Assembly (NCBI GenBank): GCA_019112765.1
Contig: DXIU01000108.1
Coordinates: forward strand, 1-38,553
Direction: 5' to 3'
Length of the DNA: 38,553 nucleotides
Source: Candidatus Mediterraneibacter norwichensis
Lineage (GTDB): Bacteria > Bacillota > Clostridia > Lachnospirales > Lachnospiraceae
Shown: piece by piece, positions 1 through 38,553 of the stretch
How the letters are laid out: each line of letters starts with the position of its first letter
Numbering within the stretch: the stretch's first letter is position 1
The notes under the pieces: generated by a model
Database searches by the model: none
The model's input: the letters and a program-made list of their open reading frames with translations, nothing else
Told to the model about the DNA's origin: nothing
Translations under genes and position numbers: made by a program

Positions 1-127
1 ATTTTTCTTAACTCATGGAACGGAATCAGAATTCCCTGTCCCCCTCTTCTGAATACGTCCTTCAAACACTTTCTTGTCTTCTGATTTTCTATTTGCTGTC
101 CGGAAGTTCCCTTCGACAAATCCGAAT

Positions 128-1204
128 CTACCAGCTCCGGAAGAATACGTTGTCTCCAATAACCACGCCGTCTCTGTCTGTATATGGCGCGTACAGGAAG
201 AAGTAGCAGTCTGCAACCGAGGCAAGCCGCTTGCCGTTGACAGCATCCCGGGTTACTTCCAGTGCCAGGCTGGTAGGACCGCGGTTGAGTGCTGATTCAA
301 GACGTCCTGTCCATACCGGCTCAAACTGTCCTTTTGCATAGATAACACCCCGGATTGTGTTCGGGAACCGTGGATCTTCCACACGGTTCATGATTACCGT
401 TGCTACGGCGAGCATGGCGTTGTATTCATGGTGTGCCTCGCAGTCCAGGAGAGCTGCCATCAGAGTAACTTCATCAACAGAAGCATCAATTGCGCCTGTA
501 TTTGTAGTGCCGCCGGATGCGGACGAGCCGGATGAGCCGGAAGCGGAAGTTTCACGGGCAGCTTCTTCTGCTGCCAGGCGCCGTGCCTCTTCTTCTTTTG
601 CCTGTTCAAGCTTTGCGTTTACTTCCTCAAGATCCGTGGAGGTCTCGTCAGCCTTTGCCTGAAGCTCGGTTTTTTTCTCCTCCAGTTCAGCCTGCAGATC
701 TACCATTGAAGCCTGCTGCTCTTCCAGAGCAGTTTTCTGATCCGCGATTTCCTGGTGGACATTCTCGAGCTCATTCAGCGCGTTTCTGTCATATTCACTG
801 AGGTGTTCAATGAAATCCGCTTTATTCAGGAAATCTGTCATGTTTTCGGCAGAGAAAAGCATCTCAAGCAGTGATGCATTGCCGTTTTCATACATATACT
901 TAATGCGGGTTTTCATATCCTCGTATTGCTGCTGCTCATTTGCCTCGGCTTCAGCAAGAGCATCAGAGGTACGTCCGATTTCACCCTGGAGTATCTCGAT
1001 CTGCATCTCGGCGGTAGTAATTTCGTCATTCAGATCAAGAATATCCTGATTGATACCCGCAAGTTCATTTTCAAGGGCCGAGGTCTGGTTCTCCAGGCTT
1101 TCGATATCTTCATCCGCCAGAGCGGGAAGAGCGGAAAGCGTGACTGCGACGGAACAAAACAGAGCCAGGCCTGTCTGGAGCCATCGTTTTTTACTGATAT
1201 CCAT
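128..1204 (-). CDS. Secreted coiled-coil cell wall hydrolase (PcsB-like N-terminus, SleB/CwlJ-type hydrolase domain)
   Basis: A 358-residue exported peptidoglycan hydrolase. Residues 1-30 form a signal peptide ending in ALPALA before DED. Residues about 35-215 are a long heptad-rich coiled coil rich in Glu, Gln and Ala, like the N-terminal part of PcsB/CwlO-type hydrolases. A Gly/Ser/Thr linker follows, then a Hydrolase_2 (SleB/CwlJ) domain from about 245 to the end. Visible family features are the CEAHHE segment, which carries the presumed catalytic Glu, and the RFPNTIRGVIY and GQFEPV segments. I chose ATG 1204 rather than the in-frame ATG at 1222 because GAAAGGA lies just upstream of 1204. 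SleB domains are lytic transglycosylases in spore cortex lysis, but vegetative coiled-coil fusions are common in Lachnospiraceae, so a role in vegetative wall remodelling is inferred. The gene is transcribed divergently from the HAD gene. Confidence 0.88.
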   Translation of the reverse strand: MDISKKRWLQTGLALFCSVAVTLSALPALADEDIESLENQTSALENELAGINQDILDLNDEITTAEMQIEILQGEIGRTSDALAEAEANEQQQYEDMKTRIKYMYENGNASLLEMLFSAENMTDFLNKADFIEHLSEYDRNALNELENVHQEIADQKTALEEQQASMVDLQAELEEKKTELQAKADETSTDLEEVNAKLEQAKEEEARRLAAEEAARETSASGSSGSSASGGTTNTGAIDASVDEVTLMAALLDCEAHHEYNAMLAVATVIMNRVEDPRFPNTIRGVIYAKGQFEPVWTGRLESALNRGPTSLALEVTRDAVNGKRLASVADCYFFLYAPYTDRDGVVIGDNVFFRSW

Positions 1205-1239
1205 AATCTCAAATCCTTTCATATAGCAATTATCAGATC

Positions 1240-1267
1240 ACATTTTGCCGGGACACCGGTAAAATGT
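1240..1267 (-). promoter_or_regulatory. Leader hairpin of the wall hydrolase gene
   Basis: In the transcribed minus strand ACATTTT and CCGG pair with CCGG and AAAATGT around a four-base loop, with one A-C mismatch. The hairpin lies between the promoter and the ribosome binding site and has no following T-run, so it is not a terminator. It could stabilise the mRNA or modulate translation; its function is unknown. Confidence 0.45.
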
Positions 1268-1291
1268 AATATTACCAGTTGCCGATTATCT

Positions 1292-1320
1292 ATTATACTA
1301 TAAATTGCGTTATTAATCAA
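1292..1320 (-). promoter_or_regulatory. Sigma-A promoter of the wall hydrolase gene
   Basis: Read on the minus strand: TTGATT (-35, 1320-1315), a 17-base spacer, then TATAAT (-10, 1297-1292). It is correctly placed about 90 bases upstream of the start codon at 1204. Its -35 lies inside the spacer of the plus-strand promoter at 1305-1333. Confidence 0.75.
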
Positions 1321-1333
1321 ACTCTGTTACAAT
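1305..1333 (+). promoter_or_regulatory. Sigma-A promoter of the HAD phosphatase gene
   Basis: TTGCGT (1305-1310), a 17-base spacer, then TACAAT (1328-1333) preceded by an extended -10 TGT. It drives the HAD gene, leaving a leader of roughly 120 bases. It overlaps the minus-strand promoter of the wall hydrolase, so the two transcription starts probably compete for polymerase. Confidence 0.6.
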
Positions 1334-1460
1334 GGAAGAAAAAAATTATGAAATATAGACAAACATTTTTTCGCGCCCGGCAATTTGCAGGAAAAAACGC
1401 CGTAATGGCCGGGACAGATACTGTGCTATATACTGGAAGAAAAAAGAAAGGAAGGAAAAA

Positions 1461-2294
1461 GTGAAGCGAAAGATAAAAATGGTGGGGCTTGATCTTGACG
1501 GCACGCTTTTAAATGATAAAAAAGAACTTCTTCCATATACGAAAGATGTGCTCAGGCGGGCTGTGGATCAGGGGATTATCGTTCTGGTCGCGACCGGGCG
1601 GCCCTGGCTGGGAGTGCCGGAGGAGCTGAGAAACTTTCCGGGGATGAGATATGCGCTTACTTCCAACGGAGCCAGGATCATAGACCGGGACGAGAACCGG
1701 GTGATCGAAGAAAAACTTCTCTCGCCGGAGCTGGCCCGGAAAGCATTGGAAATATGCGAAAAATATGATACCTTACAGGAAGTATATTTTGACGGACAGG
1801 GGTATGCCCAGGCGGATAAGATGCTTCATGTGGAAAAATATCATAAGAATCCGAATATGTGGGAATATATTCGGACGACAAGGATTCCGGTTGAGGATAT
1901 TTTCGCTCTGGTGGAGAAGGAAAACCGGGGAATGGATAAAACCCAGGCTCTTTTTGCCGATATGGATGAACGGGCGAAGGCATGGAAAGAACTGGAAGAC
2001 GTGGAGGGCCTGGAGCTTGTCGGATCTCTGAAATACAATATAGAGATAAATGCCCGGGGAGTGAACAAAGGCACCGGACTGGTAAACCTGGGAAGAATTC
2101 TGGGGATACGCAGGGAAGAGATCATGGCCTGTGGAGACGGAGATAATGATACGGCGATGATGAGAGAAGCCGGATTCGGAGTTGCTATGGAAAATGCGGA
2201 AGAACAGGTAAAGCAGGCCGCAGACTACATAACATCCTGCAACGAAGACGAAGGCGCGGCAAAAGCCATTGAGAAGTTTGTTCTGAACCAGTAG
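1461..2294 (+). CDS. Cof-type HAD-IIB family hydrolase
   Basis: A 277-residue cytosolic phosphatase of the Cof/YidA group of the haloacid dehalogenase superfamily. The N-terminal motif I DLDGT (about residues 9-13) carries the nucleophile Asp and the general acid Asp. The C-terminal motif IV GDGDNDTAMM supplies the Mg-binding acidic residues. The C2B cap fits between them, and the length matches the family. The start is GTG at 1461, directly after GAAAGGAAGG. Members dephosphorylate small sugar phosphates, FMN or PLP; the substrate cannot be read from sequence. The uppP gene follows after 37 bases with its own ribosome binding site, so the two may be cotranscribed. Confidence 0.88.
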   Translation: MKRKIKMVGLDLDGTLLNDKKELLPYTKDVLRRAVDQGIIVLVATGRPWLGVPEELRNFPGMRYALTSNGARIIDRDENRVIEEKLLSPELARKALEICEKYDTLQEVYFDGQGYAQADKMLHVEKYHKNPNMWEYIRTTRIPVEDIFALVEKENRGMDKTQALFADMDERAKAWKELEDVEGLELVGSLKYNIEINARGVNKGTGLVNLGRILGIRREEIMACGDGDNDTAMMREAGFGVAMENAEEQVKQAADYITSCNEDEGAAKAIEKFVLNQ

Positions 2295-2331
2295 TTGACT
2301 CTGTGTATTTTGATAGTAGGAGGAAGAAGAG

Positions 2332-3156
2332 ATGTTAGACATATTAAAGGTGATAATTTTCGGTATTGTGGAAGGTATTACGGAGTGGCTGCCGATCAGC
2401 AGTACCGGGCACCTGATTTTACTGGAGGAGCTGTTAAAACTCAGCCAGGGGGATGCCTTTTTTGAAATGTTCCAGGTAGTGATCCAGCTGGGCGCGGTTC
2501 TGGCGGTGGTTGTGATTTATTTCCATAAGCTGAATCCGTTCTCGCCGAAGAAAACAAAGAACCAGAAGATGATGACCTGGCAGATATGGATTAAGGTTCT
2601 GATCGGCTGTGTTCCGGCAGGAATTGTAGGTCTGTTTTTTGATGATCTGATAGACAAATGGCTGTATCACTGGTACATAGTGGCGATCATGCTGATCGTA
2701 TATGGTATTCTTTTTATCGTAGTGGAGAATTACCAGAAAGGCAGAAAACCGAAGGTGACAAAAATGTCCCAGCTGACGGTTCCCATGATTCTGATTATCG
2801 GCGTATTTCAGATGCTGGCGCTGATCCCGGGAACCTCCCGCTCCGGCGCTACGATTGTGGGGGCGCTGATGATCGGCGTGTCAAGGGGCCTTGCGGCGGA
2901 ATATACATTTTTCCTTGCGATTCCGGTCATGTTCGGGGCCAGTCTTGTTAAGCTTGTAAAATTCGGATTTGATTTTACAGTTATGCAGGCGGTGCTTCTG
3001 GTACTGGGGATGGCGGTATCCTTTGCGGTATCCATTCTGGCGATTAAATTCCTGCTTGGTTATATCAGGAAAAATGATTTTAAAGTGTTCGGCTATTACA
3101 GAATTGTACTGGGTATTGTGGTTCTGCTCTATTTCGGAATTATGTCTCTGCTCTGA
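2332..3156 (+). CDS. uppP: Undecaprenyl-diphosphate phosphatase (BacA family)
   Basis: A 274-residue polytopic membrane protein that removes one phosphate from undecaprenyl diphosphate, recycling the lipid carrier for peptidoglycan and surface polysaccharides. Family signatures are complete. The first is EGITEWLPISSTGH, with Glu14, Glu18 and His27 matching the catalytic Glu/Glu/His. The second is PGTSRSG around residues 166-172 with the essential Arg170. Multiple hydrophobic helices and the length fit UppP. ATG 2332 follows AGGAGGAAGAAG. UppP activity is linked to bacitracin resistance in this family. No terminator is obvious in the 75 bases before the next promoter. Confidence 0.95.
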   Translation: MLDILKVIIFGIVEGITEWLPISSTGHLILLEELLKLSQGDAFFEMFQVVIQLGAVLAVVVIYFHKLNPFSPKKTKNQKMMTWQIWIKVLIGCVPAGIVGLFFDDLIDKWLYHWYIVAIMLIVYGILFIVVENYQKGRKPKVTKMSQLTVPMILIIGVFQMLALIPGTSRSGATIVGALMIGVSRGLAAEYTFFLAIPVMFGASLVKLVKFGFDFTVMQAVLLVLGMAVSFAVSILAIKFLLGYIRKNDFKVFGYYRIVLGIVVLLYFGIMSLL

Positions 3157-3231
3157 TGCCGGAGTAAGACAGAGGCGGATGCGGGATTTCCGGATAAATA
3201 TCTAAAAACAGTACGTTTTGGGGAAATGGGC

Positions 3232-3259
3232 TTGTTTTTTGCCGGAAACGTGTTAGAAT
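3232..3259 (+). promoter_or_regulatory. Promoter of the amino-acid ABC transporter operon
   Basis: TTGTTT (3232-3237), a 16-base spacer, and TAGAAT (3254-3259) with an extended -10 TGT immediately before it. It lies 55 bases upstream of the binding-protein start codon. Confidence 0.6.
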
Positions 3260-3313
3260 TATGAGGATAATCTGTATGATTATGCAACCTGAAAGTATAT
3301 GGAGGATAAAATC

Positions 3314-4177
3314 ATGAAAAAGTTTTTAGCAGTATTTCTCTCTGCGGCGCTTGTTGCAGGTCTGGCAGCGGGCTGCGGAAGTGACAGCGATGACGCGGGA
3401 AGCGGCGCGAAGACAGCAAAGGTAATTGATGTGGATCTTACCAGCGAAGAGTATGCATTCGGCGTAGATAAGACTCAGCCGGAACTCCTTGATGAGGTGA
3501 ATGCGTTTATTCAGAAGATTAAGGATGACGGAACGCTCGACGAGATCTTCGATAAATATTTCGGAGGCGGAGAGCCCACACCGGTACAGTCCGCTGAGCT
3601 GGATGAGTCCAAGGATCAGCTCGTGGTAGCGACAAACGCGGCGTTCGAGCCTTTTGAATACATGCAGGGCGACAGCTACGTGGGCGTTGATATGGAGATT
3701 GCGGCACTGCTTGCCGAAGAACTGGGGCAGGAGCTGGTAATCCAGAACATGGATTTTGACGCGGTATGTCTGTCAGTGGGACAGCAGAAATGTGATATCG
3801 CGATGGCAGGGCTGACTGTCAGTGAGGACAGAAAAGAGTATGTGACATTTACAGATACCTATTATCAGGCGTCTCAGCGGCTGATTGTGCCGAGCAGCAA
3901 TACAGAATTTGACGATATGACAGACGCGGAGTCTATCGCGGCCGCGCTGGGCGAGCTGGATTCTTCTGTAAAGATCGGAGTACAGCAGGGAACAACCGGA
4001 CAGAGCTATGTGCAGGGCAGCGAGGATCTGGGATTCCCGGGACTGAATGCTACATGCCAGTCATATAAGAGCGGATCTCTTGCGGTGCAGGATATGCTTA
4101 ATGGAAACATTGACTATGTGATTATAGACGCGGCTCCGGCAGAAGCAATCACAGAAGCAATCAACGAGATGCAGTAA
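3314..4177 (+). CDS. Amino-acid ABC transporter substrate-binding lipoprotein, apparently circularly permuted
   Basis: A 287-residue lipoprotein of the SBP_bac_3 family. The lipobox ends at Cys21 (LAAGC). ATG 3314 was chosen over 3299 because GGAGG precedes it by eight bases. In ordinary family members the mature protein begins near the segment seen here at residue 101 (DQLVVATNAAFEPFEY) and ends with a helical tail of the kind EEYAFGV...PELLDEVNAFI...DGTLDEIFDKYFG. Here that tail sits at residues 42-84, before the lobe-1 start. The protein stops soon after IDYVIIDAAPAEAI, where the tail would normally follow, so the order is permuted. All core elements remain, so it is probably functional for polar amino acids. 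Permease and ATPase genes follow. Confidence 0.85.
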   Translation: MKKFLAVFLSAALVAGLAAGCGSDSDDAGSGAKTAKVIDVDLTSEEYAFGVDKTQPELLDEVNAFIQKIKDDGTLDEIFDKYFGGGEPTPVQSAELDESKDQLVVATNAAFEPFEYMQGDSYVGVDMEIAALLAEELGQELVIQNMDFDAVCLSVGQQKCDIAMAGLTVSEDRKEYVTFTDTYYQASQRLIVPSSNTEFDDMTDAESIAAALGELDSSVKIGVQQGTTGQSYVQGSEDLGFPGLNATCQSYKSGSLAVQDMLNGNIDYVIIDAAPAEAITEAINEMQ

Positions 4178-4202
4178 ATAATAAACACAGGACTGAAGTC
4201 AG

Positions 4203-4260
4203 GAAGGAAAATACAGGCATCAGAAGCGTCCGGCGCGGGTGCAGGCATTTTCCTTCTTTT
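4203..4260 (+). terminator. Intercistronic stem-loop/attenuator between binding protein and permease
   Basis: GAAGGAAAAT (4203-4212) pairs perfectly with ATTTTCCTTC (4247-4256) and is followed by TTTT. It sits between the binding-protein and permease genes. Partial termination or 3'-end stabilisation here would give more binding protein than membrane subunits, a common arrangement in such operons. The 34-base loop is long for a classic terminator. Confidence 0.5.
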
Positions 4261-4274
4261 GAGAAGGGAAGACA

Positions 4275-4985
4275 ATGGGTAATTTTAGTCAGAAGGTAGA
4301 TAAATTTTTAGAGATCTTCATAGAACAGAACGGCTATGTAAGAGTGGTGGAAGGTCTGAAAAACACGATTCTTATCGCGGTGATCGGCCTGATTATCGGT
4401 ATACTGATCGGTACGCTGATCGCGACATTCCGGGTGATTCCAAAATACAGACTGCTTCCGAGAGTGCTGAACAGCATCTGCAGCTTATATGTGAATCTTT
4501 TCAGAGGAACACCGATGGTAGTGCAGCTGCTTGTATTCTATTATGTACTGCTTCCGATTATCGGATGGAATATGACGGGAGTGCAGGTGTCCATGCTTGT
4601 GTTCGGACTCAACAGCGGCGCCTACATATCGGAAATAATGCGAAGCGGCATTCAGTCTGTCGATCCCGGCCAGATGGAAGCGGGACGGGCAGTCGGACTG
4701 AGTTTTGGGGCAAGTATGACAAAGATTGTGATTCCCCAGGCAGTAAAAAATATTCTGCCTACTCTGGGAAATGAGTTTATTTCCCTGGTCAAGGAGACAT
4801 CGGTAGTCAGCTTTGTCGGAGCAGCAGATCTTTACGTGGCGTTTAACTATATCGGTACAAATAACTATGAGTTCATGGTTCCGTATCTGGTGATGGCCCT
4901 GATCTACATAGGTATCGTATTTTTGATTACCCTGCTTATCAGATTATTGGAAAGGAGCCTGAGGAAGAGTGATAGACGTAATTAA
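4275..4985 (+). CDS. Amino-acid ABC transporter permease (HisM/GlnP family)
   Basis: A 236-residue inner-membrane permease subunit. It has several hydrophobic helices and the conserved cytoplasmic segment around residues 135-165 ([18 protein letters not shown] and [24 protein letters not shown]), which carries the EAA-type loop that contacts the ATPase. The [16 protein letters not shown] motif is typical of polar amino-acid permeases. ATG 4275 follows a GAAGGGAAG site. Its 3' end overlaps the ATPase start by 17 bases, indicating coupled translation. It probably works as a homodimer, since only one permease gene is present. Confidence 0.93.
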
Positions 4986-5793
4986 TCTTAGGAAAAACTT
5001 TGGGGGCCTTGAGGTCCTGAAAGGAATCAATATCACCATCAACAAAGGCGATATCGTTGCGGTGCTCGGCCCTTCCGGTTCCGGAAAGAGTACATTTCTC
5101 AGGTGCCTGAACTGTATGGATGATCCTACATCGGGAAGCATTATTTTCAAGGGCGTAGATATAGCCGATATGAAGGTTGACATCAATCTGCACCGCCGCC
5201 ATATGGGAATGGTGTTTCAGCATTTTAATCTGTTTAACAATAAAACAGTGCTTCAGAACGTAATGATGGCGCCGGCCTATCTGAGGTGCCAGGATCTGAA
5301 AAAGGCAAAGCGGAAAAACAGAATAACCCGTTTGAAAAATGTGTTCCGCAGCAAAAAGGAAGACCTGATACCTATTACTGAGACAAAAGAGAAAATCAGG
5401 AGCGAGGCAAAAGAGCAGGCCCTTTCCCTGTTAAAGCGAATCGGACTGGATGACAAAGCGGATGTCTATCCCTCCACCCTTTCCGGCGGACAGAAGCAGA
5501 GAGTGGCAATCATCCGTTCTCTGGCCATGAATCCGGATGTGATTCTTTTTGACGAGCCTACGTCAGCTCTGGATCCGGAGATGGTAGGCGAGGTGCTGGA
5601 TCTGATGAAAAAGCTGGCAAAGGAAGGCATGACCATGGTGGTTGTCACACATGAGATGGGATTTGCCAGAGAAGTTGCCAACAGAGTACTGTTCATGGAC
5701 GGCGGACAGATTCTGGAGGAGGCGCCTCCGGAGGAGTTCTTCCAGCATCCGAAAGATCCGCGTCTGAAAGAATTCCTTTCGAAAATCTTATAG
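4969..5793 (+). CDS. Amino-acid ABC transporter ATP-binding protein with an internal insertion
   Basis: A 274-residue ATPase of the GlnQ/HisP group that powers import of the amino acid. Walker A GPSGSGKS is at 34-41, the Q-loop at Gln84, the signature LSGGQ at 171-175, Walker B ILFDEP with Asp195-Glu196, and the H-loop at His228. The start is GTG 4969 inside the end of the permease gene, with AAAGGAG and GAGGAAGA upstream. It is longer than the usual roughly 240 residues because of a Lys/Arg-rich insertion at about residues 108-145, in the helical domain between the Q-loop and the signature. The signature helix reads VAIIRSL where VAIARAL is usual. The ATPase core is intact. Confidence 0.92.
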
Positions 5794-5818
5794 TAAACTG
5801 CTGTAAAATACAGATGAT

Positions 5819-5849
5819 AAGACCGGGCTGTACAAAGGCCTGGTCTTTT
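5819..5849 (+). terminator. Rho-independent terminator of the amino-acid ABC operon
   Basis: AAGACCGGGC (5819-5828) pairs with GGCCTGGTCTT (5837-5847), including a G-T wobble. A short T-run follows, and it comes just after the ATPase stop codon. Confidence 0.7.
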
Positions 5850-5908
5850 CAGATATCAGAAAGAAGAAAACCGCCCGGGAGAAGGCGGAGGAGAGCAGGA
5901 ATAAAATT

Positions 5909-7675
5909 ATGAAATATGAACGGATAGAGAAGGCTGTTTTTCTGGAGCGGCCGAACCGGTTTATTGCGTATGCCATGATCAATGGAAAGAAAGAGACGAT
6001 TCATGTAAAAAATACAGGGCGCTGTGCGGAACTGCTGATTCCCGGAGCAGTAATCTATGTGCAGGAAAGCGGAAACCCCGCGCGGAAAACCAAATGGGAT
6101 CTGATTGCGGTGGAAAAGGGGGAACGGCTCATCAATATGGATTCCCAGATCCCGAACCAGGTGGTAAGAGAATGGATCGAACAGGGGAATTTCGCGCCGG
6201 ATGTGACCCTGATCAGGCCGGAGACTGTCTACGGTTCCTCCCGGTTCGACCTGTATGTGGAAGCGGGAGACAGAAAGATATTCATAGAAGTCAAAGGAGT
6301 GACGCTGGAAGAAGACGGAGTCTGCCGGTTCCCGGACGCGCCCAGCGACCGGGCGGTCAAGCATCTGGAAGAATTGATCCGTGCCGGGAAAGAAGGATAT
6401 GAGACCTGTGTATTTTTTGTCATTCAGATGAAGGATGTCCGGTATTTTACACCCAACACGGATACCCATCCTGCTTTTGCGGAAACGCTCGTTAAAGCAG
6501 CGGCGGCAGGGGTAAAGATTCTGGCGTATGACTGCGAGGTGGAAGCAGACAGCATTGCCATAGCAGATCCGGTGGATGTGGTTCTGGGGAGTCCCAGGCT
6601 GAAAGAGGCAGCGGAACCGCTGGTGGAATGGTTCCGGGAAAAGAAGAGAGATCTGCCCTGGCGGAAACGGATGAATGCCTACCGGGTATGGATCTCTGAG
6701 ATTATGCTCCAGCAGACCCGGGTGGAGGCTGTAAAGCCCTATTATGAACGGTTCCTGGAAGAGCTGCCGGATGTGAAATCTCTGGCGGAAGTGCCGGAAG
6801 AGAGGCTGCTGAAGCTCTGGGAAGGCCTTGGCTATTACAGCAGAGCACGGAACCTGAAGAAGGCCGCGCAGCAGATCATGGACGAATACGGGGGACGTTT
6901 TCCGGAATCATATGAAGAAATTCATTCTCTGAAAGGAATCGGAAATTATACGGCCGGAGCCATCAGCTCATTTGTCTACAACATTCCAAAACCGGCAGTG
7001 GACGGCAATGTCCTGAGGGTTGTGACGCGGCTTCTCGCGGATCCGGGGGATATCACAAAAGCCTCAGTGAAGAAAAAAATCGAGAGCCTGATTGAAGAAA
7101 TTATCCCCCGGAGGGCGGCAGGGGACTTTAATCAGAGTCTCATTGAGCTGGGCGCAGTTGTCTGTCTGCCCAATGGGGAGCCAAAATGCGGGGAATGTCC
7201 GGTCCGGCATCTGTGTCTTGCTTTTGAACAGGGAAACCCGAGAGCGTATCCGATCCGGCAGAAAGCCAGGCCGCGGAGGATTGAAGAACGGACTGTTTTT
7301 GTATTCTGTGACAGCCGGGCCGCGGCAATACAGAAGAGGCCGGACAGCGGACTTCTGGCAGGCATGTATGAATTTCCCGGCGTAACAGGGCATCTGAGGC
7401 AGGATGAAGCAGTAGAATACGGGAAGTCCCTGGGGCTGGTTCCGGTGCGGATCAGGAGCCTGGGAAATGCGAAACATATATTCAGCCATGTGGAGTGGCA
7501 TATGACAGGATACGAGATCCTGGTGGACGAGCTTGAGAAATGCATGCCGGAAAATATGATCTTCGCCGGCCGGGAGGAGCTGGAGTCAAAGTATCCGATG
7601 CCTTCAGCTTTTGAACCTTATCTGCGTGCGGCGGGACTGGAAAAGCGAAACACCGGCGGGAAAGACGCGTCATAG
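5909..7675 (+). CDS. SfsA nuclease domain fused to MutY A/G-specific adenine glycosylase
   Basis: A 588-residue two-domain protein read in one uninterrupted frame. Residues 1-226 are a full SfsA (sugar fermentation stimulation/DNA-RNA nuclease family) domain. It has the GRCAELL motif near the N-terminus and a nuclease-like set Asp114, Glu127 and Lys129 (RFDLYV...IEVKG). Residues 227-588 are a full MutY domain. Catalytic Glu264 lies in SEIMLQQT, the helix-hairpin-helix LKGIGNYTAGAI follows, and catalytic Asp365 is in AVDGNV; the 101-residue Glu-Asp spacing matches MutY. Four cysteines (C-x7-C-x2-C-x5-C) form the 4Fe-4S loop, and a NUDIX-like C-terminal recognition domain carries FSHVEWHM. MutY removes adenine opposite 8-oxoguanine. 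ATG 5909 follows AGCAGGA. No good internal start for a separate MutY is visible. Confidence 0.93.
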   Translation: MKYERIEKAVFLERPNRFIAYAMINGKKETIHVKNTGRCAELLIPGAVIYVQESGNPARKTKWDLIAVEKGERLINMDSQIPNQVVREWIEQGNFAPDVTLIRPETVYGSSRFDLYVEAGDRKIFIEVKGVTLEEDGVCRFPDAPSDRAVKHLEELIRAGKEGYETCVFFVIQMKDVRYFTPNTDTHPAFAETLVKAAAAGVKILAYDCEVEADSIAIADPVDVVLGSPRLKEAAEPLVEWFREKKRDLPWRKRMNAYRVWISEIMLQQTRVEAVKPYYERFLEELPDVKSLAEVPEERLLKLWEGLGYYSRARNLKKAAQQIMDEYGGRFPESYEEIHSLKGIGNYTAGAISSFVYNIPKPAVDGNVLRVVTRLLADPGDITKASVKKKIESLIEEIIPRRAAGDFNQSLIELGAVVCLPNGEPKCGECPVRHLCLAFEQGNPRAYPIRQKARPRRIEERTVFVFCDSRAAAIQKRPDSGLLAGMYEFPGVTGHLRQDEAVEYGKSLGLVPVRIRSLGNAKHIFSHVEWHMTGYEILVDELEKCMPENMIFAGREELESKYPMPSAFEPYLRAAGLEKRNTGGKDAS

Positions 7676-7686
7676 CCGGAGCAGTG

Positions 7687-7730
7687 AAAACAGGGCGTAG
7701 AGGCAAAAGACAGAGCCTGCTCTGTTTTCT
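7687..7730 (+). terminator. Probable terminator after the SfsA-MutY gene
   Basis: AAAACAG (7687-7693) pairs with CTGTTTT (7722-7728), with an inner GGC/GCC pairing. The downstream arm provides the T-rich end. Its last bases touch the -35 element of the tetR promoter. Confidence 0.5.
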
Positions 7731-7758
7731 TGAATCCGGTATTGTTTTGTGCTATACT
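7730..7758 (+). promoter_or_regulatory. Promoter of the TetR regulator gene
   Basis: TTGAAT (7730-7735), a 17-base spacer and TATACT (7753-7758) preceded by an extended -10 TGC. It leaves a leader of about 140 bases before the start codon at 7904. Confidence 0.75.
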
Positions 7759-7903
7759 GTCCACAACAGTCCTGACGTATAAATATTTTCAGAGGAGACA
7801 TTTTCTGCTGAAGCAGGTACGGAAGGGACGGGAAAAGCGGTTCCGGAGGATGCTTCCCGGCATGCTGCGGAAAATCGTTTTAATAACAGGAGAGTACAGA
7901 GTT

Positions 7904-8512
7904 ATGAGCGAAAAAGTGGAATTATCCAGACAGCAGCAGAAGTCAAAAGAGACAAAGGAAAAGATTTTCCAGGCTGCAAAAAGGATTCTTCAGAAAAAAG
8001 GATATGAGGAATTATCCATCAAGAACATATGTGAGGAGGCAGGGGTATCAAACGGAAGTTTTTATCATCATTTCCGGACAAAGGATGACCTGCTTTCGTA
8101 CTATATAGAGGATCAGCCGACAATCAATCCGGATCTGCTGGAGCTGCCCGGAAATGCGGCCGGAGTCAGAGAAGGAATTATCCAGGTGTACCTGAATTAT
8201 GTGAAATACTGCCGGGAACTTGGGGTGGAATTCATGTCCGGCTATTATGATACCAAAAACCAGGCTCTGAATGCGGCAATCCGGACAGAGCGGCCTTACC
8301 CGATTGTGACGGTGCAGACTTATGTGGAAAAGGCCATTGCCGCCGGAATTGTCCGGCTGAATGTGAAGATCGAGGAATTTACAACGGATATCCGTATGAT
8401 TGTGATTGGAAATGTGTTTGAGTGGTGTCTGAGAAACGGCGAGGTCGATTTTGAGGGAAATATGAGCCGCTCGCTTGGGAAATATCTGGACAGCACACTT
8501 TGTGAGGGATAA
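7904..8512 (+). CDS. TetR/AcrR family transcriptional regulator
   Basis: A 202-residue DNA-binding regulator. The N-terminal TetR helix-turn-helix covers about residues 15-60, with the hallmark sequence ending SNGSFYHHFRTKDDLL. The remainder is the helical ligand-binding and dimerisation domain, which is not recognisable to a specific ligand. I chose ATG 7904 because the TetR domain starts shortly after it, AGGAG lies upstream, and the extra upstream in-frame residues are unlike the family and overlap the promoter. Downstream lie a diacylglycerol-kinase remnant and a PAP2 phosphatase, so control of a membrane-lipid function is possible. Autoregulation is typical of the family, but no clear operator was identified. 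Confidence 0.88.
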   Translation: MSEKVELSRQQQKSKETKEKIFQAAKRILQKKGYEELSIKNICEEAGVSNGSFYHHFRTKDDLLSYYIEDQPTINPDLLELPGNAAGVREGIIQVYLNYVKYCRELGVEFMSGYYDTKNQALNAAIRTERPYPIVTVQTYVEKAIAAGIVRLNVKIEEFTTDIRMIVIGNVFEWCLRNGEVDFEGNMSRSLGKYLDSTLCEG

Positions 8513-8518
8513 CTGTAT

Positions 8519-8634
8519 ATGGACGTAAGATATGAGTTCATTGTAAATCCACAGGCACGGTCCGGGCGGGGAAAGAAAATCTGGGAGCGGCTGTCCGGAT
8601 CCTGGAAGAAAAGCTGAAAGTGATTGCCGGATAA
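8519..8634 (+). pseudogene. Remnant of a diacylglycerol kinase (DagK/YegS family) gene, truncated and frameshifted
   Basis: ATG 8519, six bases after the tetR stop and behind a GAGGGAT site, opens a 32-codon frame. It encodes YEFIVNPQARSGRGKKIWERL, the start of a DAGK catalytic domain: the I-V-N-P-x-(A/S)-G-x-G phosphate-binding region with minor variation. The frame ends at 8617. From 8599 another frame continues the expected helix (ILEEKLKVIAG) and stops at 8634, indicating a one-base frameshift. The rest of the domain, roughly 250 residues, is absent: a promoter for the next gene follows directly. The gene is almost certainly non-functional. Confidence 0.7.
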
Positions 8635-8671
8635 GAGATTCTAAAGAATTCTTAGGATTTTATAAAGTTGG

Positions 8672-8700
8672 TTGTTGCTCTGCATTAATCGTGTTATAAT
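8672..8700 (+). promoter_or_regulatory. Promoter of the PAP2 family phosphatase gene
   Basis: TTGTTG (8672-8677), a 17-base spacer and a perfect TATAAT (8695-8700) with an extended -10 TGT. The start codon lies 66 bases downstream. Confidence 0.78.
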
Positions 8701-8766
8701 CGAGGCGAATTATCGGTAAGACGATTTATTCCGGCCTTTCCGGCCCGGAAAAGGGAGTAGCAGATT

Positions 8767-9456
8767 ATGGAGTGGAAGAAGAAATTTACAGAATTCATAA
8801 AAAAATATAAGCATGCATGGGTGCTCCTTTACATATTTATTTATCTGCCCTGGTTTTTCTGGCTTGAGAAGCATGTGACAACCCGTTATTATGTTGTTCA
8901 GACGGAGTTTGATAAATATATTCCGTTTATTGAATACTTTATTGTGCCGTATCTGCTGTGGTTTTTCTTTATTGTGGCGGCGTTCCTGTATTTCTTTTTT
9001 GCAGATGTGCCCGGATTTTACAGACTGGCGGCGTTTATGTTCAGCGGGATGACGATATTCCTGATTGTATCGACCATTTTCCCGAACGGACAGGATCTGA
9101 GACCGGTTGTATTTGAAAGAGATAATATTTTTGTAGATATGGTGAGAACGCTGTACCGTGCGGATACATGCACAAATGTGTTCCCCAGTCTGCATGTGTT
9201 CAATTCGCTCAGCGTATGTATTGCGGTATTTGAAAGTAACGAATTTAAGAAGCACAGAGCCGTCAGTTTAGGTGTATATACGCTTGCGGGACTCATTATT
9301 CTGGCGACTATGTTCCTGAAGCAGCATTCCATTCTGGATACGGCGGGAGCATGCCTGATGGCCTGGATCCTCTATCAGTTTGTGTATGCGCCCCAGCACA
9401 GAAAAGTGCTGCAGTTTGTAAAGCAGAAAAAGACGGCGAAGACGTCCGGGTTATAA
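8767..9456 (+). CDS. PAP2-superfamily membrane phosphatase
   Basis: A 229-residue integral membrane protein with about six hydrophobic helices. It belongs to the type 2 phosphatidic acid phosphatase superfamily. Motif 2 appears as PSLH (residues 140-143) and motif 3 as His187-x3-Asp191 in LKQHSILD; a DLRP segment near residue 115 may stand for motif 1. The PSxH and HxxxD histidines are the phosphotransfer pair. It resembles the PAP2_3 (inositolphosphotransferase/aureobasidin-resistance-like) branch more than UppP-type enzymes. ATG 8767 follows AAGGGAG. The neighbouring diacylglycerol-kinase remnant supports a role in lipid phosphate metabolism; the exact substrate is unknown. Confidence 0.8.
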   Translation: MEWKKKFTEFIKKYKHAWVLLYIFIYLPWFFWLEKHVTTRYYVVQTEFDKYIPFIEYFIVPYLLWFFFIVAAFLYFFFADVPGFYRLAAFMFSGMTIFLIVSTIFPNGQDLRPVVFERDNIFVDMVRTLYRADTCTNVFPSLHVFNSLSVCIAVFESNEFKKHRAVSLGVYTLAGLIILATMFLKQHSILDTAGACLMAWILYQFVYAPQHRKVLQFVKQKKTAKTSGL

Positions 9457-9469
9457 GAGAAATCCGGAT

Positions 9470-9800
9470 TTGTTGAAATGAACTTGGATTAAGAAATAGT
9501 GGAAAATATTCAGAACTTCTGAATAGAATGGGACGGAGATGCCGGATATGGAATTCTGGCTCCGCTCCGGAATCTTAGAAAAACAGGGGATCTGGAATCT
9601 GATTAAAAGCAATGCCTGAGATGAAAACTCACGATGTTCGGACAGCTTCATCTCAGGCATTAACATCAGATTCCAGATCCCCTGTTTTTCTGACAGATTC
9701 CTTCGAGTCACCAGGATTCCATATCCGGCATCTCCTGCGTATTCTATTCGCGAGAAGTTCCTGATTATTCCCGTCTTTTCAAAACAGAAGTTCCTTTCGC
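9470..9800. repeat. Giant imperfect foldback (long inverted repeat) upstream of yesMN
   Basis: Almost the whole interval folds on itself. Perfect paired blocks, from the tip outward, are 9611-9625 with 9647-9661 (15 bp), 9579-9603 with 9665-9689 (25 bp) and 9535-9554 with 9716-9735 (20 bp). Further imperfect pairing (GAATAGAAT, GAACTTCT, GAAATGAACTT and their partners) reaches about 9470 and 9800. The 21-base apical loop (9626-9646) reads AACTCACG, AT, GTTCGGACAGC. No reading frame or terminal T-run fits it. It could be a decayed palindromic mobile element or a long structured RNA. Confidence 0.85.
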
Positions 9801-9966
9801 AATTCCTCATAAAGAGAAAAATCAGGGGAATTTAGCGGTCTGGATTATTGACTTCGCCGTTAAAGCTCCCCTTTCTCATATGCCTGTTTCGGACGAATTT
9901 CTTTGGTGAGTTTTTGGAGGAAAAATCTGTTTTATTTTATTTTTTAATTGGAAAATTATGGTTTTT

Positions 9967-9996
9967 ATTGAATCTGTTCTGCATTCAATCTAAAAT
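9967..9996 (+). promoter_or_regulatory. Promoter of yesMN with an embedded palindrome
   Basis: TTGAAT (9968-9973), a 17-base spacer, then TAAAAT (9991-9996). ATTGAAT (9967-9973) and ATTCAAT (9983-9989) form a 7-bp inverted repeat with a nine-base gap covering the -35 and most of the spacer, so a repressor or activator site is plausible. Between the foldback and this promoter (9801-9966) I see only AT-rich sequence. Confidence 0.6.
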
Positions 9997-10020
9997 AACG
10001 GTAAAGGCTGCAGGAGACGG

Positions 10021-11868
10021 ATGAGGATGCGGAAGATAAAAGAACTCTATTCCAGATTGATAAAAGTGAAATTGTCAAATCAGATTATTTTTGTAATTGC
10101 TGTGATTTGCCTGATGCAGATTATAGGTACATTTTTGATGTATATTTATTTTTATAACATTCGGAAAGAAGAGATTATCGAAAACAATATGCAGATGCTC
10201 CATCAGGCAAACAGTAATTATTTCTCGGGAATTGTAGAGGAATTGTCTGCTGCATCCAGAGATGTATTTGTAGACGAAGTGTTCTGGGAAAACAGCGGGC
10301 AGTCTTCTGGTACGGAGGATAATCAGATCTATAATATACTGGCCGGTCAATATCAGACGGGAAACAATATTGACAGTATTTATCTTTTTTCAAGTACTTC
10401 TGATAAACTGTATGTTATGGATGAAGCATCATTTAATGAAATACCAATTGTTACAACGACAGGGAGTACATTGTATCTTTTGGATGATCAGGAACTTCGG
10501 CTTATGCCGTGGTTTATAGGGGCAAAGCAAAATGGGGGAGGTCTTACGGTTACAAATGACCGCGCAATCAGAGACGGTTCAAAAGACATTATTTGCTTTT
10601 CCAGATATATCCAGTATCCTTTAAAAAATGATGATTATTATTTTATTATTTCTGTAAATATGAATAAAAGCAGGCTGGATGATCTTCACAGACAGGTAGA
10701 TGATAAAGGGGAGTCTCTGATTATTTATGACAATGAACTTCAGCAGATTTATGCCAGTGAGGAAAGAAGTGAAAAGGACTATCAGGTGATTCGGTCTGCA
10801 ATCAGTCAGCAGGAAAAAAACAGTTACTGGTTTACAGAGGAAGTTGCGGGAGAAACCTGTATTATTATAGGGGATAATTCCGCCACAGAAGATTGGACAA
10901 TGGTAAAAATCATACCGGAAAATCAGGTGCTGGCAAGTGTACAGATTCAGTTTATCATTAACTGTATTGTGATTTTTGCCATGTTTATTCTGGGAGGCGG
11001 GGCTTTGTATTTTATTATAAACCGTACGACCAGACCGATTGAAAAACTGGCTCACACAATGCGGCATTACAGGCAGGGGGAACGGTATGAGGATATGGTT
11101 CCCAAAGGACGCAATGATGAAGTGGCAACATTGTACCGAAGCTTTGAACAGATGAATGAAAGGATTAACCGTCTCATCGAATCAGAGTATCAGAGTCAGA
11201 TTCAGGAGAAACAGGCCCGGCTTGAGGCGCTTCAGGCACAGCTTGATCCGCATTTTCTGTATAATACACTTCAGACAATAAGCGGAATTGCTATTGAAAA
11301 AGGGGTGCCGGAGATCGAAACGATTGACAATTCTTTAAGCCGCATCCTCCGTTATAACCTGAACAGTGGAAAGACGCTTGTCACAGTAGCGGAGGAAATG
11401 GGAATTGTCAGAGATTATATCGAAATACAGAAATTTCGTTTTGGAGACCGGCTCTGTCTAAGAGTAAAACTGTCAAACGAGACGTTGGAGAGCAGAGTTC
11501 CGGTTTTTACCCTTCAGCTTGCTGTTGAAAATGCGATCAAGCATGGAATGGAGACGACTATTGAAAATGTTGAAATCTCTGTATCTGACCATATTACAGA
11601 AGAAACCAGAGAATTTATCATTGAAGATAATGGACGGGGCATAGAAGAAGAACGGCTGAAAGAAGTAAAGAAAATGTTGAAAAACAGCCACGAGATGAAA
11701 AAGCAGGGCTATAATCAGAAAGGCCTGGCGAATTTGAATGAACGGATCAAGCAATATTTTGGCAGCAGGTATGGCGTTCAGATAGAACGGAGAAAAGAAC
11801 GCGGGACTATTGTAAAGGTTACTCTGCCGAAAGGAGAGAGCGTGAATGATAAAAGTGCTGATAGCTGA
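10021..11868 (+). CDS. YesM-family sensor histidine kinase
   Basis: A 615-residue membrane sensor. TM1 is at about residues 20-42, an extracytoplasmic sensing domain runs from about 43 to 305, and TM2 is at about 308-332. A HAMP domain follows, then a His_kinase domain with LDPHFLYNTL (phospho-acceptor His411) and a C-terminal HATPase_c with the N box ENAIKHG, G1 box EDNGRGI and G2 box KGLANLNERI. It senses an extracellular signal and phosphorylates the response regulator encoded next, whose gene overlaps by 23 bases. AGGAG at 10012-10016 could serve ATG 10021 or ATG 10027, so the start is uncertain by two codons. YesM/YesN pairs usually control adjacent sugar ABC operons; here the GH127 operon downstream is the likely target. 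Confidence 0.93.
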   Translation: MRMRKIKELYSRLIKVKLSNQIIFVIAVICLMQIIGTFLMYIYFYNIRKEEIIENNMQMLHQANSNYFSGIVEELSAASRDVFVDEVFWENSGQSSGTEDNQIYNILAGQYQTGNNIDSIYLFSSTSDKLYVMDEASFNEIPIVTTTGSTLYLLDDQELRLMPWFIGAKQNGGGLTVTNDRAIRDGSKDIICFSRYIQYPLKNDDYYFIISVNMNKSRLDDLHRQVDDKGESLIIYDNELQQIYASEERSEKDYQVIRSAISQQEKNSYWFTEEVAGETCIIIGDNSATEDWTMVKIIPENQVLASVQIQFIINCIVIFAMFILGGGALYFIINRTTRPIEKLAHTMRHYRQGERYEDMVPKGRNDEVATLYRSFEQMNERINRLIESEYQSQIQEKQARLEALQAQLDPHFLYNTLQTISGIAIEKGVPEIETIDNSLSRILRYNLNSGKTLVTVAEEMGIVRDYIEIQKFRFGDRLCLRVKLSNETLESRVPVFTLQLAVENAIKHGMETTIENVEISVSDHITEETREFIIEDNGRGIEEERLKEVKKMLKNSHEMKKQGYNQKGLANLNERIKQYFGSRYGVQIERRKERGTIVKVTLPKGESVNDKSADS

Positions 11869-12571
11869 TGATGAAAGTATTATCCGCAGGACAATCCGGC
11901 TGATTGGAAACTGGGAAGAAAATGATATGGAGATTATAGGTGAAGCGAAAAACGGAATAGAAGCGGTAGAACTTATTCGGGAAAAGTCTCCGGACCTGAT
12001 CCTTCTGGATATGAAAATGCCAGGATATTCCGGCGAAGAAGTAATGAATATTATTGAGGAAAACAATACGGACAGCTCTGTTATTGTAATCAGCGGATAT
12101 GATGATTTTCAGTTTGCTAAAGTTGCTTTGAAATACGGAGCTGTGGATTACATCCTGAAGCCCATAGACCGGCATGAGCTGAACCGTGCGCTGGAAAAAG
12201 TACATAAAAAGTATTCCGATAATCCGGAAAGTAATGGAATTGTCCGGAAAAAAGATATAGCAGAGCAGATTAAAGACCGTATTGACAGAAAATATGCAGA
12301 AGATATATCTCTGAGCAGTCTGGCGGCGGAATATTATGTAAACAAAGATGTTCTTTCGCGTACATTTAAAAAGAAATATGGAACAGGATTAACAGGTTAT
12401 ATTAATCATGTAAGACTTGAGCAGGCCAAAGCTTATCTTCTGGCCGGCTACAGCAGCACACAGGCGGCGGAACTTGTCGGATATCATGATGTAAATTATT
12501 TCAGCAGAATATTTAAAAAAGCATATGGAATTTCCCCGACAAATTTCGTCAGTCAATCACCTTTACCCTAA
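11846..12571 (+). CDS. YesN-family response regulator with AraC-type DNA-binding domain
   Basis: A 241-residue cytosolic transcription factor. The receiver domain (about 1-120) has the acidic pair in ADDE, phospho-acceptor Asp55 in LLDMKMPG and the conserved Lys in YILKPID. An AraC/XylS helix-turn-helix domain (about 138-238) ends with the family signature GYHDVNYFSRIFKKAYGISPTNF. The gene starts within the kinase gene, so the two are translationally coupled. At 241 residues it is a compact member: the long linker found in many YesN proteins is missing. It probably activates the arabinofuranoside transport and hydrolysis operon that begins about 900 bases downstream. No DNA target site was identified. 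Confidence 0.93.
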   Translation: MIKVLIADDESIIRRTIRLIGNWEENDMEIIGEAKNGIEAVELIREKSPDLILLDMKMPGYSGEEVMNIIEENNTDSSVIVISGYDDFQFAKVALKYGAVDYILKPIDRHELNRALEKVHKKYSDNPESNGIVRKKDIAEQIKDRIDRKYAEDISLSSLAAEYYVNKDVLSRTFKKKYGTGLTGYINHVRLEQAKAYLLAGYSSTQAAELVGYHDVNYFSRIFKKAYGISPTNFVSQSPLP

Positions 12572-12639
12572 AATAAAAGAGAGAAGAGTTGTTATACTTT
12601 TTATTTGAATTTATCTGCGGCATGCGATTGAAAAAAAGT

Positions 12640-12915
12640 CCGAAAATGTCAGAATACGAAGTGAGAATAAATCGTTTTCGGATAGCAGCTGCGGGAAATT
12701 TCAGCTCCGTTCCGCATAATAAATAAAACTACAAACCCTGAGCACAGGCTAAAAACAGGATTTTCAATGGAAACTCACGTTCCGTTCGGACAGCTCCATT
12801 GAAAATCCTGACGCCTGTACTCAGGGTTTTAAGTTTTACTAAATTACGCTTCAAGTCGCAGAAATTTCCCGCAGCCGCCATCCGAAAGGCGCATCCTGCT
12901 GTCCGTATTCCGCCA
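12640..12915. repeat. Second giant foldback, downstream of yesMN
   Basis: A long imperfect hairpin. The tip stem is 12756-12771 with 12795-12810 (16 bp perfect). Outward, AAACCCTGAG...CAGG (12733-12748) pairs with 12814-12829 with one mismatch, and 12688-12702 pairs with 12861-12875 (15 bp perfect). Weaker pairing continues to about 12640 and 12915. The 23-base apical loop reads AACTCACG, TTCC, GTTCGGACAGC, which is the loop of the 9470-9800 foldback apart from the middle bases. The arms of the two elements are not obviously similar. Confidence 0.85.
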
Positions 12916-12970
12916 TTTTCTGTTCTTATCCAATCAGCACTGCCGCCGATAATTTCAACTACAACCAGAA

Positions 12971-13107
12971 AAACGAAGACAGAACTTTTTTCGGCTGCGG
13001 CTAACTGTTTATCCGGTTTCCGCTTTTCAAACAGGAAATGCATCTGTTTTCAAACATCAGTATAGAATACAGTTCCCGTATCAGCCGATAAAGTTCTGTC
13101 TTCGTTT
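12971..13107. repeat. Third foldback, immediately after the second
   Basis: AAACGAAGACAGAACTTT (12971-12988) pairs perfectly with 13090-13107, continued inward by TCGGCTG with CAGCCGA. A small tip stem AAACAG/CTGTTT surrounds GAAATGCAT. The middle pairs only partly. It contains two TTTTCAAACA copies (13024 and 13047), one of which can pair instead with TTCCTGTTTGAA at 13109-13120, in the next element. Confidence 0.75.
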
Positions 13108-13112
13108 CTTCC

Positions 13113-13320
13113 TGTTTGAATTTGGGATTGTGAGAGGGAAAAACGCAGCCGTGGAGTCCGGGTATGGTGATGGAGAGCCGTAAAGCGGCGCCGGCACTTA
13201 GAGCGCGTCTTGTGCGCTCTTACGTACCGTTGCACCGCGTTCCGGGCGAAAGCGTGCTCTCCGGCACCATACCCGGACTTCCCGGCGGAAGCTTTCCTCT
13301 CTTACAAATTCAAATTTTTA
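13113..13320. repeat. Fourth foldback, upstream of the GH127 operon
   Basis: AGTCCGGGTATGGTG (13155-13169) pairs perfectly with 13265-13279, followed inward by GGAGAGC (13172-13178) with GCTCTCC (13256-13262). Outer arms TTTGAATTTG and GAGAGG-like segments pair with 13290-13315. The large apical region holds a mini-hairpin AGAGCGC/GCGCTCT (13200-13206 with 13214-13220). After it comes CTCTTACGTACCGTT (13217-13231), which resembles the loop CTCACGTTCCGTT of the second foldback. The remaining 13321-13472 is the AT-rich leader of the operon; I see no convincing promoter there, only a weak TTGTCT at 13361. Confidence 0.8.
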
Positions 13321-13472
13321 TCGGTTTTGTCCTAAAAACAGTCTGAATCGTCTATATATTTTGTCTTTCCCGGAGAATATGATAAAGATAGTTCAAAGCA
13401 GGGAAGCTTTTGAATACCAGAACGGAAAATGTCAGTATAAGACGCATTATTATGTGAGAAGGAGGAAAAAAG

Positions 13473-14774
13473 ATGAGAAAAAGGAAACTTTATTCAGCTG
13501 TTCTGTCAGCGGCGCTTGTGTCGGCAATGGCTCTGACCGCATGCTCCGGTTCATCTGGGGGAGGCGGAGGAGAAGGCGGTTCTTCAGGGGATACTGTAGA
13601 GCTGGAATTCCTGTTCGGAGATCCGAACAGGACGGAGATTTTCAGCCGTATTGTAGAAGATTTTAACAGCAGTCAGGACGAAGTACATGTTACATTTAAC
13701 GCCACGGGGACCAATCATCTGGAGGAGTTGATGACCAGACTGGCTACAGATGACGTGCCGGATCTTACCAGCCAGCTTCAGGGATTTGAGCTTGCCAGCT
13801 ATGTGGACGCCGGATATATCAAAGATATCAAGGATGAGCCTTATATGCAGTATATCCGCGAGTCAGAACTTGATACGGTAACGATAGATGGAGGAGTATA
13901 TGGCATCCCGATGGATACACAGGCCTGGGGTGTATTTTATAACAAAGAATTATTTGAACAGGCGGGGATTGAAGATGTTCCAAAAACAGTGGCAGAGCTG
14001 GAAGACTGTGTGGAAAAATTAAATGCTGCCGGGATTACACCTTTCGCGGCAGGATACGCTACAGAGTGGACAATAGGACAGTTCCTGGGTTACGGAGCAT
14101 CCCCTATTCTGACTCCGGCAGCTGTGGAGCTGGGAGATAACTACAAAAAAGGCAACTGGACTTTTGATCAGCCGGGAATTGATACAGCTTTTGATGTACT
14201 TGACCTGGTGGCGGATAACACCCAGGACAGGCCGTTTGATACAGACGTGTCAGGACAGTATGCGGTTTTCGCAAAAGGAGAGGCGGCTATGATGCTGCAG
14301 GGCAACTGGTCTATTCTTCAGATAAGGGAGCTGAATCCGGATATAAGTATGGGAATGTTCCCTCTGCCTATTTCGGAAAATGAGGAAGACCTGCTGTTCC
14401 CGAAACAGTACGGATTTGTAATAAATGTGCTGGCGAATACGGATAAGGATCCGGAGAAGGCGGATGCAATTAATAAATTCATGGAGTTTTTCCTGAATCC
14501 GGAAAATGGCGGCGGATACTATTACGACGAGATTGGCATACCTACGGCCAATGCTGTAGCGGAACCAAAACTTGATGAAGCGTCAGAAATTCTCCAGACC
14601 TATCTTCAGGACGAAAAAACAGTATTTACCTACTATGCTTATGAGCCTGCAGGTTTTGATGCGGAGTCATGGAAAGTGACTGTTCAGTATCTGAATTCCG
14701 GAGACAAGGATCATGCAAAGCTGATTGAGGATTTCGACGCTGCATTTGACAAATATGCAGACGCGCTGGAGTAG
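13473..14774 (+). CDS. Sugar ABC transporter substrate-binding lipoprotein (family 1)
   Basis: A 433-residue extracellular solute-binding lipoprotein. It has a signal peptide with lipobox LTAC (Cys24), a Ser/Gly-rich tether, and an SBP_bac_1 fold resembling CUT1 oligosaccharide binders. Typical landmarks are LMTRLATDDVPDL, GVYGIPMDTQAWGVFYNKELFEQAGI and AMMLQGNWSI. ATG 13473 follows AAGGAGG. It is the first gene of an operon with two permeases and two GH127 enzymes, so the ligand is probably an arabinofuranose-containing oligosaccharide (inferred from context). Expression probably depends on the YesM/YesN pair upstream. Confidence 0.93.
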   Translation: MRKRKLYSAVLSAALVSAMALTACSGSSGGGGGEGGSSGDTVELEFLFGDPNRTEIFSRIVEDFNSSQDEVHVTFNATGTNHLEELMTRLATDDVPDLTSQLQGFELASYVDAGYIKDIKDEPYMQYIRESELDTVTIDGGVYGIPMDTQAWGVFYNKELFEQAGIEDVPKTVAELEDCVEKLNAAGITPFAAGYATEWTIGQFLGYGASPILTPAAVELGDNYKKGNWTFDQPGIDTAFDVLDLVADNTQDRPFDTDVSGQYAVFAKGEAAMMLQGNWSILQIRELNPDISMGMFPLPISENEEDLLFPKQYGFVINVLANTDKDPEKADAINKFMEFFLNPENGGGYYYDEIGIPTANAVAEPKLDEASEILQTYLQDEKTVFTYYAYEPAGFDAESWKVTVQYLNSGDKDHAKLIEDFDAAFDKYADALE

Positions 14775-14831
14775 AGATGATTTCAGGCGGGGCGGAGAAG
14801 CATCTCTGTCCCGCTACCGGAGGTGACGGAT

Positions 14832-15701
14832 ATGAAAAGCAGGAAAAAGAAAAGAGAAGCAGTTGATTTTATAAGATTTGTTTTTCCGATGCTGGCGCTG
14901 TACACGCTCTTTTTCATTGTCCCTTTATTTCAGACAATCGGTTTTTCGTTTACAGACTACAATGGGATTAATCCGAACCGGGAATTCATAGGATTTGACA
15001 ATTACATAGATGTATTTCACGATGAGCTTTTCTATAATTCTATGAAGTTTACTGTACTTTCTGCTTTACTGCTGATTGCTGCGGCCAATGTGCTGGGATT
15101 TCTGCTTGCCCTTGCGCTGAACAGAAAGATCAGAAGCAGAAATATACTGAGAGCTGTGATTTTCTGTCCGTTTATATTCAACAATGTAACGGTAGGGTTT
15201 ATCTGGCAGTTTCTCCTGGGGAGATTCATGACGGATCTGTACCCCATGACCGGATGGGAGATCTTCCGTATAGGGTGGCTTTCTGAGGAGAGTCTAGTGC
15301 TGTATTCTGTTGTGGCAGTAAAACTATGGCAGTCTATTGGTTATTTTATGGTGATTTATCTTGCGGGACTGCAAATGCTGCCTCAGGATCCGGTAGAAGC
15401 AGCAGTGATCGATGGATGTACCGGGATGAAACAGATCAGATACATTACGCTCCCTCTTATGAAACCGACGATTTTTGTATGTCTGTTTCTGGCGGTTACC
15501 GAGAGTCTGAATATGTTCCCATTGTTAATGAGTCTGACAAACGGAGGTCCGGGACATGCGTCGGAGAACATATCCCTTTATATTTACAATGAAGCCTTTA
15601 AAAGCCACAGAATGGGGTATGCTTCAGCGCTGGCCGTAGTGCTTACAATCGTAATTTCTGTAGTAGCCGCACTGCAGATGAGACTGACAAAGGAGGACTG
15701 A
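14832..15701 (+). CDS. Sugar ABC transporter permease (MalF/UgpA-type)
   Basis: A 289-residue membrane permease of the CUT1 class with six hydrophobic helices. The EAA-type loop (about residues 190-210) reads EAAVIDGCTGMKQIRYITLPLMKPTI, the contact site for the ATPase. ATG 14832 is preferred over GTG 14823 because GGAGG (14819-14823) lies eight bases upstream of it and overlaps the GTG. It pairs with the next permease, three bases downstream. No ATPase gene is in the operon, so a shared MsmX/UgpC-type ATPase from elsewhere in the genome is expected. Confidence 0.93.
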   Translation: MKSRKKKREAVDFIRFVFPMLALYTLFFIVPLFQTIGFSFTDYNGINPNREFIGFDNYIDVFHDELFYNSMKFTVLSALLLIAAANVLGFLLALALNRKIRSRNILRAVIFCPFIFNNVTVGFIWQFLLGRFMTDLYPMTGWEIFRIGWLSEESLVLYSVVAVKLWQSIGYFMVIYLAGLQMLPQDPVEAAVIDGCTGMKQIRYITLPLMKPTIFVCLFLAVTESLNMFPLLMSLTNGGPGHASENISLYIYNEAFKSHRMGYASALAVVLTIVISVVAALQMRLTKED

Positions 15702-15704
15702 AAG

Positions 15705-16535
15705 ATGAAGGAGAAAAAGAGTACAAACCGGATTCTGACCGCACTGCTCTGGCTGTTATGTATCTGCATGTTCCTCCCCATGGTTTTTATTATTATCAAT
15801 GCGTTTAAGCCTTTTGATCAGGTTGTAATGGATCCGCTGGCTCTGCCGGAGGTATGGAATCTGGACAATTTCAGGGAAGTGACCAAAACGGGAAATTACG
15901 TAAAAGTATTCGCCAATACAATTTATTTTGCTCTGCTGAGCGGAATAATCGTCATCGGCCTGGGATCAATGGCGGGATATAAGCTGGCCAGAATGAATAA
16001 CAGAACAGGCCGGATTACATCACTGGTATTTATGGTAGCTATGATGCTTCCGTTTCCTGTAATAATGATTCCGCTGGCTGTAGTAGCGTCTGATTTGCAT
16101 ATTTCGAACAATCTGACGCTGATATCTGTGCTGAACGCGGGATTTTCATGCTCACTGGCAGTTATTATGTATACGCAGGCAGTAAAATCCATTCCACGGG
16201 AACTGGATGAGTGTGCGCAGATTGACGGCTGCGGCGGATATCCCTTTTTTTTCCGGATCATATTTCCATTGCTGCGGCCCATAACAGGTACCGTTGCAGT
16301 GCTCTACTTTATCCGATACTGGAATGATCTGATGCTTCCGATGATTTTGATTTCTGATAAGGAACTGTATACGATTCCGCTGTCTCAGCTGGCGTTTTAC
16401 AATCAGTTCACGCAGAACAGATGGAATCTTCTGCTTGCGTCGGGGCTTATGGCTATTGTTCCGGTTATAATACTGTATCTGTTTGCCCAGAAAACAATTA
16501 TCAAAGGAATAGCCGCAGGTGCGGTAAAGGGGTAG
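15705..16535 (+). CDS. Sugar ABC transporter permease (MalG/UgpE-type)
   Basis: A 276-residue second permease subunit with six predicted helices. The conserved cytoplasmic loop reads PRELDECAQIDGCGGYPFFFRIIFPLLRPI; the usual EAA is ECA here. It heterodimerises with the permease encoded just upstream. ATG 15705 follows AGGAGG (15691-15696), and the stop codon is five bases from the GH127 start, so the operon is tightly packed. Confidence 0.93.
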   Translation: MKEKKSTNRILTALLWLLCICMFLPMVFIIINAFKPFDQVVMDPLALPEVWNLDNFREVTKTGNYVKVFANTIYFALLSGIIVIGLGSMAGYKLARMNNRTGRITSLVFMVAMMLPFPVIMIPLAVVASDLHISNNLTLISVLNAGFSCSLAVIMYTQAVKSIPRELDECAQIDGCGGYPFFFRIIFPLLRPITGTVAVLYFIRYWNDLMLPMILISDKELYTIPLSQLAFYNQFTQNRWNLLLASGLMAIVPVIILYLFAQKTIIKGIAAGAVKG

Positions 16536-16540
16536 AAACT

Positions 16541-18616
16541 ATGTACAAAGAAACAAGGATTAAAGATGTGAAGATTAAGGGAGGGCTGCTGTACGAAAAA
16601 AGAAAAGTGGCGGCAGAAAAAACAGTTCCGTATATAAAAAAAGCTCTGAATAATGAGATAGAAGGAATATGCCCAAGCGGAGCTTTTGAAAACTTCAAAG
16701 CGGCAGCCGGAAAGTCAGAGAAAAAGTTTTACGGACTGGTGTCCCAGGACAGTGATCTGTTCAAATGGATTGAAGCCGCATCTTTTGCGCTTCAGTTTGA
16801 GTACGATGAAAAAGAACGGGATATGAAAAGTACGGGAGGGGCGGAACATAATATGGCATTCCAGGAAGAAGCGGGATGCGGAGGGATCGGAGAGCAGATC
16901 AGAAGTGATCTTGATAGAGCTGTTTTACTGCTTGGTGAAGCACAGCAGAAAAACGGGTATCTGAATTCTTATTATATTTTAAACGGACTAAAAGACAGAT
17001 GGCATTATCTGAAAGAATCCTGCCAGCTCTACTGTGCCGGGCACCTCATGGAAGCGGCAGCGGCGGACTATGAAGTTACAGGTGAAACAGAGCTCCTGGA
17101 CATTGCGCGGAAATATGCGGATTGTATCGGACGGACCTTTGGAACGGAGAAGGGAAAAATACGTGGATATGACGGACACGCGGAAGTGGAGATAGGGCTG
17201 TATCGTCTGTATGAGGTTACCCGGATAAACCGGTACAGAAAGCTGGCTGATTATTTTGTGGAGGAGAGAGGAAAGCGGCCCTGCTTTTTTTCAACAGAAA
17301 AAAGGAATGAAGATGTATCGGATAATCTGGTATATGAACTGGAGGAAGCGGATTACAGACACTCTCAGTCACATATGCCCATCCGTGAACAGAAAGAAGC
17401 TGTGGGACATGCGGTAAAAGCTATGTATTTTTATACTTCAGCTGCAGAAAAGGCAAGATTGGATGAAGACGAAGCGCTTTTTCATACGCTGAAAATTCTG
17501 TGGAACAGTGTGACGAAAGAAAAGATGTATCTGACAGGAGCAATCGGAGCGTCCGAGTATGGTGAGAGCTTCAGTTATCCTTTTGATCTCCCTCCGGATC
17601 TGATGTATGGAGAAACCTGTGCGGCCATCGGGTTATTTCTTTTTGCCTACCGGATGCTTCTGTCAGAGGTGGATTCCTGCTATGGAGATGTGATGGAAAG
17701 GACTTTGTACAACAGTATTCTTGCCGGAATGTCTGAAAGCGGCACAGAGTTCTTTTATACCAATGCTCTGGAAATTGACCCGGAAAAATGTGAAAAAAGA
17801 AAAGACCATATGCATCTGCAGCCGGTACGGCAGCCCTGGTTTGACTGTCCCTGCTGTCCGCCTAACATCGCGCGGCTGCTGCTGAGTCTGAACAGGTATA
17901 TCTATACTGCAGATGAAGAATGTCTTAACATTCATCTTTTCATTGAGAGTATTCTTGCTGCAGAGGGATGGACGGCAGAAATGAAAACAGAATATCCTGA
18001 AAATGGAAATATAAAACTGAATGTTACAAAAACGACCAGAGGGCAGGGAAAGGTGAAAATCCGGGTTCCTCAATGGTGCCGGGAGATATCTTATAGTGCG
18101 GGAGGAGAACCTGTTTCACCTGAAGTGGAAAAGGGATATGCTGTATTTCCCGCAGGAGAAGGAGAGAGACTGGAGATTGATATATCCATGCCTATGGTTC
18201 CGCAAAAAGTCTATGCTGATATACGGGTGAAAGATCTGACAGGAAAAGCGGCGGTTATGCGTGGCCCTGTCGTATATTGTGCGGAAGAAGCGGATAACGG
18301 AGAACTTTCAGTACTGTTCTGGAAGGATCAGGGCCGGATGACCTGGAAAAAGGACCCGGCAGCCGGAACGCCTGATTCTGAGCAGATTACTGCAGAAGGG
18401 TGGCGCTGCAAATCGGACAGTGACGAACTGTATACTGCGCAGCCGCCCTGTTTTGAAAAAACGCAGATAACACTGATCCCATATTATCGCTGGAACAACA
18501 GAGGAAAAGGAGCTATGAGGGTATTTCTGAACACTCTGTTTGCGGCAGATAGAATGACAGGCTTTATGACAGAACACCAGGAGGAAAAAGATGAAAAAGA
18601 ACAGAGTGGAAATTGA
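16541..18616 (+). CDS. GH127 family glycoside hydrolase (beta-L-arabinofuranosidase type), copy 1
   Basis: A 691-residue protein without signal peptide, hence cytoplasmic. It belongs to GH127 (formerly DUF1680), whose characterised member HypBA1 releases beta-1,2-linked L-arabinofuranose using a zinc-bound cysteine nucleophile. The key residues are present: Glu342 in YGESF (acid/base, HypBA1 Glu322), Glu358 and Cys360 in GETC (zinc ligands, Glu338/Cys340), Cys438 in the nucleophile position and Cys439 (CPCCPPN, HypBA1 Cys417/418). The spacings agree with HypBA1. ATG 16541 follows AAAGGGG, and the upstream in-frame extension overlaps the permease. It overlaps the second GH127 gene by 26 bases. 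Specificity may differ from HypBA1. Confidence 0.92.
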   Translation: MYKETRIKDVKIKGGLLYEKRKVAAEKTVPYIKKALNNEIEGICPSGAFENFKAAAGKSEKKFYGLVSQDSDLFKWIEAASFALQFEYDEKERDMKSTGGAEHNMAFQEEAGCGGIGEQIRSDLDRAVLLLGEAQQKNGYLNSYYILNGLKDRWHYLKESCQLYCAGHLMEAAAADYEVTGETELLDIARKYADCIGRTFGTEKGKIRGYDGHAEVEIGLYRLYEVTRINRYRKLADYFVEERGKRPCFFSTEKRNEDVSDNLVYELEEADYRHSQSHMPIREQKEAVGHAVKAMYFYTSAAEKARLDEDEALFHTLKILWNSVTKEKMYLTGAIGASEYGESFSYPFDLPPDLMYGETCAAIGLFLFAYRMLLSEVDSCYGDVMERTLYNSILAGMSESGTEFFYTNALEIDPEKCEKRKDHMHLQPVRQPWFDCPCCPPNIARLLLSLNRYIYTADEECLNIHLFIESILAAEGWTAEMKTEYPENGNIKLNVTKTTRGQGKVKIRVPQWCREISYSAGGEPVSPEVEKGYAVFPAGEGERLEIDISMPMVPQKVYADIRVKDLTGKAAVMRGPVVYCAEEADNGELSVLFWKDQGRMTWKKDPAAGTPDSEQITAEGWRCKSDSDELYTAQPPCFEKTQITLIPYYRWNNRGKGAMRVFLNTLFAADRMTGFMTEHQEEKDEKEQSGN

Positions 18617-20579
18617 AGACTCTTTCTGGAGCAGCCGTATCAGACAAATGTGTGAAACTATTATTCCGTACCAGTACGCGGTCCTTAACGACCAGATTCC
18701 GGGAATACCCAGAAGCCATGCCATAGAAAATTTCCGGATAGCGGCCGGACTTTCGGAGGGAATGTACCAGGGGATGCTGTTCCAGGACAGCGATGTGGGG
18801 AAATGGATAGAAGCGGCGGCCTGGTCTCTCGGGATCAGAGGGAATCCGGAGATTGAAGAAAAGATTGATGGGCTGACGGAGATTTTAAAAAAGGCTCAGC
18901 AGGAGGATGGATATCTCAATTCCTATTACACATGTGTCCGGCCCGGCGAAAGGCTTACGAATATTGCGCACGGGCATGAAATGTACTGCGCGGGCCACCT
19001 GGTGGAGGCGGCAGTTGCATATGCGCAGGTTTCCGGGAAAACAGAACTGCTGGACATTATGGAAGACTGTATAGAATATTTTATGTCGAAAATCGGCCCG
19101 GAGAAAGAAAAACTTCACATATATCCGGGGCATCCGGAACTGGAGCTGGCTTTATACAAGTTGTACCGCTATACAAAAAAAGATAAATACCTGGAATTTA
19201 TGAAATACCTTTTGCTGGAGAGAGGAAAGCAGCCATCCTTCCTGCCGCAAGACCCGGGGTTTGGAGAACAGTACCACGATAAATGGTTTGGTCTTGAATA
19301 TCATCAGGCGCATCTTCCGGTTCTGGAGCAGAGAGAGGCGAAAGGACATGCAGTAAGAGCGATGTACCTTTATGCGGGACTTGCTGATCTGGCATATGAG
19401 ACAAAAGATCCGGAGATTACAGAGGCGCTTGAGACTTTGTGGGAAGATGTAACAGAACGAAAAATGTATGTTACCGGGGCTGTAGGGGCAGAGGAACATG
19501 GAGAAGCGTTCGGAGTACCGTACGATCTGCCGAATGACAGAGGATATGCAGAGACATGCGCGTCTATCGGTCTTATATTCTGGGCCAGAAGAATGTTAAA
19601 GTTAAGATTGGATTCCCGATATGCAGATGTAATGGAACTGGCACTGTATAATGGGGCGTTAAGTGGAATGTCTCTTGATGGAATGTCCTATTTCTATGTT
19701 AATCCGCTGATGGTTATTCCGGATCAGGCAGAAAACAGATATGACCTGCGTCATGTCAGGACGGAACGGGTGTCGTGGTTCGGCTGCGCGTGTTGTCCTC
19801 CGAATGCGGCCAGATTACTCATGTCGCTGCCGGACTATATCTGTGATTATGAGGATTATAAAAAAGAACTGACAGTTCATCTTTATATCTGCGGGAAAAT
19901 TTCGATAAGCGAGAATATATGGTTTGAGGTGTCCGGAGACTATATTGAGAGCGGAAAAGTAAAATTCAGATATTGCGGAAATCCGGAAGAGATGACTCTG
20001 CGATTGCGTCTTCCCGGGTGGAGCCGGAAGATCGGTATGCGGATGAATGGCAGTCCATATCATCCGGAAACAGAGTCCGGATATGCCCGGATTACAAAAA
20101 GGTGGACTCCGGGTGATGAGCTGGAACTGACATTTGAGGTAACCCCGTGTTTTATTTATGCAGATCCCAGAGTTGCAGCGGATGCCGGGCGGGCAGCGGT
20201 CAGGAGAGGTCCTGTGATCTACTGCCTGGAGCAGGAAGATAATGGGAAAAACCTGAATTCGGTTGTTGTGAAAGGCTTCTGCTCTGCTGAGGATTGTATG
20301 GAACAGCAGAACAATTCTCCGGAGGACAATAAACATCACTCATGGAATTCGCCGGACGGCGACGGCCGGAATGATGTCTTTCCCGGTAATTCCAATGCGA
20401 TGCCGGTACATACTGTGTATCTGTATGGCTACAGAGAAAAGACGGGATCTCCGGAAGGAAAGCTTTATTCAGTCAGAAAGCCGGTGAAAGAAAAAAGTAT
20501 ATTCAAGGCAGTGCCCTATCATATATGGGGAAATCGAGGGAAAGGAGAAATGCTGGTATGGATACGGAAAGGAGAGTAG
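18591..20579 (+). CDS. GH127 family glycoside hydrolase (beta-L-arabinofuranosidase type), copy 2
   Basis: A 662-residue cytoplasmic GH127 enzyme encoded directly after copy 1. Glu305 in HGEAF, Glu321 and Cys323 in AETC, and Cys401-Cys402 in CACCPPN keep the acid/base, zinc ligands and nucleophile, with the same 16-residue Glu-Glu spacing as copy 1. The two proteins align throughout (for example VSQDSDLFKWIEAA versus FQDSDVGKWIEAA) but are clearly diverged, so they probably act on different linkages or positions of the same glycan. It has a longer C-terminal region rich in Asn, Ser and Pro (about residues 560-620) before the final GNRGKGEM segment. ATG 18591 follows CAGGAGG. Confidence 0.92.
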   Translation: MKKNRVEIEDSFWSSRIRQMCETIIPYQYAVLNDQIPGIPRSHAIENFRIAAGLSEGMYQGMLFQDSDVGKWIEAAAWSLGIRGNPEIEEKIDGLTEILKKAQQEDGYLNSYYTCVRPGERLTNIAHGHEMYCAGHLVEAAVAYAQVSGKTELLDIMEDCIEYFMSKIGPEKEKLHIYPGHPELELALYKLYRYTKKDKYLEFMKYLLLERGKQPSFLPQDPGFGEQYHDKWFGLEYHQAHLPVLEQREAKGHAVRAMYLYAGLADLAYETKDPEITEALETLWEDVTERKMYVTGAVGAEEHGEAFGVPYDLPNDRGYAETCASIGLIFWARRMLKLRLDSRYADVMELALYNGALSGMSLDGMSYFYVNPLMVIPDQAENRYDLRHVRTERVSWFGCACCPPNAARLLMSLPDYICDYEDYKKELTVHLYICGKISISENIWFEVSGDYIESGKVKFRYCGNPEEMTLRLRLPGWSRKIGMRMNGSPYHPETESGYARITKRWTPGDELELTFEVTPCFIYADPRVAADAGRAAVRRGPVIYCLEQEDNGKNLNSVVVKGFCSAEDCMEQQNNSPEDNKHHSWNSPDGDGRNDVFPGNSNAMPVHTVYLYGYREKTGSPEGKLYSVRKPVKEKSIFKAVPYHIWGNRGKGEMLVWIRKGE

Positions 20580-20599
20580 TTCTCTAAAATTTTCTGCCC

Positions 20600-20629
20600 G
20601 GGACACCAGTCTCTTCCGGCGTCCCTTCT
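20600..20629 (+). terminator. Possible terminator of the GH127 operon
   Basis: GGGAC-A-CC (20600-20607) pairs with GG-C-GTCCC (20618-20625), with one mismatch, followed only by TTCTC. It is correctly placed after the operon, but the T-run is poor. Confidence 0.35.
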
Positions 20630-20656
20630 CAAGCATACAAATCCGAAGCTTTTGGT

Positions 20657-20686
20657 CTGGCAATGTGGGCGTGTTGGTGCTATAAT
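20657..20686 (+). promoter_or_regulatory. Promoter of trpS
   Basis: CTGGCA (20657-20662), an 18-base spacer and a perfect TATAAT (20681-20686) with an extended -10 TGC. The leader of about 90 bases contains a GCGCC...GGCGC stem around a GCAG...CTGC hairpin, but not the T-box consensus. Confidence 0.65.
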
Positions 20687-20781
20687 GGGAAAAGATAAGC
20701 GCCTGTACAAAGGGAACAGCAGACAAAAGTTTCTGCCCTGCACGGCGCCAGTAGAAATGAGTCAGGAGGAACAACAATAAC

Positions 20782-21867
20782 ATGAGAAAAGTAATGCTTA
20801 CCGGGGATCGTCCTACGGGAAAACTTCATGTAGGCCATTATGTGGGTTCACTGAGACGGCGGGTTGAGCTTCAGAATACAGGAGACTTTGATGATATATT
20901 TATAATGATCGCGGATGCGCAGGCGCTGACGGATAATGCGGACAATCCGGAGAAAGTGCGCCAGAATATTATAGAAGTGGCACTGGATTATCTGGCCTGC
21001 GGCCTGGATCCGGCGAAGTCTACGCTGTTTATACAGTCTCAGGTTCCTGAGCTGTGCGAGCTGTCCTTTTATTACATGAATCTGGTTACCGTATCGAGAC
21101 TTCAGAGAAATCCAACGGTAAAATCAGAGATCCAGATGAGAAATTTTGAGGCCAGTATTCCGGTTGGATTCTTTACGTATCCCATCAGTCAGGCGGCGGA
21201 TATTACTGCATTTAAGGCAACTACGGTTCCGGTAGGAGAAGATCAGATGCCTATGCTGGAGCAGACAAGAGAGATTGTGCACAAGTTTAATTCTGTTTAT
21301 GGAGAGACGCTGGTTGATCCGAAGATTCTGCTTCCGGAAAATGAAGCGTGCATGCGTCTCCCGGGAATCGATGGGAAAGCGAAGATGAGCAAATCTCTGA
21401 ACAACTGCATCTACCTGTCGGAGGAACCGGAGGAGATTCAGAAGAAAGTGTTCAGCATGTTTACAGACCCGACCCATATCCGTATCGAAGATCCGGGCAA
21501 ACTGGAAGGCAACACCGTGTTTACGTATCTGGACGCGTTCTGCAGGCCGGAATATTTCCCGGAGTTTCTGCCGGAGTATAAAGATCTGGATGAACTGAAG
21601 GCTCATTATAAGAGAGGCGGCCTGGGAGATATGAAGGTAAAGCGGTTCCTGAATAATGTTCTGCAGGCGGAGCTGGAGCCGATCAGAAACCGGAGAAAAG
21701 AATTCCAGAAAGATATCCCGGCCATTTATGAAATCCTGAAAAAGGGAAGCGAGAAGGCTGAGGCTGTGGCCGCTGAGACGCTGAAAGACGTAAAGGCAGC
21801 TATGAAGATTAATTATTTTGACGATATGGATCTGATCAGAGAGCAGAGCGAAAAGTTTTCTGAATAG
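20782..21867 (+). CDS. trpS: Tryptophan--tRNA ligase, TrpRS-II-like
   Basis: A 361-residue class I aminoacyl-tRNA synthetase that charges tRNA-Trp. The HIGH motif reads LHVGH within [16 protein letters not shown] (about 8-23) and the KMSKS motif is at 201-205. Bacillus-type TrpRS instead has SGxxxLGNY here. The GDRPTG...[22 protein letters not shown] and [18 protein letters not shown] segments match the TrpRS-II group, known from Deinococcus, as far as I recall it. AGGAGG at 20764-20769 precedes ATG 20782 by 12 bases, slightly long. Whether this is the only TrpRS in the genome cannot be seen here. Confidence 0.94.
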
Positions 21868-21906
21868 AATCCGCGGAACAGAATGTTAAAATACAGACAG
21901 AAATGA

Positions 21907-21939
21907 GAGGAATGTCAGGAAAAGACATTCCTCTTTTTT
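21907..21939 (+). terminator. Rho-independent terminator of trpS
   Basis: GAGGAATGTC (21907-21916) pairs perfectly with GACATTCCTC (21924-21933) around a seven-base loop, followed by six T residues. Confidence 0.93.
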
Positions 21940-22006
21940 GGCTGTCTTTTTATGGATTTATGTGAAAAACGGGAAAATAAAAGGCAGAATGCGGAGCCGG
22001 GGCTGC

Positions 22007-22128
22007 TTTGTACTATTTAAAATGTTTGTACTATTTAAATGTTTTAAGATCACATTATGGTAAAAAATGGAGAAAGATTGTAAAATAAGATATATTATTG
22101 AACGGATAATTTTATTTTTTAGTACAAA
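22007..22128 (+). promoter_or_regulatory. Repeated TTTGTACTA sites upstream of the GH31 gene
   Basis: TTTGTACTATTTAAA occurs twice in tandem (from 22007 and from 22025), and its first nine bases recur inverted at 22120-22128 (TAGTACAAA). The gap between trpS and the GH31 gene (21940-22343) is AT-rich and non-coding. These sites are the only clear structure in it, together with a possible extended -10 TGC-TAAAAT at 22177-22185 that lacks a good -35. Regulator binding sites are the likely meaning. Confidence 0.5.
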
Positions 22129-22343
22129 ATGCACAAAAAAACAGGCCGGAACTGCAGGGTGAGCATTAATTAATTCTGCTAAAATGTACAATCTGGAGAA
22201 TAAGATTATTGTGTTGAAAAGGGACGTTTGCAGAAGCTGTCTGTACTCAGGGTTTCTGAACGCCTGGAAGGAAAGGAGGAAAAGCAGAAAACAGGAACGT
22301 AAAAAGGAAAGGGTAACATGTGTGTAAACAAGAAGGAGGAAAA

Positions 22344-25300
22344 ATGAGAATAGGAAAAAAACTGGGAACCGGAGCGCTGGCGTTTGCCGTGCTGTTTACG
22401 GGTGTGGCAGGTCTGCTCCCGGCGGATGTATTTGCAGCCCCGGATAGTTTTACGGGACAGTTATCGTCCGTGACAGACGCGACGGTTGACAGTAACAAAA
22501 AGAATGTTGTTCATGTACAGTTTAACGATGGCGAAGTTGCGGCAAAGATTACATTCCTGGAAGACGGTATCTTCCGCTACAACGTAGATCCTTCCGGCGA
22601 GTTCAGCGAGTATGCCGCGCCGAACAGTTCATCCCATGTGGCGACAATTCAGCAGCAGTCAGATGATTCGGATGAATACCGGAAACCGGAAGCGCAGGTA
22701 AATGATACGGGGGATACATTTGAAATTACAAATGGAACGGCGACAATTGTATTTGATAAGGACACGGCTCTGATGTCTGTAAAAAACGGCGGAGATATTG
22801 TGCTGGAGGAGACGGAGGCGCTGTCGCTCGGAAGAAGTTCTACAGTGCAGACACTTGCGGCCGCCGATAATGAGTACTTCTACGGAGGCGGAACCCAGAA
22901 CGGACGCTTTGCCCATAAGGGGGATACAATACAGATTGCCAATACAAACAACTGGGTAGACGGCGGCGTTTCTTCGCCGAACCCATTCTACTGGTCCACA
23001 GACGGATATGGTGTACTGCGCAATACTTTTAAACAGGGCACCTATGATTTTGAAAATACGCAGGCTGACACAGTGAAGACAACTCACAGTGAAAACGAGT
23101 TTGACGCGTATTATTTTATTGATTCAGCGCCGGCGGATATTCTGAATGATTACTTCAAGGTAACCGGAAATCCGGCGCTGCTTCCGGAATACGCGTTCTA
23201 TCTGGGACACCTGAACTGCTATAACCGTGACCTGTGGAATCCGTCGTCCACCGGCAGCGGCTGGACGCTGGAGGATGGAAATAAATATACAGAGACAGGC
23301 GGAAGCCCGGATTATAAACTCCCGGTTGACGATACCGGAAAAGTTCCCACAAGCGAAGGAACGCCGGAGTCTCTGAACGGAACTTCGCCGCTGAGTGACG
23401 CGGATGAAGCTTCCCTGTATAAATATTCCGCGCGGGCTGTGATTGACGGGCACAATGAGACGGACTTCCCGCTGGGATGGTTCCTGCCCAATGACGGATA
23501 CGGCTGCGGTTACGGACAGAACGGATACTATGTTAACTATCCGCTTGCCGCTACAAATGTGGGAAGTGAGGAGGCCATAGAGGCGTCGCGGCTGAATGTG
23601 GAAAATCTGGCTGAATTTACAGCATATGCCAATGCACGCGGAATTGACACAGGTCTTTGGACACAGAGCGGTCTTGATTTCGCGGGCTCAGAAACAGATT
23701 CCTACGGATATCACGGCCTGCAGACGCTGAGAGATTTTGAAAATGAAGTGAACATAGGCGGCATCACGTCTCTTAAGACCGATGTGGCGTGGGTCGGCTC
23801 CGGTTATTCCTTTGGCCTTAATGGTGTGAAAACCGGATATGACACTATTGCGGAAGCCGGCACGAGACCAAATGTGGTATCACTGGACGGCTGGGCAGGA
23901 ACACAGCGCTATGCAGGTATCTGGACCGGCGATCAGTCCGGCGGCGAATGGGAATACATACGTTTTCATATCCCTACCTATATCGGACAGTCCTTATCGG
24001 GAAATCCGAATATCGGAAGTGATATAGACGGCATCTATGCGGGAAGCGATCTGCTGGCGACCCGTGATTTCCAGTGGAAGTCCTTTACTCCTCTGATGCT
24101 GGATATGGACGGCTGGGGATCTATTCCGAAGAAACCTTACGGACACGGAGACGACTATGATGATATCATCCGCAATTATCTCAAATTAAAAGCGCAGATG
24201 ATGCCTTATATTTATACAATTGCAGAGGAAGCTACGGAAGGCAAACCGATGATCCGTGCCATGTTCCTGGAATTCCCGGACGATTCTTCCGCGGCATATA
24301 CAGAGGCTTCCCAGTATCAGTATATGTGGGGCGAAAATCTGCTGGTAGCGCCTGTCTACGAGGATGTGCAGGCAGACGCGGAAGGAAATGATGTGCGCAA
24401 CGGCATTTATCTGCCGGATGAGGAGCAGATCTGGATTGATTACTGGAGCGGACAGCAGTACCGGGGCGGACAGATCCTGAACAACTATGACGCGCCGGTA
24501 TGGAAAATGCCGCTGTTTGTGAAATCGGGCGCGATTATTCCTATGTATGAGGAGAATAATAACCCGGGAGAAATCACGGAAACAAATGAAAAAGGTCTCG
24601 ATAAGACAAAACGCATTATTGAATTCTGGCCGGACGGAGAAACAGATTTTGACCTCTATGAGGATGACGGAAGATCTGTAGACGTAACAGATGAAGAGGA
24701 AGTTTCCTACGGCGGAAGTGTTTCCACACATATTACATCAAAGGTAGATGAGACAGCCGGAACAGCGACACTGACGGCCGAAGCATCCGAGGGCTCCTAT
24801 GATGGCTATGACAGCAGCCGTCTTACGACATTTGTTGTAAATGTTTCTCAGAAGCCTGAGGCCCTTACGGCAATGAACGGCGATGAAACACTGACGCTGA
24901 AAGAAGCGGCTGATCTGGATGAATTTAATGCGGATACCGAAGGAAACATTTATTTCTACGACGAGACTCCGAACCTGAATAAGTACTCTCAGGGTGAGGG
25001 AGAGTTTGCGGATACGGAGATTACAACAACTCCGAAACTCTACGTGAGGTTCGCGAGAACAGACGTGGATACGAACGCCCAGACTCTGATTATTGAAGGG
25101 TTTGACAACAGCCAGGAACTGGATGCGGATGAGCTTAATACAAGCCTGCCGGTACCACAGCTTAAAGATCTTACAGAAGATGACATGACCCCTACCAGCA
25201 TCAACGTACAGTGGAATGCAGTGGAGGACGTCGATGTGACAGGATATGATGTGAGCGTAGACGGAGTGGTCAACACGATTCTTCCGAATACGGACGGAAC

Positions 25301-28300
25301 GGTTCCTGTATCATACCTCCATGAAAATCTGGAATATAATTCTTCTCATACTTATATGGTACGTGTGAGAACGGCAGAGGGCTATTCCGCGTGGAGCGAC
25401 GAGAAAACGTTTACTTCTCTGGAAGATCCCTGGAGAAATGTGCCTGATGTAACCGCGACATGGAGCGGGGAACTGTATAACAATCAGGGACCCGACCGGG
25501 CATGCGATCATGAACTTCAGACCGGTGATTCAGGCTTCCATTCCGACGGAAATGCGATTGGCGAGGAACTGGTCTATGACCTGGGTCAGGTTTACAGCCT
25601 GGACAAGCTGGAATATTATCCGAGAAAAGATCTGGGCAATGGAACGGTCAGCCGGATGGATATTTCTGTCAGCCTTGACGGCGTGCACTGGCAGCAGGTG
25701 AATGCAGATGACAATACGATAAGCTTCGGAACAGACAATGATGAAAATCCGGTAGCGTCGGTTGATCTGGAAGGATCCTGGCGCTATGTGAAGATGATCC
25801 CGCGGGCATCCGCAGGAGGATTCTTCTCCGCAAGGGAGATTATTGTCTATAAAGTGGACGGCACGAACGGCACGGTACTTGGAGATATGCCGGGTACGAG
25901 CGCGGGTGTGGACGACAATGACTATCAGACACTGAATACATACAAAGGAATAGACAGCACGGCGTCAACCTGGGGACAGATTGTAGATGTCAACCTGAAT
26001 GGAGTGTTTGATATCTATGATTACTCTTTCACCCTGACAGAACTGGACGGCGGAACGGAGCAGACAGGAACTGTCGGCGGCAATATCCTGATGCTTACGA
26101 ACAAAGAAACTGTGGATGAGGGCGAGGAGTTCACTATTGACCTGTACGGTGTTGATCTGGAAAACGTAAATGCATTTGGCGCCGTGATTCCGCTGGATAC
26201 AGAGAAATATGAGTTCGTGGGCGTGGAAGGATCCGCGTATGCGTCCGGTATGACAGATCTTTCGGTAATGAAGGAATATCTGACAATCAGTTTCGGAAAC
26301 CGCGGCGACAAGCCGCTGATCAACGGTTCTCATACGCTGGCGACGATTACGCTTCGGGCGCGTGAGGCAGGAGAAACACTGAAGCTTGCAGAGGCAATGC
26401 TGATCGGTCCGGACAACAGTCTGAAGATCTGTACGAATGACGCGGGAGAATTCCCGGAAGTTCCGCCGGCTGAGACAACGACGGAATATATGCAGAGTGA
26501 TTTTAATATCACGATGACAAATGATATGCTTCAGACGGATGAGGGCTCCAACGTTACGACATTTATACAGCAGAATTCTTATGACGGTCTGTTTAACGGA
26601 AACAGTGACAGCAGTGACCGGAGCTTTGAATTCAAGTGGGATACAGGCGCGGGAGTTCCCGATGAGGTAACACTTCCGGTTACCATCCATTTCACATTTG
26701 CCGGAGGCGCAAAACCGCTGTCAGCAGTGAATGTTTATGATTCCTACGCGAGATCCAACGGTTTTGTGACAAAGTACAGCGCTGTAGTTACATTTGAAGA
26801 CGACACCACTTATTCTACCGGGGAAACGGATGTCAGCAAAGTAGACAATGCGGTTATGAGCGTGGATGTGGCCGGCAATAATCCGGAAGGCAAAAACGTA
26901 AAACAGGTGGACTTTACAGTACTTGAATCTTCAACCGGAAACCAGGCGATGACACTGACGGAAGCGGAATTCTTTTACAATCAGTCCAATGTGGTGGAAG
27001 GAATTGAATTTAACGGTGTACCGTCGGAAATGTTTATCGGCGATATCACTGAGATCAGCGCGGCAGTTACACCGGAGGATGCTCCATACCTCTATTATGA
27101 CATTACAAGCAGCAATCCGGACAAAGTAGAAGTAATCCGTGTGGCAGACGGAAGCGGATTTAAGTTCTATCTGAAAGCAAAAGAAGCAACCGCGGAAGGC
27201 GAGACGGTTATTCTGATCGCGACCGCAGGCGCGAAAGACGCTGAGGGCGGCGACGTTACCGCGACAGCTGAGATTACAGTAAATGAAGGGGTCAATACGG
27301 CTGAACTTCAGGCTCTGATTGAGAAGTACAATGACCTTTCAAAAGAGGTTTATACAGAAGACAGTTACGATGCGTTCAAGACTGCTTTCGACGCTGCATC
27401 CGATCTGCTTCTGAGCGGAGAGTTTACGAAGAATGAAGTGGAGAACGCGGCGAAGATGCTTAGTGACGCGGCGGACGCTCTGGTATTCCGGCCGATTGAT
27501 GAGAATACGCTGATTAATACGTCTGCTGATTCCGGCATAACGGTCATTGATAAGAGCAGCGACTGTGTAGACAGCGGCGTGGATAACGGACTTGCTGAAA
27601 GAGTCCTTGATTATGATGAGAGCACATACTGGCATTCTACATGGATGGATGTGTCCCTTATGGGTATGCCTCAGTATCTGACCTTTGATCTTGGAAAGGA
27701 ATACATTTTATCAGATATTGCCTTCCTTCCGAGAGTGGGATCCAGCAATGGAGATATCTTCCAGGCTGAAATCCTTGTGGGAGAAACAGCAGACAGTCTG
27801 ACATCTGTCGGCATATTCGAGTTCGATCACAGCGAAAAGGAGCTTCTTGACAGAGAAGAGTGGAAACAGATTACATTCGCGCCGGTTGAAGGCCGTTATG
27901 TGAAAGTCAATGTAATCAGCGCAGGCGGCGGAACCAACGGCGCGGCACAGAACGACCAGTACGCAACCATGTCGGAAATCCGGTTCTATGGTACGCTGCC
28001 GGTTGACTACAGTGGTCTGCAGGCTCTTTATGATCAGTATAAGGATACTGAGAAAGGAAATTATACGGACATTACCTGGGCTGAATTCCAGAACGCGCTG
28101 AAAGACGCGGCGGATGTACTGGCAGATGAAACTGCGGTACAGGCTGATATCGACGCGGCAAAAGACGCGCTCCGGAAAGCATATGACGCGCTGGAGGAGA
28201 TTACAGTGAATAAGGCGGCGCTTCAGGCAGCGGTAGATTTATATCAGACAACAGAGCAGGGAAATTATACAGACGCAAGCTGGACTGCGTTCCAGGCCGC

Positions 28301-28838
28301 GCTGAAGGCCGCGCAGGATGTGCTGGCAGATGAAGATGCCGCGCAGACGGATGTGGACAAGGCGCTGGAAGATCTGAACGGCGCGTATGAGGCTCTGGAG
28401 GAAGAGAAAGATCCGGAGCCGGAACCGGTAAATAAAGATAAACTTCAGACAGTCGTGGAAGGTTATCAGGATATGGAACAGGGCAGCTATACAGATGAGA
28501 GCTGGGTAGCGTTCCAGGATGCGCTGAAGGCCGCGCAGGATGTGCTGACGGATGAAAATGCCGCGCAGGAAGATGTGGATGCCGCGTTGAATGCATTAAA
28601 TGCCGCATTTGCCGGACTGAAAGAAACTTCCAGGCCGGCCGATCCGAATCTGCCGGGAACAGGCGGCGGCACAGATACAGGCGGCGGAGCGGATAAGGAC
28701 AGCGGCGGCAGCGGAGCGGACTCCGGAGACGCAGCAGCGGACACAGGAGACAGAACCAATGCGGCTGTACCGGCTGCAATGCTGATATTCTCCGGCGCAG
28801 TGATTCTCTTTGCTGCAAAGGCGCGGAAAAGACGGTAA
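22344..28838 (+). CDS. Giant secreted multidomain GH31 glycosidase, surface anchored
   Basis: A 2164-residue extracellular enzyme. The signal peptide ends near residue 31 (ADVFA). A GH31 N-terminal and catalytic region covers about 60-800, with nucleophile Asp480 in KTDVAW and acid/base Asp530 in WTGDQSGG. Later modules, approximate: FN3 935-1026; F5/8C (CBM32-like) 1029-1172; dockerin-like Ca-binding pair 1178-1236; cohesin-like 1244-1373; a beta-rich module 1379-1549; Ig-like 1550-1648; FIVAR 1650-1719; F5/8C 1721-1886; three FIVAR 1889-2094. A Gly/Ser-rich linker, an ADTGDRTN sorting-like motif, a hydrophobic helix and an AKARKRR tail end it. The catalytic sequence and FN3/CBM32 context resemble GH31 alpha-N-acetylgalactosaminidases acting on mucin O-glycans, which is inference from memory. 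ATG 22344 follows AAGGAGG. Confidence 0.9.
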   Translation: MRIGKKLGTGALAFAVLFTGVAGLLPADVFAAPDSFTGQLSSVTDATVDSNKKNVVHVQFNDGEVAAKITFLEDGIFRYNVDPSGEFSEYAAPNSSSHVATIQQQSDDSDEYRKPEAQVNDTGDTFEITNGTATIVFDKDTALMSVKNGGDIVLEETEALSLGRSSTVQTLAAADNEYFYGGGTQNGRFAHKGDTIQIANTNNWVDGGVSSPNPFYWSTDGYGVLRNTFKQGTYDFENTQADTVKTTHSENEFDAYYFIDSAPADILNDYFKVTGNPALLPEYAFYLGHLNCYNRDLWNPSSTGSGWTLEDGNKYTETGGSPDYKLPVDDTGKVPTSEGTPESLNGTSPLSDADEASLYKYSARAVIDGHNETDFPLGWFLPNDGYGCGYGQNGYYVNYPLAATNVGSEEAIEASRLNVENLAEFTAYANARGIDTGLWTQSGLDFAGSETDSYGYHGLQTLRDFENEVNIGGITSLKTDVAWVGSGYSFGLNGVKTGYDTIAEAGTRPNVVSLDGWAGTQRYAGIWTGDQSGGEWEYIRFHIPTYIGQSLSGNPNIGSDIDGIYAGSDLLATRDFQWKSFTPLMLDMDGWGSIPKKPYGHGDDYDDIIRNYLKLKAQMMPYIYTIAEEATEGKPMIRAMFLEFPDDSSAAYTEASQYQYMWGENLLVAPVYEDVQADAEGNDVRNGIYLPDEEQIWIDYWSGQQYRGGQILNNYDAPVWKMPLFVKSGAIIPMYEENNNPGEITETNEKGLDKTKRIIEFWPDGETDFDLYEDDGRSVDVTDEEEVSYGGSVSTHITSKVDETAGTATLTAEASEGSYDGYDSSRLTTFVVNVSQKPEALTAMNGDETLTLKEAADLDEFNADTEGNIYFYDETPNLNKYSQGEGEFADTEITTTPKLYVRFARTDVDTNAQTLIIEGFDNSQELDADELNTSLPVPQLKDLTEDDMTPTSINVQWNAVEDVDVTGYDVSVDGVVNTILPNTDGTVPVSYLHENLEYNSSHTYMVRVRTAEGYSAWSDEKTFTSLEDPWRNVPDVTATWSGELYNNQGPDRACDHELQTGDSGFHSDGNAIGEELVYDLGQVYSLDKLEYYPRKDLGNGTVSRMDISVSLDGVHWQQVNADDNTISFGTDNDENPVASVDLEGSWRYVKMIPRASAGGFFSAREIIVYKVDGTNGTVLGDMPGTSAGVDDNDYQTLNTYKGIDSTASTWGQIVDVNLNGVFDIYDYSFTLTELDGGTEQTGTVGGNILMLTNKETVDEGEEFTIDLYGVDLENVNAFGAVIPLDTEKYEFVGVEGSAYASGMTDLSVMKEYLTISFGNRGDKPLINGSHTLATITLRAREAGETLKLAEAMLIGPDNSLKICTNDAGEFPEVPPAETTTEYMQSDFNITMTNDMLQTDEGSNVTTFIQQNSYDGLFNGNSDSSDRSFEFKWDTGAGVPDEVTLPVTIHFTFAGGAKPLSAVNVYDSYARSNGFVTKYSAVVTFEDDTTYSTGETDVSKVDNAVMSVDVAGNNPEGKNVKQVDFTVLESSTGNQAMTLTEAEFFYNQSNVVEGIEFNGVPSEMFIGDITEISAAVTPEDAPYLYYDITSSNPDKVEVIRVADGSGFKFYLKAKEATAEGETVILIATAGAKDAEGGDVTATAEITVNEGVNTAELQALIEKYNDLSKEVYTEDSYDAFKTAFDAASDLLLSGEFTKNEVENAAKMLSDAADALVFRPIDENTLINTSADSGITVIDKSSDCVDSGVDNGLAERVLDYDESTYWHSTWMDVSLMGMPQYLTFDLGKEYILSDIAFLPRVGSSNGDIFQAEILVGETADSLTSVGIFEFDHSEKELLDREEWKQITFAPVEGRYVKVNVISAGGGTNGAAQNDQYATMSEIRFYGTLPVDYSGLQALYDQYKDTEKGNYTDITWAEFQNALKDAADVLADETAVQADIDAAKDALRKAYDALEEITVNKAALQAAVDLYQTTEQGNYTDASWTAFQAALKAAQDVLADEDAAQTDVDKALEDLNGAYEALEEEKDPEPEPVNKDKLQTVVEGYQDMEQGSYTDESWVAFQDALKAAQDVLTDENAAQEDVDAALNALNAAFAGLKETSRPADPNLPGTGGGTDTGGGADKDSGGSGADSGDAAADTGDRTNAAVPAAMLIFSGAVILFAAKARKRR

Positions 28839-28861
28839 GATTAACTGGCTACAATAAAAAT

Positions 28862-28896
28862 AAAGAGTGAAAGACCTGGTCTTTCACTCTTTTTAA
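28862..28896 (+). terminator. Rho-independent terminator of the GH31 gene
   Basis: AAAGAGTGAAAGA (28862-28874) pairs perfectly with TCTTTCACTCTTT (28880-28892) around CCTGG, continuing into a T-run. Confidence 0.93.
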
Positions 28897-28913
28897 AAGC
28901 AGAGGAGGTTCCT

Positions 28914-29477
28914 ATGAAAAGAAAAATACTGCTGCTGTGTGCTGTTCTGCTTCTGGCGCTTTCCGGTTGTCAGGCAGGCCGGGAAAGAAGCGGGGAAAGC
29001 GGAGAAGAAGGCCGTACCTCCGGCAACAGGACGCAGGGACAGACGCAGGATGACGCAGATGAGGCCGGTCAGGAGGAAGGAAAAGAGATGTATGAAAGAG
29101 ACAGCTCGCCGGGACAGAGGATTTCTCTCACCCTTGAGGAAATGCGGCAGATGATTGATGAAGATCAGTCTTTCCTGATTGTTTTCACAAAGGAGGACTG
29201 CCCGTACTGTATTGAATTTGCGGCTGTATGTGAGCGGTATATTCAGAATCACAATCTGACTGTATATGAAGTGAATCTCACTGCAGAGAACAGAAGTGAA
29301 AACGACAACCGAATGATTATTCAGACTTATTTTCCGGAATTTAATACTGTTCCGGGGGTATTTTCGGTCAGAAACGGAGAGGAAGAGAGCTATCTGAATC
29401 TTTATCAGCTTGGCATCAGTGAGGAAATCCTGGACAACTGGGTTCTGGAGTACAGGCTGGATGAAAAAAGAGAATAA
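28914..29477 (+). CDS. Thioredoxin-like lipoprotein
   Basis: A 187-residue exported lipoprotein with lipobox LSGC (Cys19) and a low-complexity Gly/Glu/Gln/Arg tether to about residue 65. A thioredoxin-fold domain follows, with redox motif CPYC (Cys96, Cys99) in FTKEDCPYC and a cis-proline-like TVPG further on. It probably acts as a membrane-tethered thiol oxidoreductase outside the cell. ATG 28914 follows AGAGGAGG. It lies between two strong terminators, so any expression must come from readthrough or a promoter I cannot see in the 75 bases upstream. The partner protein is unknown. Confidence 0.82.
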   Translation: MKRKILLLCAVLLLALSGCQAGRERSGESGEEGRTSGNRTQGQTQDDADEAGQEEGKEMYERDSSPGQRISLTLEEMRQMIDEDQSFLIVFTKEDCPYCIEFAAVCERYIQNHNLTVYEVNLTAENRSENDNRMIIQTYFPEFNTVPGVFSVRNGEEESYLNLYQLGISEEILDNWVLEYRLDEKRE

Positions 29478-29508
29478 AAAAAGATGCCGATTGACCGGCA
29501 TCTTTTTT
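29476..29508 (+). terminator. Terminator overlapping the stop codon of the thioredoxin-like gene
   Basis: AAAAAAGATGCCG (ending 29489) pairs with CGGCATCTTTTTT (29496-29508) around ATTGAC. The A-run and T-run make it potentially bidirectional, so it could also end minus-strand transcripts from the tRNA. Confidence 0.92.
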
Positions 29509-29513
29509 ATGTA

Positions 29514-29587
29514 CGTGCGATAGAAGATTCGAACTCCCGACCTTCTGGTCCGTAGCCAGACGCTCTATCCAGCTGAGCTAATCGCAC
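29514..29587 (-). tRNA. tRNA-Arg (anticodon ACG)
   Basis: On the minus strand a 74-base cloverleaf begins GTGCGAT and ends ATCGCAC plus discriminator G, giving a 7-bp acceptor stem. The D arm is GCTC-AGCTGGATA-GAGC. The anticodon arm is TCTGG-CTACGGA-CCAGA, with ACG reading CGN arginine codons after A34-to-inosine editing. The T arm is GGGAG-TTCGAAT-CTTCT with two G-U pairs. CCA is not encoded. The interval 29588-29694 holds nothing recognisable. Confidence 0.96.
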
Positions 29588-29694
29588 ATATATCTGCGGC
29601 TGCTTCATCCACAGCAAAAATGATTATAGTATATTTTGATACAAGTGTCAAGCATAAAATAAAATTTTCTTTGAAATTACGGCCCGTCCCTGTG

Positions 29695-30486
29695 TCAGAT
29701 AAGCCCGTGCTCCCGGCAGTAGGTAAAGATTCCGTCGTCAGCTGCAGTGCCGCATATGTCGTCGGCCGAAGCTTTTACATTGTCTCCGGCATTTCCCATG
29801 GCAACTCCGATGCCGGCGGTCTGCAGCATCTCAATATCATTGGCGCCGTCGCCGAACGCCAGCGCCTGTCCTTTATCAAGCCCGTAATAATCCAGAACTT
29901 TTTCAATCCCATATCCTTTGCTTCCGGTTGCGGAGATAATATCCGCCGCCCGGTCCCACCAGGCGGTAATCCGCGCGCCTTTTACATCTTCGAGAATGGA
30001 TGCGTATTCATTTTCACGGCAGCCGATCATGATCTGAAAGATCTCTTCCTGGGCCAGTTCGTCAAAATCATCAATGATCTCCAGCTTATGCCGGGAGATG
30101 GCAAAATAATCTGCCAGATCCTTGTCGCTTCCGTTTGCGCCCATGCGGGAAGCGCCGGCAAGGGCCAGAGGTCTCTGGATTTTCGAAGCGTTTCTGATGA
30201 CTGTCTGTACGTCGGCGGCCGGGATGGGATTGCGGAATATGACTTCGTTTTTTGTGTAGCAGTAAGAAGCGTTAAATGTCAGATAAGCGTCAAATTCAAT
30301 TCCCGGGAACTGTGGGAGTATTGCCGGCGGACGGCCCGTCGCGATGCAGATCCGGATGCCGTTTTTCTGAAGACCGGATAATGTTTCCAGCATTTTTGGA
30401 GTGATTTTTCTGCTGCCGATATCGATCATTGTTCCGTCTATATCAAAAAATGCAATTTTAATATTCCTGTAATCTGATAAATTCAT
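29695..30486 (-). CDS. Cof-type HAD-IIB family hydrolase (second in window)
   Basis: A 263-residue cytosolic phosphatase. Motif I FFDIDGT near the N-terminus, motif II IATGRPP, the C2B cap, and motif IV AFGDGANDIEML with the following GVAMGNA are all present, as in the Cof/YidA group. ATG 30486 is preferred to the in-frame GTG 30498 because GGAGG overlaps that GTG and lies six bases before the ATG. The substrate is unknown. It is divergent from the GntR operon and convergent with the thioredoxin-like gene, with the tRNA downstream on the same strand. It is clearly a different lineage from the HAD protein at 1461-2294. Confidence 0.88.
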   Translation of the reverse strand: MNLSDYRNIKIAFFDIDGTMIDIGSRKITPKMLETLSGLQKNGIRICIATGRPPAILPQFPGIEFDAYLTFNASYCYTKNEVIFRNPIPAADVQTVIRNASKIQRPLALAGASRMGANGSDKDLADYFAISRHKLEIIDDFDELAQEEIFQIMIGCRENEYASILEDVKGARITAWWDRAADIISATGSKGYGIEKVLDYYGLDKGQALAFGDGANDIEMLQTAGIGVAMGNAGDNVKASADDICGTAADDGIFTYCREHGLI

Positions 30487-30641
30487 ATCTGCCTCCACAG
30501 TGAAAATATTCTGATTTATTATAGCATCGCCGGAAGGGAATGGCTACTGATTTGTGTCAGAAAACGGAAGGCCCTCTTTTTAACCGGATCCGGAAAATCT
30601 CCGGCCTTTTACCCCGCGGAAAAGAAATTTTCTGAAAAGTA

Positions 30642-30683
30642 TTGACATACATAGAAAACTAGTGTGCTATATAACTATAGCAC
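30642..30683 (+). promoter_or_regulatory. Promoter and operator of the GntR/ABC operon
   Basis: A perfect -35 TTGACA (30642-30647) precedes a perfect inverted repeat GTGCTATA-TAAC-TATAGCAC (30664-30683) that covers the -10 position. The best -10 is inside the repeat, for example GCTATA with an 18-base spacer. This is the expected layout for autorepression by a YtrA-type GntR regulator encoded just downstream. Confidence 0.75.
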
Positions 30684-30772
30684 TGGTACAGCGGTGCGGC
30701 AAAGGTATTCTGAAAGTTCAGCCGTTGGGATGAAAGCAGCGGGAACATCCGATCAGAAAAAGGAGGGATGAT

Positions 30773-31135
30773 ATGGAGTATAATTCAAACGCCCCCATTT
30801 ATATGCAGGTTATGCGTGAACTGAAGAAACTGATGATAAAAGGAGAGCTGAAACCGGGTCAGAAGATGCCGTCGAACAGGGATCTGGCCGTACTTTTTAA
30901 AGTAAACCAGAATACTGCGGCCAGAGTTTACCGGGAAATGGAAAATGAAGGCTGCTGTTACACCAGACGGGGAATCGGTACATTTGTTTCGGAGGAGGAA
31001 GAAATGTTTGAAAATTTGAAAAGTGAAATGGCAGAAGAACTTCTCAGAAATTTTATGAAGGAGATGAAAGACCTGGGGTTTCAGAAAGACGATATCATAT
31101 CTCAGGTCGCAGATTATAAGGAGGAACAGGAATGA
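30773..31135 (+). CDS. GntR-family regulator, YtrA subfamily
   Basis: A 120-residue repressor with an N-terminal winged helix of the GntR type (about residues 8-75: APIYMQVMRELKKLM, PGQKMPSNRDLA, NQNTAARVYREMENEG, RRGIGTFV) and a short helical C-terminal tail. The short length and ABC neighbours are typical of the YtrA subfamily, which lacks a large effector domain. ATG 30773 follows AGGAGGG. The stop codon overlaps the ATPase start by four bases (ATGA), so the two are cotranslated. It probably binds the inverted repeat at 30664-30683; in relatives, cell-envelope stress or antibiotics relieve repression. Confidence 0.93.
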   Translation: MEYNSNAPIYMQVMRELKKLMIKGELKPGQKMPSNRDLAVLFKVNQNTAARVYREMENEGCCYTRRGIGTFVSEEEEMFENLKSEMAEELLRNFMKEMKDLGFQKDDIISQVADYKEEQE

Positions 31136-31818
31136 TGCTGGAATGCAGGAATCTGACAAAAACATACAGAGGGAAAAAGGCAGTTTCCAATCTGAGTATC
31201 CGTCTGGACGCGGGAAAGATATACGGACTGCTGGGAGAAAACGGAAGCGGAAAGACAACGTGGATGAAGATGGCGGCAGGCCTGACAAAGCCGTCTCAGG
31301 GTGAGATCATTTATGAAGGGCACCTGCTGGGGTACAGAGACAAAAGCGAGATTGCCTATATGTCCACGGAGTCATTTTTCTATGACTATATGAAAGTGGA
31401 AGATGTGGGGAAATACTATGCGGATTTTTTTGAGGATTTTGACGAAAAGAAGTTTGAAGAACTTATCCGGAGGTTTGGCCTGGAGGATTCGCTGAGGGCG
31501 CGGAATCTTTCCAGCGGTATGAACGCGAAACTCAGGATCGCGGCCACTTTATCAAGAGATGCCAGACTCTGCATGCTGGATGAGCCGTTAAACGGCGTTG
31601 ACTATAAGGCGAGGGAAGATATTATTTCTCTGATTCTTGAGGAGGCGGATGAAAACAGGACTTTTGTAATCTCTACCCATCTGATCGAAGAGGTGGAGAC
31701 ATTTATCGAAGAAGCCATATTTATCAGGAACGGCGAGCTGGTTAAGCTTATCAACCTGGAACAGGAAAGAGCGGCAGGCGGAAGATCCCTGGCAGAGATT
31801 TATCTGTCGGTTATGTAA
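31132..31818 (+). CDS. ABC transporter ATP-binding protein (YtrB-like)
   Basis: A 228-residue ATPase. Walker A GENGSGKTT is at about 35-43, the signature LSSGM at 126-130, Walker B CMLDEP with Asp150-Glu151, and an H-loop His in STHLIEE. The variant signature and the GntR-ATPase-permease order fit the YtrB/CcmA-like drug or envelope-stress exporters. It starts at ATG 31132 overlapping the regulator gene; ATG 31135 is an alternative one codon later. The permease follows after 11 bases. Confidence 0.92.
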   Translation: MMLECRNLTKTYRGKKAVSNLSIRLDAGKIYGLLGENGSGKTTWMKMAAGLTKPSQGEIIYEGHLLGYRDKSEIAYMSTESFFYDYMKVEDVGKYYADFFEDFDEKKFEELIRRFGLEDSLRARNLSSGMNAKLRIAATLSRDARLCMLDEPLNGVDYKAREDIISLILEEADENRTFVISTHLIEEVETFIEEAIFIRNGELVKLINLEQERAAGGRSLAEIYLSVM

Positions 31819-31829
31819 GGAGGAGAAAA

Positions 31830-32585
31830 ATGTTAAAACTTGTGAAATATGAATGGAAGAAGCAGCGTACATCAAGGCTGATAATCCTGGGGCTGCTTGT
31901 GGCCGGAATTATTGCGTTCTGGGGAGGAATTTTATTTAAAAGCGATACGGTAACGGCTCTGAGCCTGGCTTTTCTGTATGTTTTTGCCATTCTCGTGCTT
32001 TTCTATACAGGTGTGGAGAGTGTGCTTGTGTTTAACAGAGATTTAAGGACAAAGCAGAGCTATATGCTTTTCATGGTCCCGAAATCTATCTGGGAGATTC
32101 TGGGAGCGAAATTTATCTCCGCGATTCTGCAGATGCTGTTTGTATTTGCGCTGTTTTTCGCGGCAGGAAGCCTGAACCTAATGGCTGCCATCTGGAGATC
32201 GGGAAAAATTGAAGCACTTGTACATGTATTTGAAAATCTGATGCGGACGATTACGGAGACGAATTTTGACTGGATGATTCTGGTGGAAGCGGCATTTATC
32301 CTTTTCCTTTCCTGGGTGATGATTATTCTGATCGGTTTTCTGGCAGTAATTCTCGCGCGTACCGTTCTGGTGAAATCCAGATTCGCAGGGCTGTTTGCCT
32401 TTATTCTCTTCTTCCTGATTAATGTGGCTGTGGAGTGGGGATACCGTTTTTCTGATCTGCTGCCGCATGTAGGAGGAACCGGACATTTCGGATGGGATAT
32501 CTGGAACATTCTTTATTATATCATTGTCTGCGGAGGGCTGTTTCTAGTGTCAGGATGGCTGGCCGACAGAAAGCTCAGTGTGTAG
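31830..32585 (+). CDS. ABC transporter membrane subunit of the GntR operon
   Basis: A 251-residue protein with about six hydrophobic segments and a short cytoplasmic N-terminus (MLKLVKYEWKKQRTSR), a start typical of ABC-2-like permeases. No strong family motif is visible; the assignment rests on topology and on its place behind the ATPase with its own AGGAGG site. Together with the ATPase it probably forms a homodimeric exporter or a membrane-stress sensor complex. Its substrate is unknown. Confidence 0.82.
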   Translation: MLKLVKYEWKKQRTSRLIILGLLVAGIIAFWGGILFKSDTVTALSLAFLYVFAILVLFYTGVESVLVFNRDLRTKQSYMLFMVPKSIWEILGAKFISAILQMLFVFALFFAAGSLNLMAAIWRSGKIEALVHVFENLMRTITETNFDWMILVEAAFILFLSWVMIILIGFLAVILARTVLVKSRFAGLFAFILFFLINVAVEWGYRFSDLLPHVGGTGHFGWDIWNILYYIIVCGGLFLVSGWLADRKLSV

Positions 32586-32621
32586 GACTCTGAAATTATA
32601 ATGCTATATCATGACAGACAG

Positions 32622-32649
32622 AACTGCCGGAAAATCTCCGGCAGTTTTT
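32622..32649 (+). terminator. Rho-independent terminator of the GntR/ABC operon
   Basis: AACTGCCGG (32622-32630) pairs perfectly with CCGGCAGTT (32638-32646), with a T-run at 32645-32649. Confidence 0.9.
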
Positions 32650-32682
32650 CCGTGATGAAAGAGCTGCCGCAGAGAATACTTC

Positions 32683-32711
32683 TGTGCATTTCAGATATTT
32701 TGTGATAGAAT
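32683..32711 (+). promoter_or_regulatory. Promoter of tex
   Basis: A weak -35 TGTGCA (32683-32688), a 17-base spacer and TAGAAT (32706-32711) with an extended -10 TGA. The start codon is 75 bases downstream. Confidence 0.5.
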
Positions 32712-32785
32712 GATAGGAAACCGGGCGGAGAAAATAAGGATTTTCTGTCTGTATTTACTGAAACGCAAAGAGAGGAATAACACAT

Positions 32786-34936
32786 ATGGATATAAACCAG
32801 AAGCTGACAGATGAACTTGGAGTAAAGCGGTGGCAGATTGACGCTGCAGTAAAGCTGATTGATGAGGGAAACACGATTCCTTTTATTTCAAGATACCGGA
32901 AAGAGGCAACCGGTTCGCTCAATGACGAGCAGCTGAGAAAACTTCATGAACGTCTGTTATATCTGCGCAGTCTGGAGGAAAAAAAGGAGCAGGTGCTTTC
33001 CAGCATAGAAGAACAGGGAAAACTTACGGAGGAACTGAAAGCTCAGATCCTGGCAGCAGAGGCGCTGGTGACGGTGGAAGATCTGTACCGTCCTTACCGG
33101 CCCAAGCGGAGAACCCGCGCGACGATTGCCAAAGAGAAAGGGCTGGAGCCGCTGGCGGCACTGATCTGGCTGCAGAAGACGGAAGAACCTCTTGAAAACG
33201 CTGCCCGTCCGTATATTTCAGAGGAGAAAGGCGTGGCGACAGAAGCGGATGCCATCGCGGGGGCGCAGGATATCATAGCAGAGTCCATATCTGACAATGC
33301 GGATTACCGGACCTGGATCCGCCGGACAACCATGAAGAAGGGAAAAGTTGTCTCCACGGCAAAAGACCCGGATGCGGAATCCGTTTACGAGATGTACTAT
33401 GACTTTGAGGAGCCGGTGTCAAAACTGGCGGGGCACCGGATTCTGGCGCTTAACCGAGGAGAAAAGGAAAAGATTCTGACCGTAAGGGTGGAAGCGCCGG
33501 AGGAAGAGATTACAGCCTGGCTGGAGAGAAAAACACTGCGGGGAAATAATCCTTTTACATCTCCGATAATAAAAGAGGCGGTGAAAGACAGCTATCACCG
33601 GCTTATCGCTCCGGCGATTGAGCGGGAGATACGGAATGATCTGACGGAGAAAGCTGAGGACGGCGCCATCCAGGTGTTCGGGAAAAATCTCCACCAGCTT
33701 CTGATGCAGCCTCCGGTTGCGGGAAGAGTTGTACTGGGATGGGATCCGGCTTTCCGTACCGGGTGTAAGCTGGCGGTAGTGGACGAAACGGGAAAAGTAA
33801 TCGGAACTACTGTGATTTACCCTACGGCGCCTACTACTCCGAAGAAGATCCAGGCGAGCAAGGATCTGTTGAAGAAGATCATACCGAAGTACCATATTTC
33901 TCTGATTTCTCTCGGAAATGGAACTGCATCCAGGGAGTCGGAACAGTTTATTGTGGATCTTCTGAAGGAAATACCGGAAAAAGTACAGTATGTAATTGTA
34001 AACGAAGCAGGGGCATCTGTTTATTCTGCCAGCAAGCTTGCCAGCGAGGAATTTCCGAAGTTTGATGTGGGGCAGAGGAGCGCTGCGTCCATTGCCAGAC
34101 GGCTCCAGGATCCGCTGGCCGAACTGGTAAAGATTGACCCGAAATCCATTGGAGTGGGACAGTATCAGCATGATATGAATCAGAAAAAACTGAGCGAGTC
34201 CCTGACTGGCGTGGTGGAAGACTGCGTAAATAAGGTGGGTGTGGACCTGAATACAGCTTCAGCTCCGCTTCTCTCCTATATCTCGGGCATCAGCAGCGCT
34301 ATTGCGAAAAATATCGTGGCTTACCGGGAGGCAAACGGACGTTTCAAAGACCGCAGAGAGCTGCTGAAAGTGCCGAAGCTGGGGCCGAAAGCGTTCGAAC
34401 AGTGTGCCGGATTTATGCGGATTCAGGACGGCTCCAATCCTCTGGATGCCACAGGTGTCCACCCGGAATCCTATGCTGCCGCGGAACAGCTGCTTAAAAA
34501 ACAGGGATTTACACCGGAGGATGTCAGAGAACATCATCTTGCCGGCCTGTCCATGACCGTGCGGGATTACAGAAAGACGGCGGAAGAGCTGGGAATCGGC
34601 GAGATTACTCTGCGGGATATTGTGAAGGAACTGGAGAAGCCGGGCAGGGATCCCAGAGATGAGATGCCCCGGCCGATTCTGCGGACAGATGTGCTGGATA
34701 TGAAAGACCTGAAAGAGGGCATGGTGCTCAAGGGAACTGTGAGGAATGTAATTGACTTCGGCGCATTCGTGGATATCGGTGTCCATCAGGACGGACTGGT
34801 GCATATTTCCCAGATGACGGAGAAATATATCCGGCATCCGCTGGAAGTGGTAAGTGTAGGAGATATTGTGGACGTAAAGGTTTTAAGTGTGGATCTGAAG
34901 AAGAAGAGAATCCAGCTTACAATGAAAGGCGTATAA
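32786..34936 (+). CDS. tex: Tex family RNA-binding transcription accessory protein
   Basis: A 716-residue cytosolic nucleic-acid-binding protein. The helical Tex N-terminal region has the hallmark IPFISRYRKEATGSLNDEQL (about 32-52) and VEDLYRPYRPKRRTRATIAKEKGLEPLA. An YqgF-like RNase H-fold domain (about 315-445, GWDPAFRTGCKLAVVD), a helix-hairpin-helix region (about 480-560, SYISGISSAIAKNIV) and a C-terminal S1 domain (about 640-712, GMVLKGTVRNVIDFGAFVDIGVHQDGLVHIS) follow in the usual order. Length and domains are normal for the family. Tex affects transcription and toxin expression in other bacteria; its precise role here is unknown. It is monocistronic. Confidence 0.96.
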   Translation: MDINQKLTDELGVKRWQIDAAVKLIDEGNTIPFISRYRKEATGSLNDEQLRKLHERLLYLRSLEEKKEQVLSSIEEQGKLTEELKAQILAAEALVTVEDLYRPYRPKRRTRATIAKEKGLEPLAALIWLQKTEEPLENAARPYISEEKGVATEADAIAGAQDIIAESISDNADYRTWIRRTTMKKGKVVSTAKDPDAESVYEMYYDFEEPVSKLAGHRILALNRGEKEKILTVRVEAPEEEITAWLERKTLRGNNPFTSPIIKEAVKDSYHRLIAPAIEREIRNDLTEKAEDGAIQVFGKNLHQLLMQPPVAGRVVLGWDPAFRTGCKLAVVDETGKVIGTTVIYPTAPTTPKKIQASKDLLKKIIPKYHISLISLGNGTASRESEQFIVDLLKEIPEKVQYVIVNEAGASVYSASKLASEEFPKFDVGQRSAASIARRLQDPLAELVKIDPKSIGVGQYQHDMNQKKLSESLTGVVEDCVNKVGVDLNTASAPLLSYISGISSAIAKNIVAYREANGRFKDRRELLKVPKLGPKAFEQCAGFMRIQDGSNPLDATGVHPESYAAAEQLLKKQGFTPEDVREHHLAGLSMTVRDYRKTAEELGIGEITLRDIVKELEKPGRDPRDEMPRPILRTDVLDMKDLKEGMVLKGTVRNVIDFGAFVDIGVHQDGLVHISQMTEKYIRHPLEVVSVGDIVDVKVLSVDLKKKRIQLTMKGV

Positions 34937-34955
34937 CAGGAAGATCTGTTTATAA

Positions 34956-35015
34956 AAAAGCCATCTTCCGGATTGTTGCAGAAAGATGCCATGTAACATC
35001 CGGCGGATGGCTTTT
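34956..35015. terminator. Bidirectional terminator between tex and the convergent HAD gene
   Basis: AAAAGCCATC and CCGGAT (34956-34973) pair with ATCCGG and GATGGCTTTT (34998-35015). The plus strand ends in CTTTT, and the minus strand reads GGCTTTTTT, so it can end transcripts from both convergent genes. Confidence 0.75.
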
Positions 35016-35047
35016 CTGATTTCTGTCCCATACAGGCGGCAGAGGGA

Positions 35048-35677
35048 TCAGGCCAGAAGCAGAGCACCCAGATCTGAAGGATGCTCCGGGTAGTATGAGG
35101 CCGTGATTTTACAGTTCTGTGTCCCCCATACTGCGAGAGCCCTGTCCGCTCCGGCCCGCTTTGCGCATTCCATATCCTGGGCACTGTCCCCTACATAAAG
35201 AACCTGTTCCGGCCGGGCGCCTGCCTTTTTCATGTATTGAAGCAGCGGGGCCGGCGAGGGTTTGTGCTCGGAAGTGTCGTCCGCACAGATGATCACAGGG
35301 AAAAAATGCAGAAGAGAAAACGGACGGAAAACCAGTTCCAGTTCACTGCGTGTCCGGGATGTGACAATCCCCAGTTTCATCCCCGCGTCTCTCAGCTGCC
35401 CAAGCAAAGATTCCATACCGGGGAAAGGCCGGATGAGATGGGAACATTCGTCCTCCTTTTTTACCCACATTTCTATGACGGAGGGGATGCGCTCTTCATC
35501 CACAGAGAGACGGCGCAGAACATTTTCGCTGGTCAGACCGAGGGCGAAGCTGAGGTCTTCTGTTTCAGGAGAGTGTCCGTTTATCAGTGCCAGTGTGTCT
35601 TTCAGAGCCTGAAGAATACAGTGCGCTGTATCAAGGAGAGTTCCGTCTACATCAAAAACAATATGCGTGTATTTCAT
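35048..35677 (-). CDS. HAD-IA phosphatase, phosphoglycolate phosphatase-like
   Basis: A 209-residue cytosolic phosphatase. Motif I FDVDGTLLDT is at about residues 8-17, followed by a helical C1 cap, motif II IVTSRT, motif III Lys in EHKPSPAP, and motif IV YVGDSAQDMECAKRAGA. This set is typical of the Gph/PpaX group, which hydrolyse phosphoglycolate or pyrophosphate. ATG 35677 follows GGAGA on the minus strand. It is convergent with tex, sharing the bidirectional terminator. Confidence 0.9.
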   Translation of the reverse strand: MKYTHIVFDVDGTLLDTAHCILQALKDTLALINGHSPETEDLSFALGLTSENVLRRLSVDEERIPSVIEMWVKKEDECSHLIRPFPGMESLLGQLRDAGMKLGIVTSRTRSELELVFRPFSLLHFFPVIICADDTSEHKPSPAPLLQYMKKAGARPEQVLYVGDSAQDMECAKRAGADRALAVWGTQNCKITASYYPEHPSDLGALLLA

Positions 35678-35731
35678 AAATAGTCTCCGTTCCGCCGTTT
35701 ACGGCTGTTTATCACGATATAATGTATTACA

Positions 35732-35760
35732 AGTATATCACAGGAAAGTCAGAAGCTGAA
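35732..35760 (-). promoter_or_regulatory. Promoter of the HAD-IA phosphatase gene
   Basis: On the minus strand TTCAGC (35760-35755) is followed after 17 bases by TATACT (35737-35732) with an extended -10 TGA. The start codon is about 55 bases downstream. The -35 is weak. Confidence 0.5.
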
Positions 35761-35815
35761 ATCAAAAATTAATAAAAATTAAGTAATTGATAGAGGTTTC
35801 TTAAAGAAAAGATAC

Positions 35816-35821
35816 TATAAT
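35816..35821 (+). promoter_or_regulatory. Possible -10 element for the deacetylase gene
   Basis: A perfect TATAAT lies 76 bases upstream of the deacetylase start codon in an AT-rich stretch, but no convincing -35 is found at 16-18 bases. An ACCGG...CCGGT inverted repeat follows around 35838-35863, between this element and the ribosome binding site. Confidence 0.35.
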
Positions 35822-35896
35822 CAACTAGACGAGTATAAACCGGTCATTAAGAGGCCTGCCGGTAGAGAAGTTATACAAATGAGGAGGATATGAAAG

Positions 35897-36775
35897 ATGC
35901 GTGACTGGGGAGAAAAGGAGAACAGGCGGAATGGATTTATTCTGTGCGGACTTGTCTTTTTTGTGATCGCGGCGACAGTTTTCTGCATGATTGCAGATGG
36001 CCGGGAAACGGCAAAGGAGCAGGCGGAGATAGCTGCGGAGAAAAAGGCGGAAGAAGCGGCGGAAAAAGCGAGAAAAAAGGCGGAGGAGCAGAGAAAACTG
36101 GCCTCGTCGGTGCAGCCGGGAGTCCCGGTAGGCACAACGGAAGTAAATGATAACGAGAAGGTTATTTATCTGACATTTGATGACGGCCCCTCTGCCAATA
36201 CAGAAGAGATTCTTAAAATTCTGGATAAATACAACGTCAAGGCTACTTTTTTTATTACCGGTGAAGACGAAAGTCACAGATATCTGATCAAAAAGGCCTA
36301 TGACGCGGGACATACCATCGGTCTTCATACATATTCTCACAAATATTCGGAAGTCTACGCATCGGTGGACGCATATTTTGAGGATCTGAATAAGATCGGG
36401 AAGATAGCCGAAGAACAGCTTGGCTTTGTCCCATGCTTCATCCGTTTCCCGGGCGGAGCTTCCAACAAGGTCTCCGCGCAGTACTGTAAGGGAATTATGT
36501 CCAGGCTGGTGGAACTGGTACAGGAGAAAGGGTATCAGTATTACGACTGGAACCTTGACAGCGGTGACGGCGCAGGAAAAGGAAAGGATGAGCTGATCAG
36601 AAATTCCCGGACGGATAAGCTGAATCATATCATGCTCCTGTGCCATGACGCCGGGGCGAAACATGAAACCGTGGAGGCTCTTCCTTCGATAATTGAGTAT
36701 TATCAGCAGAAGGGGTATGAATTCCGGGCGATTGACAGGGAGAGTTATGTGGTGCATCATAAGGTGAATAACTGA
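35897..36775 (+). CDS. Membrane-anchored polysaccharide deacetylase (NodB/PgdA-like)
   Basis: A 292-residue protein with an N-terminal membrane anchor (about 13-33), a Lys/Glu/Ala-rich helical spacer (about 38-70) and an extracellular NodB-homology domain. Motif 1 is TFDDGP (93-98), motif 2 His144-x3-His148 (HTYSH, metal ligands), motif 3 RFPGG (183-187), motif 4 DWN (217-219) and motif 5 His250 in LLCHD, so a catalytically competent carbohydrate esterase 4 is expected. It probably N-deacetylates peptidoglycan GlcNAc or MurNAc, which in other bacteria lowers lysozyme sensitivity. AGGAGG precedes ATG 35897; the nearer ATG at 35890 opens only a four-codon frame. Confidence 0.93.
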   Translation: MRDWGEKENRRNGFILCGLVFFVIAATVFCMIADGRETAKEQAEIAAEKKAEEAAEKARKKAEEQRKLASSVQPGVPVGTTEVNDNEKVIYLTFDDGPSANTEEILKILDKYNVKATFFITGEDESHRYLIKKAYDAGHTIGLHTYSHKYSEVYASVDAYFEDLNKIGKIAEEQLGFVPCFIRFPGGASNKVSAQYCKGIMSRLVELVQEKGYQYYDWNLDSGDGAGKGKDELIRNSRTDKLNHIMLLCHDAGAKHETVEALPSIIEYYQQKGYEFRAIDRESYVVHHKVNN

Positions 36776-36855
36776 GAGGACGGGAGATTTTATGTTGACT
36801 GTCTGGAGAATTTCAGATATTTTATGGATAAATTATACCCCAAAGTCATGGAAGC

Positions 36856-36890
36856 GGATGTTAGAGTAGTTTCTAACATCCTTAATTTTT
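36856..36890 (+). terminator. Rho-independent terminator of the deacetylase gene
   Basis: GGATGTTAGA (36856-36865) pairs perfectly with TCTAACATCC (36872-36881), followed by TTAATTTTTT. It also marks the switch to AT-rich sequence. Confidence 0.85.
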
Positions 36891-36970
36891 TATATATCAA
36901 AAACGTTAATTGTGATAAAATGATAAAAACTGATTGAGTTAAATAACAAAATAGTCAAGGAGAAAAATAA

Positions 36971-38553
36971 ATGGCTGTATTTAACGAAGATACAAGAGTA
37001 AAAATTCCTGCCACAATTCAATATTTAAAATTAGGATATCATTATCAGTCTTTAAAAACAGATGACATTGATATTGACTTTAACACAAAAATTTTTGTAA
37101 ACAGATTTAAGCCAGCTCTGGAGAAAATTAATGATAGAAAATTTTCTTATGATGAAATTAAGGAGATCCTTGTAAACATCCATAGTTTAATTAAGAATAA
37201 TGATCTGGGTAAGGAATTCTACAAATGGATTATTGATCCATTGGACAGAGTAAAACTTATCGATTTTGCAAATATAGATAATAACGATTTTGCTGTTGTG
37301 GATGAATTGCCTTTCAGTGTGATTGAGGGAACTGAAGAAGGTTCATTTAGGCCGGATATTACTGTATTAATCAACGGAATGCCATTGGCTTTTCTGGAAG
37401 TGAAGAAGCCCAATAATGAAGGTGGTATACAGGCTGAGTTTGACAGAATGATTAATAAACGCTTGAAGAATTCGGATTACAGGAAGTTTTTTAACCTGAT
37501 TCAGTTTGTCTCTTTTTCCAATAATATGGAATATGAGGAAGATGATGACGCAGAGGATGTAAGGGCAGGGTCATTTTATACAACGCCAAATGGAAATAAT
37601 ACAAGCTTTTCATTTTTTAGAGAAGATGACGAATTGTATCATACAAATTACCAATATCAAGATGTGACAGATGATACTGTTAAATCTGTGATGAAAGACT
37701 GCGGTTACAATCCGATGGAAACAGATACAGCAGAATTTCAGGAAAATCTGAAGCCAACGACTCCATGTAACAGATTTATCACATCTGTATTTGATAAAGA
37801 ACGTTTTCTGTATTTTATACAATACGGATTCATGTACATAAATGAAAAAGTTCCGCAAAAACATATTATGCGATATCCGCAGTTCTTTGCCACAAGAAAA
37901 ATAATAGAACGACTGGAATCAGGCGGAAAAGGTGGAATTATCTGGCATACCCAGGGCTCCGGGAAAACTGCGCTTACAGCGTTTTCCAACCGTGTAATTC
38001 GTGATTACTATGCAAAAAAGAAAGTGAGTACAAGATTTTTTTTTGTGGTTGACCGCTTGGATCTGTTGACGCAGGCAAGTGTCGAATTTACGAACAGAGG
38101 ATTAAAGGTAGTAAACTGTGAGGACAAAGCAGGATTTACAAAGGAATTGAACAAATCTCTCTCTACAAATGTAGGAACAAAATCCATAGGGGAAATTTGT
38201 GTTGTAAACATTCAAAAATTTGAAGGAAAGATGCCAGAAGCAAAGAATGAATATAAGGCGAAAGTACAGAGAGTTTTCTTTATTGATGAAGCCCACAGAA
38301 GCTATTCGACTACAGGAGAATTTTTCAAGAATCTAATGACGTGCGATTTGGATGGTGTATATATTGCTCTTACCGGTACACCGTTGTTGTCTAAAAAAGA
38401 ACGGTCTAATTTGAAATTTGGAGACTATATCCATAAATACTTTTATGATAAGTCTATTGCCGATGGCTACACACTCAGAATTAAAAAGGAAAATATAGAC
38501 ACTGTTGCAAAATCAGAAATCAAAAAGAATCTGGAAATAGAAGATAACAGACT
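36971..38553 (+). CDS. hsdR: Type I restriction enzyme R subunit (HsdR), 5' part, runs off the window
   Basis: At least 527 codons are open to the window edge. HsdR is the motor and nuclease subunit of type I restriction-modification complexes. An N-terminal PD-ExK nuclease domain shows Asp129 (FRPDITVLI) and Glu143-x-Lys145 (FLEVKKP). The SF2 translocase follows, with motif I TQGSGKT (Lys332), motif II DEAH (439-442) and motif III ALTGTP. ATG 36971 follows AAGGAG by eight bases. The gene is visibly more AT-rich than everything before it, with many A/T-ending codons, suggesting horizontal acquisition. hsdM and hsdS are not upstream, so they are expected beyond the window. No confident promoter is visible; TGA-TAAAAT at 36913-36921 is a candidate -10. 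Confidence 0.93.
   Translation, partial: MAVFNEDTRVKIPATIQYLKLGYHYQSLKTDDIDIDFNTKIFVNRFKPALEKINDRKFSYDEIKEILVNIHSLIKNNDLGKEFYKWIIDPLDRVKLIDFANIDNNDFAVVDELPFSVIEGTEEGSFRPDITVLINGMPLAFLEVKKPNNEGGIQAEFDRMINKRLKNSDYRKFFNLIQFVSFSNNMEYEEDDDAEDVRAGSFYTTPNGNNTSFSFFREDDELYHTNYQYQDVTDDTVKSVMKDCGYNPMETDTAEFQENLKPTTPCNRFITSVFDKERFLYFIQYGFMYINEKVPQKHIMRYPQFFATRKIIERLESGGKGGIIWHTQGSGKTALTAFSNRVIRDYYAKKKVSTRFFFVVDRLDLLTQASVEFTNRGLKVVNCEDKAGFTKELNKSLSTNVGTKSIGEICVVNIQKFEGKMPEAKNEYKAKVQRVFFIDEAHRSYSTTGEFFKNLMTCDLDGVYIALTGTPLLSKKERSNLKFGDYIHKYFYDKSIADGYTLRIKKENIDTVAKSEIKKNLEIEDNR

Follow-up and report, generated by a model that had tools for sequence, protein, structure and literature searches.

A conserved and probably recurrent fusion of SfsA to the adenine glycosylase MutY in Candidatus Mediterraneibacter norwichensis and other Lachnospiraceae

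Introduction

SfsA takes its name from an old sugar-fermentation phenotype. A PD-(D/E)XK nuclease identity has been predicted for it and non-specific DNA binding has been reported for the E. coli protein (both in the available part of PMC1189080), and the literature accessible to our search, in part as extracts, yielded neither an assay of SfsA nuclease activity nor a settled SfsA function. An open reading frame of Candidatus Mediterraneibacter norwichensis in which SfsA runs directly into the base-excision-repair enzyme MutY raises two questions, namely whether the join is natural and whether it places SfsA in DNA repair. Here, we describe this frame within the window (the whole stretch of DNA analysed, 38,553 nucleotides of contig DXIU01000108.1, assembly GCA_019112765.1), together with its relatives in the genus, family, class and phylum. 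A literature search, mostly outside subscription journals, found no description of an SfsA-MutY fusion among the papers listed. We conclude that the fusion is a real, conserved and probably recurrent join of two known families.

Results

The gene runs for 588 codons from ATG 5909 to TAG 7675 with zero internal stops (Table 1), and its coordinates, frame and domains agree with the first-pass annotation. A complete SfsA (residues 1-226) is followed directly, in the same frame, by a complete MutY (about 229-573). The same annotation had seen no internal start. When codons 195-270 were scanned, in-frame ATG or GTG was found at codons 211, 222, 224, 239, 255 and 266 (no TTG), and these candidates match an AGGAGG box at no more than 4 of 6 bases, compared with 5 of 6 for ATG 5909; judged by AGGAGG match, which is weak evidence, none is a good start. 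An AlphaFold2 model of the whole fusion protein (mean pLDDT 89.3, pTM 0.81) has MutY-DNA complexes and the SfsA structures 4dap and 4dav among its structural matches. The fusion is the sole SfsA match in its genome, where the only other HhH-GPD protein best matches endonuclease III, just under the cut-off (201.8 versus 211.7 bits). Elsewhere in the window, two GH127 genes (16421-18616 and 18591-20579) lie near a gene for a 2172-aa multidomain protein with GH31, F5/8 type C, fn3 and FIVAR domains (22320-28838, forward strand), and a class I W/Y tRNA synthetase gene (20782-21867, forward strand) lies between the GH127 and GH31 genes.

Table 1. Coordinates of the fused gene and its parts in the window, and of other SfsA fusions in their own loci
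Feature	Location	Strand	Basis
SfsA-MutY fused gene, 588 aa	5909..7675	+	Open frame, Pfam and NCBIfam matches
Putative Shine-Dalgarno-like purine-rich stretch, 5' of ATG 5909	5887..5899	+	Best 6-mer 5/6 to AGGAGG
SfsA half, residues 1-226: OB domain 12-77, PD-(D/E)XK domain 80-214, D114/E127/K129	5909..6586	+	Pfam, NCBIfam, alignment, structure match to 4dap and 4dav
Join, about residues 227-230	6587..6598	+	4 residues in 64/85 unique fused frames
MutY catalytic part, about 236-450: E264, D365, Fe-S cysteines 419/427/430/436	6614..7258	+	Pfam, NCBIfam, alignment; MutY-DNA structure match
MutY C-terminal NUDIX-like domain, about 455-573	7271..7627	+	NUDIX_4 at 462-573
SfsA-HAD fusion	L283:449-1900		
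SfsA-GNAT fusion	L284:1055-2257		
SfsA-DUF123 fusions	L287:1262-2461; L288:1167-2387; L289:1100-2446		

Within the first half, Pfam places SfsA_N at 12-77 and the SfsA RE domain at 80-214, and the NCBIfam equivalog for sfsA (TIGR00230) is passed over residues 1-224 (171.3 versus a cut-off of 126.45 bits). The D-(X)n-E-X-K nuclease motif corresponds to D114, E127 and K129. Residues 1-226 modelled alone (pLDDT 92.5) give an OB plus PD-(D/E)XK fold that aligns with 4dap and 4dav over 224-225 residues; sequence comparison with the PDB likewise returned the SfsA entries 4da2/4dav and 4dap for this half. One of the best structural matches, 4dav, is a solved SfsA-DNA complex. Structures of EndoMS/NucS (5gke, 2vld) match weakly (TM 0.31, rmsd about 13), and Vsr, the template named in PMC1189080, is absent among the 50 structural matches listed, an absence that is uninformative.

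Pfam identifies HhH-GPD (262-396) and NUDIX_4 (462-573) in the second half, the NCBIfam equivalog for mutY (TIGR01084) is passed over residues 236-493 (322.6 versus 286.5 bits), and MutY entries of the PDB match residues 233-535. In the PDB sequence comparison E264 and D365 line up with MutY structures, and we take these two to be the MutY catalytic residues. By these sequence criteria, the MutY half is a member of the adenine glycosylase family, with activity on 8-oxoG:A predicted. The nine residues that had been described as kept in the window protein (Asp114, Glu127, Lys129, Glu264, Asp365 and the four Fe-S cysteines C419, C427, C430 and C436) are each present in all 85 unique fused frames. 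A special Fe-S spacing was considered as a trait of the fusion and rejected, as 92 of the 97 family-sample MutY rows have the first two cluster cysteines 7 residues apart, irrespective of fusion.

At the join, SfsA homology stops at L226 and MutY homology begins at about 229-231. The model is confident here (pLDDT 90-96 in blocks around the join), with the last SfsA strand (215-221) running into the first MutY helix (229-245). The earlier description of the join as having essentially no linker holds for the window protein and for the majority of fused frames (Table 1), and fails for others, whose joins reach 50 residues. Within the family sample, join length is 4 throughout the main group except for one of 18 (genome G092), and elsewhere is 2, 2, 3, 5, 19 and, in genome G170, 50. 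Fused proteins 63-68% alike to the window protein (loci L047, L048, L054 and L059) have joins of 23-36, and because length varies even among such close fused relatives, it is weakened as proof of separate fusions and counts as weak evidence for separate origins.

An essentially full-span match was found in 35 of 37 genomes of the same genus, own included, with the match in G019 split over two contigs. SfsA and MutY share one frame in 30 of 30 fetched congeneric loci (L002-L031), and both halves are in the same frame in G001 and G018. Neither half was found in G006, an 83% complete congener. G008 (locus L295) is missing the SfsA half and has MutY in three pieces of frame with its own ATG upstream, preceded, like the fused gene of the window, by an ABC transporter gene (neighbour read by eye); this may reflect decay or a sequence error. 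The best named match (93%) is from Candidatus Mediterraneibacter merdigallinarum. Genome records were also scanned once with patterns derived from the window protein, which yielded a non-random sample of 70 loci, comprising 44 with a fused frame, 3 with neighbouring sfsA and mutY, 17 with MutY alone and 6 with SfsA alone. Fused records include the complete genome AP025573.1 and the isolates Merdimonas faecis BR31, Faecalicatena contorta ET55 and Dorea phocaeensis. Among plasmids, 109 records matched and none covered 80% of the query. The source assembly is a draft in 137 contigs, of which the window is one, so misassembly or a missed stop could in principle have produced the frame; against this, the join is common to the 35 congeners and to other records, among them the complete genome and the BR31 isolate. 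Because independent genomes carry the same join, an artefact is refuted for the fusion as such, its probability being practically nil, and the frame is natural, as the first-pass annotation had proposed.

The fusion occurs in many Lachnospiraceae. Among 200 genomes of the family, one per genus, SfsA is present in 93, being fused to MutY in 26, adjacent to it in 11, and unlinked or with no MutY found, as far as draft contigs show, in 56. Three of the 26 fused genomes are incomplete at the locus, which sits at a contig end in G173 and G223, while the MutY frame of G065 is broken. All 11 adjacent genomes have sfsA immediately ahead of mutY, co-directional and in the order seen in the fusion, so that the two genes are also neighbours in some unfused relatives. 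Candidate mutY starts in unfused adjacent pairs leave gaps of 1 to about 190 bases; in loci L065-L067, the sfsA TAG abuts an in-frame mutY ATG, and the stop codon is the only difference from a fusion. Judged by frame length, no fused SfsA-MutY frame besides our own is present in the class (157 genomes) or phylum (159 genomes) samples; 13 longer frames were fetched from these, of which 5 were domain-scanned and have other partners and 8 were read by eye. The class sample has SfsA in 80 genomes and MutY in 40, and adjacency was seen in 0 of the 24 genomes with both besides our own, a count limited by draft contig ends (in G291, for example, mutY starts 229 bases from the contig end). SfsA is not confined to these groups, being found in 7 of 14 control genomes of bacteria and archaea, including E. 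coli, Thermotoga, Haloferax and Sulfolobus.

In the family, SfsA and MutY co-occur to a modest degree, and in the class their association is non-significant. Family genomes with both number 81, with SfsA only 12, with MutY only 66 and with neither 41 (odds ratio 4.2; counted by hand, 4 of the 81 being deduced from second matches in unlisted rows, and kinship ignored), and the odds ratio falls to 2.3 (p 0.035) without the 37 linked genomes. The class odds ratio is 1.9 (p 0.10, kinship ignored).

Trees were used to follow the history of the join. The fused state needs 7 changes on the MutY tree (95 rows) and 4 on the SfsA tree (91 rows), both with many weak branches. In a concatenated tree (45 rows), 17 fused genomes including our own form one group (88/96), five other fused and two adjacent-gene genomes form a second (97/97), and G170 stands apart. 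On this tree the fused state needs 4 changes, a single fused clade is rejected (AU p 0.00098, for a group chosen knowing the earlier trees and with row G125 on a long branch), and a single-change history appears in 0% of 200 bootstrap trees. Because the concatenated tree rejects one fused clade, fusion of the sfsA-mutY pair has probably been repeated; one fusion event followed by fissions would likewise be compatible with the tree.

Both halves are under similar purifying selection. Since at least 18% of dS values are saturated in each part, pN/pS is given as a ratio of raw proportions, with medians across 30 congeneric frames of 0.213 (SfsA), 0.207 (MutY catalytic part), 0.304 (NUDIX part) and 0.366 (join); the join is the least constrained part and reaches 0.645 family-wide. 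Outside the fusion, the SfsA motif is kept in 11 of 11 adjacent, 38 of 38 separate and 16 of 17 proteins from genomes without a fetched MutY. Fusion has thus not relaxed the motif, but SfsA proteins unlinked to MutY retain it just as well, which makes its invariance among fused frames unremarkable.

AP endonucleases and MutM were searched for in those 23 fused genomes, out of 26, that have complete frames. All 23 have Nfo and 20 of them have Xth as well, which leaves a missing AP endonuclease unsupported as the reason for the fusion. MutM, the usual 8-oxoG partner, is often missing from fused genomes (20 of 23, our own among them). Matches to the MutM family (PF01149) came from 3 of the 23 fused genomes, compared with 11 of 71 other family genomes with MutY (4 strong and 7 weak or partial, all over the cut-off). 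Loss of MutM is therefore likewise unsupported as the reason: MutM is about as rare where MutY is not fused, and the fusion is not tied to its loss.

SfsA was also found joined to other partners in one frame, namely a HAD hydrolase domain in one genome, a GNAT acetyltransferase domain in another, and DUF123 (PF01986), which we take to be COG1833, in three phylum-sample genomes of two families (Table 1). According to the available part of PMC1564403, two archaea have the GIY-YIG family COG1833 joined to endonuclease III, with a base excision repair role suggested, and for that reason the SfsA-DUF123 fusions are in keeping with a repair theme. The HAD and GNAT partners call for caution about a repair reading.

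Discussion

We consider the fusion as a candidate bifunctional base-excision-repair protein in which SfsA would process DNA at or near the MutY product, an interpretation that we judge about evenly balanced between right and wrong. The MutY half would remove A opposite 8-oxoG and leave an abasic site, tethered SfsA, through its OB and PD-(D/E)XK domains, would bind the same stretch of DNA and could cut or trim near that site, and the prepared nick or gap would then be handed to polymerase and ligase. A role for SfsA in repair had been suggested in the first-pass annotation, with processing of the strand after adenine removal as its example. Recurrent linkage, a structure match to a DNA complex and two intact catalytic sets make the repair role plausible; counting against it are the frequent occurrence of SfsA without MutY, with the motif kept there, the modest co-occurrence of the two genes, the lack of adjacency in the class sample (0 of 24, as far as draft contigs show), the G008 genome without the SfsA half, and the SfsA-HAD and SfsA-GNAT fusions. 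Strand processing in its simplest form, with SfsA supplying the incision, is weakened by the presence of both AP endonucleases: because Nfo and Xth are there, SfsA would not be the sole source of AP incision, and may instead contribute a further or alternative cut, or retain the intermediate and channel it onward.

The fusion could also be neutral, or matter at the level of expression: the two genes would be chance neighbours whose intervening stop codons were lost, with the halves working independently and SfsA doing an unrelated job. The gene pairs of L065-L067, each a single stop codon away from a fusion, are what such a history would leave, and the weak constraint on the join, the HAD and GNAT partners and the weak co-occurrence of unlinked genes all agree with it, whereas the recurrence of the same partner in the same order (26 of the 93 SfsA family genomes fused and 11 adjacent) and the failure of fused rows to form one clade do not; we see in this neutral origin a real but lesser chance. 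Alternatively, SfsA may serve MutY only as a DNA-binding or targeting module, its nuclease site unused. The OB domain and the non-specific DNA binding of E. coli SfsA (available part of PMC1189080) would suit such a module, yet D114, E127 and K129 are invariant in all 85 fused frames and the RE domain is as constrained as the MutY catalytic part, which makes pure targeting quite improbable.

The bifunctional repair interpretation has a broader form, in which SfsA in general is a base-excision-repair nuclease that acts after the glycosylase, cutting a second time or resecting the strand, so that here a single protein would both remove the lesion and process the strand. We regard this extension as rather unlikely; if true, it would give a role to conserved SfsA, placed in a pathway by its fusion to MutY. 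Its repeated covalent joining to a single, defined repair enzyme opens SfsA to a direct and cheap biochemical test, for which the fusion proteins, with both active sites apparently intact, would be natural material.

Compared with known systems, SfsA of family TIGR00230 (PF03749 and PF17746; E. coli 4dap, P. furiosus 4dav) has been solved as chains of 231-234 residues consisting of SfsA alone, whereas the fusion protein, 588 residues long, carries it as the N-terminal part. The window protein shares with MutY (TIGR01084; bacterial MutY-DNA structures including 4yoq and 8dw0) the catalytic Glu and Asp, the Fe-S cysteines and the C-terminal NUDIX-like domain, and differs from it in having a 226-residue SfsA in front. 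The COG1833-endonuclease III proteins MJ0613 and MMP0538, as described in the available part of PMC1564403, resemble SfsA-MutY in combining a nuclease domain with an HhH-GPD glycosylase, but have another nuclease fold, another glycosylase, and the glycosylase at the N-terminus.
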